A stretch of 64,000 nucleotides of DNA, taken from positions 1 to 64,000 of the forward strand of contig NZ_JAUSBX010000110.1 in NCBI RefSeq assembly GCF_030651835.1, read 5' to 3'. The DNA is from Methylicorpusculum sp. (GTDB lineage Bacteria; Pseudomonadota; Gammaproteobacteria; Methylococcales; Methylomonadaceae). Both the position numbers and the translations under genes were made by a program. The notes beneath the pieces are model-generated. The model did no database searches and had not been told where the DNA came from. It worked only from the letters and a program-made list of their open reading frames with translations. Position 1 is the first letter of the stretch. The number at the start of each line of letters is the position of its first letter. This document shows, piece by piece, positions 1-64,000 of the stretch.

Positions 1-22
1 CAGCAATTCTCAATTTAAAACC
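1..22. repeat. Left terminal inverted repeat of the IS
   Basis: This is the left end of the insertion sequence, pairing with 1420-1441 with one mismatch at position 13. A TATAAT-like box at 31-36, between the repeat and the transposase start, could be the transposase -10 element. Confidence 0.88.
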
Positions 23-66
23 ATAGCTTGTATAATGTTTAATTTTTGCAACCTGCACGGAAGCTT

Positions 67-1419
67 ATGGCCAGTCCCTTTCATCCCTCAACGAAACCGG
101 CACCCTTTACAGCGCGCTCATTGATTGACAAAACCCGCGCCGCATTTAGCAGCCTGCCGGACAGCCGAAAAACCGCCACCAGCAACAACCTGAAATATGC
201 CGTTGAAGATGCCGCGTTAAGCGCATTTTCCGTATTTTTTACTCAAAGTCCCTCGTTTTTAGATTACCAGGTGCGCATGCAAAAAACCTATGGGAAAAAT
301 AATGCGCAATCGCTGTTTGGTGTGCACTCAATTCCCAGTATGAATCAAGCCCGGAACATTCTCGACCCGATTCCACCGCAGCTGGTCTATCCGGTGTTCG
401 CGGACATTAGCGAGGGGCTCCATCAAAACGGTTATTTAGATCCTTTCCGCCGCACCGGCAACACCCTGCTCATCGCATTGGATGGCACTGACTTTTTTTC
501 CTCGGAGAAAATCGCCTGCCCACAGTGCACGCGGCAAACGATGAAGAACGGCAAAATCCTGCATCGGCATACCGCCGTGACGCCGGTCATCGTGGCGCCG
601 GGGCAAACGCAGGTCGTGCCCTTGCCGCCTGAGTTTGTGCACCCGCAAGACGGCCAGGAGAAGCAAGACTGCGAACTGGCAGCGGCCAAGCGTTGGCTGG
701 ATGCTTGGGGCGCGCGGTATGCCCCGTGGGGTGCCACCTTGCTCGGCGACGACCTGTATTGTCATCACGACTTTTGCCAAAGGGCCATCGAGCAGGGCTT
801 TCATCTCCTGCTGGTCTGCAAACCGGATTCCCATTCCGCGTTATACGATTGGCTCGCCGATTTTGAACGTACCGGCCAGGTGCGGGTCGTGGAACGCAAG
901 CGCTGGAACGGTAAACGGCACATCACCGAGCATTATCGTTACATGCCTCACTTGCCGCTACGTAACAGCGACGACACCTTAATGCTCAATTGGTGCGAAT
1001 TGACGGAAACCGACGAAAACGGCAAACAGCTCTACCGCAATGCCTGGGTGACGACCCATGACATCGACGATGAGACGGTCATCGACATCGCCGCCTCAGG
1101 CCGGTGCCGTTGGAAAATTGAAAACGAAAACAATAACGTGCTCAAAAACCACGGCTATCATTTCGACCATAACTTCGGTCACGGCCAACACCATTTAGCG
1201 AATTTGATGGCCACCCTGGTGCTACTCGCCTATTTGCTTCATACCACGCTGGATTGGGTCGATGCTTATTACCGTGCCGTGCGCGGCTTGCTACCCTCAC
1301 GGCGGACTTTTTTTGAACATCTTCGCGCTTTAATGCAGTATCTTCCATTCGATGACTGGGATCATTTGATGCGGTTTATGCTGAAAGGACTCAACGGCAC
1401 AATTCCTGACTCCGGGTAG
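67..1419 (+). CDS. IS transposase (IS4-like DDE type)
   Basis: The protein catalyses cut-and-paste or copy transposition of its own element. I chose the ATG at 67 (450 residues, preceded by ACGGAAG) over an in-frame TTG at 46. Counting from the TTG, the candidate catalytic triad is D146 in LDGTD, D235 in GDDLY and E359 in RWKIEN. The last matches the YREK-like region of IS4-type enzymes. A CPQC pair at 158-161 could bind a metal. The spacings D-D of 89 and D-E of 124 suit an RNase H-fold DDE transposase with an insertion before the Glu. There is no frameshift or internal stop, so it may be functional. The gene fills almost the whole element. Confidence 0.88.
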   Translation: MASPFHPSTKPAPFTARSLIDKTRAAFSSLPDSRKTATSNNLKYAVEDAALSAFSVFFTQSPSFLDYQVRMQKTYGKNNAQSLFGVHSIPSMNQARNILDPIPPQLVYPVFADISEGLHQNGYLDPFRRTGNTLLIALDGTDFFSSEKIACPQCTRQTMKNGKILHRHTAVTPVIVAPGQTQVVPLPPEFVHPQDGQEKQDCELAAAKRWLDAWGARYAPWGATLLGDDLYCHHDFCQRAIEQGFHLLLVCKPDSHSALYDWLADFERTGQVRVVERKRWNGKRHITEHYRYMPHLPLRNSDDTLMLNWCELTETDENGKQLYRNAWVTTHDIDDETVIDIAASGRCRWKIENENNNVLKNHGYHFDHNFGHGQHHLANLMATLVLLAYLLHTTLDWVDAYYRAVRGLLPSRRTFFEHLRALMQYLPFDDWDHLMRFMLKGLNGTIPDSG

Positions 1420-1441
1420 GGTTTTAAAATGAGAATTGCTG
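1420..1441. repeat. Right terminal inverted repeat of the IS
   Basis: Inverted copy of 1-22 with one mismatch. It begins at the last base of the transposase stop codon, so the coding region runs right up to the element end. Confidence 0.88.
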
Positions 1442-1680
1442 CACAAGGCGCCATTGTTACCTGGGGCGGTGCTTATGCCATTTTGCCTTATGTATATCAG
1501 GGATCTGGCGAGCATTTTCATTGGCGGGTTCCTCAGCAAATGATAGACGGACTGGCTTTGGGCGAAACCACGCAGGGGCCACTGATCATGGTAGTCGCCA
1601 TTGTCGAATTTGTAGCGCGATGGTCTAAAGGGCTATTTGGTCCAAGTCACATGCAGGAAAAATTTGAGCTAACCTCCTAA
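1442..1680 (+). pseudogene. chrA: Chromate transporter (ChrA) fragment cut by the IS
   Basis: The reading frame entering from the IS end encodes a short stretch typical of one CHR half-domain: TWGGAYAILPYVYQ, then QMIDGLALGETT, then GPLIMVV. Full ChrA proteins have about 400 residues in two such halves; only some 70 residues remain here. The upstream part is absent in this window, replaced by the IS, and the frame ends soon after a GLFGP motif. An ATG inside the IS repeat (1429) is in frame, but a functional product is unlikely. The family match is by recognition; the claim that the IS caused the loss is inference, since the left flank lies outside the window. Confidence 0.75.
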
Positions 1681-1789
1681 CCCATCATGATATTGAGCAG
1701 TTTAGGATTATTGGTTGGCGGACGATTGTGCCGCAAGGCGCTTGCCTAAAATGGCTATTCCGCTGTAAAAAAACGAGCGATTTAGTGCT

Positions 1790-1826
1790 AAAAAAGACTC
1801 CCCCAATAGGCAAGAGTCTTTTTTTT
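1790..1826. terminator. Rho-independent terminator, likely bidirectional
   Basis: An 11-bp perfect stem, AAAAAAGACTC at 1790-1800 against GAGTCTTTTTT at 1814-1824, encloses a 13-nt loop and is followed by more T. The A-run on the other side provides a T-run for the minus strand. It probably ended the original chrA-region transcript. Confidence 0.85.
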
Positions 1827-1950
1827 GGCCAAACACCAGCGAAAGACTAATGCCTGTGACTGCAAGTTACGACCCTAGATAAAGCGCTAATCAAATTCGA
1901 AACCGAGCCGAATTAATTCACTTTATTTACAAAACGCATACCGCAGCTAT

Positions 1951-2139
1951 GTGAACGGACTGATCATCTATGGAGCTGAAATTGCCGCTCGCACAGAACA
2001 ATTCTGGTGCTCTATTAAACATGCCGCGCGCATCAAAAACTTGCACAGCCGCTATCAAAAATTTATTGATTATGGCGATGCCGAAACTTATCGAGCTAAA
2101 ATTCAGACTATCCGGAACGACTTTAAAGATTTAAAGTAA
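1951..2139 (+). pseudogene. Unrecognised C-terminal protein fragment
   Basis: The frame is open from 1891 to 2139, but the first usable start is a GTG at 1951 with no ribosome-binding site. The encoded text (RTEQFW, SIKHA, then YQKFIDYGDAE) reads like the conserved C-terminal tail of a longer protein, rich in aromatic and charged residues, not like chance coding. I do not recognise the family. Codons just before the GTG continue in the same style (LQNAYRSY), which supports a lost N-terminal part. It sits between the ChrA remnant and hsp20, in the decaying stretch. A small intact gene is possible but less likely. Confidence 0.4.
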
Positions 2140-2198
2140 CAAATCTAATCTGTTCGACAGACCTCGTTAACTTTAACCCGAAAATCTGGAACGATCTT

Positions 2199-2600
2199 AT
2201 GCCAACACGTGATCTTGAATCCTGGATGTGGGCGGAAGCCTGTGCAATGATAGATAGGGCAGACCGCTTGCACCGCCAGTTCTTTAGGCCCAGCACTATG
2301 AAGTCCAGACCGCCTTCGTGGGAACCACCGGTCGACATTTATGAAACGCAGTATGAATTCAAGATCATGATCGCCCTCCCCGGCGTTAATCCGGAACTGG
2401 TAAAAGTCGTGCTAGAAAAAGACCACCTAGTAGTGAGTGGCAAACGCCATTTGCCGGTCAGTGCTGAGACTGACATACGAAGACTGGAAATCCCTTACGG
2501 CCGATTTGAACGCATTATTGACCTGCCTGCCGGACATTTTGAAATCGGAAACCGCGATTTTTTAAACGGTTGTCTATTGATATCACTACGAAAAATATAA
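2199..2600 (+). CDS. Small heat-shock protein, Hsp20/alpha-crystallin family
   Basis: Predicted ATP-independent holdase that binds unfolding proteins. The 133-residue protein has a short N-terminal arm, then an alpha-crystallin domain from about residue 45 (PPVDIYET, IALPGV, LVVSGKR) to the end. The closing NGCLLISLRK stands where Hsp20 proteins usually have GVLTITLPK; there is little C-terminal extension and no clear IXI motif. It lies 9 bp upstream of lon, so holdase and protease are probably co-transcribed for protein quality control. No convincing sigma-32 promoter was seen upstream. The family call is secure; the operon is inferred from spacing. Confidence 0.9.
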   Translation: MPTRDLESWMWAEACAMIDRADRLHRQFFRPSTMKSRPPSWEPPVDIYETQYEFKIMIALPGVNPELVKVVLEKDHLVVSGKRHLPVSAETDIRRLEIPYGRFERIIDLPAGHFEIGNRDFLNGCLLISLRKI

Positions 2601-2609
2601 AGGAATCCT

Positions 2610-5015
2610 ATGACCATCCAGGACCTTAAAAAACTGTTGCCGGGTACGAAATCGGCATCAGAAAATGCCCTATCGAAAACATCGCCTGAAGATTCCCCGC
2701 AGGTGCCCCAACTTCCTGACGATGCACTCATCATTGTGCCGGTCCGCGCCACGGTTCTTTTTCCTCAAGTGGTTATGCCTCTGGTGATTGGCCGTAAACT
2801 CTCCATAGAAGCCTTGCAGCAGGCAATCCGTCTGGAAAAGCCGATCGGTTTATTGATGCAGCGCGATAACAATGACATAGACCCAAAACCGGATGATCTT
2901 TATCCAACCGGGACTGTGGCGGAAATATTACGCTACATCGCTATTCCTGACGGCACGCATCACGTTGCATGCCAAGGTACTCAGCGCTTTCGCGTCAAGG
3001 CATTCATACCGGATTATCCTTTTCTGGCCGCTCACGTTGAACTCTATGAAGAACCTGAAGTCAGTTCGCGGGATATTGACGCACGCGTCATTACGGTCAA
3101 AGAAAAGGCCATAGAAGTGCTCAATCTGACACGGCAATCGGCTATTGAAGTGGTCAATGCCATTCAGTCAATGGCCAACCCGTCCCTCTTGGCCGATTTA
3201 ATTGCCAGTTATCTGATTGAAAAAGCCGAAGAAAAGCAGGAAATCCTGGCATTGTTTGATATTCAGCAACGCTTCGACAAAATTCTGGAATTACTAAATT
3301 ACCGTATTGAGGTATTAAAACTCTCGAATCAGATCAATGAGCAAACCCAGGAAAGCATGGGCCAAAAGCAACGCGAGTTTATGTTGCGCGAACAAATGAG
3401 GGCCATCCAGAAAGAATTGGGCGAAGGCGAGGAAAATACCGCCGAAATTGAAGAAATCAGTAAGGCCATCACTGCCGCCAACATGCCTGAAGAAGCTGAG
3501 AAACAAGCGCGTAAGGAACTGAGCCGTTTGCAGCATATGTCAGATGCCAGCGGCGAATATTCAATGGTGCGCACTTATCTTGACTGGCTAACCGAATTGC
3601 CCTGGTCAAAAGCCAGTCCGGGCGTCATTGATATTGCCAAAGCAAGAGATATTCTTAATGCCGATCATTATGGCTTGGATAAAATCAAACAACGCATCCT
3701 GGAGTTCCTGGCGGTTCGCAAGTTAAACCCCAACGGCAAAAGTCCGATTCTCTGTTTTACAGGACCTCCCGGCGTGGGTAAAACATCATTGGGCCGCAGT
3801 ATCGCCAGGGCGAGTGGCCGCGAATTTGTCCGGACCAGTCTCGGCGGCGTCCATGATGAAGCCGAAATAAGAGGCCACCGCCGTACCTATATCGGCGCAT
3901 TACCGGGTACTATCATTCAATCCATTCGCAAAGCGGGTACCAATAATCCGGTATTTATGCTGGATGAAATGGATAAACTCGGCTCAGGTATTCAGGGGGA
4001 TCCGTCTTCGGCTTTACTGGAAGTCCTTGATCCCGAACAAAACTCAACGTTCCGCGATAATTATCTGGGTGTTGTGTTTGACCTGAGCCATGTCATGTTT
4101 ATCGGCACCGCCAACGTTCTGGATAACATCCCTATCCCGTTACGCGATCGCATGGAAGTGATCGAATTAACCGGTTATACCCTGGACGAAAAGGCCCAAA
4201 TAGCGCGGCGTTACCTGGTGGGTAGACAACTGGAAACGAACGGTCTGACAGCCAAGCAATGCAGCATCAGCGATGCTGCGATAGAAACCATCATCCAGGA
4301 CTACACCCGTGAAGCCGGCTGCAGAAACCTGGAACGCGAGATCGGCACCATATTTCGTCGGGTGGCGATGCGTATCGCCGAAGGGCTTGTGCTTACTGAA
4401 AGTATTGAAACTGAACATATTTCAGCAATACTAGGACCCAAAAAATATGACAGCGAAGTTGCGATGCGCACCAGTGTTCCTGGCGTTGCAACGGGTCTGG
4501 CCTGGACACCCGTGGGAGGTGACATCCTGTTTATTGAAGCCACAAAAGTGCCCGGCAGCGGCAAACTCATTCTCACCGGCCAGCTCGGCGACGTCATGAA
4601 AGAAAGCGCCCAAGCCGCGTTAAGTCTGGTCAAAGCGCACGCAACCACGCTGAATTTAAATCCGGACATTTTCGAAAAAAACGACATTCATGTCCACGTG
4701 CCGGCCGGCGCCATTCCCAAAGACGGCCCCAGCGCCGGAGTTGCCATGTTTACCGCACTTTACTCTGCACTTTCCGATCGCATTGTTCAAAGTGATATAG
4801 CCATGACCGGAGAAATCAGTCTGCGCGGTCTGGTGCTTCCTGTCGGCGGCATCAAAGAAAAAGTCATTGCAGCAGCCAGAGCCGGTATCAAAACCGTCAT
4901 GCTTCCCGCACGTAACCAACGCGATTTCGAAGAAATACCTGAAGCGGTCAGAAATCAGCTGAATTTTGTCTGGCTGGAAAAAGTCGATGACGCCTTGAAA
5001 AGCATCGAAAGTTAA
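2610..5015 (+). CDS. lon: ATP-dependent Lon protease
   Basis: Cytoplasmic AAA+ serine protease that unfolds and degrades damaged and regulatory proteins. The 801 residues show a LonN substrate-binding domain (about 40-235), a coiled-coil linker, the AAA+ module with Walker A GPPGVGKT at 385-392 and Walker [10 protein letters not shown], and the C-terminal protease domain. The catalytic dyad is Ser708 (in DGPSAG) and Lys751 (second Lys of GGIKEK), with the 43-residue spacing of E. coli Lon. A 35-residue tail rich in Ser and Pro precedes the LonN domain and is longer than in E. coli Lon. A clear AAGGA site precedes the ATG. Pairing with hsp20 suggests a stress-specific Lon; a second lon elsewhere in the genome is possible. 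Confidence 0.97.
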
Positions 5016-5280
5016 CCTGCTTTATAACCCTTGGCTGATTTCGGCTTAAATTTAGCACCCAGTCCAACCGACTAACGCATTACCGTAACTGCAAAGCCAA
5101 TTACGCTTTAGTCTTCATGAATGCGGTGTCTATTGGCGATAAGGTGATTCCTTCTAGTTTCTGCTGAGTAGGCATTAATACTGGATTTGACACTGTTCAA
5201 CCGGGTCTTCGGGTAGTATCATTTATCCTGTCTATCCGGCATGAACTCTTCACATTTCAAGCACTTCGAATGAGGCGGTT

Positions 5281-6189
5281 ATGAACGACGCAAGAGGAAC
5301 AAACGAAGCGCCTAAGCCTAGATCGTTTTTCGACGATAAAATCCTGCATCTGCAAGGGCTCGTTGGCAACTTGAGCAGCCGTCTTCAGAACGGGCGACTA
5401 AAAAGCGATGACGACAAACAGATCATTGAAAATTTCGTTGATACTGTAAACGGCAAGATGCGGGCGGTGCAGGGCTACTCTGAAAAATTAGAACACTCTG
5501 TTTGCGGCATTTACCAACACATTCTCCAGGTTGCAGCAGAGATTCCATCTACGATTGACATAAATCAGGATTCGTTTCGAACTGACCCGCTCATTAACTC
5601 GTTATTCGTTAACATCGATGATATCAAAAGACTGTTTGAAACCAGTCCCGAAATAAGCACCTATTTACGCGTCAATTCACAGCAGCAGGTTCCGGTCGTT
5701 TATGCCTTGTTAACGGCTTGCAAAAGTGAAAAATCGATGCTGGGCTCAGGCATGGTAGGCGATATGCTGGTTCGCGACATATCACAGCAGGCAGTTAATT
5801 TTTCTTCACATAAACTGCTTACGCCTTGCGCCGACGGGGAAGAATTGAACTCGGCATTAAAGAAGTATTTATTTGATCACTTAGTCGCTCTTATCAAGCA
5901 AGAGATGTCATTACGGATTGCCGCTCAAGCCCTCAATCCTGGCGATAATTCTTTCGAGTCGCGGGTTAAGAGCCTTGCCAATCCGGATGTCTATTTGATG
6001 ACTCTACTGGAACTTCTGGAAAACCCTGTCAACCTGCTACGGATCGAAAAAACCCATTACAAGCTCAATAAACTGGGCATCAAAATAGCCGGCGATGATA
6101 GTCAATGCGCCAATGAGTTTGACGTCTATGAACTGACCTGGAGCAACAACACGCGAAACGTTGTACTTCAAATTGCTTATACGCTTTAA
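5281..6189 (+). CDS. Hypothetical soluble helical protein
   Basis: I do not recognise this 302-residue protein. It has no signal peptide and no membrane segment. Its first half is rich in amphipathic helices (residues 15-90) and its C-terminal part includes leucine-rich helices (YLMTLLELLENP) before a short beta-like ending. A GAGGCGG site lies just before the ATG, and codon use resembles nearby real genes, so it is very likely expressed. The 265-bp gap after lon holds no other gene. It stands alone, followed by degraded genes. No catalytic motif is visible. Confidence 0.75.
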   Translation: MNDARGTNEAPKPRSFFDDKILHLQGLVGNLSSRLQNGRLKSDDDKQIIENFVDTVNGKMRAVQGYSEKLEHSVCGIYQHILQVAAEIPSTIDINQDSFRTDPLINSLFVNIDDIKRLFETSPEISTYLRVNSQQQVPVVYALLTACKSEKSMLGSGMVGDMLVRDISQQAVNFSSHKLLTPCADGEELNSALKKYLFDHLVALIKQEMSLRIAAQALNPGDNSFESRVKSLANPDVYLMTLLELLENPVNLLRIEKTHYKLNKLGIKIAGDDSQCANEFDVYELTWSNNTRNVVLQIAYTL

Positions 6190-6288
6190 ACCAAGTATTG
6201 GATATCCTGTTTCCTCAGTAAAGGATATTATTTGTATCACGGCAATAAAGCACAGCCATCATCTGAATTCATAGGTAGCTGTCATGAA

Positions 6289-6635
6289 ATGGCCGAATTT
6301 CGTTTCTACGGAACGTTCAATGATTTTTTCCGTAGGGACGGCGTAAGCAGAAGGTGCCATATCGTTTTAGCGGTCGTCCCGGGATTAAAGATCCGATAGA
6401 AATTTTCGGCGTGCCTCACACTGAAGTCGACCTTATTATTGTCGATGACGAGGCGGTAGGATTCGATTATCAACTGCGAGCAAACGACCGCGTTGCTGTT
6501 TATCCGGCTTTCAAAAACCTGGACATCAGCCCCTTGCTTAAATTGCGAGAAAAGACTTCGGCTAATCCCCCCTTCATTGTGGACGTGAATCTGGGCAAAC
6601 TTGCCAAAAACGCTAGAATACACATAGTGGCCTAA
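6289..6635 (+). pseudogene. Mut7-C family RNase gene, frameshifted and truncated
   Basis: Two frames together spell the start of a Mut7-C protein (ubiquitin-like domain followed by a PIN-fold RNase domain). Frame one, from the ATG at 6289, gives FRFYGTLNDFF. The second, from about 6354, gives FSGRPGIKDPIE, FGVPHTEVDLI and the RNase-domain start FIVDVNLGKLAK. A frameshift near 6340 separates them. After LAK the sequence loses the family pattern and stops at 6635, so the catalytic domain and zinc-binding end (about 130-150 residues) are missing. The family call rests on the IKDPIE-GVPHTEVDLI and DVNLGKLAK patterns. Confidence 0.75.
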
Positions 6636-6639
6636 CAAA

Positions 6640-6837
6640 GTGAAGGCATGGGCCAAAAATGTGGACTGGAGAATTGACTATCAAATAATCAGTGGCAATT
6701 TAGCGGATAAGGAGATAAGCACTTCGATTTATAAGGAAGAAAAATTTTCTGACCATGCACCACTCACCATGGACTATAACATTAGCATTGATCACCAGCA
6801 GGACGCATCCTCATCAAGACAAGCGACAATACTATAG
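6640..6837 (+). pseudogene. xthA: Exodeoxyribonuclease III C-terminal fragment
   Basis: The reading frame NVDWRIDYQIIS, IYKEEKFSDHAPLTMDY is the conserved C-terminal end of the AP endonuclease/exonuclease III family, including the SDHAP motif with the active-site His. Only about 50 of some 260 residues remain; the N-terminal catalytic part is absent. Homology ends near 6786 and the rest of the frame runs into the 3' end of the convergent permease gene. The GTG at 6640 has no credible ribosome-binding site. It follows the Mut7-C remnant by 4 bp, so one deletion probably joined the two. Confidence 0.78.
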
Positions 6838-8110
6838 CGGGCACACCAACCGCCGCTGCATAGCCAAAAAACACAAAATAACCGTACCGTTCAACGACTA
6901 TCCCGGAAAAACCGCCTAATAATTGAGCCGGCAGCGTCATTAATGAGCTGAATAAAGCGTACTGTGTCGCGGTATAAAGCTTGCTGGTCAAGCCTGAAAG
7001 ATAAGCAATAAAAATAGAAGTCGCCATGCCGCCGCTTAAATTATCGGCACTTACTACGCTGGCGAGCAACACCAGACTCGGTTCTGTCGCCGCAAGAACA
7101 GCAAATAACAAATTAGTCATTGCCACCATAACCGCACCTAACAATAATGCGCGCATGATACCCAATTTGACCACCAGCACCCCCCCCAGAGAGGCGCCGG
7201 CAATCGTCATGAAAAAGCCAAAAATCTTGCTGACATCAGCAATCTCTTTTTTGGTAAAGCCCAAATCCAGATAAAAAGGATTCGCCATCACACCCATCGT
7301 AATATCGCTCATTTTATACAGCGCGATGAGCATCAGAATAAAAATAGAGCGTTTTCCATTCCTAACAAAAAACTCAACGAATGGACTTAGCACGATATCC
7401 TTGAGCCAACGCAAAAAAAGCGACAGCCCTTTTTCCTGAGCGTTATCTTGTCCAAGCAAGCCTAAAGACAAATGGCGCTCGATCAAGATGTGATCAGGCT
7501 CGTTGATTGACAGCGTGGCAATGACACCAACCAACATGGTGCCGGCCATGACATCATAAGCGATGCTCCAATTGAAATAGTTGGCCAGGTAAAAAGCACC
7601 TGCACCCGCAACCAGCAAAGCAATCCGGTAACCCAATACATAAGTGGCCGCCATTGCGCCCTGATACTCAGCAACAGCCGCTTCAATCCGATAAGCATCG
7701 ATCACGATATCTTGTGTTGCTGAGCAAAAAGCCACCCATACGGCAAGCAAAGCTATCAATTCCAATTGAGTCTTGACATCAAGACCGCCCATGACAAATA
7801 AACCTAAAGCAATGCCCAACTGTGCAAGCAGCATCCATGAGCGTCTTTTGCCAAGCCATCGAGATAACAAAGGAAGCGCCAGCCTATCGACAACCGGAGC
7901 CCAAAAGACTTTTATGGAATAGGTCACCCCTATCCAGCTAAAAAAACCAATCACAGAGAGCTCAACGCCCTCATCCCTTAACCAGGCAGACAGCGTTGAA
8001 AACACCAAAAGAAAGGGAAGACCGGCAGAAAAGCCGAGAAAAATCATGCCCAGCACTTGCGGCTGGACATAAATGAGGAAAGCATCACGCCAGGTTTTAG
8101 CCGCCGTCAT
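6782..8110 (-). CDS. ampG: AmpG-like MFS permease
   Basis: Inner-membrane major-facilitator permease of the AmpG type, which imports anhydromuropeptides for peptidoglycan recycling. The 442 residues hold about 12 hydrophobic segments and the family signatures GFSAGLPFLLVFSTLSAWL near residue 27, SWIGVTYSIKVFWAPVVDR and SATQDIVIDAYRIE (about 130-143). It ends just over the xthA remnant (overlap of the dead frame only). Substrate is inferred from family; AmpG relatives in non-enteric bacteria are not all tested. Single gene, transcribed away from nhaD's start side but in the same direction, 47 bp downstream of nhaD, so co-transcription is possible. Confidence 0.85.
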   Translation of the reverse strand: MTAAKTWRDAFLIYVQPQVLGMIFLGFSAGLPFLLVFSTLSAWLRDEGVELSVIGFFSWIGVTYSIKVFWAPVVDRLALPLLSRWLGKRRSWMLLAQLGIALGLFVMGGLDVKTQLELIALLAVWVAFCSATQDIVIDAYRIEAAVAEYQGAMAATYVLGYRIALLVAGAGAFYLANYFNWSIAYDVMAGTMLVGVIATLSINEPDHILIERHLSLGLLGQDNAQEKGLSLFLRWLKDIVLSPFVEFFVRNGKRSIFILMLIALYKMSDITMGVMANPFYLDLGFTKKEIADVSKIFGFFMTIAGASLGGVLVVKLGIMRALLLGAVMVAMTNLLFAVLAATEPSLVLLASVVSADNLSGGMATSIFIAYLSGLTSKLYTATQYALFSSLMTLPAQLLGGFSGIVVERYGYFVFFGYAAAVGVPAIVLSLVLMRMRPAGDQC

Positions 8111-8157
8111 CTATCGACCGCGGCTAAAACAACTACGGGCGTTATTCAAACAAGCAA

Positions 8158-9513
8158 TCATCCATTAACCAGATAATGAGTAAAAATACTTGCTGCATAC
8201 CCTGCCGCAATAACCGGAGTCCACTTCAAGTGACTGAAGAACGTGTACTTATGTTGCGACTGCCCCATTAAAGCAACACCTGCAGCAGAACCAATCGATA
8301 ACATTGAACCGCCCACACCTGCCGTCAAGGTGACTAACAGCCATTGATAAAGATCCATATCCAGACTCATGTTCAAGACAGCAAACATAACAGGAATATT
8401 ATCGACGATAGCTGAAATGATACCGACCAGAATGTTAGCTGTAGTAAAGCCCAGTCCGTCATACATGGCTGCTGACAGCAGTTCCAGATAGCCTATATAG
8501 CCTAATCCGCCAACCGCAAAAACAACACCAAAGAAGAACAATAAAGTATCCCACTCCGCATCACGCACTTGGTTAAATATATCGAACTGGTTGTTTTCAT
8601 CAGCTCTGTAAAGTGTTGTTATACGGAAACCATAAAGCATCAACACGGACATACCCACCATCATGCCCATGAAAGGAGGCAAATGCAGGAATTGCTTGAA
8701 ACTTACTGCTGACGCAATCGTCAGAAAAAACAACACACAAACTTGTATTGCGCCTGGTTTTAATACAACAGCAGCTTCATCAGAAGCATCTGGTTGCTCA
8801 TCCGGAACAGCAAAATACATAAATGCTGCAGGTACTACATAATTAACCACTGACGGAATGAACAATTTGAAAAAATCAAAGAACTCAGCATATCCGGCTT
8901 GCCAAACCATCAACGTTGTTATATCGCCAAAAGGACAAAATGCCCCACCAGCATTAGCTGCAACAACCAAATTGACAAAACCTATGCTGACGAATTTAGC
9001 ATTGTTAGCACCTACAGCCAATACTACAGCGCCAACGAGAAGCGCGGAGGTCAGATTGTCGGCTACCGAGGAGAGAAAGAACGTAATGATGCCGGTGATC
9101 CAGAACAACTTGCGATAACCGAATTGTTTGCGAACCATCCAGGAGCGAAGCGCTTCAAAGACGTTCCTTTCGGCCATGGCATTGATATAGGTCATTGCAA
9201 CCAAAAGAAACAGCATCAACTCTGCATATTCTTTCAAGTTGTACTCAAAAGCCTCATGCAACGCTTCAGTGGAAACACCTGCTGAAGTGGCTAAAACCGC
9301 TGCGTGAGCCCAGATAATACCCGCTGCAAGAATAACCGGCTTTGATTTTTTCATGCCGGTAAACTCTTCAGCCATCACAAAACCATATGCAATGACAAAT
9401 ATGATGACTGTATAAATACCCCGCTCAGTCCCTGTTAATTTCAAACTCTCAAAACCTGAAGCAAGTGCCAACTCCGGCAAGACCAGAATCAATAACACCA
9501 ATAAAAAACGCAC
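8158..9513 (-). CDS. nhaD: NhaD-type Na+/H+ antiporter
   Basis: Inner-membrane antiporter of the ion-transporter superfamily that expels Na+ in exchange for H+. The protein (about 451 residues) begins with a hydrophobic leader ending in ALASG, as is common in NhaD, and has many membrane segments. The conserved GDITTLMVWQAG and SSVADNLTSALL patterns are present. Start choice: a GTG at 9513 lies 8 nt after AGGGGG, while the TTG at 9516 is only 5 nt away; I prefer GTG. It has its own promoter at 9578-9605. It is divergent from cysI. Confidence 0.9.
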   Translation of the reverse strand: MRFLLVLLILVLPELALASGFESLKLTGTERGIYTVIIFVIAYGFVMAEEFTGMKKSKPVILAAGIIWAHAAVLATSAGVSTEALHEAFEYNLKEYAELMLFLLVAMTYINAMAERNVFEALRSWMVRKQFGYRKLFWITGIITFFLSSVADNLTSALLVGAVVLAVGANNAKFVSIGFVNLVVAANAGGAFCPFGDITTLMVWQAGYAEFFDFFKLFIPSVVNYVVPAAFMYFAVPDEQPDASDEAAVVLKPGAIQVCVLFFLTIASAVSFKQFLHLPPFMGMMVGMSVLMLYGFRITTLYRADENNQFDIFNQVRDAEWDTLLFFFGVVFAVGGLGYIGYLELLSAAMYDGLGFTTANILVGIISAIVDNIPVMFAVLNMSLDMDLYQWLLVTLTAGVGGSMLSIGSAAGVALMGQSQHKYTFFSHLKWTPVIAAGYAASIFTHYLVNG

Positions 9514-9577
9514 CAAAATAACCCCCTAATTTTTTTAATTAATTTACGCAAAACGATTCTTTTATTTAAGTCGGAAT

Positions 9578-9605
9578 ATTATAACCATATAATAAACTTT
9601 GTCAT
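9578..9605 (-). promoter_or_regulatory. Sigma-70 promoter of nhaD
   Basis: On the minus strand ATGACA (9600-9605) and TATAAT (9578-9583) are separated by 16 nt. Five of six -35 bases and all -10 bases match consensus. The implied 5' leader is about 58 nt. Confidence 0.7.
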
Positions 9606-9677
9606 TTTAAGACTCGCAGTATATTATTTTCAATTGACCTCACCTTTGCCAAATAGGCTTATTAGCTTAACCTCCTT

Positions 9678-11330
9678 ATGTATCAGTACAATCAAGACGA
9701 TCAAACTCTCATCAATGAGCGCGTAGCTCAATTTAGAAGTCAAACCGAACGTTTTTTAAAGGGCGAACTCGACGCAGACCAGTTTCGAGCTTTAAGACTC
9801 ATGAACGGTTTGTACATCCAGATTCACGCCCCCATGCTGCGTGTCGCTATTCCTTATGGATTACTGTCCTCTACACAATTGCGCAAACTAGCCCATATTG
9901 CCCGAAAATACGATAAAGGCTATTGTCATTTTACAACACGACAAAACGTGCAATACAACTGGCCAAAACTTGAAGAAGTGCCGGATATTTTGGCAGAACT
10001 CGCCGAAGTTCAGATGCATGCCATTCAAACCAGCGGCAACTGCATGAGAAACACTACGTCTGACCACTTGGCAGGCATTTGCAAGGATGAAATCGAGGAC
10101 CCCCGGCCCTATTGCGAAATTATCCGCCAATGGACAACGTTGCACCCCGAGTTTGCCTACCTTCCCCGCAAATTTAAAATTGCGGTCAGCGGGGCCTTAC
10201 ATGACCGGGCGGCCACTCAGTTTCACGATATCGGCTTGCATCTGGTTAAAAATGAACAAGGTGAAACCGGCTTTAAGGTTTTCGTCGGCGGTGGTTTGGG
10301 CCGGACTCCGGTCATCGGCCAAGTGATAAGGCCTTATTTGGAAAAAAGACATCTTTTATCCTATCTGGAAGCGATTCTTCGTATTTATAATTTGTTTGGC
10401 AGACGCGATAACAAATACAAAGCGCGTATCAAGATTCTGGTCAAAGAAGAAGGATTGGAAAAATTTAAGTCACTGGTTGATGAAGAATGGCATCACATCA
10501 AGGACGGAATGGAATTGAGCGATGAGCGTATCCACGAGATGCAAGCTCATTTTGTACTCCCTCACTATGACAACAGTGCATCTATCGACTCTACTTTTCC
10601 CAACCACCTGGAATCGGATAATGCTTTTGCAACGTGGGTTAAACACAATACTGTTGAACATAAAGTCCCCGGCTACAGGGCTGCTTTTGTCTCGTTAAAA
10701 GCGCCTGATGAACCGCCGGGAGACATTACCGACAGCCAACTGGAAGTGGTTGCCGATCTTGCCGATCGCTTCAGCTTTGGAGAAGTTCGCAGCACCCATC
10801 GGCAAAACCTGGTGTTTGCCGATGTGAAACAGGCTGACTTGTTCGACTTATGGCAACAATTGAACAAAACCAAAATGGCGACGCCGAACATAGGAACAGC
10901 GACTGATATCATTTGCTGCCCGGGTCTGGACTTTTGTTCTTTGGCGAACGCAGGCTCAATCGGCATTACCCGTGAAATCAATGAAACCCTTGATAACCTT
11001 GATTATCTGCACGACCTGGGCGACATCAAAATCAATATTTCCGGCTGCATGAACGGCTGCGCTCATCAGAGCGTGGGACATATCGGCATACTCGGTGTCG
11101 ATAAAAAAGGTGAAGAGTGGTATCAGATTACACTGGGCGGCTCGTCTGAAAACGAGGCGGCCATTGGCGATAGACTTGGGCCATCTGTGCCGAAGGATCA
11201 AATTGCACAAGCTGTTGCCGCCATTTTGGACGTCTACGTCAAAAACCGTATCGAAGACGAGTCTTTTTTAGACATGGTAAAAAGAGCAGGGTTAACTCCA
11301 TTTAAAAAACAAGTTTATGCAAATCATTAA
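9678..11330 (+). CDS. cysI: Sulfite reductase hemoprotein subunit CysI
   Basis: Siroheme/4Fe-4S enzyme that reduces sulfite to sulfide in cysteine biosynthesis. The 550-residue protein has both ferredoxin-like halves and the cluster/siroheme cysteines C414, C420 (CPGLDFC) and C457, C461 (GCMNGC). Sequence before residue 100 (RLMNGLYIQIHAPMLRVAIP) is typical of CysI of the pseudomonad type. The start ATG is preceded by ACCTCCTT, which is not a ribosome-binding site, so initiation must be weak or leaderless; the family N-terminus still supports this ATG. It overlaps the DUF934 gene by 14 bp, a known pairing. A nitrite-reducing relative cannot be excluded from sequence alone. Confidence 0.9.
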   Translation: MYQYNQDDQTLINERVAQFRSQTERFLKGELDADQFRALRLMNGLYIQIHAPMLRVAIPYGLLSSTQLRKLAHIARKYDKGYCHFTTRQNVQYNWPKLEEVPDILAELAEVQMHAIQTSGNCMRNTTSDHLAGICKDEIEDPRPYCEIIRQWTTLHPEFAYLPRKFKIAVSGALHDRAATQFHDIGLHLVKNEQGETGFKVFVGGGLGRTPVIGQVIRPYLEKRHLLSYLEAILRIYNLFGRRDNKYKARIKILVKEEGLEKFKSLVDEEWHHIKDGMELSDERIHEMQAHFVLPHYDNSASIDSTFPNHLESDNAFATWVKHNTVEHKVPGYRAAFVSLKAPDEPPGDITDSQLEVVADLADRFSFGEVRSTHRQNLVFADVKQADLFDLWQQLNKTKMATPNIGTATDIICCPGLDFCSLANAGSIGITREINETLDNLDYLHDLGDIKINISGCMNGCAHQSVGHIGILGVDKKGEEWYQITLGGSSENEAAIGDRLGPSVPKDQIAQAVAAILDVYVKNRIEDESFLDMVKRAGLTPFKKQVYANH

Positions 11331-11775
11331 AGATAGAAATATTATTGAAGACAGCTGGCAATTTATCGCAGACGAGCACCCCTTATTGCCTGGAGATTGC
11401 ACAGTTACACTGGAGCGCTGGCTAAAAGAAAAAGAACAGCTGCTGCGTCATGATGGAAAGGTCGGCGTTCGAATCGAATCGACCGATAATCTGGAAATCT
11501 TATCCGGCGACTTGGCATTGATTCCATTAGTCGAAGTCAATTTCGTCATATTTTCGGACGGCCGCGCATTCAGCAAAGCCTGGCTACTCAAGAATCGATA
11601 TCAATTCACTGGAGAAATTCGTGCGGTGGGAAATTTTTTGGCCGACCAGATTTTCTACCTTAGCCGTTCCGGGTTCAACGCCTTTAATTTTGAAGGCAAC
11701 CAGAACCTGACTCTGGCGCTTTCGATGTTGAACGATTTTTCAGTGAGCTACCAAAAACCGGCCAATCAGTTTTAA
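11317..11775 (+). CDS. DUF934 family protein, CysI partner
   Basis: This 152-residue soluble protein belongs to the DUF934 family, usually encoded right after cysI in proteobacteria and thought to help assimilatory sulfite reduction; its biochemical role is not established. The diagnostic region FSDGRAFSKAWLLKNR and AVGNFLADQIFYLSRSGFN is complete. The start overlaps the cysI 3' end by 14 bp, so translation is probably coupled. Confidence 0.88.
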   Translation: MQIIKDRNIIEDSWQFIADEHPLLPGDCTVTLERWLKEKEQLLRHDGKVGVRIESTDNLEILSGDLALIPLVEVNFVIFSDGRAFSKAWLLKNRYQFTGEIRAVGNFLADQIFYLSRSGFNAFNFEGNQNLTLALSMLNDFSVSYQKPANQF

Positions 11776-11811
11776 TATTTTGCCGGATTGACTGTTAAAT
11801 AATCCTTTTTT

Positions 11812-11845
11812 AACTCTGCACGTAACAGGCTGTTACTGCAGAGTT
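11812..11845. repeat. Long perfect intergenic hairpin
   Basis: AACTCTGCA (11812-11820), a bulged C, GTAACAG, a one-base centre, CTGTTAC and TGCAGAGTT (11837-11845) form a 16-bp near-perfect palindrome between the convergent DUF934 and DUF190 genes. There is no T-run on either downstream side, so it is not a classical terminator. It may block convergent transcription, end mRNA decay, or be a cruciform or protein-binding site. Confidence 0.65.
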
Positions 11846-11902
11846 ATCGCAAGCAACCGCTTGTGTCGCTTTAGTCACTAAAACATTACCATCTAATCAA
11901 CA

Positions 11903-12208
11903 TCAAACATGACTGACAGCCGACCAGCTGACAATATGGGGCAGAGTAACTTGCATGGTTAATTCGGCTATCAACTCATCCATGTGGACCGGCTCGCCGT
12001 AAAACTCCACAACCAACGGCAAATCCATCGCCAGAGTGACCAATGAGGCTGTACGCAAAACACCATCCTCACCAAATCCGGCTATGCCCTGAAAAACGGT
12101 CGCTCCTTTCGCCTTGCTATTTTCTTGAAGCATTTTCAAAATTTTGTCCAGAAGATGCTCGCCCTCGCGTAAATAGATTCGCACTACTGTGATAGTTTGA
12201 GTTGCCAT
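11903..12208 (-). CDS. DUF190 family protein
   Basis: Small cytoplasmic protein (101 residues) of the DUF190 family, with the motifs RIYLREGEH and ATVFQGIAGFG. The fold is ferredoxin-like and related to PII/CutA trimers; function is not known, but it is recurrently encoded next to crcB fluoride-channel genes. I chose the ATG at 12208, which starts the usual MATQTIT sequence and follows GGAAATTGG, over an upstream alternative at 12238. It overlaps the crcB 3' end by 25 bp, so the pair is one transcription unit. Confidence 0.85.
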   Translation of the reverse strand: MATQTITVVRIYLREGEHLLDKILKMLQENSKAKGATVFQGIAGFGEDGVLRTASLVTLAMDLPLVVEFYGEPVHMDELIAELTMQVTLPHIVSWSAVSHV

Positions 12209-12891
12209 AACCAATTTCCCATTAAAATACCCAACCACACCGCCGCCACGCCGAATAACGCATTGATAACGAACAAACTCAATAAGCCGTGAAATTCTAA
12301 GCGAGGTTCGGATAACTTAAAAACCAACAACAGGGTCGATGAAATAGTCACCACACCTAATGTAAGAATCAAAATGACCGCCCGGACTTCCAGCGTCCAA
12401 TCAAGGCGGTGATGCAGCCATTCTGCCAAGCTGGAAATTAAAAAAGCGGCAATCAATGCTAACCCCAGATCAACATAAGGCAAGCCCTGACCCACCCACG
12501 GATAAAGGGCCGTCGTAAACATCTGCCGACCCAATATCATTCCGTACCAGACTGCGACCAGACATAACAAGGTGCTAAGAAACACATTCAAGCCGGCCTT
12601 AAGCAAACTGCCGGCTTCAAACAAATTGATGGTTTCCAGCGCAAATGTTGAAAACGTCGTATAAGCCCCCAGAAAACCCACTAGAATGGCCGCACGGTAT
12701 TCCAACGCAATGGAAAAGCGCTGAAGCATAAGCACCGACAAAAAACCCATCAGAAACGAGCCGGTTACATTAACAAACAAAGTTCCGTGAGGAAAACCCC
12801 GACCCAACCAGGCATAAATCCCATTAGCGACCAGAAAGCGCATTACTGCACCGACGGAACCGCCCAAAGCAATTGCTATTAATTGATTCAT
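12184..12891 (-). CDS. crcB: Fused double-domain CrcB/Fluc fluoride channel
   Basis: Fluc proteins export fluoride as antiparallel dimers of about 125-residue, four-helix subunits. Here one 235-residue protein contains two such units. Residues 1-120 keep the family pattern: GGSVGAVMR, GTLFVNVTGSF and GAYTTFSTF. Residues 130-235 have the same four-helix plan, but the pore motifs are lost: GVVTISST stands where the TTFST signature should be and the conserved Asn is not found. This resembles the inverted two-domain arrangement of eukaryotic FEX, where one half also degenerates. No fluoride riboswitch consensus was seen upstream. Function is by family; retention of two active pores is doubtful. 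Confidence 0.85.
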   Translation of the reverse strand: MNQLIAIALGGSVGAVMRFLVANGIYAWLGRGFPHGTLFVNVTGSFLMGFLSVLMLQRFSIALEYRAAILVGFLGAYTTFSTFALETINLFEAGSLLKAGLNVFLSTLLCLVAVWYGMILGRQMFTTALYPWVGQGLPYVDLGLALIAAFLISSLAEWLHHRLDWTLEVRAVILILTLGVVTISSTLLLVFKLSEPRLEFHGLLSLFVINALFGVAAVWLGILMGNWLWQLKLSQ

Positions 12892-12965
12892 GAGTGTCCA
12901 CTCAGTATGTTAAGCAAAATCTGAAATGTAGGGTTGTCTCATCAGTCCCTAGCCAAACCGGTTCA

Positions 12966-13694
12966 TCAGACCACAGACCTCACCATCAACACAGCCCCTG
13001 ATATCGCCAGGAAGCCGGCAAAGATGCGTCGATACTTTTCCCGATCAATCTGAGCATAAAGCACCTCGTCACTAAACATAAACACCAGCACACCGACAAT
13101 AGCATAAATTCCGCTTTGATTAATCGACAAATCAGCCTGCTGATTGCTAAACAGAGCCAGTGTCAATAACTGAATCAAGGCAAAGGTACAATAAGACGCG
13201 GCTACCGTCACGCGCGCGACATCTTTCTGATAGTTCTTATGATGGACCATTGCAGTCAATAATGAACCACCCAAATTACTGACGCCGTGAACAATACCCA
13301 TGACCATAAAATAAGCCTTTTCATACTTCATCATGCTATCAATGAAACTGGCGACAGAAGGTAAAAATTCCTTAAAAGCAATGACTAGCAAAAAAACCCC
13401 CATCAACAAACTGATATTGATGCGAGCATGGGTCACCAAAAATAAAAACACGGCGATAAACGGCAAAGTCAATATTGCTATATTCCGGTAAAACGCAAAA
13501 TCAATCTGAGTACGATCTTTGAGGATTTGCAGCAGGTTAATCGCGATTGAAATTGGGAGCAAAATAGTTAATACATCAACGAATTCATACCCAAAGAGAA
13601 GTAATAACGGCGTTCCAAACAGCAAAACACCTGCGCCAAACACGGACTGGATAATGGACGTTGCCACTACCGTGAGCATGACTTCAACAGGCAT
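12966..13694 (-). CDS. TauE/SafE-family permease
   Basis: Predicted eight-helix inner-membrane permease of the TauE/SafE family, whose members export sulfite or sulfoacetate or take up other anions. The N-terminal repeat starts SIIQSVFGAGVLLFGTPLLL and the second repeat has GVSNLGGSLLTA. I chose the ATG at 13694, 4 nt after AGGGAGAA, giving 242 residues; the upstream in-frame start at 13739 lacks a site. It lies 2 kb from cysI, so a sulfite-linked role is tempting, but the substrate is not shown by sequence. Confidence 0.82.
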   Translation of the reverse strand: MPVEVMLTVVATSIIQSVFGAGVLLFGTPLLLLFGYEFVDVLTILLPISIAINLLQILKDRTQIDFAFYRNIAILTLPFIAVFLFLVTHARINISLLMGVFLLVIAFKEFLPSVASFIDSMMKYEKAYFMVMGIVHGVSNLGGSLLTAMVHHKNYQKDVARVTVAASYCTFALIQLLTLALFSNQQADLSINQSGIYAIVGVLVFMFSDEVLYAQIDREKYRRIFAGFLAISGAVLMVRSVV

Positions 13695-13858
13695 GAAGTT
13701 CTCCCTATAATTTTGATGAATAGAATATATTGACAACACTCTCAGAGCATTATCAATACAAATAACTTTCCTGCATTATAACGAGACAGTCTTTTATATC
13801 AACCTTAGCTAAAGGCACAAGTAACTTGAACTGGAGTTGAGTGCGGTAAAAAATGATG

Positions 13859-13893
13859 AAAAAAAAACCCGGCCACCATAAGGCAGACCGGGC
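13859..13893 (-). terminator. Terminator of the gpmI-envC-ctpA unit
   Basis: On the minus strand, 25 nt after the ctpA stop, GCCCGG..GCC pairs with GGTGGCCGGG around a TTAT loop and is followed by eight or more T. Confidence 0.9.
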
Positions 13894-13917
13894 TTTTCGT
13901 AGGCTTTTAAACTTTAT

Positions 13918-15246
13918 TTATTTCTTCAAGATAGAAATACCTTTCAACAACATCAATGCTTCATGCAATGGATAATCGGTTATCGCAAGATCTTTTTTCT
14001 CTGCATTTTCCTGAGTTATTGACAGTTCCCCCTTGTTTTTGCCGCCATTTTTTAAATGCCGAGATAAATCAGCTTCTTTAACAGGCTTAAAGTCAGGCGC
14101 TTCTACGGTTTCCAGCTTTATACGATCCAATTGAATGTCCGGCTCAATGCCTTCTGCCTGAATGGAACGTCCGGATGGCGTATAGTAACGCGCTGTGGTC
14201 AACTTGACGGCACCACCATTACTGGTAGGCAGAATGGTTTGAACGGAACCTTTTCCAAACGATTTATCACCCATGATGACTGCACGCTTATGGTCTTGAA
14301 GTGCACCGGCCACAATTTCTGAAGCCGAAGCGGAACCGGAATTGATTAATACCACCATTGGAGCACCTTCAAGTAAATCGTCAGGAGCAGCATTGAAACG
14401 CATTTCTGAATTTTCAATGCGGCCTTCGGTGTAGACAATCAAACCTTTCTCCAGGAAAATATCGCTGACTTCAACAGCCGCGTTCAGAACACCACCCGGA
14501 TTATTTCTTAAATCCAGGACAAGGCCTCTGAGTTTACCGTTATTTTCCTTGCTTAGCTCTTCCAAAGCTTTTCTTAATCCCTCTCCTGTTCCCGACTGAA
14601 AGCTACTGATTCTTACGTAGCCATAATTCTTTTCAAGCAAGCGGTTTTTTACACTTTTAACTTTGATGATATCCCGCATGATGCTAATCTTCAACGGCGC
14701 TTCTTCGCCCTCTCTGACTATGGTCAGCAAAATACTGCTGCCGGGCTCTCCCCGCATTAACTTAACGGCATCACCTAATGCCATGCCCTTAACAGGCTGT
14801 TCATCCAATCTGACAATTAAGTCTCCGGCTTTAACTCCGGCTCTTTGAGCAGGCGTATCGTCAATAGGGGATACGACTTTAACAAAGCCATTCTCCATCG
14901 TGACTTCAATTCCCAATCCGCCAAATTGGCCGGTCGTTCCTTCCTGCAGTTCCTTATATTGATCAACTGTCAAATAATCAGAATGAGGATCCAGCCCACT
15001 TAACATGCCTCGTATGGCATGCTCTAATAATTGCTTATCAGAAACAGTCTCTACATAATCCCGTTTGATCCTCCCAAAAATTTCCGTAAAAGTGCGTAAA
15101 TCCTCGAAAGGCAAAACACTCGTATCCTCAGCCCCATTTTCAACGCTCTCGCGCTCAGCAAGTACGTTACCGCCCACACTGACAAATAAGCCCAGAATAA
15201 ATCCCAAAAACAATACCAATACACTATTTTTCTTAAGCATGGACAT
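13918..15246 (-). CDS. ctpA: C-terminal processing protease (S41)
   Basis: Periplasmic serine protease that trims C-termini of envelope proteins, with a role in cell-wall enzyme turnover. Numbering from the ATG at 15273 of the longer frame: an N-terminal membrane anchor (about 17-35), a PDZ domain (about 115-190), and the S41 core with GSASASE at 313-319 (catalytic Ser) and Lys341 in FGKGS. I use the ATG at 15246 (442 residues) because it directly precedes the anchor. It follows envC by 40 bp or less, and gpmI-envC-ctpA is a known gammaproteobacterial arrangement, placing it in septal peptidoglycan control. Confidence 0.93.
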   Translation of the reverse strand: MSMLKKNSVLVLFLGFILGLFVSVGGNVLAERESVENGAEDTSVLPFEDLRTFTEIFGRIKRDYVETVSDKQLLEHAIRGMLSGLDPHSDYLTVDQYKELQEGTTGQFGGLGIEVTMENGFVKVVSPIDDTPAQRAGVKAGDLIVRLDEQPVKGMALGDAVKLMRGEPGSSILLTIVREGEEAPLKISIMRDIIKVKSVKNRLLEKNYGYVRISSFQSGTGEGLRKALEELSKENNGKLRGLVLDLRNNPGGVLNAAVEVSDIFLEKGLIVYTEGRIENSEMRFNAAPDDLLEGAPMVVLINSGSASASEIVAGALQDHKRAVIMGDKSFGKGSVQTILPTSNGGAVKLTTARYYTPSGRSIQAEGIEPDIQLDRIKLETVEAPDFKPVKEADLSRHLKNGGKNKGELSITQENAEKKDLAITDYPLHEALMLLKGISILKK

Positions 15247-15285
15247 TAAAACTCCAACCACCTGATTTTCCAAAAAATTAATAAT

Positions 15286-16449
15286 TTAGCCCACTTCGCC
15301 GGGTTCCGGCTGCTTGCACCACAATAACGGATCAACCGGTTTACCTTGCTCTCGAACGCCAAAATAGAGTCCGGGCTGATCTCTTCCACCGCTTTTGCCT
15401 ACTGCGGCGATCACTTCGCCCGCCTTAACCTGGTCGCCTACCGATTTATACAAACTTTGGTTAAAAGCATAGAGCGTCATATAGCCATCGTTGTGGTCTA
15501 TAATAATGAGTAATCCATACCCCCTGAGCCAATCCGCAAAAACCACGCGCCCATTGGAAACCGCTTTCAACTCGGTTCCTTCACTAGCTTCAATCAATAC
15601 CCCGTCCCATCGGCTATCCATCCGCTGGCTTCCGAATTTTTGAACGATCTGGCCTTCTACCGGCCAAGGCAGATTACCTTTTAGTTTCTCGAAAGGCTGA
15701 TCCGAAGACAGGTCAAAAACACTTTTTATCACTTCCTTGAAATTGAATCGCTGAAGTCCGGCAACCACTTTCTGTAACCGTTGCTCCCCTTCCTGCAACT
15801 GACTTAATTTGGCTTGTGTTGAAGAATAATCTTTTTCCAATAAAGCCAATAACTCTTTTCTTTTGGCCTGAGTGTCAACCAGCAATTTTTGTTGAGCTTC
15901 GTTAACCTTAAGATTTTGCTCCAAAATCTCAGTGTCCTTGACCTGTTCGAGCTCTAGAGCGGTTAATCGGGACTGTGCTTCTAAAATGTAATCAAGCTTT
16001 GCCAGCCTATCTTTGTTCAGGTAATCATAGTAAACAAGAATACGGCTGGATAGAGCAGGGTCCTGCTGATTAAGCATGAGCTTGAGCTTATCTTTTTTCC
16101 CCATCGCATAAGCCGCTTTTATCTGAACTTCCAGAGCCTTTTTTTGCTCGCTGATGTCCGCACTCAGCGTAGAAGTTTCGTCTTTGACTTTACGCAATTT
16201 TTGCTGCTTTTCAGCAATTTGTTTCTCCATCGCCTTAAGAGAGACAACCGTTATCCCATATTGCTTTTCAATCTCGGCCAGTTCAGACATTAACGCGGTC
16301 TGCTGTTCCTGATTGTCCGTGAGGGTTTTATTAGCCTGACTGATCTCGCTTTGAATACGGATTAATTCGTCGGCGGTTTTATCCGTCCCTGCCTGAACTA
16401 ATGCCATGCAGAGCAGATAAAGAATCCCTGAGAGTAAATTACGCCCCAT
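15286..16449 (-). CDS. envC: Murein hydrolase activator EnvC
   Basis: Periplasmic activator of septal amidases. The 387-residue protein has a signal peptide ending near ALVQAG, a long coiled coil (about 25-250, rich in Glu/Gln/Lys) and a C-terminal LytM domain (about 275-380). The LytM metal ligands are degenerate: RWDGV replaces HxGxD and LYAFN replaces the H-x-H site, as expected for EnvC, which activates but does not cut. It starts 7 bp after gpmI ends and precedes ctpA. Confidence 0.93.
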   Translation of the reverse strand: MGRNLLSGILYLLCMALVQAGTDKTADELIRIQSEISQANKTLTDNQEQQTALMSELAEIEKQYGITVVSLKAMEKQIAEKQQKLRKVKDETSTLSADISEQKKALEVQIKAAYAMGKKDKLKLMLNQQDPALSSRILVYYDYLNKDRLAKLDYILEAQSRLTALELEQVKDTEILEQNLKVNEAQQKLLVDTQAKRKELLALLEKDYSSTQAKLSQLQEGEQRLQKVVAGLQRFNFKEVIKSVFDLSSDQPFEKLKGNLPWPVEGQIVQKFGSQRMDSRWDGVLIEASEGTELKAVSNGRVVFADWLRGYGLLIIIDHNDGYMTLYAFNQSLYKSVGDQVKAGEVIAAVGKSGGRDQPGLYFGVREQGKPVDPLLWCKQPEPGEVG

Positions 16450-16456
16450 CTGCTGC

Positions 16457-18001
16457 CTATTTTGCTCCCAGCAAAGAACGCCCAGTCATTTCAAGCGGTT
16501 GAGGCACACCCAATATTTCCAGCATGGTTGGTGCTAAATCTGATAAGCCGCCGCCTTCAACAAGAGGTTTATCGCCTAAAACATAAACCAGAGGCACCAA
16601 ATTGGTTGTATGCGCTGTATGAGGTTGTCCGGATTGTTCATCACTCATTTGCTCGATATTGCCATGATCTGCCGTCACCAGCATCTGGCCACCCGCCGAT
16701 TTCAGTGCCTCAACAATTCTCTGCAGAGATTTATCGATAGTTTCCACTGCAATAATTGCCGCATCAAGTATGCCAGTATGACCTACCATATCGCAATTTG
16801 CGTAATTGCAAATGATCACATCATATTTTTGCCCCAGTATGGCTTCCACCAATTGATCGGTCACTTCTTCCGCGCTCATTTCAGGTTGAAGATCATAAGT
16901 CCTGACTTTCGGGGAAGGCACTAATATTCTGTCTTCGCCAGGAAACGGTTCATCGGTGCCGCCATTAAGAAAAAAGGTGACATGCGCATATTTTTCAGTT
17001 TCGGCCAAGCGTAATTGAGTCAACCCTGACTTTGAAAGCGTTTCACCCAGACCGTTTTTTACTTCAAGCGAAGGATAGGCAACGGGATAATTAAATTTTT
17101 CATGGTACTCGGTTAATGTGACATAAGAGCCTTTATGCGGCAGGAAATCCCGTTCAAAACCATTGAAGTCTTCATCGGTAATCGCCTGTGAAATTTCGCG
17201 CGCTCTATCCGCACGAAAGTTCATAAAAACAATGGAGTCCTCCTGATCCAAAGGCACCCCTTGCTGATGCTGATCCACAATAACGGTAGGCAGGACGAAT
17301 TCGTCTGTTTCTCCTCGATCATAAGCAGCTTGAAGAGCCTCTTTTGCAGTAACCGCTTGATGACTCGCTTTGGCATTCACGATTAAGTCACAGGCTTCTT
17401 TGACCCGCTCCCAACGTTTATCTCTGTCCATTGCATAAAAACGGCCCACAATGGAAGCAATCCGCCCCACACCCAATTCGTTGAATTTTTCTTCAATCAG
17501 CTTAAGCGAATCCATAGCGCTTTGCGGTGGCACATCCCTGCCATCCAGAATGGCATGTAAATAAATGTTTCTGAGTCCTCGTTTTGCGGCAAGTTCAAGC
17601 ATGGCTATAATTTGCAATTCGTGACTGTGAACACCACCCGGTGACAACAAGCCCATCACATGAAGCGCTTTATTCTTGGCAATCGCCTGATCCACTGCAC
17701 CACACAAGGCCGGATTTTCAAAAAAACTACCGTCCTCTATGGCATCGTTGACTCTGGAAAGATCCTGAGGCACATACCTTCCACTACCTATATGCAGGTG
17801 ACCCACTTCTGAATTACCCATTTGATCAGCAGGCAATCCTACGACACGACCGGAACAATTGATCAAGGTCATGGGGTATTCCTCGATCAGAGAATCCCAG
17901 CAGGGAGTATTGGCCAATGCTATCGCATTGTTATCTGTTTCCTGCCTGTAACCAAATCCATCGAGGATCAATAATAAAAGCGGCTTCGGTCGAATTTTCA
18001 T
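16457..18001 (-). CDS. gpmI: 2,3-bisphosphoglycerate-independent phosphoglycerate mutase
   Basis: Glycolytic enzyme interconverting 3- and 2-phosphoglycerate using two metal ions. The 514 residues match the family length. Asp14 in LILDGFG is a metal ligand, Ser64 in MGNSEVGH is the phosphoserine nucleophile, and ADHGN in the C-terminal part supplies further ligands. It is the first gene of the gpmI-envC-ctpA unit. Confidence 0.97.
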   Translation of the reverse strand: MKIRPKPLLLLILDGFGYRQETDNNAIALANTPCWDSLIEEYPMTLINCSGRVVGLPADQMGNSEVGHLHIGSGRYVPQDLSRVNDAIEDGSFFENPALCGAVDQAIAKNKALHVMGLLSPGGVHSHELQIIAMLELAAKRGLRNIYLHAILDGRDVPPQSAMDSLKLIEEKFNELGVGRIASIVGRFYAMDRDKRWERVKEACDLIVNAKASHQAVTAKEALQAAYDRGETDEFVLPTVIVDQHQQGVPLDQEDSIVFMNFRADRAREISQAITDEDFNGFERDFLPHKGSYVTLTEYHEKFNYPVAYPSLEVKNGLGETLSKSGLTQLRLAETEKYAHVTFFLNGGTDEPFPGEDRILVPSPKVRTYDLQPEMSAEEVTDQLVEAILGQKYDVIICNYANCDMVGHTGILDAAIIAVETIDKSLQRIVEALKSAGGQMLVTADHGNIEQMSDEQSGQPHTAHTTNLVPLVYVLGDKPLVEGGGLSDLAPTMLEILGVPQPLEMTGRSLLGAK

Positions 18002-18368
18002 ATTTTTTCATCTCCGATTGATAAAACAAAAAAAGTAGGGGCGACAGAATTATGAAATCCTTTCCCAAAGCGTATATTATAAGTGTATTGCTTAAAAAGC
18101 ATTGAAATTAGTAAGTCGTTTTGTTAAATTCGCAGACCATTTGCACTCAAAGCACGTCAAATTCTGGCTCTTCGATTCCTGATTTATTCAGGATAAGTAA
18201 GAATGCAGGGAGTTTGTAATCGGTACTTAGTATTGGGCGCAGCATATTTTGTGATTCTAGCGAATTAAGCGTCCTGGCTGACATTATATTAATACACGTA
18301 ACTTGCCGCTGTGCAAAAAAATTCTGAGCCTCTTTTTTGGCAACCCTCGCAAACCCAAATCAGTTAAC
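18002..18368. other. Intergenic region between gpmI and the ArsR-type gene
   Basis: No gene is seen. The region must hold divergent promoters. A 12-bp palindrome ATTCTAGCGAAT at 18254-18265 and AT-rich GACATTATATTAATAC at 18282-18297 lie upstream of the regulator and could be operator and -10 elements. CCTGATTTATTCAGG at 18178-18192 is a small hairpin. Confidence 0.4.
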
Positions 18369-18680
18369 ATGGACAAAGACAACGAACACATTGATTACAA
18401 CGACGCAGACATCGCCAGGGCGGCCCGCTGCTTAAAAGCCATGTCGCACCCACTAAGACTTAAGATACTGTGTGTTCTAGGCAATAACGCTATCAGCGTC
18501 CAAGATATTGTTGAGCAGGTTGGCACCAGCCAAAGCAATATTTCGCAACATCTGGCCATCCTCAGAGAAAAAAACATTCTTGGCTCAAAAAAAGAAGCTA
18601 ACCGGGTTTTTTACTTTATCGATGATGAACGGATGCTCAAACTCATTAAAATGATGCGCGATGTTTTCTGTTCGCACTGA
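18369..18680 (+). CDS. ArsR-family regulator, BigR/SqrR-like
   Basis: Winged-helix repressor of 103 residues from the ATG at 18369, which precedes the conserved part; an upstream TTG at 18303 is less likely. The recognition helix is TSQSNISQHLAILRE. Cys35 (in LKILCVL) and Cys101 (in RDVFCSH) stand 66 residues apart, the same spacing and context as the two redox cysteines of the persulfide sensors SqrR and BigR; a third Cys is at 21. The metal-binding ELCVCDL motif of ArsR/SmtB sensors is absent. A rhodanese follows 38 bp downstream. The persulfide-sensing role is inferred. Confidence 0.83.
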   Translation: MDKDNEHIDYNDADIARAARCLKAMSHPLRLKILCVLGNNAISVQDIVEQVGTSQSNISQHLAILREKNILGSKKEANRVFYFIDDERMLKLIKMMRDVFCSH

Positions 18681-18718
18681 TTTTTTCACATTTTTTCTAA
18701 CTAATTTTTTGTAAATCC

Positions 18719-19159
18719 ATGGAACGTTTAATAGAGTTTGTCCTAAACCATTACTTGCTATCCCTCGCTTTGGCGGTTGTTACTTTTTTATTGATTCAAG
18801 ATCTGTTTGAAAGCTTTACCAATAATTTCAAGTCGCTATCCCCAATGCTGGCAATCGTTAAAATGAACAGCCAAGGCGCGACAATCCTGGATGTTCGAGA
18901 ACCTGCCGAATTTTCAAAAGGTCATATAGAAGATGCCATCAATATTCCAGCAGGCAAAATTGAAGAACAAATCAGTCAACTTTCAGGAAGCAAATCCTCC
19001 CCCGTCATTGTGGTTTGCCAAACCGGAACACGTTCTGTTCCCGCTTGCAGAACACTGACAAAAGCAGGCTTCACAGATATCTACACTATCACCGGCGGCA
19101 TGCAATCCTGGGAAGACAACAAACTCCCAATCAAAGCAGGCAAAAAACAAAAAGCTTAA
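18719..19159 (+). CDS. Membrane-anchored rhodanese-like protein
   Basis: Single-domain rhodanese of 146 residues. Residues 10-28 form a membrane anchor and the rhodanese domain covers about 45-140. Cys100 in the loop VVCQTGTRS is the persulfide-carrying residue; LDVREPAEFSKGHI and GGMQSW are standard family marks. It resembles YibN, which precedes grxC-secB-gpsA in enteric bacteria; here no grxC is present between it and secB. It shares the upstream ArsR-type gene as a likely regulator. Confidence 0.88.
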   Translation: MERLIEFVLNHYLLSLALAVVTFLLIQDLFESFTNNFKSLSPMLAIVKMNSQGATILDVREPAEFSKGHIEDAINIPAGKIEEQISQLSGSKSSPVIVVCQTGTRSVPACRTLTKAGFTDIYTITGGMQSWEDNKLPIKAGKKQKA

Positions 19160-19221
19160 CCCAGGACTCGCATCCCAAAACGGTCTCCCTTAATCTAACC
19201 TTACATTAATCAAATAAGATC

Positions 19222-19692
19222 ATGGCTGAAGTTAATCAAACTCCTGAAAAGCAGTTTTCCATTCAAAAAATTTACACTAAAGACATCTCTTTCGAGACGC
19301 CTAACTCCCCTAAAATCTTTACCGAAAAATGGGAGCCCAAAGTTGATTTCAATTTAGGCACAAATGTTCAACCCCTAGAAAATTCCATGTATGAAGTCAC
19401 GCTGACCGTTACTGTCACGGTAAAATGCGGCGAAATGACCGCCTATCTGGTTGAAGTATGCCAAGCAGGCATTTACTCCTTGAGCGGTTTTAGTGAAGAG
19501 GAAATGGGGCCTATGGTAGGTAGTTTTTGTCCCAACATCTTGTTTCCTTATGCACGGGAAGCCGTTTCCGATCTGGTTGCGAAAGGTGGATTTCCACAAT
19601 TGCTGCTGGCGCCTGTTAATTTTGACGCGCTTTACCATCAACATCTCCAACAATTAAAACAACAGGTACCTGGCTCCAATCAAGTTAATTGA
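19222..19692 (+). CDS. secB: Protein-export chaperone SecB
   Basis: Tetrameric cytoplasmic chaperone that keeps preproteins unfolded and passes them to SecA. The 156-residue length is typical. The segments QKIYTKDISFE, AGIYSLSGF and NILFPYAREAVSDL are characteristic. It lies 62 bp after the rhodanese and 7 bp before gpsA. secA is in the same window at 24.3-27.1 kb. Confidence 0.96.
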   Translation: MAEVNQTPEKQFSIQKIYTKDISFETPNSPKIFTEKWEPKVDFNLGTNVQPLENSMYEVTLTVTVTVKCGEMTAYLVEVCQAGIYSLSGFSEEEMGPMVGSFCPNILFPYAREAVSDLVAKGGFPQLLLAPVNFDALYHQHLQQLKQQVPGSNQVN

Positions 19693-19699
19693 TTGCTGT

Positions 19700-20695
19700 A
19701 TGAAAAAAATATGCGTGCTCGGCGCAGGCTCCTGGGGCACAGCGCTTGCTATTCAGGCAGCCAGGAACGGTTGCCAGACATTGCTATGGGGACATAACCC
19801 CGCTCATATCGCGTCAACCATTGAACAACGAACTAATGAGCGCTACCTTCCGGGCGTGACTTTGCCGGCTGCTCTGAAATTAACATCAGATCTTGAAGAG
19901 GCGGCGCAATTCTGCGATACCCTTTTAATTGCAGTTCCAAGCAGGGTGTTTAAGGATACCCTGCTGAAGCTGTCGCCATTAGTATCACCAGATATTCAAA
20001 TTGCCTGGGCAACAAAAGGCTTTAACCCTGAAGATGGATCGTTACTCCACCATTCGATTCACACTATCTTTTCTGAAGATACCGCTGTTGCTGCTCTCTC
20101 TGGCCCCACTTTTGCCCGAGAGGTAGCCGCGGACTTGCCCACAGCGATAACCATCGCGTCAAATAAAATGGCTTTTGCAGATGAACTCACCTCAATGCTG
20201 CACAGCTCCCGATTCAGAATTTACACCAGTTCGGATTTGATTGGCGTTCAAGTTGGCGGCGCAGTGAAAAATGCGCTTGCGATCGCTGCCGGTATCGCAG
20301 ATGGCTTGAACTTTGGCGCCAACACCCGGGCTGCATTGATTACCCGAGGCCTCCATGAAATAATCCGCCTGGGTTTAAAAATGGGCGGGCGTCAGGAAAC
20401 GTTTATGGGATTGGCTGGTTTAGGTGACTTGATTCTAACCTGTACCGACAATCAATCCAGAAACAGGCGATTCGGACTGGCAATAGGACAAAACAGAGAC
20501 AGAGAAGCCGCCAGACGAGAAATCAATCAGGAAATTGAAGGCGTTTCAGCCGCCAAAGAAACGTATTTGCTGGCAAAAAAATTCAACATCGACATGCCAA
20601 TTACCGAACAAATCTACAACGTGTTGTACAACGACTTATCGCCTTTAATAGCCGTTCAAAACCTGCTGGAAAGAGAGCAAAAACCCGAAAACTAG
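19700..20695 (+). CDS. gpsA: Glycerol-3-phosphate dehydrogenase [NAD(P)+]
   Basis: Makes sn-glycerol 3-phosphate for phospholipid synthesis by reducing dihydroxyacetone phosphate. The 331 residues open with the Rossmann motif GAGSWGTALA and contain LSGPTFAREVA, GGAVKNALAIAAG (catalytic Lys) and GLGDLILTCT. It ends 1 bp before the convergent trmL stop, leaving no terminator space. Confidence 0.97.
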   Translation: MKKICVLGAGSWGTALAIQAARNGCQTLLWGHNPAHIASTIEQRTNERYLPGVTLPAALKLTSDLEEAAQFCDTLLIAVPSRVFKDTLLKLSPLVSPDIQIAWATKGFNPEDGSLLHHSIHTIFSEDTAVAALSGPTFAREVAADLPTAITIASNKMAFADELTSMLHSSRFRIYTSSDLIGVQVGGAVKNALAIAAGIADGLNFGANTRAALITRGLHEIIRLGLKMGGRQETFMGLAGLGDLILTCTDNQSRNRRFGLAIGQNRDREAARREINQEIEGVSAAKETYLLAKKFNIDMPITEQIYNVLYNDLSPLIAVQNLLEREQKPEN

Positions 20696-20696
20696 C

Positions 20697-21179
20697 CTAC
20701 ACGATGGCTGGTTTTAAACTCGCCCCATCAAACCCTGTCTGTCGCCAAGCTTCATAAAGCATTATTGCGACCGTATTTGACAAGTTCATGCTCCGGCTTT
20801 CAGGCTTCATCGGCAAACACAACAAGTGATCAGCGGGCATCGCTGCTAATAAAGCATTTGGCAGGCCTCTTGTCTCGGGTCCAAACAAAAAAGCATCTCC
20901 CGCAGCAAAACCGATATCAGAGAACACTTTCTTACCTTTTGTCGTCAACGCAAAAAGCCTGTCAGGTTTATTAGCGGCTAGATAAGCATCCAACGAGTCA
21001 TGTACTTTCATGTCAACCCATTCATGATAATCCAAGCCCGCCCGTCTTAATTTTTTATCTTCAAGTTTAAATCCCAAAGGCTTGATTAAATGAAGATGCG
21101 CGCCGGCATTGGCGCAAAGCCGGATGATATTTCCGGTATTGGCTGGAATTTCAGGCTCATAGAGCACGATATCGAACAT
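20697..21179 (-). CDS. trmL: tRNA (cytidine/uridine-34 2'-O)-methyltransferase TrmL
   Basis: SPOUT-class methyltransferase that modifies the wobble base of leucine tRNAs. The 160-residue protein carries the trefoil-knot motifs [21 protein letters not shown] and [15 protein letters not shown]. Length is that of the minimal SPOUT dimer subunit. It sits convergent to gpsA, matching the secB-gpsA-trmL neighbourhood of enteric bacteria. Confidence 0.94.
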
Positions 21180-21332
21180 ATTAAAGTCTATGAAACAGTC
21201 ATGGGATTATATTTTGAGGGCTTGCCAAAACTAAGTCATTGGCAAATAAAACGAAATGCGCTCCGACACCGAAAATCAGACTTGAGATATTAGCTGACTT
21301 AAAAAATCAGCTAATACCCGACTCTTAAAGGC

Positions 21333-21455
21333 CAGTAATTCCCAGTTTGATATTTTCAGCGTCACTTTGGACTGGGAAAAGCCTTTCGAGAAACGCCGTA
21401 AACTCCTCCTTGGGGGCTTGACAGCAGCATCCCTGCTGCCGACATCCTCAAAAAG
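21333..21455 (+). mobile_element. MITE-like repeat, copy A (right end missing)
   Basis: The copy starts with CAGTAATTCCCAGTTTGA and continues in parallel with copy B (48603-48816, reversed) and copy C (60227-60376) up to GACATCCTCAAAAAG. An internal hairpin has stem GCAGC (21424-21428) and GCTGC (21435-21439). The right terminal repeat is absent; the glgP stop codon lies 9 bp further on. It is non-coding. It may contribute to glgP mRNA 3' processing. Confidence 0.75.
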
Positions 21456-21463
21456 ACAAACCG

Positions 21464-23968
21464 TCAGCTAATCAGTGGCGCAACGGGAGTCAACTTCCAG
21501 ATTTCGCGGTTATAGTCACTGATTGTCCGGTCCGTCGAGAACTTTCCGCTGGACGCACAATTCAGAATACTCATTCTAGTCCAGTTGTCTTTATCCAAAT
21601 AAGCGGCTTCCGCTCGATTTTGGGCATCGACGTAACTGCGAAAATCGGCAACGGTCATCCAAGGATCGTTAGAGCTCCTGATAGAATTAACCACATCGTC
21701 AAAAATGCCTGGCTCAAGCAAACTAAAATGGCCGCACTCAATCAGATTGAGGACTCTTTTCAAATCTTCATCCTGCTCAATTATCGATACTGGATCATAA
21801 TGCGAACGCAGTTCTTCCACTTGACCTTCGGTCAAACCGAATAAAAAGAAGTTATCATCACCCACCTCTTCTCTGATTTCTATATTAGCTCCGTCCAGGG
21901 TGCCTATAGTCAGCGCTCCATTCATCATGAATTTCATGTTGCCGGTACCCGACGCTTCTTTTCCTGCCGTGGAAATCTGTTCCGATAAATCCGCACCGGG
22001 GCATATTTTTTCCATCGCTGAAACACGGTAATTAGGCAAGAACACCAGCTTTAATTTATCGCCTACATCAGGATCATTATTGATGACATCAGCAACATTA
22101 TTGATAAATTTAATGGTTTTTTTGGCCATGTAATAGCCTGGTGCAGCTTTCCCGCCAATCAATACACAGCGATTGGTCCAGTTTTTAGTTTCTCCGCGCT
22201 TGATGCGGTCATACAGATGGATGACATGCAACACATTAAGCAGTTGGCGCTTGTACTCGTGAATGCGCTTAACCTGAACATCAAATAAGGCATCCGTGCT
22301 TAAATCAACGCCCAACTCGGCTCTTTTGTATTCAACCAGCTTGCTTTTGCATTCTTGCTTGATTTTGTACCATTTTTCTCTGAATTTCGGATCGTCCGCA
22401 TAGGGCTTGAGCTTTTCAAGCTGAGCCAAATCAGTCAACCAGCCATCGCCAATGGTTTCTGAAATCAGCTTAGCCAAATCCGGATTACAAGCTGCCAACC
22501 AACGCCTTGGCGTCACACCATTAGTTTTATTGTTGAACTTATGAGGCCATAGTTCGTGGAAATCCTTGAAAAGACCTTCCTGCAACAGCTTTGAATGGAG
22601 CTCCGCCACACCGTTAACAGAATAGCTGCCTACTATAGCCAGGTAGGCCATTCTGACCTGTTTTTCATTGCCTTCCTCGATCAATGACATCCGTCTCATG
22701 CGCTCATGATCACCCGGCCAGTGCACAGAAACTTCCGCTATAAAATGAGAATTGATTTCGTAAATGATTTCCAACAAACGAGGCAATAAACTTTCGAATA
22801 AACTAACAGACCAACGCTCCAGAGCCTCGGGCAGCAGCGTATGATTGGTATAAGCCATCGTATTTCTGGTTATTTTCCAGGCTTGATCCCAATCCAGACC
22901 ATGGATGTCGATCAACAGGCGCATTAATTCTGCAACCGCGATACTGGGGTGGGTGTCGTTAAGCTGGAAGCAGTTTTTTTCAGCAAATTGAGAAAAATCG
23001 TTACCATGCCGTCCTACCCAATTGGCAATAACATCCTGCAAACTGGCTGAAGCCAGAAGATATTGCTGGCGCAAACGAAGAGCCTTGCCGTTTTCATTGG
23101 CATCGTTCGGATAGAGCACCATGGTAATATTTTCTGCTGTATTTTTTGCCGCAACCGATTCGGCATAATCCCCTGCATTAAACTCCTGCAAATCAAATTC
23201 TTCAGTCGCCGTCGCTTTCCATAAGCGCAAGGTATTGACAGTACCATTTTTGTAACCGGGGATCGGAGTATCAAAGGGCACCGCAAGCACATCGTGCGTA
23301 TCTATCCAGCAGACCCTCTTTTTTCCACGCTCGTCGATATGAGACTCGGTGTGCCCACCGAACTTGATTCTATGTGCATATTCAGGTCTTTCAATCTCCC
23401 AAATATTGCCATTTCGCAACCAATGATCCGGTCTTTCCACTTGTTCGCCATTGACCAGCGTCTGGGTGAACATGCCGTATTCATAGCGCAAACCATAACC
23501 TGTCACCGGCAATTGAAGCGTCGCGCAGCTATCAATGAAACAAGCCGCTAATCGGCCGAGACCACCATTACCCAAGCCCGCATCAGGCTCACTGTCAATG
23601 AGTTCTTCGATTTCGAGGCCAAGTTCATACATCGCACTTTTTGTAACATCGGTGACGCCCAAATTAAGCATTGCGTTACTCAGAGTCCGCCCCATCAAGA
23701 ATTCCATCGACAGATAAAACGCTCTTTTGCAGTCTTCCTTTTTATAAGCGTTGTAAGTGGCTTTCCATCGCTCAATGAGACGATCACTGATCGCCAGAGC
23801 TAAAGCTTCATAAGCATAATAAGGAGACCTGCAGTTTTCGTCCCTGCCTAATCGATGTCCATAGTACCTCTTGAAATCCGCTACCAGATGCTTGCTCTCT
23901 AATCCTAAAGGCGAAAGCTTGGTAATATTGGCGGCCGGTTTACTGCTTGTGAATTTTTTGGAATGCAT
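21464..23968 (-). CDS. glgP: Glycogen/starch phosphorylase
   Basis: PLP-dependent enzyme that releases glucose 1-phosphate from glycogen. The 834-residue length fits. Lys679 in GTGNMKFMMNG binds the cofactor; MEFLMGRTL and GNGGLGRLAACFIDS are conserved N-terminal sites. It is a single gene, with no other glg gene nearby. Its 3' end abuts MITE copy A. Confidence 0.97.
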   Translation of the reverse strand: MHSKKFTSSKPAANITKLSPLGLESKHLVADFKRYYGHRLGRDENCRSPYYAYEALALAISDRLIERWKATYNAYKKEDCKRAFYLSMEFLMGRTLSNAMLNLGVTDVTKSAMYELGLEIEELIDSEPDAGLGNGGLGRLAACFIDSCATLQLPVTGYGLRYEYGMFTQTLVNGEQVERPDHWLRNGNIWEIERPEYAHRIKFGGHTESHIDERGKKRVCWIDTHDVLAVPFDTPIPGYKNGTVNTLRLWKATATEEFDLQEFNAGDYAESVAAKNTAENITMVLYPNDANENGKALRLRQQYLLASASLQDVIANWVGRHGNDFSQFAEKNCFQLNDTHPSIAVAELMRLLIDIHGLDWDQAWKITRNTMAYTNHTLLPEALERWSVSLFESLLPRLLEIIYEINSHFIAEVSVHWPGDHERMRRMSLIEEGNEKQVRMAYLAIVGSYSVNGVAELHSKLLQEGLFKDFHELWPHKFNNKTNGVTPRRWLAACNPDLAKLISETIGDGWLTDLAQLEKLKPYADDPKFREKWYKIKQECKSKLVEYKRAELGVDLSTDALFDVQVKRIHEYKRQLLNVLHVIHLYDRIKRGETKNWTNRCVLIGGKAAPGYYMAKKTIKFINNVADVINNDPDVGDKLKLVFLPNYRVSAMEKICPGADLSEQISTAGKEASGTGNMKFMMNGALTIGTLDGANIEIREEVGDDNFFLFGLTEGQVEELRSHYDPVSIIEQDEDLKRVLNLIECGHFSLLEPGIFDDVVNSIRSSNDPWMTVADFRSYVDAQNRAEAAYLDKDNWTRMSILNCASSGKFSTDRTISDYNREIWKLTPVAPLIS

Positions 23969-24327
23969 AGTTGAACCACTTGATTTAAAAAAAATTCTAC
24001 ACGGGTTATTAACGCGTTATGACCTAAAACAGCTTGCCTACAACGGTTAGGAAGTTAATTTTTATTCCCACCCATCAGTTTTTCGTTGCAGGCTTCTGGC
24101 GATTTAGGCCGTACCCAAAGTTCTATTGAATAACATGATTATTCGTAACTACTCGCCCGCTTTCAATTGAGGGTGTAGGCGCTTGATTTTAAAGGGCGCA
24201 GGAATAAAACCCTGTTGCAGAAGCCTTTTCAATCAATCACATGCACCCAATAAAATCGGAGCGGTAAGCCGATACCATTATTCTGTAAGAGCAGGTAAGC
24301 AGCAAAGCAAATCGTTTTTACATGAAA
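23969..24327. other. Intergenic region between glgP and secA
   Basis: This 359-bp stretch has no convincing gene on either strand, no clear terminator for secA and no repeat matching others in the window. It must hold the glgP promoter (near 24000-24060) and the end of the secA transcript. Confidence 0.5.
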
Positions 24328-27054
24328 TTAACTTATTTGACCATGGCACTGCTTATATTTTTTTCCGGAACCACAAGGGCAAGGATCATTCCGTCCAACT
24401 TTTTTTCCATCACGGACAAAAGGCTGTTCCGTTTCGGATTCAGCTTCACTATCCGCTTCACTAGCCTCATGCTCTATCGCTTGAACAAAAGACTCGGCTT
24501 CAGCATGTTCAAAATGTAACTCTTGAGGTTCCTGGCGCTGCTCGTCAATCGCACGGACATCCTCTTCCTCTTGCACCTGAACTTTAGCAAGAATTCCGAC
24601 GACTTCATACTTTATGTGGTCAAGCAGAGCGGTAAACATATCAAACGATTCACGTTTATATTCCTGCTTTGGATCTTTTTGCGCATAGCCTCTGAAATGA
24701 ATACCCTGACGAAGATGATCCATTGCAGCAAGATGTTCTTTCCAGCTGTTGTCCAACACCTGCATCATGACTGATTTTTCGAAGTGCCGTAAAACATCTG
24801 GCGCAATTCTCTCTTCTTTTTGTCTATACGACTGCTCAACCATCTCGACAATACGGTCTCTTAATGTGGCTTCATGCAACTTTTTATCGTCGGCGAGCAT
24901 TTGCCGGACGGGTATTTCAACATTGAATTCCTGATGCAAATGTTCCTCTAAACCCTTGGTATTCCATTGCTCTTCCATGGTTTTTGGAGGGATATACTGA
25001 GTAATCACATTGTTGACCACATCTTTTCTGATCTGCGTGATGATGTCGGAGATATCTTCTGCCGCCATCAACTCGTTACGTTGAGCATAAACGACTTTTC
25101 GCTGATCATTCGCCACATCATCGTAAGTCAAAATTTGTTTGCGAATATCAAAATTGCGGTTTTCCACTTTTTGCTGGGCACTTTCAATCGAACGGGTTAC
25201 CCAAGGATGCTCTATGGCTTCACCGTGTCCCATGCCCAGTTTTTGCATCAACGATGCAACGCGATCCGATGCAAATATACGCATCAACGGATCTTCCAGG
25301 GACAGGTAAAAACGTGTTGAACCCGGATCACCCTGACGGCCGGAACGCCCTCTTAACTGATTATCGACCCGGCGGGATTCGTGGCGTTCAGAACCGATGA
25401 CATGCAGACCTCCGCTTTCCAGCACAAGTTGGTGTCTGTCCAGCCAGGCTCCTCGAACCTTTTGCATCTCTTCTTCGCTGGTTTCCTCAGGCAATGATTT
25501 CAATTCTTCATCAAGGTTGCCTCCCAACACGATATCGGTTCCCCTACCAGCCATATTGGTGGCTATAGTAACGGCTCCGGGCATACCGGCTTGGGCGATG
25601 ATATGCGCCTCACGCTCATGCTGCTTGGCATTGAGCACTTCATGCTTGATTTTTTGCTGTGTCAGCAATCTGGATATGATTTCGGAATTTTCAATTGATG
25701 TAGTACCCACTAAAACCGGCTGCCCGCGCTCTACGCATTGTTTAATATCTTCGACAATAGCCTGATATTTTTCAGCGGCAGTCAGATAAACCAAATCCCC
25801 CAGGTCTTTTCTGATCATGGGTCTATGGGTAGGGATCACAACCACTTCCAGACCATAGATACTATTTAACTCAAACGCCTCTGTATCGGCAGTACCGGTC
25901 ATACCGGACAGCTTTTCATAAAGCCTGAAGTAATTTTGGAAGGTAATGGAGGCCAAGGTTTGATTTTCATTTTGAATAGCCACATGCTCTTTAGCTTCTA
26001 TGGCTTGATGCAAACCTTCCGACCAGCGCCGCCCCGGCATGACCCGCCCGGTAAACTCATCAACAATGACAACTTCATTGTTTGCGACGATATAATCGAC
26101 ATCCTTTTGGAATAAATTGTGCGCTCTCAACGATGAATTCAGATAATGCATAAGCCTGATATTGGCAGCGTCATACAAACTACCCCCTTCCGCCATCAAA
26201 CCATGCTCAATCATCAACCGTTCGACCCGTTCATGACCTTCTTCAGTCAAATACACCTGTCTTGTTTTCTCATCAACAGAAAAATCGCCCGGTTCATCTT
26301 CTTTTTCTTGTTTGGTAAGGAAAGGAACAATTTCGTTCGCTTTCATATAAACGTCGGTACTGCCTTCCGTCGGCCCGGAAATAATTAACGGGGTTCTTGC
26401 CTCATCAATCAGAATGGAATCCACTTCATCCACAATCGCAAACGCCAGCTCTCGCTGAACTTTTTGAGCCATGCTGAACGCCATATTGTCGCGCAGATAG
26501 TCAAAGCCGAATTCGTTGTTTGTTCCGTAAGTGATGTCGCACGCGTATGCAGTTCGGCGCTCGCCGCTATCCATCTGACTGACAATAACACCTGTCGTCA
26601 ACCCGAGAAAAGCGTACAACTTACCCATCCAAGACGCATCGCGAGCAGCCAGATAATCGTTCACGGTAACGACATGAACGCCTTTACCGGGCAAGGCATT
26701 AAGATAAGCCGCCAGAGTTGCCATCAACGTTTTACCTTCCCCGGTCTTCATTTCAGCAATTTTGCCGTCATTCAGCACCATACCGCCGATTAACTGCACA
26801 TCAAAGTGCCGCATGCCAAATACACGGGAAGACGCTTCTCTGACCGTAGCAAACGCTTCAGGAATCAAATCTTCTATGGTTACGCCTTTGTCCAGACGTT
26901 CACGAAATTCCAGCGTTTTGGCTTTTAGCTCCTCGTCGGATAATTTTTCATAATCTGCCGCCAGCGCATTGATTTTTTTTACCAGCTTCCTTTTTTTCTT
27001 GATCAAGCGATCGTTTCGACTGCCTATTACAATTTTAACCAGCTTACCCAACAT
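24328..27054 (-). CDS. secA: Preprotein translocase ATPase SecA
   Basis: Motor ATPase that drives preproteins through SecYEG. The 908 residues include the DEAD-type motor with Walker A MKTGEGKT, the DEVDS Walker B region and GRSGRQGD motif VI. The C-terminal zinc ribbon C892, C894, C903, H904 binds SecB and membrane lipids and is intact. The arrangement lpxC then secA in the same direction is the usual gammaproteobacterial one, here widened by csp and dciA-like genes on the way. secB also lies in the window. Confidence 0.98.
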
Positions 27055-27101
27055 GCTTTTTTCCGAGGTGAATTGTGAGATTGCATTTTCAAATAGCGCC
27101 G

Positions 27102-27130
27102 ATTATATAACGAGTGGCCCTTTATTTACA
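27102..27130 (-). promoter_or_regulatory. Probable secA promoter
   Basis: On the minus strand TGTAAA (27125-27130) and a perfect TATAAT (27102-27107) are 17 nt apart, about 50 bp upstream of the secA ATG. The -35 matches at three of six bases. Confidence 0.5.
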
Positions 27131-27554
27131 GTTAAAAACAACCTAAGCAAACGGGTATCGATGCTATATAAACACAATAATTTCCGATATTACATGTAAA
27201 TACAACTTTCGAACCGACACATCTGATGCTAATTACTGCCACTGATGCATGAGAGCGCACCCACCCAACTGTGGGCATGAAGCACGATTAATTGCCACAA
27301 AAGGCATGAAAAAATTGACGAGGTAAACGGATTACGGTTTTCTTGAGCCGATTTGTCAGGAACGCATAGCAATCAAACAGTTAACGCGAGAGATAGACTG
27401 TTTTGGGCATCAAGAGCTGAATTTCTTGACGCGATGGGGATATAGTCAGATTTGTTAGTGGAGCGCCAGCCGCCACTAAAGTGACAGTGAACAAACAGTA
27501 CAACGAGATTTTTATGCATTTTCAGGCGATGCATAACATTGCCCATGGGATTGT
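27131..27554. other. Intergenic region upstream of secA
   Basis: No convincing gene is seen in this 424-bp stretch. A small hairpin CCCAC/GTGGG lies near 27259-27274 and TTAGTGG/CCACTAA near 27457-27481. A minus-strand frame that reads through the terminator at 27555-27590 looks like chance. Confidence 0.4.
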
Positions 27555-27590
27555 TTAAAACATCCAGGGATCTTTTCCTGGATGTTTTAA
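27555..27590. terminator. Strong bidirectional terminator hairpin
   Basis: A 14-bp perfect stem, TTAAAACATCCAGG (27555-27568) against CCTGGATGTTTTAA (27577-27590), encloses an 8-nt loop. It lies 28 nt downstream of the stop of the small minus-strand gene at 27618-27782. Confidence 0.85.
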
Positions 27591-27617
27591 GACAGTTCCC
27601 TTGAAGAATTTTTTGCA

Positions 27618-27782
27618 TCATTCACTGCCTGTCTTGTTCAGTTTACGGTTCATATTGACATTACTGGCAATAGTCGCCGTTGCAAACAGCGCAGATGAAA
27701 TCACAAATTCGCCAGAAACAAAGCCTATTAGTCCGCTTACAAAAACCGCACCTGTTAATACATCTTGGTAAAAATCACTCAT
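27618..27782 (-). CDS. Small 54-residue membrane protein
   Basis: An ATG at 27782 follows AAGGA with 7 nt spacing and opens a 54-codon frame ending with TGA. The product has a hydrophobic, Gly/Ala-rich centre (about residues 9-43, with GAVFVSGLIGFVSGEF and SALFATATIA) and a basic C-terminal tail (NRKLNKTG), so one long or two short membrane helices with the tail inside is likely. A strong terminator follows directly, which supports a real single-gene unit. I do not recognise a family. Confidence 0.6.
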   Translation of the reverse strand: MSDFYQDVLTGAVFVSGLIGFVSGEFVISSALFATATIASNVNMNRKLNKTGSE

Positions 27783-28277
27783 GACTCGATTCCTTTTTAG
27801 CTAATTAAAAAAATAACAACACAGGCCTAACTATAGGGATGATTCCTATTCTTTACAATCACACTAGGTATTTATGCATTGTTTCTTGATTGTCACCAAA
27901 AGACTCTGCTGAATGATCATTAGCTATCATTTATCGTTTAAATGTTATTTTTATATTCTTAAAACGGGTTACTACCGCTAAAAATGAACGGATTTAATCC
28001 TATCTGGATTTTTTTGACTTATCGTCTGAAAAATTCAAAATAAAATTTTAGCGTTATTAAAAAATCAATAAATAATGAGGCGGGCAGACCGCCATAAGAA
28101 GAGAAATCAGTGATTTGAGTAGGGAGGACTTACGGATGTATTAAAAAAGCGAATTGAAAATTGCCTGCGCTTGTTTAGATAAACATGATCCGTATTGTTT
28201 TGAAGGGATCGCGCCAGGTGATCAGGAAAAATACTAAATTAGTGAAATACCCAATCAACCCGGCCTGTTACCGTTGA
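27783..28277. other. AT-rich intergenic region
   Basis: No gene is seen in these 495 bp. It should contain the promoter of the 54-residue gene and the end of the csp transcript. AATCC/GGATT followed by T at about 27998-28018 is a weak hairpin; nothing else stands out. Confidence 0.4.
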
Positions 28278-28481
28278 TTAGATAATAGTAACTTCTTCTG
28301 CTTGCGGTCCTTTTTGACCTTGGGTCACAACGAATTGGACTTTTTGTCCTTCGTTTAAGGATTTAAAGCCTGTTCCCGCTATATTGCGAAAATGAACAAA
28401 AACATCAGGTCCCTGCTCTTGTTGAATAAAACCGAAACCTTTGTCAGCATTAAACCATTTAACGGTGCCTGTAGTAGCCAT
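28278..28481 (-). CDS. Cold-shock domain protein (CspA family)
   Basis: Single-stranded nucleic-acid-binding protein of 67 residues, acting as an RNA chaperone. Both RNP motifs are present: KGFGFIQ and VFVHF, with GTVKWFN at the start and an acidic-hydrophobic end. Ribosome-binding site AGGAG precedes the ATG. It has a promoter at 28645-28672, giving a leader of about 157 nt, the size of the thermosensing cspA leader of E. coli, so translation control by temperature is plausible. Confidence 0.93.
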
Positions 28482-28638
28482 GTGTAACTCCTGAATAAAA
28501 AAATGTAACGCGTGAAGCGATGTGCAGCGGGAAATATTGAAATGACTTAATGCAGAACAGAACGAGGACTTACAGGTACGGAGTACTACAGAAAAAACAT
28601 CGTAACAGCAAACAATTAAGCTTTATCACTTTCTAGCC
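28482..28638 (-). promoter_or_regulatory. Long 5' leader of the cold-shock gene
   Basis: The region between the predicted transcription start (about 28638) and the ATG is about 157 nt and holds no gene. It contains a palindrome-rich patch (GTAC and AGTACT near 28576-28591). Long structured leaders of similar length control cspA mRNA stability and translation in other bacteria; that role here is inferred. Confidence 0.5.
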
Positions 28639-28644
28639 GCGGCC

Positions 28645-28672
28645 ATTTTATGCCAAATCGGCTTAAAGTCAA
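28645..28672 (-). promoter_or_regulatory. Sigma-70 promoter of the cold-shock gene
   Basis: On the minus strand TTGACT (28667-28672) and TAAAAT (28645-28650) are separated by 16 nt. Each box matches consensus at five of six positions. Confidence 0.65.
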
Positions 28673-28782
28673 TCAATGCACCTTGAAGATTAAAACTTGT
28701 CTATCAACAATGTGATTTAATTGATTAAAACAACCCGTTAAAATCAATCAGAACTAATCTGTATCACATTATATTAAGTTCA

Positions 28783-29250
28783 ATGGCTAAAAAGCACTCG
28801 TTTAAAACCCCGCTGGCATTCCCCAATAAAACGCTTGCCGTGTTAGCACTGCATGCAAAACAGCAATCGATCATTCTCAACGCTATTCGATCAAAAATAC
28901 CCGATGAACTGACGCGCTCAATAAAATATCTTGCTGTCTCGGGTAGCAAACTCCAGGTTTATACTGACAATGCAGCTAATGCGACAAAACTGAGATTTCA
29001 TGCGCCCACGCTGATAAGTGCCGCCAGTCTGGCAACACAGGCTAAAGTTTTGTCTTTGCAGATACGAATAACAGAAACTTTACGCCAGGAATACCAGATC
29101 AGAAAGCCTAGACCTAAGCTTCCCTCTATGGCGGTTATCAAGGCACTTAAGGCTAATCAGAAGTCAAAATCGGCTGATCCTCTGGACCAGGCCCTAATGC
29201 GCTTGAGTTTGACTTTAGAAAAATTATCTAAAAAACCAATAGACAGTTGA
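28783..29250 (+). CDS. dciA: DUF721/DciA-like protein
   Basis: A 155-residue basic protein of the DUF721 family, to which the replicative-helicase loader/operator DciA belongs. The domain spans about residues 10-95 (LAVLALHAKQQSIIL, LAVSGSKLQVYTDNA, ATKLRFHAPTLI); the C-terminal part is a Lys-rich extension. It stands convergent to lpxC and between lpxC and secA, the position held by secM in enteric bacteria. The family match is good; the DciA role is inferred and would fit a genome lacking dnaC. Confidence 0.72.
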   Translation: MAKKHSFKTPLAFPNKTLAVLALHAKQQSIILNAIRSKIPDELTRSIKYLAVSGSKLQVYTDNAANATKLRFHAPTLISAASLATQAKVLSLQIRITETLRQEYQIRKPRPKLPSMAVIKALKANQKSKSADPLDQALMRLSLTLEKLSKKPIDS

Positions 29251-29287
29251 AGCGAAGCGGATTCATCGCTTCAACTCAGTGTGACAA

Positions 29288-30211
29288 TTACGCTGGTTGC
29301 GCAACATCACCCGCACTGCGCATAAACGAAATGGGGGCATCCTTCTCATCATCAAAAGTAACCATTTCCCACGCATCCTTATTGTCAAGTAAGGTCCTGA
29401 GTAATTTATTATTCAGTCCGTGCCCGGATTTATAACCGACAAATTCACCGATCAGGGTATGCCCCAATAAATACAAATCGCCGATTGCGTCCAAAATTTT
29501 ATGTTTTACAAATTCATCGGCGTAACGCAAGCCATCTTCGTTGAGAATTTTGTCATCATCGACAACAATGGCGTTATCCAGACTGCCGCCCAAAGCAAGG
29601 TTGTTCTGTCTGAGCATATCAATATCTTTCATAAAGCCAAAGGTTCTAGCTCGGCTCACTTCCTTAACAAAAGTTGTCGAGGAAAAATCCATAACAGCCG
29701 TCTTCAAATGTTCAGCGAAAGCAGGATGTTCAAAATCAATTGTAAAAGTGACTTTGAAGCCATTAAAAGGCTCAAATGCCGCCCATTTATCACCTTCCTC
29801 AACTCGGATACTGCGTTTTATTCGAAGATACTGCTTAGGAATATCCTGTTCTTCTACACCTGCCGACTGTAATAAGAAAACAAAAGGTCCGGCACTGCCG
29901 TCCATAATAGGCACCTCAGCAGCACTTAAATCAATAATAGCGTTATCGATACCTAATCCTGCAAAAGCTGAAAGCAAATGCTCAATAGTCGATATTTTTA
30001 TGCCGTCTTGAACGAGAGTCGTTGAGAGAGTGGTTTCCCCAACATTTCCCGGTGACGCAATAATGGTAACGGGCTCGTCCAGATCAACACGACGGAACCT
30101 TATACCGGTATTGGGTTCCGCAGGACGCAAAGTCACATAAACCTTATCGCCGGTATGCAGCCCTACACCGGTGGCCCGAATCGTGTTTTTTAAAGTTCGC
30201 TGTTTGATCAT
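29288..30211 (-). CDS. lpxC: UDP-3-O-acyl-N-acetylglucosamine deacetylase
   Basis: Zinc enzyme for the first committed step of lipid A synthesis. I start at the ATG at 30211 (307 residues, MIKQRTLKN as in E. coli), not the TTG three codons earlier. On this numbering His78 (TIEHLL), His237 and Asp241 ([10 protein letters not shown]) are the zinc ligands. It is the last gene in the direction of the dcw cluster, 276 bp after ftsZ, probably with its own promoter. Confidence 0.97.
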
Positions 30212-30432
30212 AGATTTCAATAATGCCTAATTTATTGGGGCAGGAAACTAAGGGAGTTTATCATATTAGCCATTCATTCAAACTATCGAACAACAAATGA
30301 CTCTAATTTTTAGGGCGTAACACAGTAACGACTGTCGTACATTTAATTTCGGCTATGCGTCAAGACACATCTCAACAAATGGAGAGAAACCGGCTGTCGG
30401 CAGAACTTTGCCATATTGATGAGCAGAAGACC

Positions 30433-30458
30433 TTCCACTGCCATCCCTGGCTGTGGAA
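30433..30458. terminator. Hairpin downstream of ftsZ
   Basis: TTCCAC-t-GCCA pairs with TGGC-t-GTGGAA around TCCC, a 10-bp stem with one T-T mismatch, 30 nt after the ftsZ stop. There is no T-run on the minus strand, so it may protect the mRNA end or attenuate rather than terminate. Confidence 0.4.
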
Positions 30459-30487
30459 ATTTTCCGCTATCAATCAAGTTGTCTCGA

Positions 30488-31648
30488 TTAATCCGCTTGA
30501 CGCCTTAAAAACGCAGGGATGTCCAAATAGTCCATATCGATCTCTTTTTTCGGCTGGGCACCAAAACGCGTTTCACGAAGTTCAGCACGATTTTGTCTTA
30601 TGACAGTGGGCTTATCCAGCTTTTCATAATTAATTTCGCCCGCCGTCACGGCTTTTACCGCCAACTTGATGTGTGGATGCGCTGCGACGGTCTGTCCGCC
30701 CATGCCCGTGGCCACGACAGTCACCTTGATTTCGTCACCCAAAGAAGGATCGATGGCTGTACCGATCTTAATGATGGCGTCTTCCGATCCGAATTCGTGA
30801 ACAATGTTACCTACTTCATCAAACTCGGCAATCCCCATATCAGCAGCTGTGATATTGACGAGAATTCCCCGCGCGCCCTGCAGGTTGATATCTTCCAGCA
30901 AAGGACAAGCGATGGCTTTTTCAGCGGCTTCTCTTGCACGGTTCTCACCTGATGCCGATCCTGTACCCATAATCGCAGCACCCATGCCCGACATAACGGT
31001 TCTTACGTCAGCAAAATCGACGTTGATCATACCGGGATGAGTTATTAACTCGGTAATGCCTTGCACCGCATCAAGCAGCACATTGTTGGCTGCATTAAAT
31101 GCGCTTACCAATGAGATGTTGCTACCTAAAACCGGCAACAGTTTTTGATTGGGAATCGTAATCAAAGAATCGACATATTTTTCAAGTTCCTTGATGCCTT
31201 GCTCCGCTACTTCCATCTTCTTTTTGCCTTCGAAATGGAAAGGCTTAGTTACAACTGCAACGGTAAGAATGCCTAATTCTCTGGCTATTTCAGCAATAGT
31301 GGGAATGGCTCCAGTACCCGTGCCGCCACCCATGCCTGCGGTTAAAAAAACCATATCGGCACCCTGTATAACTTCTTTGATTCGCTCTCTGTTTTCTAAA
31401 GCCGCTTGTTTACCGATATCAGGATTGGTCCCCGCACCCAAACCCTTGGTCAATTCCGCGCCTAATTGAATGATAGTATCCACATTCATTTTTCTAAGTG
31501 CCTGAGCATCGGTATTTGCACAGATAAATTGCACGCCTTCAATGTGTTTTTCCACCATGTGATTGACTGCATTGCCACCACCGCCACCAACGCCGATGAC
31601 TTTTATTACGGCATTTTCAGCACCGATGTCCATTAGTTCATATTTCAT
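30488..31648 (-). CDS. ftsZ: Cell-division GTPase FtsZ
   Basis: Tubulin-like GTPase forming the division ring. The 386 residues show the nucleotide signature GGGTGTG at 107-113, the T7 catalytic loop NVDFAD at 209-214, a variable linker and the conserved C-terminal peptide DYLDIPAFLRRQ that binds FtsA and ZipA. It is preceded by ftsA with a 29-bp gap and is the last cell-division gene of the cluster. Confidence 0.98.
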   Translation of the reverse strand: MKYELMDIGAENAVIKVIGVGGGGGNAVNHMVEKHIEGVQFICANTDAQALRKMNVDTIIQLGAELTKGLGAGTNPDIGKQAALENRERIKEVIQGADMVFLTAGMGGGTGTGAIPTIAEIARELGILTVAVVTKPFHFEGKKKMEVAEQGIKELEKYVDSLITIPNQKLLPVLGSNISLVSAFNAANNVLLDAVQGITELITHPGMINVDFADVRTVMSGMGAAIMGTGSASGENRAREAAEKAIACPLLEDINLQGARGILVNITAADMGIAEFDEVGNIVHEFGSEDAIIKIGTAIDPSLGDEIKVTVVATGMGGQTVAAHPHIKLAVKAVTAGEINYEKLDKPTVIRQNRAELRETRFGAQPKKEIDMDYLDIPAFLRRQAD

Positions 31649-31677
31649 AATTGTTCCCCTTGCAAACGTAATAATTC

Positions 31678-32904
31678 TTAAAAATTACCCTGAAACCATT
31701 TTTTCATTTTGGCCAACACGCCGGTGCTATCCGCATCAAAACTGTCAAAGCCACCCCTATGTTCTTTCCCATATAGCAACAAACCCACACCGGTTGAATG
31801 GATCGGATTTCTGATGACATCCGTCAGCCCTGAAACATGCTGAGGCAGACCCATCCGAACCGGCATATGGAATATCTCTTCCGCTAATTCGATCACCCCT
31901 GTTACTTTCGCGCTCCCGCCTGTTATCACAATACCGGCGGCGATCATTTCTTCATATCCGCTTCGCCTTAGCTCAGCTTGAACCAACAACATCAACTCTT
32001 CATAACGAGGCTCAATAATTTCCGCCAGATTTTGCACGGATATTTTTCTGGGTGCTCTATCACCAATACTAGGCACCTCGATCAATTGATCTGTATTGGC
32101 TAATTGTGTGAGTGCACAAGCATATTTCTGCTTGATTTGCTCTGCATTTTGGGTGGGCGTCCGTAAAGCTACGGCTATGTCGTTAGTGACTTGATCACCT
32201 GCAATCGGGATAACAGCGGTATGCTTGATCGCACCATGGGAGAAAACAGCAATGTCGGTGGTCCCTCCGCCTATATCAATAAGACAAACGCCCAAATCTT
32301 TTTCATCATCGGTCAAAACGGAATTACACGATGCCAGTTGCTCCAGAACGATATCGTCTACTTCCAGCCCACACCGGCGGATACATTTGATAATGTTTTG
32401 CGCGGCGCTCACGCTTCCGGTCACCATGTGAACCTTGGCTTCCAGGCGAATGCCTGACATCCCGATAGGTTCTTTGATGCCATCCTGCAAATCAATCACA
32501 AATTCCTGAGGCAGAATGTGCAAAATTTTCTGATCCGCAGGAATTGCCACTGCACGGGCGGAATCAATCACTCTGTCTATGTCATATTGAGTCACTTCTT
32601 TTTCTTTTATAGCGACTATCCCATGGGAATTGAGGCTCTTTATGTGACTTCCGGCTATTCCTGCAAATACCGAGGTGATTTCGCAACCCGCCATCAGTTC
32701 TGCTTCCTCGATCGCTCGACGAATTGACTGCACAGTAGACTCAAGGTTAACCACAACCCCTTTTTTTAAGCCGCGAGAAGGCGTACACCCGATACCTATA
32801 ACTTCAATTTCGCCATTCCCGGTATGCTCACCGACGATGGCTGCAACTTTTGATGTTCCAATATCCAGTCCAACTATTAAATTCCTATCTGTTTTTTTTG
32901 CCAT
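31678..32904 (-). CDS. ftsA: Cell-division actin-like protein FtsA
   Basis: Actin-fold ATPase that tethers FtsZ to the membrane. The 408 residues open with VGLDIGTSKVAAIVGEH and contain DIGGGTTDIAVF (phosphate 2 loop). The C-terminal amphipathic helix ends KMKKWFQGNF, the membrane-targeting sequence. It lies between ftsQ and ftsZ in the standard order. Confidence 0.98.
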   Translation of the reverse strand: MAKKTDRNLIVGLDIGTSKVAAIVGEHTGNGEIEVIGIGCTPSRGLKKGVVVNLESTVQSIRRAIEEAELMAGCEITSVFAGIAGSHIKSLNSHGIVAIKEKEVTQYDIDRVIDSARAVAIPADQKILHILPQEFVIDLQDGIKEPIGMSGIRLEAKVHMVTGSVSAAQNIIKCIRRCGLEVDDIVLEQLASCNSVLTDDEKDLGVCLIDIGGGTTDIAVFSHGAIKHTAVIPIAGDQVTNDIAVALRTPTQNAEQIKQKYACALTQLANTDQLIEVPSIGDRAPRKISVQNLAEIIEPRYEELMLLVQAELRRSGYEEMIAAGIVITGGSAKVTGVIELAEEIFHMPVRMGLPQHVSGLTDVIRNPIHSTGVGLLLYGKEHRGGFDSFDADSTGVLAKMKKWFQGNF

Positions 32905-32939
32905 TTTATTTACTCTTAGAACACCATAATCTGTAGCTG

Positions 32940-33680
32940 TTAAGGCTGCTGCTGTCCTTCAGCAATCTTCTTCCAGTCTATTTCCGGAACTCCGGGTTTC
33001 CATGTAACTGCATAGCCGTTCGGATACCTTAAATCGACTTTTGCAATTGACTCTATTTGACCTTGATTTAATAAACTCAAGGTCTTTAAAAACCTCTGAA
33101 AAGCTCTCAGTTGTTCTTTTCCGCCTAGTTGTATTTCCATGCCGTTCGTTAACACGATCTTCCAGGCCCGCCGTTCGTTAACAATAAACTCTGCCAATCC
33201 AAATGAATGATCCGCCAGGGTTGTTCTCAACCCTCTCATGATTTCAAGAAGTTTGGCGGCTTGGCCTTCGGGGCCATGCAATTTAGGGAGACTTTCAAAC
33301 TGTACCGTATTCGACGGTCTGAAAATCTCTCCCCGCATGGACAGCAGACCATTTTCACCCCATCGGGCTACTGCCATTTTTTCATAAACCTTAATGTCAA
33401 TCGCATCGGGCCATACCCTTTTAACCCTGACATTAGCAATCCACGGCAACTTCATCATTGCCTGCTGAATTGCCAGCATATCGGCACTGAAGATGCCGGT
33501 CGTCACCAAAGGCTTAACTGTCTGTTTAAGTTCCTCTTTACTGATGTATTGAAAAACGCCTTCAATTCTTACATACCTGATAGGTGCCGCATCCGACTGG
33601 TAGGTTTTTGCTTTATCCCAAAAAGTCCATATTAGCCCTATCAACAACAACCCTATGCACACAAGCCTGGTGATCTGCAT
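32940..33680 (-). CDS. ftsQ: Cell-division protein FtsQ
   Basis: Bitopic membrane protein linking FtsB/FtsL to the early divisome. Residues 1-20 form the membrane anchor, then a POTRA domain (about 38-105; RYVRIEGVFQYISKEELK) and the beta domain to about 235. Length 246 is near that of E. coli (276). It sits between ddl and ftsA. Confidence 0.95.
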   Translation of the reverse strand: MQITRLVCIGLLLIGLIWTFWDKAKTYQSDAAPIRYVRIEGVFQYISKEELKQTVKPLVTTGIFSADMLAIQQAMMKLPWIANVRVKRVWPDAIDIKVYEKMAVARWGENGLLSMRGEIFRPSNTVQFESLPKLHGPEGQAAKLLEIMRGLRTTLADHSFGLAEFIVNERRAWKIVLTNGMEIQLGGKEQLRAFQRFLKTLSLLNQGQIESIAKVDLRYPNGYAVTWKPGVPEIDWKKIAEGQQQP

Positions 33681-33690
33681 ATCACCTCAG

Positions 33691-34620
33691 TTAAAAGCTG
33701 GTTTCAAGAATTCGCCAAACTAACTCAGTGAAACTTATCCCGGCCTGTTTTGCCGCCATAGGTACCAAGCTGTGGTCGGTCATGCCGGGTACGGTATTAA
33801 CCTCAATCAATTGGTTATGACCGTCTTGATCAATAAACACATCAACCCTGCCCCAACCTTCAACTCCGACCGCCTCACAAGCACGAACCGCCAAAGCCTG
33901 CAACGCTTGCTCATCGGAGTCACTGAGTCCGCAGGGGCAATGATATTGGGTGGTATTCGCCTTGTACTTTGCATCGTAATCATAAAAAACATTGGGCGTT
34001 TCCAAGCGGATCACCGGCAATGCATCACCCTGAACCACCGCGACCGTGAACTCGCGCCCCGAAACCCAGGTCTCTGCATAGACATCGCAGTTATATTCGG
34101 ACGCCAATTCAAAGGCCTTGATCAATTCTTCCCTATTTGAAGCTTTGCTCATGCCGATGCTGGACCCTTCCTTGGCCGGTTTGACAATGACGGGAAAACC
34201 CAGCTTTTCGATGCAAGCGTCAATATCGCCGCTCTGTTTCAGTAGGGCCCATCGAGGCGTAGGCAACCCTACTCCTTGCCAACACATCTTAGTTCTAAGC
34301 TTGTCCATACTGAGTGCTGATGCCAAAACACCACTGCCCGTGTAAGGCATACCTATGGCTTCCAACGCACCCTGTAACACACCGTCTTCGCCGCCACGGC
34401 CGTGGATGATGTTAAAGACGCGATCAAACCGCTCACCGGCTAATGCCTGCACTGGATTGCCTGTCACATCTATCGCGACGGCATCTATACCTGACTCTCT
34501 GAGTGCATTAAAAACAGCAGTGCCGCTTCTTAATGAAACCTCACGTTCTGCGGCAGTTCCACCCATCATGACCGCTACACGCCCAAACTGCTGCGGCATT
34601 TCAATCGCCTTCGGCTTCAT
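33691..34620 (-). CDS. ddl: D-alanine--D-alanine ligase
   Basis: ATP-grasp ligase producing D-Ala-D-Ala for the peptidoglycan stem. I start at the ATG at 34620, whose first bases overlap the murB stop (ATGA) and which follows GGGGAAAAAG; an ATG 21 bp upstream is less likely. The 309 residues contain MGGTAAEREVSL, HGRGGEDG, KPAKEGSSIGM and INTVPGMT-type ligands (EVNTVPGMTDHSL). Matches DdlB position in the cluster. Confidence 0.96.
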   Translation of the reverse strand: MKPKAIEMPQQFGRVAVMMGGTAAEREVSLRSGTAVFNALRESGIDAVAIDVTGNPVQALAGERFDRVFNIIHGRGGEDGVLQGALEAIGMPYTGSGVLASALSMDKLRTKMCWQGVGLPTPRWALLKQSGDIDACIEKLGFPVIVKPAKEGSSIGMSKASNREELIKAFELASEYNCDVYAETWVSGREFTVAVVQGDALPVIRLETPNVFYDYDAKYKANTTQYHCPCGLSDSDEQALQALAVRACEAVGVEGWGRVDVFIDQDGHNQLIEVNTVPGMTDHSLVPMAAKQAGISFTELVWRILETSF

Positions 34621-35498
34621 TCTTTTTCCCCTACCATACACACTTCTGTCGCTAACCTGATGCCTTGCTTTTCGGCTACCGTGTCCTGAACAAATTTGAT
34701 CAGCATCTCAATCTCTTCAGCCTTGGCATTGCCTGTGTTAATAATAAAATTGGCGTGCTTTTCAGAGACCTGAGCCCCACCTATGGCATAACCTTTCAAT
34801 CCACAGTTTTCAATCAATCTTGCCGCATAATCACCGTCCGGATTCTTGAAAACAGAACCGCAACTAGGCTGATTGGTTGGTTGTGTTTGTCCCCGCCTTT
34901 CCAGTAATGACTTTATCTTTTGCTGACTCACCGCCGCATCACCGGTTTCCAATTGCAATACTGCCGACAAAAACCATTCGTTTTCTAATCCTTTGACTGA
35001 ACGATACGCTATCTGAAAATAGCCGGGCGCTCGTTCCAATACTTCACCTTGCCGATTAATGGTTTCCACACTTCTGACAATGTTCCAGGTTTCTCCGCCA
35101 AAAGCGCCTGCATTCATTTTTAGCGCTCCGCCCATCGTTCCCGGAATTCCGGCAAGAAATTCAGCGCCGACCAGACCTTGTTCACCGCAAAATCTGGCAA
35201 CCAATGCGCAAGGAACCCCGGCCTCAACATAAACGGTGTTGTCCGCTATCAGGCGCAATTGCTTCAAGCGATTGCGGGTGTTAATGACCGTTCCTCTAAT
35301 GCCACCATCCCTGATCAATACATTACTGCCTAAACCCAGCCACATGACCGGTTCAGAACTATCCAGCGAGCGTATAAATAAAATTAAATCGTTCTTGTCT
35401 TCCGGGATATACATCCGATCCGCCGGTCCTCCGACGCGCCAGCTGGTATATTTTACAAGCGGCTCATTACTGAGTGACCGGCCCTTTAAATCGACCAC
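34617..35498 (-). CDS. murB: UDP-N-acetylenolpyruvoylglucosamine reductase
   Basis: FAD enzyme that makes UDP-N-acetylmuramate. At 293 residues it is the short, type II form, unlike the 342-residue E. coli enzyme. The FAD-binding region LGLGSNVLIRD, GIPGTMGGAL and the catalytic SCGSVFKNP are present. It starts with GTG, preceded by AGAGA. Presence of murB inside the dcw cluster, between murC and ddl, differs from E. coli but is common in other proteobacteria. Confidence 0.96.
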   Translation of the reverse strand: MVDLKGRSLSNEPLVKYTSWRVGGPADRMYIPEDKNDLILFIRSLDSSEPVMWLGLGSNVLIRDGGIRGTVINTRNRLKQLRLIADNTVYVEAGVPCALVARFCGEQGLVGAEFLAGIPGTMGGALKMNAGAFGGETWNIVRSVETINRQGEVLERAPGYFQIAYRSVKGLENEWFLSAVLQLETGDAAVSQQKIKSLLERRGQTQPTNQPSCGSVFKNPDGDYAARLIENCGLKGYAIGGAQVSEKHANFIINTGNAKAEEIEMLIKFVQDTVAEKQGIRLATEVCMVGEKE

Positions 35499-35513
35499 AA
35501 TGATTCTCTCTGC

Positions 35514-36953
35514 CTATCGCTTGACCAGCGCTTCAGTCAACAAAGCCGGCAAATCAGTAGCGATTTGTCCGACATTTCCCGCACCCAAGGTCAAAATCAC
35601 ATCATCCTTCCTGACTATACCCGCCAACAGTTTGGGCAGTTCCCGCCAATCCTCTACAAATACCGGGTCCACTTGCCCCCTGACGCGAATGGCTCGACTT
35701 AATGATCGCCCGTCTGCTCCGGTGATAGGAGCTTCACCTGCCGGATAGATATCCAGCAAAATCAGAACATCCACCGAAGATAAGACCTGGACGAAATCTT
35801 CAAACAAATCACGGGTCCGGGAATACCGGTGCGGCTGAAAAATAATGACTTCCCTGCGTTTTGGCCAAGCCTGCCGCAACGCCTCTAGCGTTGCGGCAAT
35901 TTCACGGGGATGATGGCCATAATCGTCCACCAAGGTTAACCGACCGCCCTCAAATGGAATATCTCCATTGATTTGAAACCGTCGACCTATGCCATGAAAC
36001 GCGCCCAGACTTCTTACGATGGCGTCGTCATCCACACCCAGACTGGTTGCTATGGCAATTGCCGCTAATGCATTCAACATGTTATGCCATCCGGGCATAT
36101 TCAAATGCACCCTGAGCGGCTCATGGTTACCTGAGCGCAATACAGTAAAAGAAGTGTTCATTCCGCATTGATGAATTTCTATCGCCCGAACATCGGCCTG
36201 TTCATGAACGCCATAGGTTTTTACCGGTTTGGACAGTTTCGGCAAAATCGCCCTGACCCCCTCATCGTCCAGACACAAAACGGCCAGTCCGTAAAAAGGC
36301 AAATGATGCAAAAACTCGATAAACGTCGCTTTAAGCTTGTCGTAGCTGCCGTGATAGGTGGCCATATGGTCTTGATCGATATTCGTCACGACCGCCATCA
36401 TCGGCTGCAAATACAAAAATGAAGCGTCGCTTTCATCGGCTTCAGCAACCAAATAATGACCTTGGCCTAACTTGGCATTGGTGCCTGCGCTATTAAGCCG
36501 TCCACCGATCACAAAGGTTGGATCCATCCCGGCTTCTGCCAAAATGCTCGCAACCAGGCTGGTCGTCGTTGTTTTGCCATGCGTCCCGGCTACGGCTATG
36601 CCGAAACGAAACCGCATCAATTCAGCCAGCATTTCTGCACGAGGAATCACAGGAATTCTGTTTAAATATGCCTCATCAACCTCATCATTGCTGCGGTCAA
36701 TAGCAGAAGAAACGACAACAACATCAGCGCCTGCAACATGCTCGCGTTTATGCCCGATATGGACAGCCACACCTTGTTTAATCAGTCTTTCGGTTACCGC
36801 ACTGGTTTTAATATCTGAACCTGACACCTGGTAACCCAGATTGGAAAGCACTTCGGCAATGCCGCTCATGCCTGTGCCGCCAATCCCGACAAAGTGTATC
36901 CGGTCAACATTACCTAACGCTTTAGTCGGCATTTTTACTTTCGGAAAATTCAT
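35514..36953 (-). CDS. murC: UDP-N-acetylmuramate--L-alanine ligase
   Basis: Adds L-alanine to UDP-MurNAc. The ATG at 36953 overlaps the murG stop (ATGA) and gives 479 residues; a start seven codons upstream is less likely. The dinucleotide-like motif [16 protein letters not shown] opens the protein and the ATP loop [12 protein letters not shown] follows, with [10 protein letters not shown] near the C-terminal domain. Confidence 0.97.
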
Positions 36954-38005
36954 GGCCGGGCCTCCGCGATACAACTATCAGCCACACACCGGGTCGCATC
37001 CAGCTTTGCACAAGTCAGTGCAGCAGGTCCCATCTCGTCGAGATGGCCAATAATATGATTGATCCGGTCGGCCAGATTCTCAGTATTTAAATCTTGCTGC
37101 ATCAATAACAATCCGCCTCCGGCATCGACGGCATACTTCGCATTGGCGGTTTGATGATCATCAATTGCATAAGGAAACGGAATGTAAACAGCAGGAAGCG
37201 CCATCGCTGCAACTTCGCTGACCGTCATAGCGCCTGAGCGGCAGACAACCAAATCCGCCCATTGGTAAGCTTCAGCCATGTTTTGAATAAACGCAGTCAC
37301 TTGTGCGTCAATACCTAAGTCCTGATACCGTTGAGTCACCTCTGCGAGCATGGATTCACCCGTCTGATGTTTGATCTTTACCGATTCAAGCCTTAAAGCC
37401 GTGTCAGGCATAATTTCATTCAGCACCTTGGCACCTTGGCTGCCGCCTAAGATCAAAATGTGCACCCTCCCGGCTGATTTGGCGGCCATCGTTTGGGTGG
37501 TAGACAATAATTCTTTGCGCAATGGATTTCCCACCCATTTGGCATTGACGTTCTTTTTAAAGCTACCAGGAAAAGCTTCCAGCACTTGATTTGCCAATTT
37601 AGCAAGCAATCGGTTGGTTGTCCCCGGCACGCGATTTTGCTCATGAATGATTAACGGTATGCCCTGCAGCTTAGCCATCAGCCCTCCCGGCCCGGCAACA
37701 AAGCCGCCCATACCCAGCACCACATCGGGTTTACGCTGACGCAGAATTTTTCCGGCTGCGAAACAAGCCCTGATTAACAATCCCACCGCTTTAAATTTTG
37801 CGGCCAAGCCCTTGCCTCTGAACCCAGCCACAGGCAACCAGTCAATTTCAATCCCGTTAGCAGGAACCACCTTGCTTTCCAGACCGTTTAAAGTTCCCAT
37901 CCAGCTGACTTGCCAATCCTGCTCCTGCAAATAATGAGCAACAGCAAGAGCCGGGAAAACATGTCCGCCTGTTCCTCCAGCCATAATCACTATGCGCTTG
38001 CCCAT
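36950..38005 (-). CDS. murG: UDP-GlcNAc transferase MurG (lipid II synthesis)
   Basis: Membrane-associated GT-B glycosyltransferase converting lipid I to lipid II. The 351 residues include the Gly-rich loops [13 protein letters not shown] and [11 protein letters not shown] and the C-terminal [17 protein letters not shown]-GlcNAc site. Its start overlaps the ftsW 3' end by 16 bp and its stop overlaps the murC ATG. Confidence 0.97.
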
Positions 38006-39165
38006 AACGGATTCCCTTTTGGTAAAGCGGCTTTTAATACATGGGCATCCGAACTGACTCTCAACAGCAAGGCAATTGCACTACACATCACAATCATACT
38101 GCCGCCGCCATAGCTCATTAACGGCAAAGTAATCCCCTTGGTCGGCAATATGCCCATATTCACGCCCATATTGATAAACGCTTGAAATCCAAACCAAAAT
38201 CCTATGCCATAGGCAACGTAGGCGTGGAATGCCAGACCTGCGTTTTCAGCCGTCACACCGATTTTGAACGCACGCCATACCAATAAAGCAAATAACAGAA
38301 TTACCAGCGTAATACCCAGCAAACCCAATTCCTCGGCTAACACTGAAAACAGAAAATCGGTATGCGCCTCAGGTAGATAAAAGAGTTTCTGCAAACTATT
38401 CCCTAATCCGACGCCTAACCACTCTCCCCGGCCAAACGATATCAAGGCCTGCACCAGCTGAAATCCGGTATTTTCCGGATCGGCCCAGGGATCGAGATAG
38501 GAAACGATACGCTTCCATCGATACGGGGAAATAATCACCAAGGCTGCTGCGGCTGAACCGAAGATCAGCAGTAGTGCCGCAAATTGGCCTAATCTCGCGC
38601 CACTCAAATACATGATCACCATCGCCATCGACACGATTACTACCGCAGACCCAAAGTCGGGCTCCAACAATAATAAAACACTGGCGACTACAAACAATGC
38701 CAAAGGCTTAAAAGCGCCAAAAGTCGAATTTCTTAACGTATCCTGATATCGCGTCACATAACTCGCCATATAGATCACTGAAATCAGTTTGACGACTTCC
38801 GAGACCTGAATTCGAAATCCTCCCAGCGAAATCCAACGGGTACTGCCATTTACTTTCACGCCTAAACCGGGAACAAATACCAGCAGCAGCAAAGCCAATC
38901 CGCCCAAAAACAACCATTGCCCGTAGCGCTCCCAAAAGCTCAACGGCACACAATACATGGCGACAGCAAACACTAATCCGAGAGCGATATGGATCATCTG
39001 CATCATCGGGTAGTGCCAGTTGCTGCTTTGCATTTTTTCACCCAAATGAAATGATGCCGACGACACCATGATGTAACCGATGATCAATAAGGCAGAGCTA
39101 ATGCCTATGACCTGATAATCCAGATAAAACTCTTTTGCTGGTTTATTGGAATCTGAGGGAGTCAT
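37990..39165 (-). CDS. ftsW: Septal peptidoglycan glycosyltransferase FtsW
   Basis: SEDS-family integral membrane glycosyltransferase working with FtsI. The 391 residues have about ten membrane segments. GLGVKVNGSTRWISLG and LPTKGITLPLMSYGGGS are family hallmarks. ATGA overlap with murD upstream and a 16-bp overlap with murG downstream indicate coupled translation. Confidence 0.97.
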   Translation of the reverse strand: MTPSDSNKPAKEFYLDYQVIGISSALLIIGYIMVSSASFHLGEKMQSSNWHYPMMQMIHIALGLVFAVAMYCVPLSFWERYGQWLFLGGLALLLLVFVPGLGVKVNGSTRWISLGGFRIQVSEVVKLISVIYMASYVTRYQDTLRNSTFGAFKPLALFVVASVLLLLEPDFGSAVVIVSMAMVIMYLSGARLGQFAALLLIFGSAAAALVIISPYRWKRIVSYLDPWADPENTGFQLVQALISFGRGEWLGVGLGNSLQKLFYLPEAHTDFLFSVLAEELGLLGITLVILLFALLVWRAFKIGVTAENAGLAFHAYVAYGIGFWFGFQAFINMGVNMGILPTKGITLPLMSYGGGSMIVMCSAIALLLRVSSDAHVLKAALPKGNPLWASA

Positions 39166-40532
39166 TGTTGTAACCCGAAAACGGCCGTAGCGAACTTCTC
39201 GCCACGCTCTTTATAACTTTTAAATTGGTCCAGACTGGCACAGGCCGGAGATAACAAGACCGTTTCGCCTTTATCCGCCAGACCGGAAGCCACATTAACA
39301 GCCTCAGCAATGTTTTTAACTGAATAAACGGGCACACTCCCGTTGATGGCTTTTTCAATCAGCGGGCCATCTTTGCCCATCAAGATCACCGCTTTGGCTT
39401 TTTCCCTGAGCACCGGCACCAGTTCATTCATATCTGCACCTTTGGCGTCTCCACCAGCGATAAGGATGACCTTATTCTTGTAACCTTGCAGTGCGGCTAA
39501 GCAAGCCCCGATATTTGTTGCCTTGGAATCATTGACCCAAGTAATACCTTTAATCTGTGCAACCCGTTGCATGCGATGATCCAGGCCTTTAAATTTTCGC
39601 AAGGCATTACACATAGCCTGCTGATCAAGCCCTATTGCATCACCCAGCGCTAAAGCGGCCAATGCATTTGATGCATTATGCAATCCCTCTAAAGGCAACT
39701 CGGATAACGCCATTAAGCGTTGATTATTGCTGACCAGATAGTCAACTGAACCGTCACTTTGCAGGCAATAATCGGCCTGTGTTTTAATCGAAAATGTTTT
39801 GACTTTCCGCTCAGGGTTGGTCATTGCTTCAACCCAAGGGTCATCCCTATTGATGACCATCACACCGTCACCGTTGAATATTTTCTGTTTTTCAGCAGCA
39901 TAGTCCGCCATGCCGTCATGACGATCCAGGTGATCCGCCGTCACGTTCAAAACAGTAGCAGCAGCGGCATTAAGTAAAGACGTTCTTTCCAGCTGGAAAC
40001 TCGACAATTCCAATACGTAGAGATCACAATCCGCCTCTAACAAATCCAGCGCCGGCGTTCCCAGATTGCCGCCTATGGCGACCTGTCTGCCCGCTTCTTT
40101 GGCCATGGCACCGACCATGGTGGTCACCGTACTTTTTCCATTCGAACCGGTAATTCCAACAACGGGAGCATCAATGCAGCTCACCAGCAGGTCTATATCA
40201 CTGAAGACTTTTGCGCCTCTGGCTATTGCTTTGACAATCGGATATTCTTTTAACGATACACCGGGGCTTATGATTAAATGCGATGCCACCTTGAAAGCCG
40301 CTTCATCAAACCCTCCGGTAAAAATCGGCGCATCGGGAATCTCATCCGCCAGTTTTGCCAATAAAGGCGGCCTATCCCTGCTGTCAACCACTGCGAAGCG
40401 AATTTGCTGTTCATTCAGAAAACGGGCAACCGAAAATCCAGTGTCACCCAAGCCCACTACTAAAACTTTAGAGGCATAGGGATCCAACCCTAAGTGTGTC
40501 GCAAGTGCTTGCTTGAAATCCGGAACGCCCAT
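39162..40532 (-). CDS. murD: UDP-MurNAc-L-alanine--D-glutamate ligase
   Basis: Adds D-glutamate to the peptide stem. The 456 residues include GLGDTGFSVARFL, the ATP loop GITGSNGKSTVTTM, HRMQ and NDSKATN motifs, and a C-terminal domain with LLSPACASLDQF. It lies between mraY and ftsW. Confidence 0.97.
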   Translation of the reverse strand: MGVPDFKQALATHLGLDPYASKVLVVGLGDTGFSVARFLNEQQIRFAVVDSRDRPPLLAKLADEIPDAPIFTGGFDEAAFKVASHLIISPGVSLKEYPIVKAIARGAKVFSDIDLLVSCIDAPVVGITGSNGKSTVTTMVGAMAKEAGRQVAIGGNLGTPALDLLEADCDLYVLELSSFQLERTSLLNAAAATVLNVTADHLDRHDGMADYAAEKQKIFNGDGVMVINRDDPWVEAMTNPERKVKTFSIKTQADYCLQSDGSVDYLVSNNQRLMALSELPLEGLHNASNALAALALGDAIGLDQQAMCNALRKFKGLDHRMQRVAQIKGITWVNDSKATNIGACLAALQGYKNKVILIAGGDAKGADMNELVPVLREKAKAVILMGKDGPLIEKAINGSVPVYSVKNIAEAVNVASGLADKGETVLLSPACASLDQFKSYKERGEKFATAVFGLQQ

Positions 40533-40534
40533 AG

Positions 40535-41617
40535 TTATCTCAGTTTCAATGTCGATAAACCGACTAAGACCAATATAAAGGTAATAATCCAGAATCTGAC
40601 GATGACGCGAGGTTCAGGCCAGCCTTTCAATTCAAAATGATGATGAATGGGAGCCATTCTAAAGACTCGTTTTCCGGTCATTTTGAATGATGCAACCTGA
40701 ATCATGACTGACAGTGTTTCCATAACAAAAATACCACCCATGATGACCAGAACAATTTCCTGCCTGACCAGAACCGCCAAAACACCTAATGCGCCACCTA
40801 ATGCCAAGGCGCCGACATCACCCATAAAGACCATTGCCGGATACGCGTTAAACCAGAGGAATCCTAATCCGGCGCCAACCAAGGCTGCACAAAATACGAT
40901 GAGTTCTCCGCTATTGGGCAAAAAGGGGATGGCAAGATACTTGGAAAATTCGGCATGCCCCGATAAATAAGCAAAGATACCCAAACCTGCCGCCACCATA
41001 ACCGTAGGCATGATCGCCAAACCATCCAGGCCGTCCGTCAAATTAACCGCGTTACTGGTACCGACGATGACAAAATAGACCATGACGATATAGAACAAGC
41101 CCATATTGAGCATGACGTCTTTGAAAAACGGCACGATGAACTGGGTTTCAGCAGGAACCGTAGCAGTCATGTAAAGAAATACCGCAACAGCCAGACCGAT
41201 AACCGATTGCCAGAAATACTTGGCTCTCGCAGACAGGCCATCGCTGTTTCCCAGCATTACTTTCCGGTAGTCGTCAATAAAACCGATAATTCCGTAACCC
41301 AAGGTAACCAGCAAAACCACCCATACATACCGATTATTCAGATTGCTCCACAACAGCGTGCTGACTGAAACCGCAACGATTATTAACGCACCGCCCATAG
41401 TCGGCGTCCCGGCTTTATCAAAATGACTTTTAGGCCCGTCTGAACGAACGCTCTGGCCGATTTTCCTGCGGGTCAGCTTTCTGATCATGACCGGACCAAC
41501 GACAAAAGAGATAATCAGCGCCGTTAATGCCCCTAAAATAGCTCTCAGAGTCAGATACTGAAATACCCTGAATGCACTATCGAGCGTCATTAAATAATCA
41601 GTCAAATAAAGTAGCAT
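40535..41617 (-). CDS. mraY: Phospho-MurNAc-pentapeptide transferase MraY
   Basis: Ten-helix membrane enzyme that makes lipid I on undecaprenyl phosphate. The 360 residues contain GFIDDYRK (catalytic Asp pair region), [10 protein letters not shown] and [12 protein letters not shown], all typical. It is between murF and murD, 2 bp from murD. Confidence 0.98.
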
Positions 41618-41632
41618 TCTTATTCCTGTGTA

Positions 41633-42982
41633 TTAAACAATGGCATTGACAACATTTTCCATGCGTTGAGACCTCGAGCCTTTTACTAATATAGCTTCCC
41701 GTCCTTGCTGCTCGGATTTCAAGGCATCGATCAATGCTTGCTGGGTTTCGAAATAAACCGCGCCTTCTCCAAAAGCTTCAACGCTTTGGCGTGCATCGTC
41801 TCCTGTCGCGAACAGTTTTTTAACACCCAGCGCTTTCATTTGTTTGCCCATGTCGTGATGAATCAATGAGCTTTCCGGACCTAATTCACCAAAAGCACCC
41901 AGAGCAACCCAAGGCTCACCATCACAGTCCATCAGAACCGCCAGCGCCGCATTTAATGAAGCAAAGTTGGCATTATAGGTATCGTCGATGACGATATTAC
42001 CCAGCTGACCGGCAAGAGGACACAAACGGCCATTGACCGGCTGAACGGACTCCAAACCTCGCTTTATTTGGTCCAAATCCAGACCCAGCGCCAAACCTGC
42101 CGCACTGGCTGCCAAGGCATTAAGTACGTTATGACGACCGGCCAGATTAAGCCGGATCTCGATAAAAGCGTTTTTATATCGAAGGGTAAACGCCGTACAA
42201 AAACGATTTTCGGTAATTTCAGTCTTGAATCCATCTGAGGTAACATCTGCGCCAGGATTCATTCCGAACGAAATGACTTTTCGCTTACCGGCCAGACTGT
42301 GCCAGTAATCAAAATAAACATCATCGTGATTGAGTACGGCCGTTCCTGTCTCCTTTAAAGCTCCGATAATTTCGCCTTTGCCCCTGGAAACGCCTTCAAT
42401 GCTGCCAAATCCCTCTAAGTGAGCAGGTCCGGCATTGGTAATAATCGTCACATCGGGCTGCACAAAACGGCTGGTGTAAGCTATTTCTCCAACATGGTTT
42501 GCGCCCATTTCGATCACGCCGAACCGATGTTTTTCTTCCAACCGCAGCAAGGTCAACGGCACACCAATGTCATTGTTCAGGTTACCGGCTGTAAACAGCA
42601 CCGAGTCGTCATTCCCCAGCACTGCCGCCGTCATTTCTTTTGCGGTCGTTTTGCCATTACTGCCGGTAATGCCAACAATCCGGGCCGGCATACGGTTTCG
42701 CCAATGCCCTGCTATTTGTGCCAAAGCCAGCCGGGTATCCTCAACTTTAAGGGCCGGTAAACGGGTTTCAACCGGCTTACTTACAATAACTGCGCAAGCC
42801 CCCGCCTGTTCGGCCTGATCCACAAAATCATTACCATCAAAATGGCTGCCCTTGATGGCTATATAAAGATCGCCGGGATGCAGGGTCCGTGTGTTGATAC
42901 TGACGTGTTCAACTTCACTATCTTCGCCGGCCAGCTCGGCGTCAACCCATTGTGCAATTTGGCTCAGCAACACCCGCATCAT
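41633..42982 (-). CDS. murF: UDP-MurNAc-tripeptide--D-Ala-D-Ala ligase
   Basis: Completes the pentapeptide by adding D-Ala-D-Ala, the product of the Ddl encoded further on. The 449 residues show ATP loop GITGSNGKTTAKEM, GANHVGEIA and DTYNANFAS. It overlaps the murE stop by 4 bp. Confidence 0.97.
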   Translation of the reverse strand: MMRVLLSQIAQWVDAELAGEDSEVEHVSINTRTLHPGDLYIAIKGSHFDGNDFVDQAEQAGACAVIVSKPVETRLPALKVEDTRLALAQIAGHWRNRMPARIVGITGSNGKTTAKEMTAAVLGNDDSVLFTAGNLNNDIGVPLTLLRLEEKHRFGVIEMGANHVGEIAYTSRFVQPDVTIITNAGPAHLEGFGSIEGVSRGKGEIIGALKETGTAVLNHDDVYFDYWHSLAGKRKVISFGMNPGADVTSDGFKTEITENRFCTAFTLRYKNAFIEIRLNLAGRHNVLNALAASAAGLALGLDLDQIKRGLESVQPVNGRLCPLAGQLGNIVIDDTYNANFASLNAALAVLMDCDGEPWVALGAFGELGPESSLIHHDMGKQMKALGVKKLFATGDDARQSVEAFGEGAVYFETQQALIDALKSEQQGREAILVKGSRSQRMENVVNAIV

Positions 42983-44445
42983 CGAATATCCTGTAAGGCT
43001 CTGATAACCACTTCGGCATCGCTGAAAGGGTTTTTTACGCCGTTGATTTCCTGATAGGACTCATGACCCTTACCGGCAATCAAAATACAATCTTGATGTT
43101 CAGCTTCTCTAACCACGGTTTTTATAGCCTGCTCTCTGTCTTGAATCACACGAATCTTATTGCTAGTGCATCCCTGTCTGATTTCATCAATGATCTGCAG
43201 CGAATTTTCGCTGCGTGGATTGTCATCGGTTAAAACAATTCGGTCCGCCCATTTTTCAGCGATTTGCCCCATCAGAGGACGCTTACCCGCATCTCTGTCA
43301 CCACCACAACCCATTACTACCCATAATCTATTGGGGCAATGTTTTTTCAATCCGTTTAACACTTTATCCAGCGCATCCGGCGTGTGCGCATAATCAACAA
43401 AAATCCATGGCGTCGATTCAGAGCCATACCGTGTCATACGCCCGGCAACCGGCTTTATGTTTGAAATCCGGCGGACAGACTCATCAAAGGAGAAGCCCAT
43501 CGCCAGCAATACGCCACATACCTGAAGCAGATTTTCAACATTAAAATCGCCGTACAATTCAACGCTGACCCGCCGACAATGATCACGCCAGCACACATCA
43601 AACTGCATTCCGTCCAGTCCCTGTTTAATTTCTTTGGCAAAAACCGTTTCGCCATTTTCTAACTGCTTACCCTGTAAGCTTGTACCCCATACGGCAGCTT
43701 TGGGAGGCACAGCATCAAGTATCGAAGTGCTGTAGCTGTCGTCTAAATTGATAACCGCAAACTGCACACCCGGTTTGGCCAATAGCCTTAATTTAGCCGC
43801 AACATAGTTTTCCATTGAGCCGTGATAATCCAGGTGATCACGGCTGATATTCGTATAGACGACGCCTTTAAAAGTGATGCCATTGACACGGCCTTGCTCC
43901 AATCCATGAGACGACACTTCCATTGCGACCGACTTTTTTCCTTCCTGTTTAAATCCGGCCAGCATGGCCTGAATCGCCAGCGCATCAGGCGTGGTATTCT
44001 GAGTCGTTTTAAGTGCACCCCAACTGCCCCAGCCTAAGGTCCCGATAATGCCACAGTCATCCAGCGCTTGACCCAGAAACTGACTGCAAGAAGTTTTGCC
44101 GTTGGTTCCGGTTATGCCAATCAGATTCATAGCTGCAGAGGGTTCATCGTAATAGCGTCCGGCAATATTACCCAAGCGTGCATTTAACTGCTCAACGGCA
44201 ACGAAAATAACCGCCTGATCCTGATTAAACTTCACATCTTCACAGTAAGCCGGATCAAAAATGATCGCTACCGCACCTCTTTTTATGGCTTCATCAGCAA
44301 ACAATAAACCATGTTGTCTGGCCCCAGACAACGCAATAAAGGCATCGCCGGGGTTAACTTCACGGCTGTTTAACGTCAAACCCTGAATGGAAACATCATG
44401 CTTCACCGAAGCAAAGCCGTCCAATAAACTGCTTAGCATCATCAT
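42979..44445 (-). CDS. murE: UDP-MurNAc-dipeptide--meso-diaminopimelate ligase
   Basis: Adds the third stem residue. ATP loop GITGTNGKTSCSQF and the substrate motif DNPR (in TDDNPRSE) are present; DNPR indicates meso-diaminopimelate rather than lysine. Length 488. Start codons ATGATGATG lie directly after the ftsI stop, so the exact ATG is uncertain by one or two codons. Confidence 0.97.
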   Translation of the reverse strand: MMMLSSLLDGFASVKHDVSIQGLTLNSREVNPGDAFIALSGARQHGLLFADEAIKRGAVAIIFDPAYCEDVKFNQDQAVIFVAVEQLNARLGNIAGRYYDEPSAAMNLIGITGTNGKTSCSQFLGQALDDCGIIGTLGWGSWGALKTTQNTTPDALAIQAMLAGFKQEGKKSVAMEVSSHGLEQGRVNGITFKGVVYTNISRDHLDYHGSMENYVAAKLRLLAKPGVQFAVINLDDSYSTSILDAVPPKAAVWGTSLQGKQLENGETVFAKEIKQGLDGMQFDVCWRDHCRRVSVELYGDFNVENLLQVCGVLLAMGFSFDESVRRISNIKPVAGRMTRYGSESTPWIFVDYAHTPDALDKVLNGLKKHCPNRLWVVMGCGGDRDAGKRPLMGQIAEKWADRIVLTDDNPRSENSLQIIDEIRQGCTSNKIRVIQDREQAIKTVVREAEHQDCILIAGKGHESYQEINGVKNPFSDAEVVIRALQDIR

Positions 44446-46176
44446 TTACTGAACCGTTTTATTAGAAAGCAATAAAGGCATGGTTTCTAGCTGGTCCTGA
44501 GCTACGCCCATTACCCGCAACGCACCAGCCATTACCTTTGAAAAAACCGGCCCGGACACCAATCCTCCATAATATTTCCCTGCTTTAGGCTCATCCACCA
44601 TAACCGCCATGACCAGGCGGGGATTACTGGCAGGTGCCATACCGACAAATACCGATAAATATTTCTTTTCCTTATAACCGCCGGCACCGGCTTTTCTCAC
44701 CGTACCGGTTTTACCCGCGACCCTGTATCCATCGACTCTTGCAAGATAGGCTGTGCCATCCTGCATGACCACATGCTCAAGCATGCTGCGTATCTGTTTG
44801 GCTGTTTTGGATGAGAAAACGCGCTTTGCGTCCGTATCTTCATCTCTTTTCAGCAAGCTAACTGAATGTAAAACACCATCATCAGCCAATGCTGTGTATG
44901 CTCGCGCCAGTTGTAAAACCGAGGTATTGACGCCATAACCGAACGACAAGGTCGCTTGTGCAAAGTTATTCCAACGTTGGTAATCCAATAATCTGCCTTT
45001 GGCTTCACCTGGAAAACCCAGGTCCGCTGAGACACCAAAACCCAGCCGGTGATAAAACCCCCAAAAATATTTAGGCGGCATGGTCAATGCCACTTTACTG
45101 GTCGCAACATTGCTGGATTTTTTTAACACCTGTGTTAAATCCATGGTGCCGTAATTGTGAATATCCTTAACAACATTACGGCCAACTCGATAAGCACCGT
45201 CCGTTTCAATTTTTATACTTTCCTTGATAAAACCACCCTGTAATGCCGCCGCAATTACGAATGGCTTGACAGTTGATCCGGGCTCAAATAAATCGGTCAG
45301 ACCCCTGTTTCGAAATGCGCCTTTAGGTGTACCGGTAGGCATATTCGGATTGAAGGAAGGGTAATTGACATTAGCCAACACCTCGCCTGTTTTTGCATCT
45401 AAAAGCACCAACGCACCGGCATTTGCCTGATGTTCGATCACACCTGCCTGTAATTCCCGATAAGCGATGTACTGAATGCGCTCGTCAATGCTTAGCTTTA
45501 TATTCTGTCCATCAACGGGTGCTTTAATGGCCTCAATATCAGCAATAATTTGCCGCTTGCCATCCCTGATCACTCGTTTTCGGCCTGTTACGCCTTTCAA
45601 AAGGTTTTCATAGGCCAGTTCAATGCCTTCTTGCCCGATATCATCTATATTGGTAAACCCAACCAGTTGAGCAGAGATAGGACCGGCAGGGTAATAGCGC
45701 TTAAATTCACGATCGAAATAAACGCCTTTAATATTTAATTTTTTTACCCGGTCTGCCTGATCCGGATTTATACGTCTTTTGACATAAACAAATTGCCGCT
45801 TTGATCCGGGTATTATCAACTTGGCAATTTTACCTTCCGACAAACCCAGCAGTTGCTCTACTTGCTTAATGTCCGAGGGAGCAACTTCAACCAGTTCCAT
45901 AGGGTTGACCCATGCGGATTCAACTGGGGAACTGATAGCCAAAGGCTCGTCATTTCTATCCAGAATCATGCCCCGATAGGCAGAAACCGCCACTTCGCTG
46001 ACATGCCGCATATCACCTTGCTGCTTTAAAAACTGTTTATTCAACACCTGCAAGTCAAAGGCGCGGCCAACCAGCAATGCCATTCCCGCCAACATAAAAG
46101 CCAGCAACACTTTACGTCTTACTGCAAAATCGTTGACCGGCTTCCTTGTTTGTTTCTGTGTATTAAAACTGCGCAT
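44446..46176 (-). CDS. ftsI: Septal transpeptidase FtsI (PBP3)
   Basis: Class B penicillin-binding protein that cross-links septal peptidoglycan with FtsW. The 576 residues hold a membrane anchor (about 25-43), a pedestal domain and the transpeptidase domain with nucleophile Ser301 in STVK, SSN in KKSSNVAT and KTGT at 489-492. It directly follows ftsL. Confidence 0.97.
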   Translation of the reverse strand: MRSFNTQKQTRKPVNDFAVRRKVLLAFMLAGMALLVGRAFDLQVLNKQFLKQQGDMRHVSEVAVSAYRGMILDRNDEPLAISSPVESAWVNPMELVEVAPSDIKQVEQLLGLSEGKIAKLIIPGSKRQFVYVKRRINPDQADRVKKLNIKGVYFDREFKRYYPAGPISAQLVGFTNIDDIGQEGIELAYENLLKGVTGRKRVIRDGKRQIIADIEAIKAPVDGQNIKLSIDERIQYIAYRELQAGVIEHQANAGALVLLDAKTGEVLANVNYPSFNPNMPTGTPKGAFRNRGLTDLFEPGSTVKPFVIAAALQGGFIKESIKIETDGAYRVGRNVVKDIHNYGTMDLTQVLKKSSNVATSKVALTMPPKYFWGFYHRLGFGVSADLGFPGEAKGRLLDYQRWNNFAQATLSFGYGVNTSVLQLARAYTALADDGVLHSVSLLKRDEDTDAKRVFSSKTAKQIRSMLEHVVMQDGTAYLARVDGYRVAGKTGTVRKAGAGGYKEKKYLSVFVGMAPASNPRLVMAVMVDEPKAGKYYGGLVSGPVFSKVMAGALRVMGVAQDQLETMPLLLSNKTVQ

Positions 46177-46455
46177 CTAGGGCTTAATGTAAATAATCGC
46201 TTCCCGTTGCGGCAAAACCAGCCTTAGCTTCTCGCGCGCAATTTGTTCAACTCTGTTTTCTTCCGCTAAAGTCGTTAACTCAAGTTGCAACTGCCCCCAT
46301 TCGACTTCATAGCGATCGAGTTCCCGCTCTTGCTTTTGAATATCAATGAACAACAACCGCGATTGGTACTTACTGTAGATAACAGCCAAAGCCGAACCTA
46401 AAAGCCCAACCACAAGACCCATCATCAACAAGACCTTAATCTTGACCACATTCAT
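46177..46455 (-). CDS. ftsL: Cell-division protein FtsL
   Basis: Small bitopic divisome protein of 92 residues. A membrane helix (about 8-27, VLLMMGLVVGLLGSALAVIY) is followed by a periplasmic leucine-zipper coiled coil (to about 75) and a conserved end LRLVLPQREAIIYI. It overlaps rsmH by 4 bp and abuts ftsI. The order rsmH-ftsL-ftsI secures the call. Confidence 0.94.
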   Translation of the reverse strand: MNVVKIKVLLMMGLVVGLLGSALAVIYSKYQSRLLFIDIQKQERELDRYEVEWGQLQLELTTLAEENRVEQIAREKLRLVLPQREAIIYIKP

Positions 46456-47378
46456 ATTTTTTCAGCCACCCGCATAACGGCACTTCTGGATCTGGGATTT
46501 TCAGACACTTCCTCGTCACCGGCTTTAATAGCCTTGCCCATCTTTTTTAGCAGTCCTTTTGTTATCTCGGACTCTTTTATCGGTAGCCGACCCGGATCAT
46601 ATTTACCGCCCGACTCAGCCCTTATAAAACGCTTGACAATACGGTCTTCTAATGAATGAAACGATATGACAACCAATCGACCTCCTGGCTTTAGTACCTC
46701 AACCGCTTGATCCAGCGCCGTCTTAAGCTCATTCAATTCCTGATTAATTTCCAGACGAATCGCCTGAAAAGTGCGCGTAGCCGGATGTTTGTGCTTTTCT
46801 CTCACGGGCACGGCGTCTTCGACCAACTCGACCAGCTGACGGGTCGTTAAAATTGGCTGTTTCATTCTGGATGCAACAATAGTTCGGGCAATTCGTCTGG
46901 CAAAACGCTCTTCACCGTATTCAAACAAGACTTTAGACAAACCCTGCTCATCAATGTGTGATAGCCACTGCGCAGCAGTTTCGCCATTATGAGTATCCAT
47001 TCTCATATCCAAAGGTCCGTCGTTCATAAAGCTGAAACCACGTTCGGGCGTATCGAGCTGCGGCGACGAAACACCCAGATCCATTAAAATCCCGTCGACA
47101 CAACCCAGTAAATCATGTTGACCGGCAATTGATGCCAATGCCGAAAAACGGTTGTGCACCAAAGTAAAACGGGCATCTTGCTGCAGCTCCTGGGCAACTG
47201 CCGATTCAACGGCCGCCTTATCTCTATCCAGCGCGAGCAAACGCCCCTGCTTGCCAAGTCCGGTCAATATGCCCTGACTATGCCCCCCTCGCCCGAAAGT
47301 GCAGTCGATGTAGGTGCCTTGTTCTTTTATGGCTAAAGCCTGCAGTACCTCTACAAATAAAACCGGTCGGTGCTGCAC
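46452..47378 (-). CDS. rsmH: 16S rRNA m4C1402 methyltransferase RsmH
   Basis: SAM-dependent methyltransferase for 16S rRNA C1402, whose 2'-O-methylation partner RsmI is encoded nearby at 48.8 kb. The 308 residues show TFGRGGHSQGIL (SAM motif) and FHSLEDRIVKRFI. It starts with GTG after GGGAAG; no ATG is available in frame after the mraZ stop. Confidence 0.96.
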   Translation of the reverse strand: MQHRPVLFVEVLQALAIKEQGTYIDCTFGRGGHSQGILTGLGKQGRLLALDRDKAAVESAVAQELQQDARFTLVHNRFSALASIAGQHDLLGCVDGILMDLGVSSPQLDTPERGFSFMNDGPLDMRMDTHNGETAAQWLSHIDEQGLSKVLFEYGEERFARRIARTIVASRMKQPILTTRQLVELVEDAVPVREKHKHPATRTFQAIRLEINQELNELKTALDQAVEVLKPGGRLVVISFHSLEDRIVKRFIRAESGGKYDPGRLPIKESEITKGLLKKMGKAIKAGDEEVSENPRSRSAVMRVAEKI

Positions 47379-47394
47379 AAAGTCTTCCCAGTGA

Positions 47395-47862
47395 TTAAAA
47401 CGATAATGTTCCTAACTCCTCAAGCCCTTCCGTATCGCCACCGTCCATCCATTCGTGTTCTTTTGCGGTCCAGGCAAGCTCACTCCAAATCTCAAATTTA
47501 TTGAGTTGCCCAACCAGCATAATTTTTTTGTCCATTTGAGCAAATTCTCTTAATTTCTCGGGAATCAACATTCTCCCTTGGCCGTCCATTTCACATTCAG
47601 TGGCATTACCAATCACAAATCGGCGCAGCATACCGGCCATTTTGTTCAAGGTGGGTAGTTTGACAATCGTTTGTTCGAGCTTTTCCCATTCAGGCAATGG
47701 ATACAGCCATAAACACCCGGGCTCACCCACACAACGATCATTTACTGCCACAGTAACAATCAACTGACGATCACAGCATTCCTGCAATTCCTCTCTATAA
47801 CGAGTAGGAATCGCAATACGTCCTTTTGGATCGAGATTGATTGAACTGATACCTCTTAACAT
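47395..47862 (-). CDS. mraZ: Transcriptional regulator MraZ
   Basis: DNA-binding regulator of the dcw cluster, made of two AbrB-like repeats. I start at the ATG at 47862 (155 residues): it opens the conserved MLRGISSINLDPKGR and follows GAAAGG. An ATG 39 bp upstream would place its first codons in the presumed operator. DxxGR motifs occur in both repeats (DPKGRIAIP and DGQGRMLIP). First gene of the 16-gene cluster. Confidence 0.96.
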   Translation of the reverse strand: MLRGISSINLDPKGRIAIPTRYREELQECCDRQLIVTVAVNDRCVGEPGCLWLYPLPEWEKLEQTIVKLPTLNKMAGMLRRFVIGNATECEMDGQGRMLIPEKLREFAQMDKKIMLVGQLNKFEIWSELAWTAKEHEWMDGGDTEGLEELGTLSF

Positions 47863-47875
47863 GCCTTTCGGACTC

Positions 47876-47902
47876 TCCCAAAAAAATCCCTTTTTCACCA
47901 CA
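47876..47902 (-). promoter_or_regulatory. Possible MraZ operator
   Basis: On the minus strand, between the -10 box and the mraZ ribosome-binding site, three G-rich triplets (GGT, GGG, GGG) recur at 9-11 bp. MraZ binds direct TGGGN repeats with 10-bp period in this location in other bacteria. The repeats here are imperfect, so this is suggestive only. Confidence 0.35.
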
Positions 47903-47920
47903 ACACAACAATTTTAATCC

Positions 47921-47949
47921 ACTATAGATTTCATTAAGGCCTTAGTCAA
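47921..47949 (-). promoter_or_regulatory. Sigma-70 promoter of the dcw cluster
   Basis: On the minus strand TTGACT (47944-47949) and TATAGT (47921-47926) are separated by exactly 17 nt; each matches consensus at five of six positions. Start of transcription is expected near 47914, about 50 nt before the mraZ ATG. Confidence 0.82.
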
Positions 47950-48202
47950 GGGTGAATTAATTTTAAATTCTTTCTTTTTCTACAATGACTTAGAGGCTGA
48001 AAAAACAGAGCAAAGCCAGCCCTGATAAATTCCGCTTAATATCATGAGGTTAATAATAGAAATTGAAGTATCGACTTAAAGGAAAAAAATTTGGATCATC
48101 AAACCTGAAATGACAGATGCTGGGTATAACAAAAAGGAAGTAAAAACGAGCCAAAAATGCATTGGCGAAATGGAGATACAGAGAAGTATTTGAAGAGTAT
48201 CA

Positions 48203-48547
48203 AGAGTCGGCCTGTAAGCCGGGTTCTGTCTGGAACAGCCATTCATCTAGGCTGCAAGTCACCCTGCAGCTCAAGCAATCTACCCGGGAACCGCGCGGGC
48301 CACGCGTATGTTCCCCTATTTGATCTTGCTCCGAGTGGGGTTTACCCTGCCACACCTGTTGCCAGTTGCGCGGTGCGCTCTTACCGCACCATTTCACCCT
48401 TACCGAATTTTCATTCGGCGGTATATTTTCTGCGGCACTTTCCGTAGGCTCACGCCTCCCAGGCGTTACCTGGCACTCCGCCCTATGGAGCCCGGACTTT
48501 CCTCCATCCCACAAAAAAGTGAGACAGCGACTGCTCAGCCAACTCTT
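48203..48547 (-). ncRNA. rnpB: RNase P RNA
   Basis: Catalytic RNA of RNase P, bacterial class A. On the minus strand the 5' part contains the conserved GAGGAAAGTCCGGGC block, and the 3' part contains GATGAATGGCTGTT and ACAGAACCCGGCTTACAGGC. The ends GAGTTGGC and GCCGACTC pair as helix P1. Its position between mraZ and rsmI is the same as in pseudomonads. Ends are estimated to within a few nt. Confidence 0.97.
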
Positions 48548-48557
48548 GATCGTGCCG

Positions 48558-48585
48558 ATTATACGTGATTACCCAGGGTTGACCA
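48558..48585 (-). promoter_or_regulatory. Promoter of rnpB
   Basis: On the minus strand a perfect TATAAT (48558-48563) lies 16 nt after TGGTCA (48580-48585), about 11 bp before the 5' end of the RNA. The MITE copy B begins 18 bp upstream of the -35 box. Confidence 0.75.
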
Positions 48586-48602
48586 GAAAAATCATTAAAG
48601 CG

Positions 48603-48816
48603 CAGCAATTCTCAATTTGAAGAGAAAAAAGGGCTGGGGAAGCTTTTTGAGAATGTCGGCAGCAGGGCAGATTTTTATTCCGGACAAAATCTGCATTTCC
48701 ACCGTCCTTGGCGGTCAGATGCTGCTGTAAAGCCCCCATGGAAGGTTTTATGGCGCTCCTCAAAAGGCTTTTCCCTGCCCAAAATGACGCCGAAAAGATC
48801 AAACTGAGAATTGCTG
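48603..48816 (-). mobile_element. MITE-like repeat, copy B (214 bp, both ends)
   Basis: Terminal inverted repeats CAGCAATTCTCAATTTGA (forward) and, on the other strand, CAGCAATTCTCAGTTTGA match at 17 of 18 positions. Flanks ATTAAAGCG (48594-48602) and ATTAAACCG (48817-48825) agree at 8 of 9 bases, a likely target duplication. Compared with copies A and C it has about 51 extra nt in the internal hairpin loop, itself containing a 9-bp stem GCAGATTTT/AAAATCTGC at 48667-48694. It is non-coding and inserted between rsmI and the rnpB promoter. Confidence 0.85.
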
Positions 48817-48829
48817 ATTAAACCGCCGG

Positions 48830-49693
48830 TTAATCGCTCTCGGCTTGACCAGCCAAACTCAAGGCCAGCTGATAAAGGACTTTTTTGCGAACACCTGTGA
48901 TTTCAGCCGCCAACGAAGCGGCCGTCTTGATGGAACATTCCTGCAACAGAATTTTCAGCACCTTAAATTGCTCATCATTTATTTCGTCATGACCTTTTTG
49001 AGGTACAAATCCGTCGACAATGACTACAAACTCGCCTTTTCGCATGTTCTCGTCCTGCGCGACTTTTTCCAGCATTACCTCCAAGCTCGATTTGACAATC
49101 GTTTCGTGCATTTTGGTCATTTCTCTGGCGATGACAATCTGATGATCCAGAGGAAAAACCTTGGCCATATCCTGCAAAGAAGCCAATATGCGATGACTTG
49201 ACTCATAAAATGCCCAGGTTGCCGAGCAATTTAAACGCTCGGTAAAAAATGCCACTCTTGCCGAAGACGTTCTAGGTAAAAATCCTTCAAAGATAAACCG
49301 GGATACCGGCAAACCTGATACCGATAACGCGGCAATTAATGCACACGCACCGGGAATGGGCACCACATCAATTCCTGCATTTTTAGCCAGCCGCACCAAA
49401 GGCATGCCGGGATCACTCAGCAAAGGGGTGCCGGCATCCGAGACCAAAGCAATCGACAATCCCTGTTGCAATTGTTTCAAAAGATCACCCGAAACCCTAT
49501 CTTCGTTATGCTGATGCAATGACATCAATTTGTTATTGATATTGTAATGCTGTAATAAATGCAAAACATGCCGGGTATCTTCAGCCGCAATCAAATCAAC
49601 TGTCTTTAAAACCTCAATTGCACGAAAACTAAAATCAGCCAAATTACCTATTGGCGTTGCAACAACGTATAATCTGCCCGCTTGATCATTCAT
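48830..49693 (-). CDS. rsmI: 16S rRNA 2'-O-ribose C1402 methyltransferase RsmI
   Basis: SAM-dependent enzyme of the tetrapyrrole-methylase fold that completes C1402 modification with RsmH. The 287 residues show VVATPIGNLADFSFRA, AAEDTRH, VSDAGTPLLSDPG and VPIPGACALIAALSVSGL. The gene is divergent from lpoA; MITE copy B lies just behind its stop. Confidence 0.97.
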   Translation of the reverse strand: MNDQAGRLYVVATPIGNLADFSFRAIEVLKTVDLIAAEDTRHVLHLLQHYNINNKLMSLHQHNEDRVSGDLLKQLQQGLSIALVSDAGTPLLSDPGMPLVRLAKNAGIDVVPIPGACALIAALSVSGLPVSRFIFEGFLPRTSSARVAFFTERLNCSATWAFYESSHRILASLQDMAKVFPLDHQIVIAREMTKMHETIVKSSLEVMLEKVAQDENMRKGEFVVIVDGFVPQKGHDEINDEQFKVLKILLQECSIKTAASLAAEITGVRKKVLYQLALSLAGQAESD

Positions 49694-49724
49694 TCATTTT
49701 CACCTGATTTCCTGCTGTGAGGGT

Positions 49725-51604
49725 ATGACAACCACCATGAGACGGCTCTATCATTCTAATTTACTCTTGTCGGGCGTCATTTTGCTGTCGGCTTGCGGCA
49801 CAACAGGAATTGAGCATTCAAGCTATGAGCAAGACGCTAAAGCAGCCAAAACTTATATGCAGCAAGGCCAACCCAAAAAAGCGGCTCGAGTCTATCAACA
49901 TCTGGCTGATAACGAAACGGATTTGCAAGATCAATTTCGCCTTTTAGCGATTGAATCAATGATTTTGTCAGGCGACATCAATACCGCAAAAACTTACGCT
50001 CAGGCTATCAATGCCAGTCAATTATCAGCCCAACAACAAAGTTTGCTCAATCTCTATCAAGCCCAGATTGATCTGAGCTTTGGCGAGGCCGAACAAGCCG
50101 TTGCCCGTCTGGAACAAATTCGTCCCGAACTGCTGCCAAACAACGATTTGATCAAGTTCTATCAATCCAATGCCTTTGCTTACTCATTGACCGGCGACCT
50201 GATCAAGAGCGCAACGTCGCGCATAGCACTAGGCCCCTTGCTTCCTCCCGATCAACAAGCCAAAAATAATTCGGCAATACTGGAAGCGCTAAATCTAGTG
50301 CCTTTAAACACGCTCCAAGAAACCCAAGCACGCAGTTCAGGTTACTTGACGGGCTGGTTGTCGCTGGCTAGACTGGTCCGCCAGGATTCTCAAAATCGCG
50401 TTCAACTTCAAAACGACTTCGTGCAATGGCAAAAAGCGTTTCCCGGCCATCCCGCCAATGATTTGCTGCCTCAAATTCTGGCCGGCCTGCAAAACCTGCC
50501 TGGCATTATTGCCATCATTTTGCCCGGTTCCGGCACTTATGCAATGGCAGGCAAAGCCGTCCGGGAAGGCGTGATGGCGGCGTATCACCAGGATAACAGC
50601 ACATCTAAACCAGAGCTGCGTTTTTATGACAGTGAACAATCATCCGCAGCCGCACTGTACAATCAGGCAAAAGCCGAAGGCGCCCAATTGGTGATTGGCC
50701 CTTTAAGCAAGCCGGACATTATCGAACTCGCCGGCGCTGCAAACCTGGAAATTCCTGTCCTGGCATTAAATAATGTTCCGGAAATAGCCAGAGAAAACCT
50801 GTATCAATTCGGCCTCAACCCCTTCGATGATACCGAGCAAGTCAGCGCCAAAGCCTGGTCAGACGGTCACAAAAAAGCGTTGCTATTGATCCCTGAAACG
50901 GAACAAGGCGCTCGCATCCAGGGTTTTTTTCAACAACTTTGGGAAACCGGCGACACCGCTCTTTTGGAGACGCAAAGCTACGACCCTAAACAAACTGATT
51001 TTTCGGAACCTATCAAAAAATTACTTAATCTGGATGAGAGCACTTATCGCTTCGAAAAGCTACAGCAACTCATTCCGGACATCACATTCACACCCCGCGT
51101 TCGACGCGATGCCGAATTAGTCTTGCTTAACGCCTATGAGACGGCTGCCCGCTCGATCAATCCGCAACTCAAATACCTGCAGGCAGCTCATTTACCGGTT
51201 TACGCAACACCGCAGGTCTATACCGGTCTACCCAATCCATCCAGCGATATCGATCTGGAAAATATCGTTTTTTGTGATACGCCGTGGCTGTTCGAAGACG
51301 CCTACCCTGGACCGCTCAGCTTTTCCGCATTGGAAAATGTCCGGGAAAGCTTCCCGCCCATTTACTTGCGCCTGATCGCAATGGGTATAGATGCTTACCA
51401 TTTGACCTCTCAACTGGATCGCCTTGCAAACGAGCCATTTAAAGGCGCCAGCGGTAATCTGACACTGACAGAAGGCAACCGTATCAAGCGTAATCTTGTC
51501 TGCGCCCAATTTAATCAAGGCCTGCCGCTTGCAACAGGCATTGTTAACAGCAGCCGGCTTCAGACTGATAGTTTGCCATCCACATCGGAAAACATGTCTA
51601 TAGA

Positions 51605-51608
<4 letters not shown>
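49725..51608 (+). CDS. lpoA: Penicillin-binding protein activator LpoA
   Basis: Outer-membrane lipoprotein that stimulates PBP1A from the periplasm. The signal peptide ends in the lipobox LLSACG, so Cys25 or so is lipidated. The N-terminal part (to about 240) is built of TPR-like helices and the C-terminal part (about 260-610) is a periplasmic-binding-protein fold (LPGSGTYAMAGKAVREG). Two starts are possible (49725 and 49737). It overlaps yraN by 4 bp. Confidence 0.94.
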
Positions 51609-52590
<982 letters not shown>

Positions 52591-52650
52591 TCATCGAGGC
52601 TACAGGACGGACCTCGAAACGAAATCTGTCCTGTATAAAAACCGATACCC

Positions 52651-53124
52651 TTATTTCGTTTTCAATAATATCTTTTTTGCATACTCGTTTGGAATTTGAG
52701 TGGCAGCCTTTAAGCGCACCGCTTGATAATTGAAAGCCACGCTGCCCTTGGCGGCTTCATTTTTGCCAAGAATAGCCAACGATGCACCATGACCTTTAGC
52801 CGCCGCTTTCTCATACCATTGCGTGGCTTTTTTGACATCTTGCGGCATGCCCAAACCCCTGTCGTACATTGCCGCCACAATAACTTCAGCTTCCAGTAAA
52901 CCTTGCTCGGCCGCTTTAAGCATCCAGACTGCCGCCTCCTGAACATTGACTTCATAACCGTCTCTACCCAGTAAAAACAAAGCTCCTAATTGAGCCTGAG
53001 CAAGCGCATTGCCTTGTTCGGCCGATTCCTTTATGGGAATCTTTGGTACGGCCTCTTCGGCATGGGCCAAGGTTATGCATGACAAGACAAAAACGCATAC
53101 CATCAAATTTATAATTTTTATCAT
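52651..53124 (-). CDS. Secreted Sel1-repeat protein
   Basis: A 157-residue protein with a signal peptide ending near AHAEE and about three Sel1-like (TPR-type) repeats between residues 35 and 115 (NALAQAQLGALFLLG, AAVWMLKAAEQG, KATQWYEKAAAKGH). Such proteins usually act as protein-binding adaptors in the periplasm. Partner is not known from context. Confidence 0.85.
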   Translation of the reverse strand: MIKIINLMVCVFVLSCITLAHAEEAVPKIPIKESAEQGNALAQAQLGALFLLGRDGYEVNVQEAAVWMLKAAEQGLLEAEVIVAAMYDRGLGMPQDVKKATQWYEKAAAKGHGASLAILGKNEAAKGSVAFNYQAVRLKAATQIPNEYAKKILLKTK

Positions 53125-53200
53125 TTCGCCACCTTCCTGCCTTATTTGAATAATTTTTTATTGGCCGTGGACATATTGACTCAATCATCCAGAAATTTCT

Positions 53201-53515
53201 TTATTTAAGCTTTACTGCAGTCCCGTAAGCCAAAATTTCGGACGCATTAGCCATGATATTGCTAGTCGTAAAGCGAATATTGACGATGGCATCGGCGCCA
53301 CGACTTTTTGCTTCGGTTACCATTCTTTCAATGGCAATATCCCTGGCCTCGGCCAACATATCGGTGTAGCCTCTAATTTCTCCGCCCACCAAGCCTTTTA
53401 AAGCCGCCATCAAATCACGTCCGACATGCTTGGATTGCACCACATTGCCCACTACCACGCCCAAACTCTCTTTAACTTCTCGTCCCGGCACATCCGGAGT
53501 TGTCGTAAATATCAT
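53201..53515 (-). CDS. YbjQ/UPF0145 family protein
   Basis: A 104-residue cytoplasmic protein of the YbjQ family (putative heavy-metal-binding domain that forms pentamers). Marks are TTTPDVPGREVKESLGVVVG, EARDIAIERM and ADAIVNIRFTTS. Function is unknown. Monocistronic by spacing. Confidence 0.9.
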   Translation of the reverse strand: MIFTTTPDVPGREVKESLGVVVGNVVQSKHVGRDLMAALKGLVGGEIRGYTDMLAEARDIAIERMVTEAKSRGADAIVNIRFTTSNIMANASEILAYGTAVKLK

Positions 53516-53813
53516 CGTTATTTTTCCGCTTATTGAATAAAAACTCTATCAAAAGAACATTCCGCCGCCCCATCAAATCCAGTTAATTCGGGATATTTAA
53601 ACGACGCGTTTGCTATTTATAGCAAACTTTACCGCAATCTTTTCCTGCGAAAAGGTTGCTTGACCATCACTATAGATTAAAAAAACAGAAAAACGAGGAT
53701 AACTCAGCGACGAATTCAAATCGATTAAGATGACTGGCTCTGGAAAAATAATACCATATAAAACGAAACAAACACCCAGAAGCAATAGTTAGAAAAGAAA
53801 TTACCGATTTGAA

Positions 53814-54545
53814 TCATTGTTTTCTCGCGATGAGCCCGGAAAAGTTATACCACTTAAAAAACACTTCGCTATGCTCAAAGCCTATATTCTGTAGTAAGGT
53901 TATATTTTCGCTGAGCTTGTAAGGTACAAGAATGTTTTCCAGGGCTTCTCGTTTTTGCGAGATTTCCATTTCGCTGTAGTTATTCCGGCGCTTGTAGTTA
54001 TAGTACTGTTTAATAAACTCGCGATTAAACACACTATCTTCTGCCAGTATTTTTTCAACCAGAATTAACACACCGCCACTTTCCAAGCCATCGAATATAC
54101 TTTTCAACAGCTTTTCTCGTGAAATGGGGCGAACAAATTGCAGTGTCAGACATAAAACGACAACCGAAGCATTGGAAATCTCAACATCCCGATTCAAATC
54201 AGCCAGACGCAAATCAAATGGCCGGGAAAAACCGGCATCCTTGAGCTTGATTCGGCATTTATCGAGCATCTCGACCGAATCATCAATACCTATAAACCGT
54301 ATATCTTGGGATACGCTGGTATTCATGCCGATTAAGGTGGTGCCGGTGGCGCAACCCAAATCATACACATCCGTACCCGATTTGGCATAATCAGCGGCTA
54401 ACTCGGCCATCATTCGCTGTATTTCCCCGTATAAAGGCACCGATCGATTGACCATATCATCAAAAACGTTTGCCACTGTAGAACCGAACTTAAAGTCACT
54501 GGCTACTTTAATTTCTTCTTTAAAAACACGATCTTTATCCGACAT
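53814..54545 (-). CDS. cmoA: Carboxy-SAM synthase CmoA
   Basis: Makes carboxy-S-adenosylmethionine from prephenate and SAM, for the wobble base cmo5U34 of tRNA. I start at the ATG at 54545 (MSDKDRVF, 243 residues, E. coli 247). Motifs are DLGCATGTTL and CLTLQFVRPISREKLL. The partner cmoB is not in the window. Confidence 0.95.
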   Translation of the reverse strand: MSDKDRVFKEEIKVASDFKFGSTVANVFDDMVNRSVPLYGEIQRMMAELAADYAKSGTDVYDLGCATGTTLIGMNTSVSQDIRFIGIDDSVEMLDKCRIKLKDAGFSRPFDLRLADLNRDVEISNASVVVLCLTLQFVRPISREKLLKSIFDGLESGGVLILVEKILAEDSVFNREFIKQYYNYKRRNNYSEMEISQKREALENILVPYKLSENITLLQNIGFEHSEVFFKWYNFSGLIARKQ

Positions 54546-54575
54546 AAAAAAATAAGTATTTAAGGCGCTAAACAA

Positions 54576-54947
54576 ATTGAAGTGGGTAATTAAATATCAA
54601 TATGATTATTACATTTACTCCCAGTGCAAGGTCGCTTTTTTACCCTGTTGACGGCCCTATGAACACATCCTTAATTCAAAAGACAGTCATTTACTGACAA
54701 GGATATTAATTACACCGACATAAAGCCTACTTCTCTCTGCAGATTTCATCGATGACTTTCCCCGACATATACGACTGATATGCCTTGAAGGACCGCAACT
54801 CATATTTCATTTTATGCCATAGCAATTCGATACAGATCAAGTAAAAAGCTTTAGGCCGGATCTGCTATAAAAAAGAGAGGTTGCATCCGCTCTTACCGCC
54901 GCCAATGCACGAATATCACTGTATTTTGACGATATCTAACGGACAAT
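54576..54947. other. Intergenic region between cmoA and tRNA-Ser
   Basis: No gene is seen in these 372 bp. It should hold the cmoA promoter; no box pair is convincing. Confidence 0.4.
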
Positions 54948-54984
54948 AAAAAACCCGCTAAGCCAGATAACTTGCGGGTTTTTT
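54948..54984 (-). terminator. Terminator of tRNA-Ser
   Basis: AAAAAACCCGC/GCGGGTTTTTT form an 11-bp stem around a 14-nt loop, with T-runs on both strands. It lies 32 bp beyond the encoded CCA of the tRNA. Confidence 0.9.
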
Positions 54985-55015
54985 AGTATTCTTTGAATCT
55001 TTATGATTGCTTAGG

Positions 55016-55103
55016 TGGCGGAGAGAAAGGGATTCGAACCCTTGATACGTTGCCGTATACACACTTTCCAGGCGTGCGCCTTCGACCGCTCGGCCACCTC
55101 TCC
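55016..55103 (-). tRNA. tRNA-Ser (anticodon GGA)
   Basis: On the minus strand the 88-nt sequence begins GGAGAGGTGGCCGAG, has anticodon GGA within CCTGGAAAG, a long variable arm (GTATACGGCAACGTATC), T arm GGTTCGAATCC and acceptor CTCTCC followed by GCCA with CCA encoded. It reads UCC and UCU serine codons. No duplicated 3' end was noticed nearby that would suggest an integration site. Confidence 0.97.
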
Positions 55104-55180
55104 ACTAGCATGCCCATCAGATGGGAACGCGCAAGAATAAAGGAGATTTGCAATGTATGCAATGCCCCTGACGGATTTTT

Positions 55181-57073
55181 TTACTCAACCGTCATGCTTT
55201 CCAGCTCATCCCAGCGAGAATAGGCTTGTTCCAGCTGGACTTCAATGCTCTTTAGGTCATCTAAAGTCTTGGCTACGAGAGCCTTGTCATTTTTATAAAA
55301 ATCGGCAGCGCTGATTTTCAGAGACAGATTGGCTTGTTCTCTTTCCAACCGACTAATGGTTTCCGGCAACGCTTCGAGTTCTTTTTGATCTTTGTAACTC
55401 AGTTTTTTCTTTTTTGCCGCTTCCGGTTTGGTTTTTTTCTCGGTAGTTTCGATTTTCTTGACTGATTGCTCTTTTTGTTGCTGCGCGCAGTAAGCCAGCC
55501 AATCGCTGTAACCACCGACAAATTCGTTGATCAGGCCTTGGCCTTCAAAGACCAGCACACTGGTCACGACATTATCCAGAAACGCTCGGTCATGACTGAC
55601 CAGCAGTAGCGTGCCTTCGTAATCGACCAGTTTCTCCTCCAGCAATTCAAGCGTTTCCAGATCCAGATCATTGGTAGGCTCATCCATGATGATCAGGTTA
55701 GCGGCTTTGGTGAATAAGCGCGCCAGCAACAGGCGGTTTTTTTCGCCTCCCGACAAACTTTTAACCGGAGAACGCGCTCTGGCAGGAGCAAACAGAAAGT
55801 CGCCAAGATAGGACATGACATGACGCTTGTTTCCGGCTATCTCGACATAGTCGTTGCCGTCGGCAATCGAGTCTACGACCGTCATTTCAGGATCCAGCTG
55901 TTCACGCAATTGATCGAAATAAGCCACTTGCAGCCGAGTGCCCTGCTCTACGGAACCACTGTCAGGCTCGATTTGCTGGAGCAACAGCTTTAACAGCGTT
56001 GATTTTCCTGCCCCGTTCGGACCGATTAATCCGATTTTGTCGCCACGCTGAATCAGTGTTGAAAAATCTTTGACCACCGGATTGTCGTCATAACTTTTGC
56101 AAAGATTGATCGCTTCAATTACTTTTTTACCGGAGGCATCACCTTTTTCCATCGTCAGTTTTGTTGTGCCTTGCAGGTTCCGGCGCTGTGACCGTTCATC
56201 CCGCAACTTTTTAAGCGCTCTTACCCGGCCTTCATTCCGGGTGCGGCGGGCTTTTACGCCTTGCCTTATCCAGGCTTCCTCCAGCGCCAGTTTTTTATCG
56301 AACTCGGCATTTTGATTCGCTTCGTCTTCCAGTGCGGCTGCTTTCCGGAACAGGTAATCATCATAAGTGCCCTGCCAGGAAACCAGTTGCCCCCGGTCCA
56401 AATCGACAATGCGAGTCGCCAGTTTCTGCAGGAATGCGCGATCATGGGTTACGAACAGCACCGCCCCCTGAAAACTAAGCATCTGATCTTCAAGCCAGGT
56501 GATGCTTTCCAGGTCGAGATGGTTGGTAGGCTCATCCAGCAATAAGACTTCCGGCTCTATAACTAAGGCTTTAGCCAGCGCCACCCGACGTTTCCAGCCA
56601 CCCGACAAACTGTTTACCGGCAAGTCCGGGGGTAAGTTTAACCGGCTGAGCGTACTTTCCACGCGTTGTTGGAAATGCCAGCCGTTTTTGGCTTCGAATT
56701 TGTGTTGTAAATCGCCTAATTCCTGCAACGCTTTGTCATCTGCGCTACCCATCGTCAAAGACAAGGTGTGATAACGGGTTAGCCATTGACCCAATTCGCC
56801 CAAACCACTGGCTACTGCATCATAGATAGTTGCCTCATCGGGTAAATCCGGGGCTTGTTCCAGCCATGCCAATTTAAGCTCAGGTTGCTTCCAAATATCG
56901 CCGTGATCAGCAGCAATATTGCCGGCAATAATTTTCATCAACGTGGATTTGCCCTCGCCATTTCTTCCTAATAGACCTACACGTTCGCCGGGATCCAGTT
57001 GAAAGTCAGCGTTATCCAGTAATAAGTGAGTACCAAAAGCGATTGAAACATTGGTTAAGCGTAATAAGGGCAT
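55181..57073 (-). CDS. uup: ABC-F ATPase Uup
   Basis: Soluble twin-ATPase ABC-F protein that acts on ribosomes or branched DNA intermediates. The 630 residues hold two ATP modules, with Walker A GRNGEGKST and GPNGAGKST, signatures LSGGWKRR and LSGGEKNR, and Walker B LLDEPTNHLD and IMDEPTNDLD. The C-terminal part (about 535-625) is the Lys/Glu coiled coil typical of Uup. It is 5 bp from cinA upstream. Confidence 0.95.
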   Translation of the reverse strand: MPLLRLTNVSIAFGTHLLLDNADFQLDPGERVGLLGRNGEGKSTLMKIIAGNIAADHGDIWKQPELKLAWLEQAPDLPDEATIYDAVASGLGELGQWLTRYHTLSLTMGSADDKALQELGDLQHKFEAKNGWHFQQRVESTLSRLNLPPDLPVNSLSGGWKRRVALAKALVIEPEVLLLDEPTNHLDLESITWLEDQMLSFQGAVLFVTHDRAFLQKLATRIVDLDRGQLVSWQGTYDDYLFRKAAALEDEANQNAEFDKKLALEEAWIRQGVKARRTRNEGRVRALKKLRDERSQRRNLQGTTKLTMEKGDASGKKVIEAINLCKSYDDNPVVKDFSTLIQRGDKIGLIGPNGAGKSTLLKLLLQQIEPDSGSVEQGTRLQVAYFDQLREQLDPEMTVVDSIADGNDYVEIAGNKRHVMSYLGDFLFAPARARSPVKSLSGGEKNRLLLARLFTKAANLIIMDEPTNDLDLETLELLEEKLVDYEGTLLLVSHDRAFLDNVVTSVLVFEGQGLINEFVGGYSDWLAYCAQQQKEQSVKKIETTEKKTKPEAAKKKKLSYKDQKELEALPETISRLEREQANLSLKISAADFYKNDKALVAKTLDDLKSIEVQLEQAYSRWDELESMTVE

Positions 57074-57078
57074 AGTAA

Positions 57079-58296
57079 TTATTGATGAAGTTGTAAGTAA
57101 CGTCTTAAAGTATCCAGGGCCAACACGGCTGACTGATTTTGTTTGCGCTGAGCCGGGCCGCTGATCATGTGCTTGACCTGCAGCATTCCATGAGGTGTTA
57201 ACAAAGCCGTACTGATTTCAACGGCGATATTTTTATCGCGTATCGTGTTCCGGTCGCTTAGATGAAGCTGAACCAGCACCAGATCGACCTTTTTCTGGTG
57301 TTTGATTTTTTCCGCGATAGCTACAGCAAGCAGATCCTTGTCGTTTAACGCCAGATCAAAATCTTCGGCTAGCTGCTGAATATCGGAGTAATAGGCGCCT
57401 TCGATTAGCCAATCACAATCGACACATTTAGCCGACAGCAAACCCTGGCTCAGGGTTTCTATAAAGACTGCCTTTTGCTTCTGCACCTGCATCAATCGAT
57501 CAACAACATTGACCAAGTCACCAGAGGCATGACCCGGCCTGTCAATGCTAAACACAAAGTCGCCAATATTTGCGGCGAAGGCATCTATCAGTTCAGTCAT
57601 GAGAACCTGATCATAGTCATGGGGGAATAATAATTTGGTTTCCACATGATCGACACCGGCACGAAAACCCAATTGCACGGTCTCCGGTATTTTAATCGAT
57701 GCAACCGCGGTTTGAATGTCGGATTCCCCGATACCCACTGTTTTAAGCGAAACCAGCTGCTTGGGTTTCAACGAGAACTGCTTGCCAAGATGATCCCTGA
57801 CAAAACTGTCAAACAATTGACGCATTTCACTAGGCACGCCGGGTAAAAATACGAACCAGCAATCGTTGTATCGCATTGTAAAACCGGGGGCCGTTCCCCA
57901 TTCATTATCAATCCGCTGAGCACCTTTTGGTAAATACGCCTGTTTACGGTTGACTTCGGGCATGGCGCGTTTTCGTTTTAAAAAAAACCGCTCGATTTGT
58001 TCGAAAGCCACCGGGTCAAATTCCAAAGGCAGTGAAAAAGCCTGAGCTACGGCTTGGGCCGTTAAATCGTCGCTGGTAGGGCCTAATCCCCCGGTACAAA
58101 TACAACAATCCGAACGTTCGGCTATTTCGTTCAAAAGCGTAACCAAATCTTCCAATTTATCGCCGACGGCCGTTTGGCGAGTTATCATAAAGCCTAAATT
58201 AACGCAGGCTTGGGCAAGCCAGGCGGCGTTGGTATCCACCGTTTGACCGGTGACAACTTCTTCTCCCTGGGAAAATAGCTCTAGTTTCGGATTCAT
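57079..58296 (-). CDS. cinA: CinA-family protein with altered C-terminal domain
   Basis: CinA proteins join a MoaB/Mog-like domain, with ADP-ribose pyrophosphatase activity in some members, to a PncC NMN deamidase domain. The ATG at 58296 begins the conserved domain (405 residues). The N-terminal motifs are present: VDTNAAWLAQ, TGGLGPTSDDLTA and FLPGVPSEM. In the C-terminal domain the PncC signature ESCTGG reads ETLSQG, so deamidase activity is doubtful. It precedes uup by 5 bp. Confidence 0.87.
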   Translation of the reverse strand: MNPKLELFSQGEEVVTGQTVDTNAAWLAQACVNLGFMITRQTAVGDKLEDLVTLLNEIAERSDCCICTGGLGPTSDDLTAQAVAQAFSLPLEFDPVAFEQIERFFLKRKRAMPEVNRKQAYLPKGAQRIDNEWGTAPGFTMRYNDCWFVFLPGVPSEMRQLFDSFVRDHLGKQFSLKPKQLVSLKTVGIGESDIQTAVASIKIPETVQLGFRAGVDHVETKLLFPHDYDQVLMTELIDAFAANIGDFVFSIDRPGHASGDLVNVVDRLMQVQKQKAVFIETLSQGLLSAKCVDCDWLIEGAYYSDIQQLAEDFDLALNDKDLLAVAIAEKIKHQKKVDLVLVQLHLSDRNTIRDKNIAVEISTALLTPHGMLQVKHMISGPAQRKQNQSAVLALDTLRRYLQLHQ

Positions 58297-58373
58297 GTTA
58301 TGGCTGTGCTTGAAGTGAATGTCATAAGTGTGGAGGCCGATAATGCGCCTATTTTTAACGTTTTGATTGAATC

Positions 58374-59297
58374 TTACGAAACTGACAAAATTTGATGCCA
58401 AAACGGTAAGGTTATTAAACTCAAGGTAGTCGTCAATGTGACAGCCATGGCATATAAGCCGCTGTCCAGCCGGTAACGATCGCAGAAAACAATACCCAAG
58501 ACCATACTCGGCATGGCTGTTTCAAGAATGGCGGCCGCTTTATGATCGCCTTCCAGGCTCAAAAAACCGGCAAGCCAAAGTGCAAATAACGGCATGATTG
58601 CCATTTTTATAACAATCACCGGCAGTACATAGGGTAAATTGCGAACGGTGACATCTTTCCAGCTTAACGCTAATCCCAATGAAAATAACATAATCGGCAC
58701 CACGCCCGCCGACAATTTCTGCAAAACGCCATCAAGCCAGTCGGGCATGGCGATCTGATTCAGATTCAAGGCTACCGCCAGAAATGCAGCCCAAAACGGA
58801 GGCGTATTGAGATACGATAACACAGCTTTTGACTCACCGGTTTCCGAATCGCCGAAGCGTTTAACGACCATGATACCAATCGTAAACAGAAAAGGTGCAG
58901 TCGCAAATAAATCCATCTGAATAGCGACCGAGCGGGCCCAATAACCGTAAGTTTGTTCAAGCACCGGCAAGCCCAGATAGGTGACGTTTGGAAAGGCCGT
59001 CGCGAGAATCATTGCACCCAGCCGGTGCCGTTCGAACTTTAAAAGGCGCCCGGTCAACACAATACAGACCATGGCAAAGGCAATAGCCGCCACCCCAAGC
59101 AAACTGTACTGCAAAGACTGCCTGCCGATGTCGGCCTGCCATAAGACATCAAGCACCATGGCCGGTAAAAACAAATAATAAACGACCGTTGTCAGAACCG
59201 GACGCGCTTGTTCTGCAGTCAAACCGCCCGGTCGAAACAGGCGCCAAGCCGCGCCGCAGGCTATCAGCAAAGCCATTTGAAGCAAGGTAGATATCAT
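58374..59297 (-). CDS. AEC-family (auxin efflux carrier type) transporter
   Basis: Ten-helix permease of the AEC/BASS-related superfamily; bacterial members move organic acids such as malate or malonate. N-terminal half carries ATAFPNVTYLGLPV and the C-terminal half carries ETAMPSMVLGIVFCDRY, the two crossing repeats. The ATG at 59297 (MISTLLQ) places the first helix at the N-terminus; an upstream ATG at 59336 adds 13 residues. Substrate unknown. Confidence 0.85.
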   Translation of the reverse strand: MISTLLQMALLIACGAAWRLFRPGGLTAEQARPVLTTVVYYLFLPAMVLDVLWQADIGRQSLQYSLLGVAAIAFAMVCIVLTGRLLKFERHRLGAMILATAFPNVTYLGLPVLEQTYGYWARSVAIQMDLFATAPFLFTIGIMVVKRFGDSETGESKAVLSYLNTPPFWAAFLAVALNLNQIAMPDWLDGVLQKLSAGVVPIMLFSLGLALSWKDVTVRNLPYVLPVIVIKMAIMPLFALWLAGFLSLEGDHKAAAILETAMPSMVLGIVFCDRYRLDSGLYAMAVTLTTTLSLITLPFWHQILSVS

Positions 59298-59335
59298 ATC
59301 AGGCGGAGTGCTCAACCAAACGGCGTATTTTAACA

Positions 59336-59364
59336 TTCACGCTCAAAACAAGTTCCGGTAATAT
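59336..59364 (+). promoter_or_regulatory. Probable pyrF promoter
   Basis: TTCACG (59336-59341) and TAATAT (59359-59364) are 17 nt apart, about 47 bp upstream of the pyrF ATG. Four of six and five of six positions match consensus. Confidence 0.5.
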
Positions 59365-59411
59365 AGCCTGCTGCATATTTAGACTTAACCCTTAGACCTG
59401 AACCAATAGAC

Positions 59412-60137
59412 ATGACTGATTCTTTCATCTCCAAGAAACCCATTCCTACCCGTGAGCGCCTGATCATGGCGCTGGACGTACCCAGCATACCCGAAGCGCA
59501 AGCTTTGGTTGAAGAACTGGGCGATGCTGTCATTTTTTATAAGGTCGGCATGGAATTATTTATGGCTGGCGACTATTTCGGCTTTATCGAATGGCTTAAA
59601 CAGCGCAATAAAAAGGTCTTTGTCGATTTAAAGTTTTTTGATGTACCGGCTACGGTAGGCCGGGCCATTCGCGCCCTTAGCCAAAAAGGCGTTGATTTGG
59701 CGACTATTCACGGCAATGATGCCATCATGGAAGCTGCCGCCAAAGAAAAAGGCACACTCAAAGTCCTCGCGGTAACCGCTTTAACCAGTCTGGATCGCGG
59801 CGATTTAGATGATTTGGGATTTCAATGCGATGTCAGGGAGCTGGTTTTATCCCGAGCAAAACGCGCTTTACAAATAGGCTGCGACGGCATTGTCTCCTCC
59901 GGACTTGAGGCCCCAATGTTAAGACAGGAGCTGGATGATCGTTTATTGATCATCACACCCGGCATCAGACCGGTGGACAATCGTGAGGAAGATGATCAAA
60001 AAAGAGTCGTGAGTGTGGAGCAGGCATTTAGAAATGGCGCCGATTACATCGTGGTAGGCCGACCCATTCGGGATGCAGATAACAGGCAAGCGATGGCCGA
60101 AAAAATTCAGCAGCAAATAGCGGCGCAGTTCGGATAA
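59412..60137 (+). CDS. pyrF: Orotidine 5'-phosphate decarboxylase
   Basis: Last step of UMP synthesis. The 241 residues show the catalytic array Asp72, Lys74, Asp77 in VDLKFFDVPATV, with LDVPS at the start (phosphate and orotate site) and TPGIRP and VVGRPI near the end. It is a single gene followed by a strong terminator. Confidence 0.97.
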   Translation: MTDSFISKKPIPTRERLIMALDVPSIPEAQALVEELGDAVIFYKVGMELFMAGDYFGFIEWLKQRNKKVFVDLKFFDVPATVGRAIRALSQKGVDLATIHGNDAIMEAAAKEKGTLKVLAVTALTSLDRGDLDDLGFQCDVRELVLSRAKRALQIGCDGIVSSGLEAPMLRQELDDRLLIITPGIRPVDNREEDDQKRVVSVEQAFRNGADYIVVGRPIRDADNRQAMAEKIQQQIAAQFG

Positions 60138-60158
60138 CAGAATCCGCTTTAAGCATAT

Positions 60159-60197
60159 AGCCTGGATAAAGCGCCAGCCGAATCCAGGCTTTTATTT
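60159..60197 (+). terminator. Terminator of pyrF
   Basis: AGCCTGGAT (60159-60167) pairs with ATCCAGGCT (60182-60190), 9 bp, followed by TTTATTT. Confidence 0.85.
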
Positions 60198-60226
60198 ACT
60201 TAAAGTTGGTGATGTCCACGTAATAT

Positions 60227-60376
60227 CAGTAATTCCCAGTTTAAGCTTTTTAGCGTTAATTAGGGGCGAGGTAAGCCGTGAACCTATCCATGGGGGCTTG
60301 ACGATAGCGATCCTGCTATCGACATCCTCGCCAAACTCACCTTACCCCTTCTTTGTTGTCAAATTGGGAGTTGCTG
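60227..60376 (+). mobile_element. MITE-like repeat, copy C (150 bp, both ends)
   Basis: The left end CAGTAATTCCCAGTTTAA and the right end, read inward as CAGCAACTCCCAATTTGA, match at 14 of 18 positions. The centre GGGGGCTTGAC, hairpin GATAGC (60303-60308)/GCTATC (60315-60320), GACATCCTC parallels copy A. Flanks ACGTAATAT and CCGTAAACT share CGTAA, perhaps a worn target duplication. It lies between the pyrF terminator and the next gene. A short frame inside it is not a gene. Confidence 0.85.
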
Positions 60377-60497
60377 CCGTAAACTGCCGCGCCGGCATGC
60401 CGACTCATTTATCGTCTATACTTCTCGCTCTTATCATGTTGTCCTCGCCGAGAAACTGTATCCGCCCGATCAAAACGGCTTAATTTAATTAAGCAAT

Positions 60498-60530
60498 GTT
60501 ATTTAACTGATCTTTTTTATGTTAAATAAC
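60498..60530. promoter_or_regulatory. AT-rich perfect inverted repeat upstream of TauE/SafE-like gene
   Basis: GTTATTTAAC (60498-60507) and GTTAAATAAC (60521-60530) are exact inverted copies separated by 13 nt containing a T-run. It could be an operator for a dimeric regulator or a weak terminator. It does not match an FNR or sigma-54 site. Confidence 0.45.
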
Positions 60531-60597
60531 CTGTTTTAATTAATTTACCGCACCGAACTATTGTTTATATTTTTTTCTGTGTTAATGTTTTGGACCT

Positions 60598-61314
60598 ATG
60601 GAATTTCACATATCCTTTACTTCTTCCTATCTTGTCTCATTTTTGATGGGGCTATTGAGCAGCATGCATTGTATCGGCATGTGCGGCTCCATAATCGGCA
60701 CATTGACACTCAGCCTGAAACCGGAAATTCGCAATAACAAAACCCGGCTTCTTCCGTATGTTTTAAACTATAATCTGGGCCGTATTTTTAGCTATACGGT
60801 AGCAGGTGGCTTGGCTGGCGCAGTTCAATTTTTACTGATGCTGCCGTTTGGTGAAGCGATTGCTTACCGCCTGTTTCAGATGCTGTCCGCAGTCATCATG
60901 ATCGGCGCAGGCTTTTACATTGCAGGCTGGTTTCCCCGCTTTGCCTACATTGAAAAAGCAGGCTCACGTTTCTGGAAATTGATAGAACCCTACGGACGAA
61001 AACTGATTCCTGTCAAAACCCGGCTACAGGCTTTTCTGTTTGGAATGGTCTGGGGCTGGCTGCCTTGTGGATTAATTTATGCCGCATTGGCTCTGGCTGC
61101 AACTACGGGTGACATCACCCGAAGCGCATTAACCATGCTGTCATTTGGAATAGGGACTTTACCTGCCGTCATCGGTGTCGGTATAATGACCGGCATACTG
61201 ACAAGGTTATCGAGGATGCGGTATTTTAAACAGGCCGTAGGCCTTTTTATGATTATTTTAGCCTTGTTTGCAGCCCTTCCGTGGCTAAACCCCATGCGTT
61301 TACAACATATTTAA
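60598..61314 (+). CDS. TauE/SafE-like membrane protein with H-C-x3-C motif
   Basis: A 238-residue inner-membrane protein with six predicted helices, of the DsbD-like/TauE-SafE (PF13386) group often near cytochrome-oxidase maturation or copper genes. SSMHCIGMCG (residues 21-30) in the first helix and WLPCGLIYAALA in a later helix are the group's conserved metal- or thiol-related sites. The next gene, a sigma-54 activator, starts 15 bp downstream, so the two are probably one unit. No cytochrome-oxidase gene is close. Function inferred only broadly. Confidence 0.8.
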   Translation: MEFHISFTSSYLVSFLMGLLSSMHCIGMCGSIIGTLTLSLKPEIRNNKTRLLPYVLNYNLGRIFSYTVAGGLAGAVQFLLMLPFGEAIAYRLFQMLSAVIMIGAGFYIAGWFPRFAYIEKAGSRFWKLIEPYGRKLIPVKTRLQAFLFGMVWGWLPCGLIYAALALAATTGDITRSALTMLSFGIGTLPAVIGVGIMTGILTRLSRMRYFKQAVGLFMIILALFAALPWLNPMRLQHI

Positions 61315-61329
61315 TAAGTCGAGGTTCCA

Positions 61330-62295
61330 GTGGATCATTTTAATTCTATTATTGGTCAGTCTCCTGCACTCGAATCTTTAATTCGTAGCGCCAAGATGGT
61401 TTCCGCTACCGACGTGACTGTACTTCTCAAAGGAGAAACAGGAACCGGTAAAGAAGTTCTTGCCAAAGCGATTCAAAAAGAAAGCAACCGGGCCAATAAA
61501 CCTTTTATCACCATCAATTGCGGTGCTCTCCCTGAAAGTTTGGTTGAATCCGAATTATTCGGTCACAGAAAAGGAGCTTTCACCGGCGCAACCGGCAACA
61601 AGCTGGGCATATTCCAGGCAGCTGACGGCGGCACTTTATTTCTGGATGAAATCAATTCCCTGCCTTTAGCCATACAGGCCAAATTACTGCGTTTTCTGGA
61701 AACAGGCGAATGCTTGGCAGTCGGCGACACTAAACCTTATTTTGTTGACGTAAGAATCATTGCAGCCACCAATAATGACTTGTTGCAGCAGATTGAAAGA
61801 GGCGATTTCAGACGCGATTTATATTTCCGCCTGAATGTTGTCCCACTCGACATACCTCCTCTTTCTCAACGCACTGATGACATTGAAAAACTGATACGTC
61901 ATTTTCTTAATCACTTTTCAGAAACTCACGGCATTACAGCGCCTAAATTCAGCAAACAGGCATTAAAAACTCTGAAAGGCTATTCGTGGCCGGGAAACAT
62001 ACGCGAACTACGCAATTTATGCGAACGCCTCAGCATCTTGCTGGCAGGCAGGACGATTGAGCCAGAAAATTTGCCGCATGAATTCAAAGCGAGCACACCC
62101 ATTTTTAATGAACCGTCCAATGCCGACTTCACGCTACCTGCAACCGGAATCAAACTGGAAGACCTGGAGCTCGATTTAATCCATCAGGCGTTATCAAGAA
62201 CCAATGGCAATCGCAGCAAATCGGCCCGACTATTGGGTATTTCCCGAGACACGCTGCTTTATCGTATCCAAAAACACGGTCTGGCTACTCATTAA
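61330..62295 (+). CDS. Sigma-54-dependent activator lacking a sensor domain
   Basis: A 321-residue bacterial enhancer-binding protein. The AAA+ core begins at residue 8: Walker A GETGTGKE at 35-42, sigma-54 contact loop GAFTGA at 82-87, Walker B GGTLFLDE at 100-107. A Fis-type helix-turn-helix closes the protein (about 285-318, NRSKSARLLGISRDTLLYRIQ). There is no receiver, GAF or PAS domain, so activity must be controlled by another protein or by expression, as for PspF. Start is GTG after GAGG. Its targets are not visible. Confidence 0.93.
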   Translation: MDHFNSIIGQSPALESLIRSAKMVSATDVTVLLKGETGTGKEVLAKAIQKESNRANKPFITINCGALPESLVESELFGHRKGAFTGATGNKLGIFQAADGGTLFLDEINSLPLAIQAKLLRFLETGECLAVGDTKPYFVDVRIIAATNNDLLQQIERGDFRRDLYFRLNVVPLDIPPLSQRTDDIEKLIRHFLNHFSETHGITAPKFSKQALKTLKGYSWPGNIRELRNLCERLSILLAGRTIEPENLPHEFKASTPIFNEPSNADFTLPATGIKLEDLELDLIHQALSRTNGNRSKSARLLGISRDTLLYRIQKHGLATH

Positions 62296-62324
62296 TCTCA
62301 GGCCAATCAGGACCATGGAAGGTC

Positions 62325-63062
62325 TTACGCTAAACATCTGACCCATTGAACGGTCACATTATCACTCTTACCCTTCGCTCTCAGCACTGACAAGCGCGCC
62401 ATCTTACCTAATTCCACACGACCGCTGGCGGGTTCTGCCAATTGTAGCCATTCCATGGGTTTGACGTGCTCCCAAAAACCATCGGTACACAACACAAAGG
62501 TTTCACCTGGCTCCATCTGCGGGTAAAGATTGACTTCAACAGGATGACTTTTCGCAATATTGATACTTCGCGTCAGTTGATTTTGCTCAGGATGCAAGCC
62601 CATCTCTTCTTCTGTTATCTCGCCCTGATCCAGCAATTTCTGTAACACCGAATGATCCCGGGTACGCCAGATAACCTTGCGCGGACTCATACGGTAAACC
62701 CGGCTGTCGCCGCAATGAGCGGTCAAAACAAACCGGTCATTGACAAATAATATGGCACAGGTCGTATGCGCTTCATCTGCAGTAGGATCATTTCCGAATA
62801 AACGCTTCATCTCATCAACAGCATCTTCGACCCAAGCCGATAACACATCCAATGGAAATGAACGGATATTGTCAGTGAATCGCTCGGCCAATTGCATCAT
62901 AGCCTGACATAGAAATTGAGCCGCTTTTTCGCCTGATTGATAGCCGCCCAAGCCGTCTGCCACTATAAAAAGCCCGTAGTCCTCGTTAATCTGATGCGCC
63001 ATTGCATCTTGATTAGACTCGCGGTCGCCGGCAGACGTTAATTGATAGCAAACAAGTTTCAT
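62325..63062 (-). CDS. PP2C-type Ser/Thr protein phosphatase
   Basis: Metal-dependent phosphatase of 245 residues. The PPM motifs are in order: SNQDAMA (metal Asp), IVADGLGG, CGDSRVYR and VLCTDGFWEHV. No kinase gene is nearby. Its start lies 2 bp after the pdxJ stop, so it is probably translated with recO-pdxJ. Substrate is unknown. Confidence 0.93.
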   Translation of the reverse strand: MKLVCYQLTSAGDRESNQDAMAHQINEDYGLFIVADGLGGYQSGEKAAQFLCQAMMQLAERFTDNIRSFPLDVLSAWVEDAVDEMKRLFGNDPTADEAHTTCAILFVNDRFVLTAHCGDSRVYRMSPRKVIWRTRDHSVLQKLLDQGEITEEEMGLHPEQNQLTRSINIAKSHPVEVNLYPQMEPGETFVLCTDGFWEHVKPMEWLQLAEPASGRVELGKMARLSVLRAKGKSDNVTVQWVRCLA

Positions 63063-63064
63063 AT

Positions 63065-63820
63065 CTATTTCGTAGAGAGGCTTTCCAAGCGAGCCTGTCT
63101 CATCAACTGTTTCATATCAGCCACTGACTTGGATAAGCCGGAAAATAAGGCCTGTGCAATCAGCGCATGGCCAATGTTCAATTCAACGATTTCAGGTATT
63201 CGACAGATGGCTTCCACATTTGCGAAATTCAAGCCATGACCGGCATTCACCTGAAGACCCACCGAATGGGCGTAGGCCGCCGCCTGCCGTATTCTTGCCA
63301 ATTCTTCTGCCCGTTCCACTGCATTGCGGGCATCTGCGTAACGGCCGGTATGAAATTCAACAACGGGAGCTCCCGCTTTAAGCGCAGCATCTATTTGCCT
63401 TAGCTCAGGATCTATAAACAAAGACACTTCAATGCCCGCATTACCCAACGTACCACACACTTTTGCCATTCTTTGTTGACTGGCGATTACATCCAGACCC
63501 CCTTCCGTTGTTAATTCCTCACGTTTTTCCGGAACCAAACAACAAGCGGCCGGCGCAACATCTATCGCTAAAGCCACCATTTCATCAGTGACTGCCATTT
63601 CAAAATTCAAGCGAGTGTGCAGCATCTCACTCAACAAGTAAATATCCCTGTCCTGTATATGCCGACGATCTTCTCGAAGATGCGCGGTTATACCATCCGC
63701 ACCCGCCTGCTCTGCTATCAAAGCGGCCTGAATAGGTTCCGGGTATTTGGTTCCCCTTGCCTGCCTTAAAGTTGCTACATGATCGATATTAACGCCCAGC
63801 AAAATAGTTGTAATTTTCAT
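63065..63820 (-). CDS. pdxJ: Pyridoxine 5'-phosphate synthase
   Basis: Condenses 1-deoxyxylulose 5-phosphate with 3-amino-2-oxopropyl phosphate to give vitamin B6 phosphate. The TIM-barrel protein (251 residues) begins with [16 protein letters not shown] and has [22 protein letters not shown] and [11 protein letters not shown]. It follows recO with 3 bp between stop and start, the usual gammaproteobacterial pair; acpS is replaced here by the phosphatase gene. Confidence 0.97.
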
Positions 63821-63823
63821 TCT

Positions 63824-64000
63824 TCACATGTGTTTAATGATTTTAGCAATGGTCTCCCGACTTTTAAGCAACTTGCCTTGCAAATGAAAGTCGATCACCA
63901 TTCTCATGATTTTTTTGGCTTGCAGTAACGATTCTTTATCTTTGAACTGGCGAGAATGCAAAGCGTGCAAAGTGGTGCCATTGATTTCCCCGTAAACCGA
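63824..64000 (-). CDS. recO: DNA repair protein RecO, C-terminal part (runs off the window)
   Basis: The last 58 codons of a gene entering from the window edge. The text MRMVIDFHLQGKLLKSRETI matches the RecO C-terminal end, where LLR..L..YLGGKPLKSRE-type residues are conserved. RecO helps RecFOR load RecA on gaps. The place directly upstream of pdxJ supports the call. Most of the gene lies outside the window. Confidence 0.85.
   Translation of the reverse strand, partial: SVYGEINGTTLHALHSRQFKDKESLLQAKKIMRMVIDFHLQGKLLKSRETIAKIIKHM

Follow-up and report, generated by a model that had tools for sequence, protein, structure and literature searches.

The locus examined here raises the question of which signal is read by a small ArsR-type regulator encoded directly ahead of a rhodanese gene, secB and gpsA, and of what that regulator controls. 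The window, the whole 64,000-nt stretch analysed, comes from a Methylicorpusculum sp. contig (NZ_JAUSBX010000110.1) of a genome that its relatives mark as that of a methanotroph-like gammaproteobacterium, the closest match with a name being a Methylomicrobium sp. metagenome-assembled genome (99% identical). The regulator gene, arsR (18369–18680, plus strand), encodes 103 residues when its start is taken as the ATG at 18369; a TTG at 18303 in the same open reading frame would add 22 residues. It is followed on the same strand by the gene for a 146-residue, YibN-like, membrane-anchored rhodanese (18719–19159), by secB, encoding the export chaperone (19222–19692; PF02556, 195.5 bits, and the NCBIfam SecB model), and by gpsA, encoding glycerol-3-phosphate dehydrogenase (19700–20695; PF07479/PF01210), across gaps of 38, 62 and 7 bp, respectively. 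Consensus scans of the plus strand from 18000 to 20800 returned no terminator-like site. On the far side of a 367-bp promoter region lies the divergently oriented phosphoglycerate mutase gene gpmI/gpmM (16457–18001, minus strand), an open reading frame that is also the neighbour in relatives and that is named after gpmM, which occupies the corresponding position in E. coli. Elsewhere the window holds a class A RNase P RNA (48199–48546, minus strand, 351.9 bits) and, at 11903–12891, what we take to be a CrcB-like membrane protein of 235 residues, apparently two halves joined in a single chain, with a small DUF190-like protein after it, both named by eye.

The regulator is a member of the ArsR/SmtB family: it passes the Pfam HTH_5 model (42.5 bits, cut-off 22), and its predicted structure has the ArsR fold (pLDDT 87.9). 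Its residues Cys35 (codon 18471–18473) and Cys101 (codon 18669–18671) had been likened in an initial annotation to the two sensing cysteines of SqrR, and the likeness holds. Spaced 66 residues apart, they coincide in the alignment with the sensing cysteines of SqrR, BigR, HlyU and YgaV, matching the α2 and α5 sensor positions in all five reference sulfur-sensor rows; in the model, Cys35 lies within the helix formed by residues 28–37 and Cys101 one residue past the helix formed by residues 87–100. The α3 metal site is absent, in line with the earlier claim that the ArsR metal site is lacking. The window protein reads NAISVQDIVEQV there, with neither the CxC of As/Cd/Pb-type sensors nor any cysteine, and has SVQDIV at the α3 positions, compared with GELCVCDL or GEICVCDL in three CVC-containing paralogues from the family.

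Conservation of the cysteine pair was followed in two overlapping sets, namely 111 loci with an arsR match among 119 examined (the window itself and near-duplicates included) and 68 class-level stretches from 66 genomes across Gammaproteobacteria, mostly the best ArsR matches rather than a random draw. Cys35 is present in 111/111 and 68/68 loci, and Cys101 in 111/111 and 67/68. Together the sets contain 143 distinct core sequences, all with Cys35 and, by alignment, all but one with Cys101. A recount by pattern flagged three cores without a terminal FC; in two the pattern had stopped early, and the alignment confirms one true exception. This sole exception among the orthologues examined (L196, G424:C23) has valine at position 101; its genome carries a second arsR match. 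A third cysteine, Cys21 (codon 18429–18431), which the initial annotation had not mentioned, is cysteine in 61 and serine in 47 of the 111 loci, and the position is serine in 66/68 loci at class level; it therefore falls outside the conserved pair.

Among proteins of solved structure, sequence comparison ranks HlyU (62.7 bits), YgaV (60.8 bits), BigR (58 bits) and SqrR (51.6 bits) first, followed by NolR, PagR and the metal sensors, with SmtB (36.7 bits) and CzrA (34.2 bits) behind. A Foldseek search with the ArsR model is led by HlyU, NolR, SqrR, YgaV and BigR, and the VIA Z-scores (HlyU 16.2, CzrA 15.9, SqrR 15.2) do not separate metal sensors from sulfur sensors. That CzrA is structurally as close as SqrR could speak for a sensor of metals or metalloids, as could membership of the ArsR/SmtB family and the top NCBIfam match, the broad HTH_metalloreg subfamily model, which is passed with 82.2 bits against a cut-off of 55. 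The phylogeny points the other way. A maximum-likelihood tree of 40 rows unites 25 orthologues in a single clade (98/97), which the five known sulfur-sensor rows join at 93/87, a support that is good yet below the program's starred level, with the reference rows on long branches; the metal sensors fall outside, CzrA being the sole reference for sensors with an α5 metal site (SmtB, CzrA, NmtR). When the three cysteine columns are masked and CmtR is omitted, the split between classes is recovered at 93/86 and the orthologue clade at 94/85. A metal-sensing role is also at odds with the missing α3 CxC, with neighbouring open reading frames among which no metal transporter or ars gene was read, and with another arsR in the same genome that stands next to arsC- and arsD-like genes (named by eye); we regard it as very improbable.

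The initial annotation had proposed a possible persulfide-responsive ArsR–rhodanese unit, a proposal to be abandoned if the regulator grouped with metal sensors or if orthologues lacked the two cysteines. It is supported on both counts, the regulator standing apart from the metal sensors sampled and with SqrR, BigR, HlyU and YgaV, and the pair being conserved. The regulator is of the known sulfur-sensor kind but is not a BigR, because its score against the NCBIfam BigR model (NF040642), which all 49 of the 49 proteins scanned match at E ≤ 0.001, is 69.6 bits, far under the cut-off of 155. It may represent a distinct orthologous subfamily.

PMC10509353 describes ArsR proteins of the SqrR/BigR/HlyU/YgaV type as a cluster of persulfide sensors located near rhodaneses. 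SqrR (Rhodobacter capsulatus) and BigR (Xylella, Acinetobacter) share with the window protein the ArsR fold, the aligned α2/α5 cysteine pair, the lack of an α3 CxC and the side of the tree on which they fall, but they are 27–35% identical to it in structural alignment and belong to a separate clade. HlyU (Vibrio), a hemolysin-gene activator in the same source, is the best match in both sequence and structure and has the same cysteine pair, but lies on a separate branch. In E. coli, YgaV–YgaP is likewise a two-gene unit of a dithiol ArsR protein and a membrane rhodanese, and YgaV is described in PMC9774250 as repressing its own operon, with sulfide derepressing it. YgaV is 40% identical to the window regulator, groups with HlyU outside the orthologue clade and, as numbered in that paper, has its cysteines at positions 31 and 98, one residue further apart than the window pair; its partner differs too, the window rhodanese being of YibN type rather than YgaP type and encoded at a different locus.

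The regulator is widely distributed. A relative was found in 196 of 369 Gammaproteobacteria genomes, representing 143 of 272 genera (E ≤ 1e-15), a count in which the weakest matches may belong to other subfamilies, and the window's own family has the regulator in 135 of 201 genomes (E ≤ 1e-6; a few matches are partial or broken). A rhodanese gene lies directly downstream on the same strand, within 7–882 bp, in 67 of the 68 class-level stretches, and the one stretch without it runs into the end of its contig; of the 80 nearest loci, 78 have a rhodanese match. The median identity to the window proteins across 48 more distant loci, from which L042, L048, L080 and L010–L038 are left out as Methylococcales, is 71% for ArsR, 62% for the protease gene CTP, 57% for SecB and GpmI, 53% for GpsA and 38% for the rhodanese, and the gap between ArsR and the rhodanese recurs at class level (71% versus 36%); because the loci were chosen as the best matches of ArsR, which favours ArsR, the size of this gap is not leaned upon. 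A search of open full texts, with subscription journals and preprints outside its scope, found no mention of ArsR together with YibN, or of ArsR with SecB, a rhodanese and glutaredoxin. New here are the class-wide pairing of arsR with yibN, a candidate operator outside Methylococcales, and the finding that several genera of the window's own family have lost arsR.

A membrane-anchored rhodanese had been read directly after arsR, and this is confirmed by a PF00581 match (73.6 bits) and a single N-terminal hydrophobic segment, whose best 19-residue mean hydropathy is 2.14, starting from residue 8. The similarity of the protein to E. coli YibN spans the full length (31%, E 3e-25), that to YgaP the domain only (26%), and the gene is named yibN for that reason. 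It has the features of YibN, namely an N-terminal membrane helix (by hydropathy only), a rhodanese domain and a place before secB–gpsA. The rhodanese loop, CQTGTR, contains Cys100 (codon 19016–19018), which is kept in 133/133 loci with arsR and in 18/18 without it (counts that include near-duplicates, with 14 distinct sequences among the 18), whereas other loop residues vary. The idea that the loop cysteine tracks arsR was accordingly rejected, as the cysteine is also kept where arsR is missing. E. coli YibN has DGSGMQ at this loop, with aspartate for the first loop cysteine, and all 151 rhodanese loci examined here have cysteine. PMC12282094 places the E. coli YibN cysteine on the other side of the loop; it also reports YibN as a partner of YidC and wider cells on yibN deletion.

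The E. coli K-12 locus, gpmM / yibN-grxC-secB-gpsA-cysE, has the same order and the same divergent gpmM/gpmI neighbour as the window, but it is without arsR and the window locus is without grxC, and the rhodanese loops differ. The initial annotation had noted that the usual grxC is missing. The gene is indeed absent from the window locus and is usual at class level (40/68 loci); among the 80 nearest loci, though, only 9 have it, and none of L010–L046 do. An argument from its absence is further weakened by a glutaredoxin encoded elsewhere in the window's genome (G000:C17), which shares 53% identity with E. coli GrxC.

The geometry of the cysteine pair would also allow a plain disulfide, and the SqrR disulfide structure (6o8o) is among the structure matches. 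The regulator might thus be a dithiol switch for another signal, forming a Cys35–Cys101 disulfide under oxidants or during hypoxia and re-oxygenation, with no specific role for sulfane sulfur, much as Hyphomicrobium SoxR forms a disulfide under oxidation according to PMC10451225. Set against this are HlyU, a member of the cluster that, according to PMC10509353, is reactive toward persulfides but not toward H2O2 or GSSG; the H2O2-sensing cysteines of RexT, which the same source places in α3, where the window protein has none; and the rhodanese gene that comes next at nearly every class-level locus. We judge a switch for another signal unlikely.

By analogy with SqrR, BigR, HlyU and YgaV, ArsR is probably a dithiol repressor of its own operon belonging to the sulfane-sulfur-sensing class. 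Reduced ArsR would repress arsR-yibN-secB-gpsA; as persulfides rise, sulfur atoms would bridge Cys35 in α2 and Cys101 at the end of α5, and the bridged protein would leave the DNA, so that YibN, a membrane rhodanese whose loop Cys100 could carry sulfane sulfur, would be made. Homology suggests persulfide as the signal; that the protein represses, that transcription continues through secB and gpsA, and that YibN has the part assigned to it are likewise inferred. Open full texts yielded no chemistry or DNA-binding data on members of the orthologue clade.

Local autorepression predicts an operator near arsR, and none was located in the window by searches for ATTC-N4-GAAT, ATTC-N8-GAAT and ATTAT-N3-ATAAT. 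The palindrome ATTCTAGCGAAT (18254–18265), singled out in the initial annotation, proved to be unremarkable: by chance alone its ATTC-N4-GAAT pattern should appear 2.0 times per window, and it appears once; of the 141 regions upstream of arsR, 2 contain it, where shuffling gives a mean of 0.8. Among same-genus relatives its arms are kept in L010 and L092, which are identical here, and broken in L091. On its chance-level frequency and its break in L091, it was rejected as the ArsR operator. The SqrR-type site, ATTC-N8-GAAT with its 8-bp gap (given in PMC9774250), has three matches in the window, none of them in the arsR promoter, and is found in 0/141 arsR upstream regions. Run on Methylococcales promoters alone, motif discovery turned up no palindrome whose presence follows that of arsR.

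A conserved Methylococcales promoter element, ATTATATTAATACACGTA (18283–18300), is the left half of a dyad, ATTATANTAATACACGTTG ... TTGTGTATAAATAATTC, whose right half is degenerate in the window and which is confined to Methylococcales. The left half occurs in 69 of the 201 family genomes, as one copy in 68 and as two in one. The dyad looked strong as an ArsR operator and was set aside for its independence of arsR: across the same 201 genomes, both are found in 48, arsR only in 87, the element only in 21 and neither in 45, the arsR side including a few partial or broken matches. Sixteen of the 21 element-only places were inspected; in 14 the element precedes yibN-secB-gpsA with arsR missing, and in the other two, from another genus, the left half lies close to gpmI with no yibN. 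Because losing arsR does not entail losing the element, an operator role is not evident; the element is probably a core promoter or the site of another regulator, more likely promoter DNA shared with gpmI, part of it probably being the gpmI promoter.

At least four genera (g4, g12, g15 and g24) include members that lack arsR and keep yibN-secB-gpsA. With arsR lost in several genera and both these genes and the element retained, the operon there is independent of arsR. Apparent decaying remnants of arsR, recognized by eye, precede an intact yibN-secB-gpsA in L159, L157 and L160 (G167, G149 and G031, respectively), and L159 retains a residual MQDVFC-like end of the gene, also by eye. At another locus, in a genome without an arsR match (G191), a HEARO RNA (Rfam RF02033, 95.2 bits; L158:3896–4124, G191:C18) sits between the promoter element and yibN, in the place that arsR takes in relatives.

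Outside Methylococcales, arsR promoters carry the palindrome ATTATTGTATAAT, which contains a perfect −10 hexamer. The pattern ATTAT-N3-ATAAT is found in 34 of the 141 arsR upstream regions (shuffled mean 0.35), including 14 of the 28 regions L180–L207, selected solely on ArsR score (shuffled mean 0.06); other subsets have it in 6/41 (other de-replicated regions) and 14/39 (L238–L277). It is absent from all 33 de-replicated Methylococcales-type upstream regions, and the window has no such site, its best score against the position weight matrix (4.3) being at the shuffled level. A search of the 369 class genomes for the exact 13-mer gives 63 matches, spread over 54 genomes, with at least 34 of the matches within 450 bp upstream of arsR and a 35th (L230) also at an arsR locus; the remaining 28 do not exceed a reversed-pattern control, with 44 matches in the same 369 genomes (summed by hand). 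Of 12 genomes selected by locus, eight have a single copy, each at arsR, and four have none. A palindrome that marks arsR promoters and otherwise does not rise above background fits local autorepression, and since it lies over the −10 region, a plain conserved promoter could look similar.

This distribution also bears on whether the regulator might, like HlyU or YgaV, govern a distributed regulon, with the yibN locus merely its seat. Such a regulon would explain why ArsR is better conserved than its neighbours, as the best conserved of the proteins compared at loci that were themselves chosen by ArsR, and would agree with the lack of an operator in the window; a ygaV mutant, according to PMC9774250, has 98 genes up and 44 down. 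The palindrome outside Methylococcales, counted as exact sites only, lies at arsR and is otherwise at background, and a distributed regulon seems improbable to us.

If ArsR is indeed the proposed repressor, a very widely held Gammaproteobacteria ArsR protein would be a sulfur sensor controlling YibN and perhaps SecB and GpsA, and YibN, a protein of unknown function in E. coli, would gain a signal and a testable chemistry. In methanotrophs and sulfur oxidisers, sulfide stress would be tied to protein export and to the supply of membrane lipid. Our more tentative suggestion, which we hold to be possible rather than probable, is that a Gammaproteobacteria-wide ArsR–YibN module couples intracellular sulfane sulfur directly to an operon for envelope biogenesis, through YibN as a partner of YidC, SecB in export and GpsA in making a lipid precursor. 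In much of the class, YibN would then act as an enzyme that handles persulfides, and E. coli YibN, with no adjacent regulator and no normal loop cysteine, would be a derived exception.
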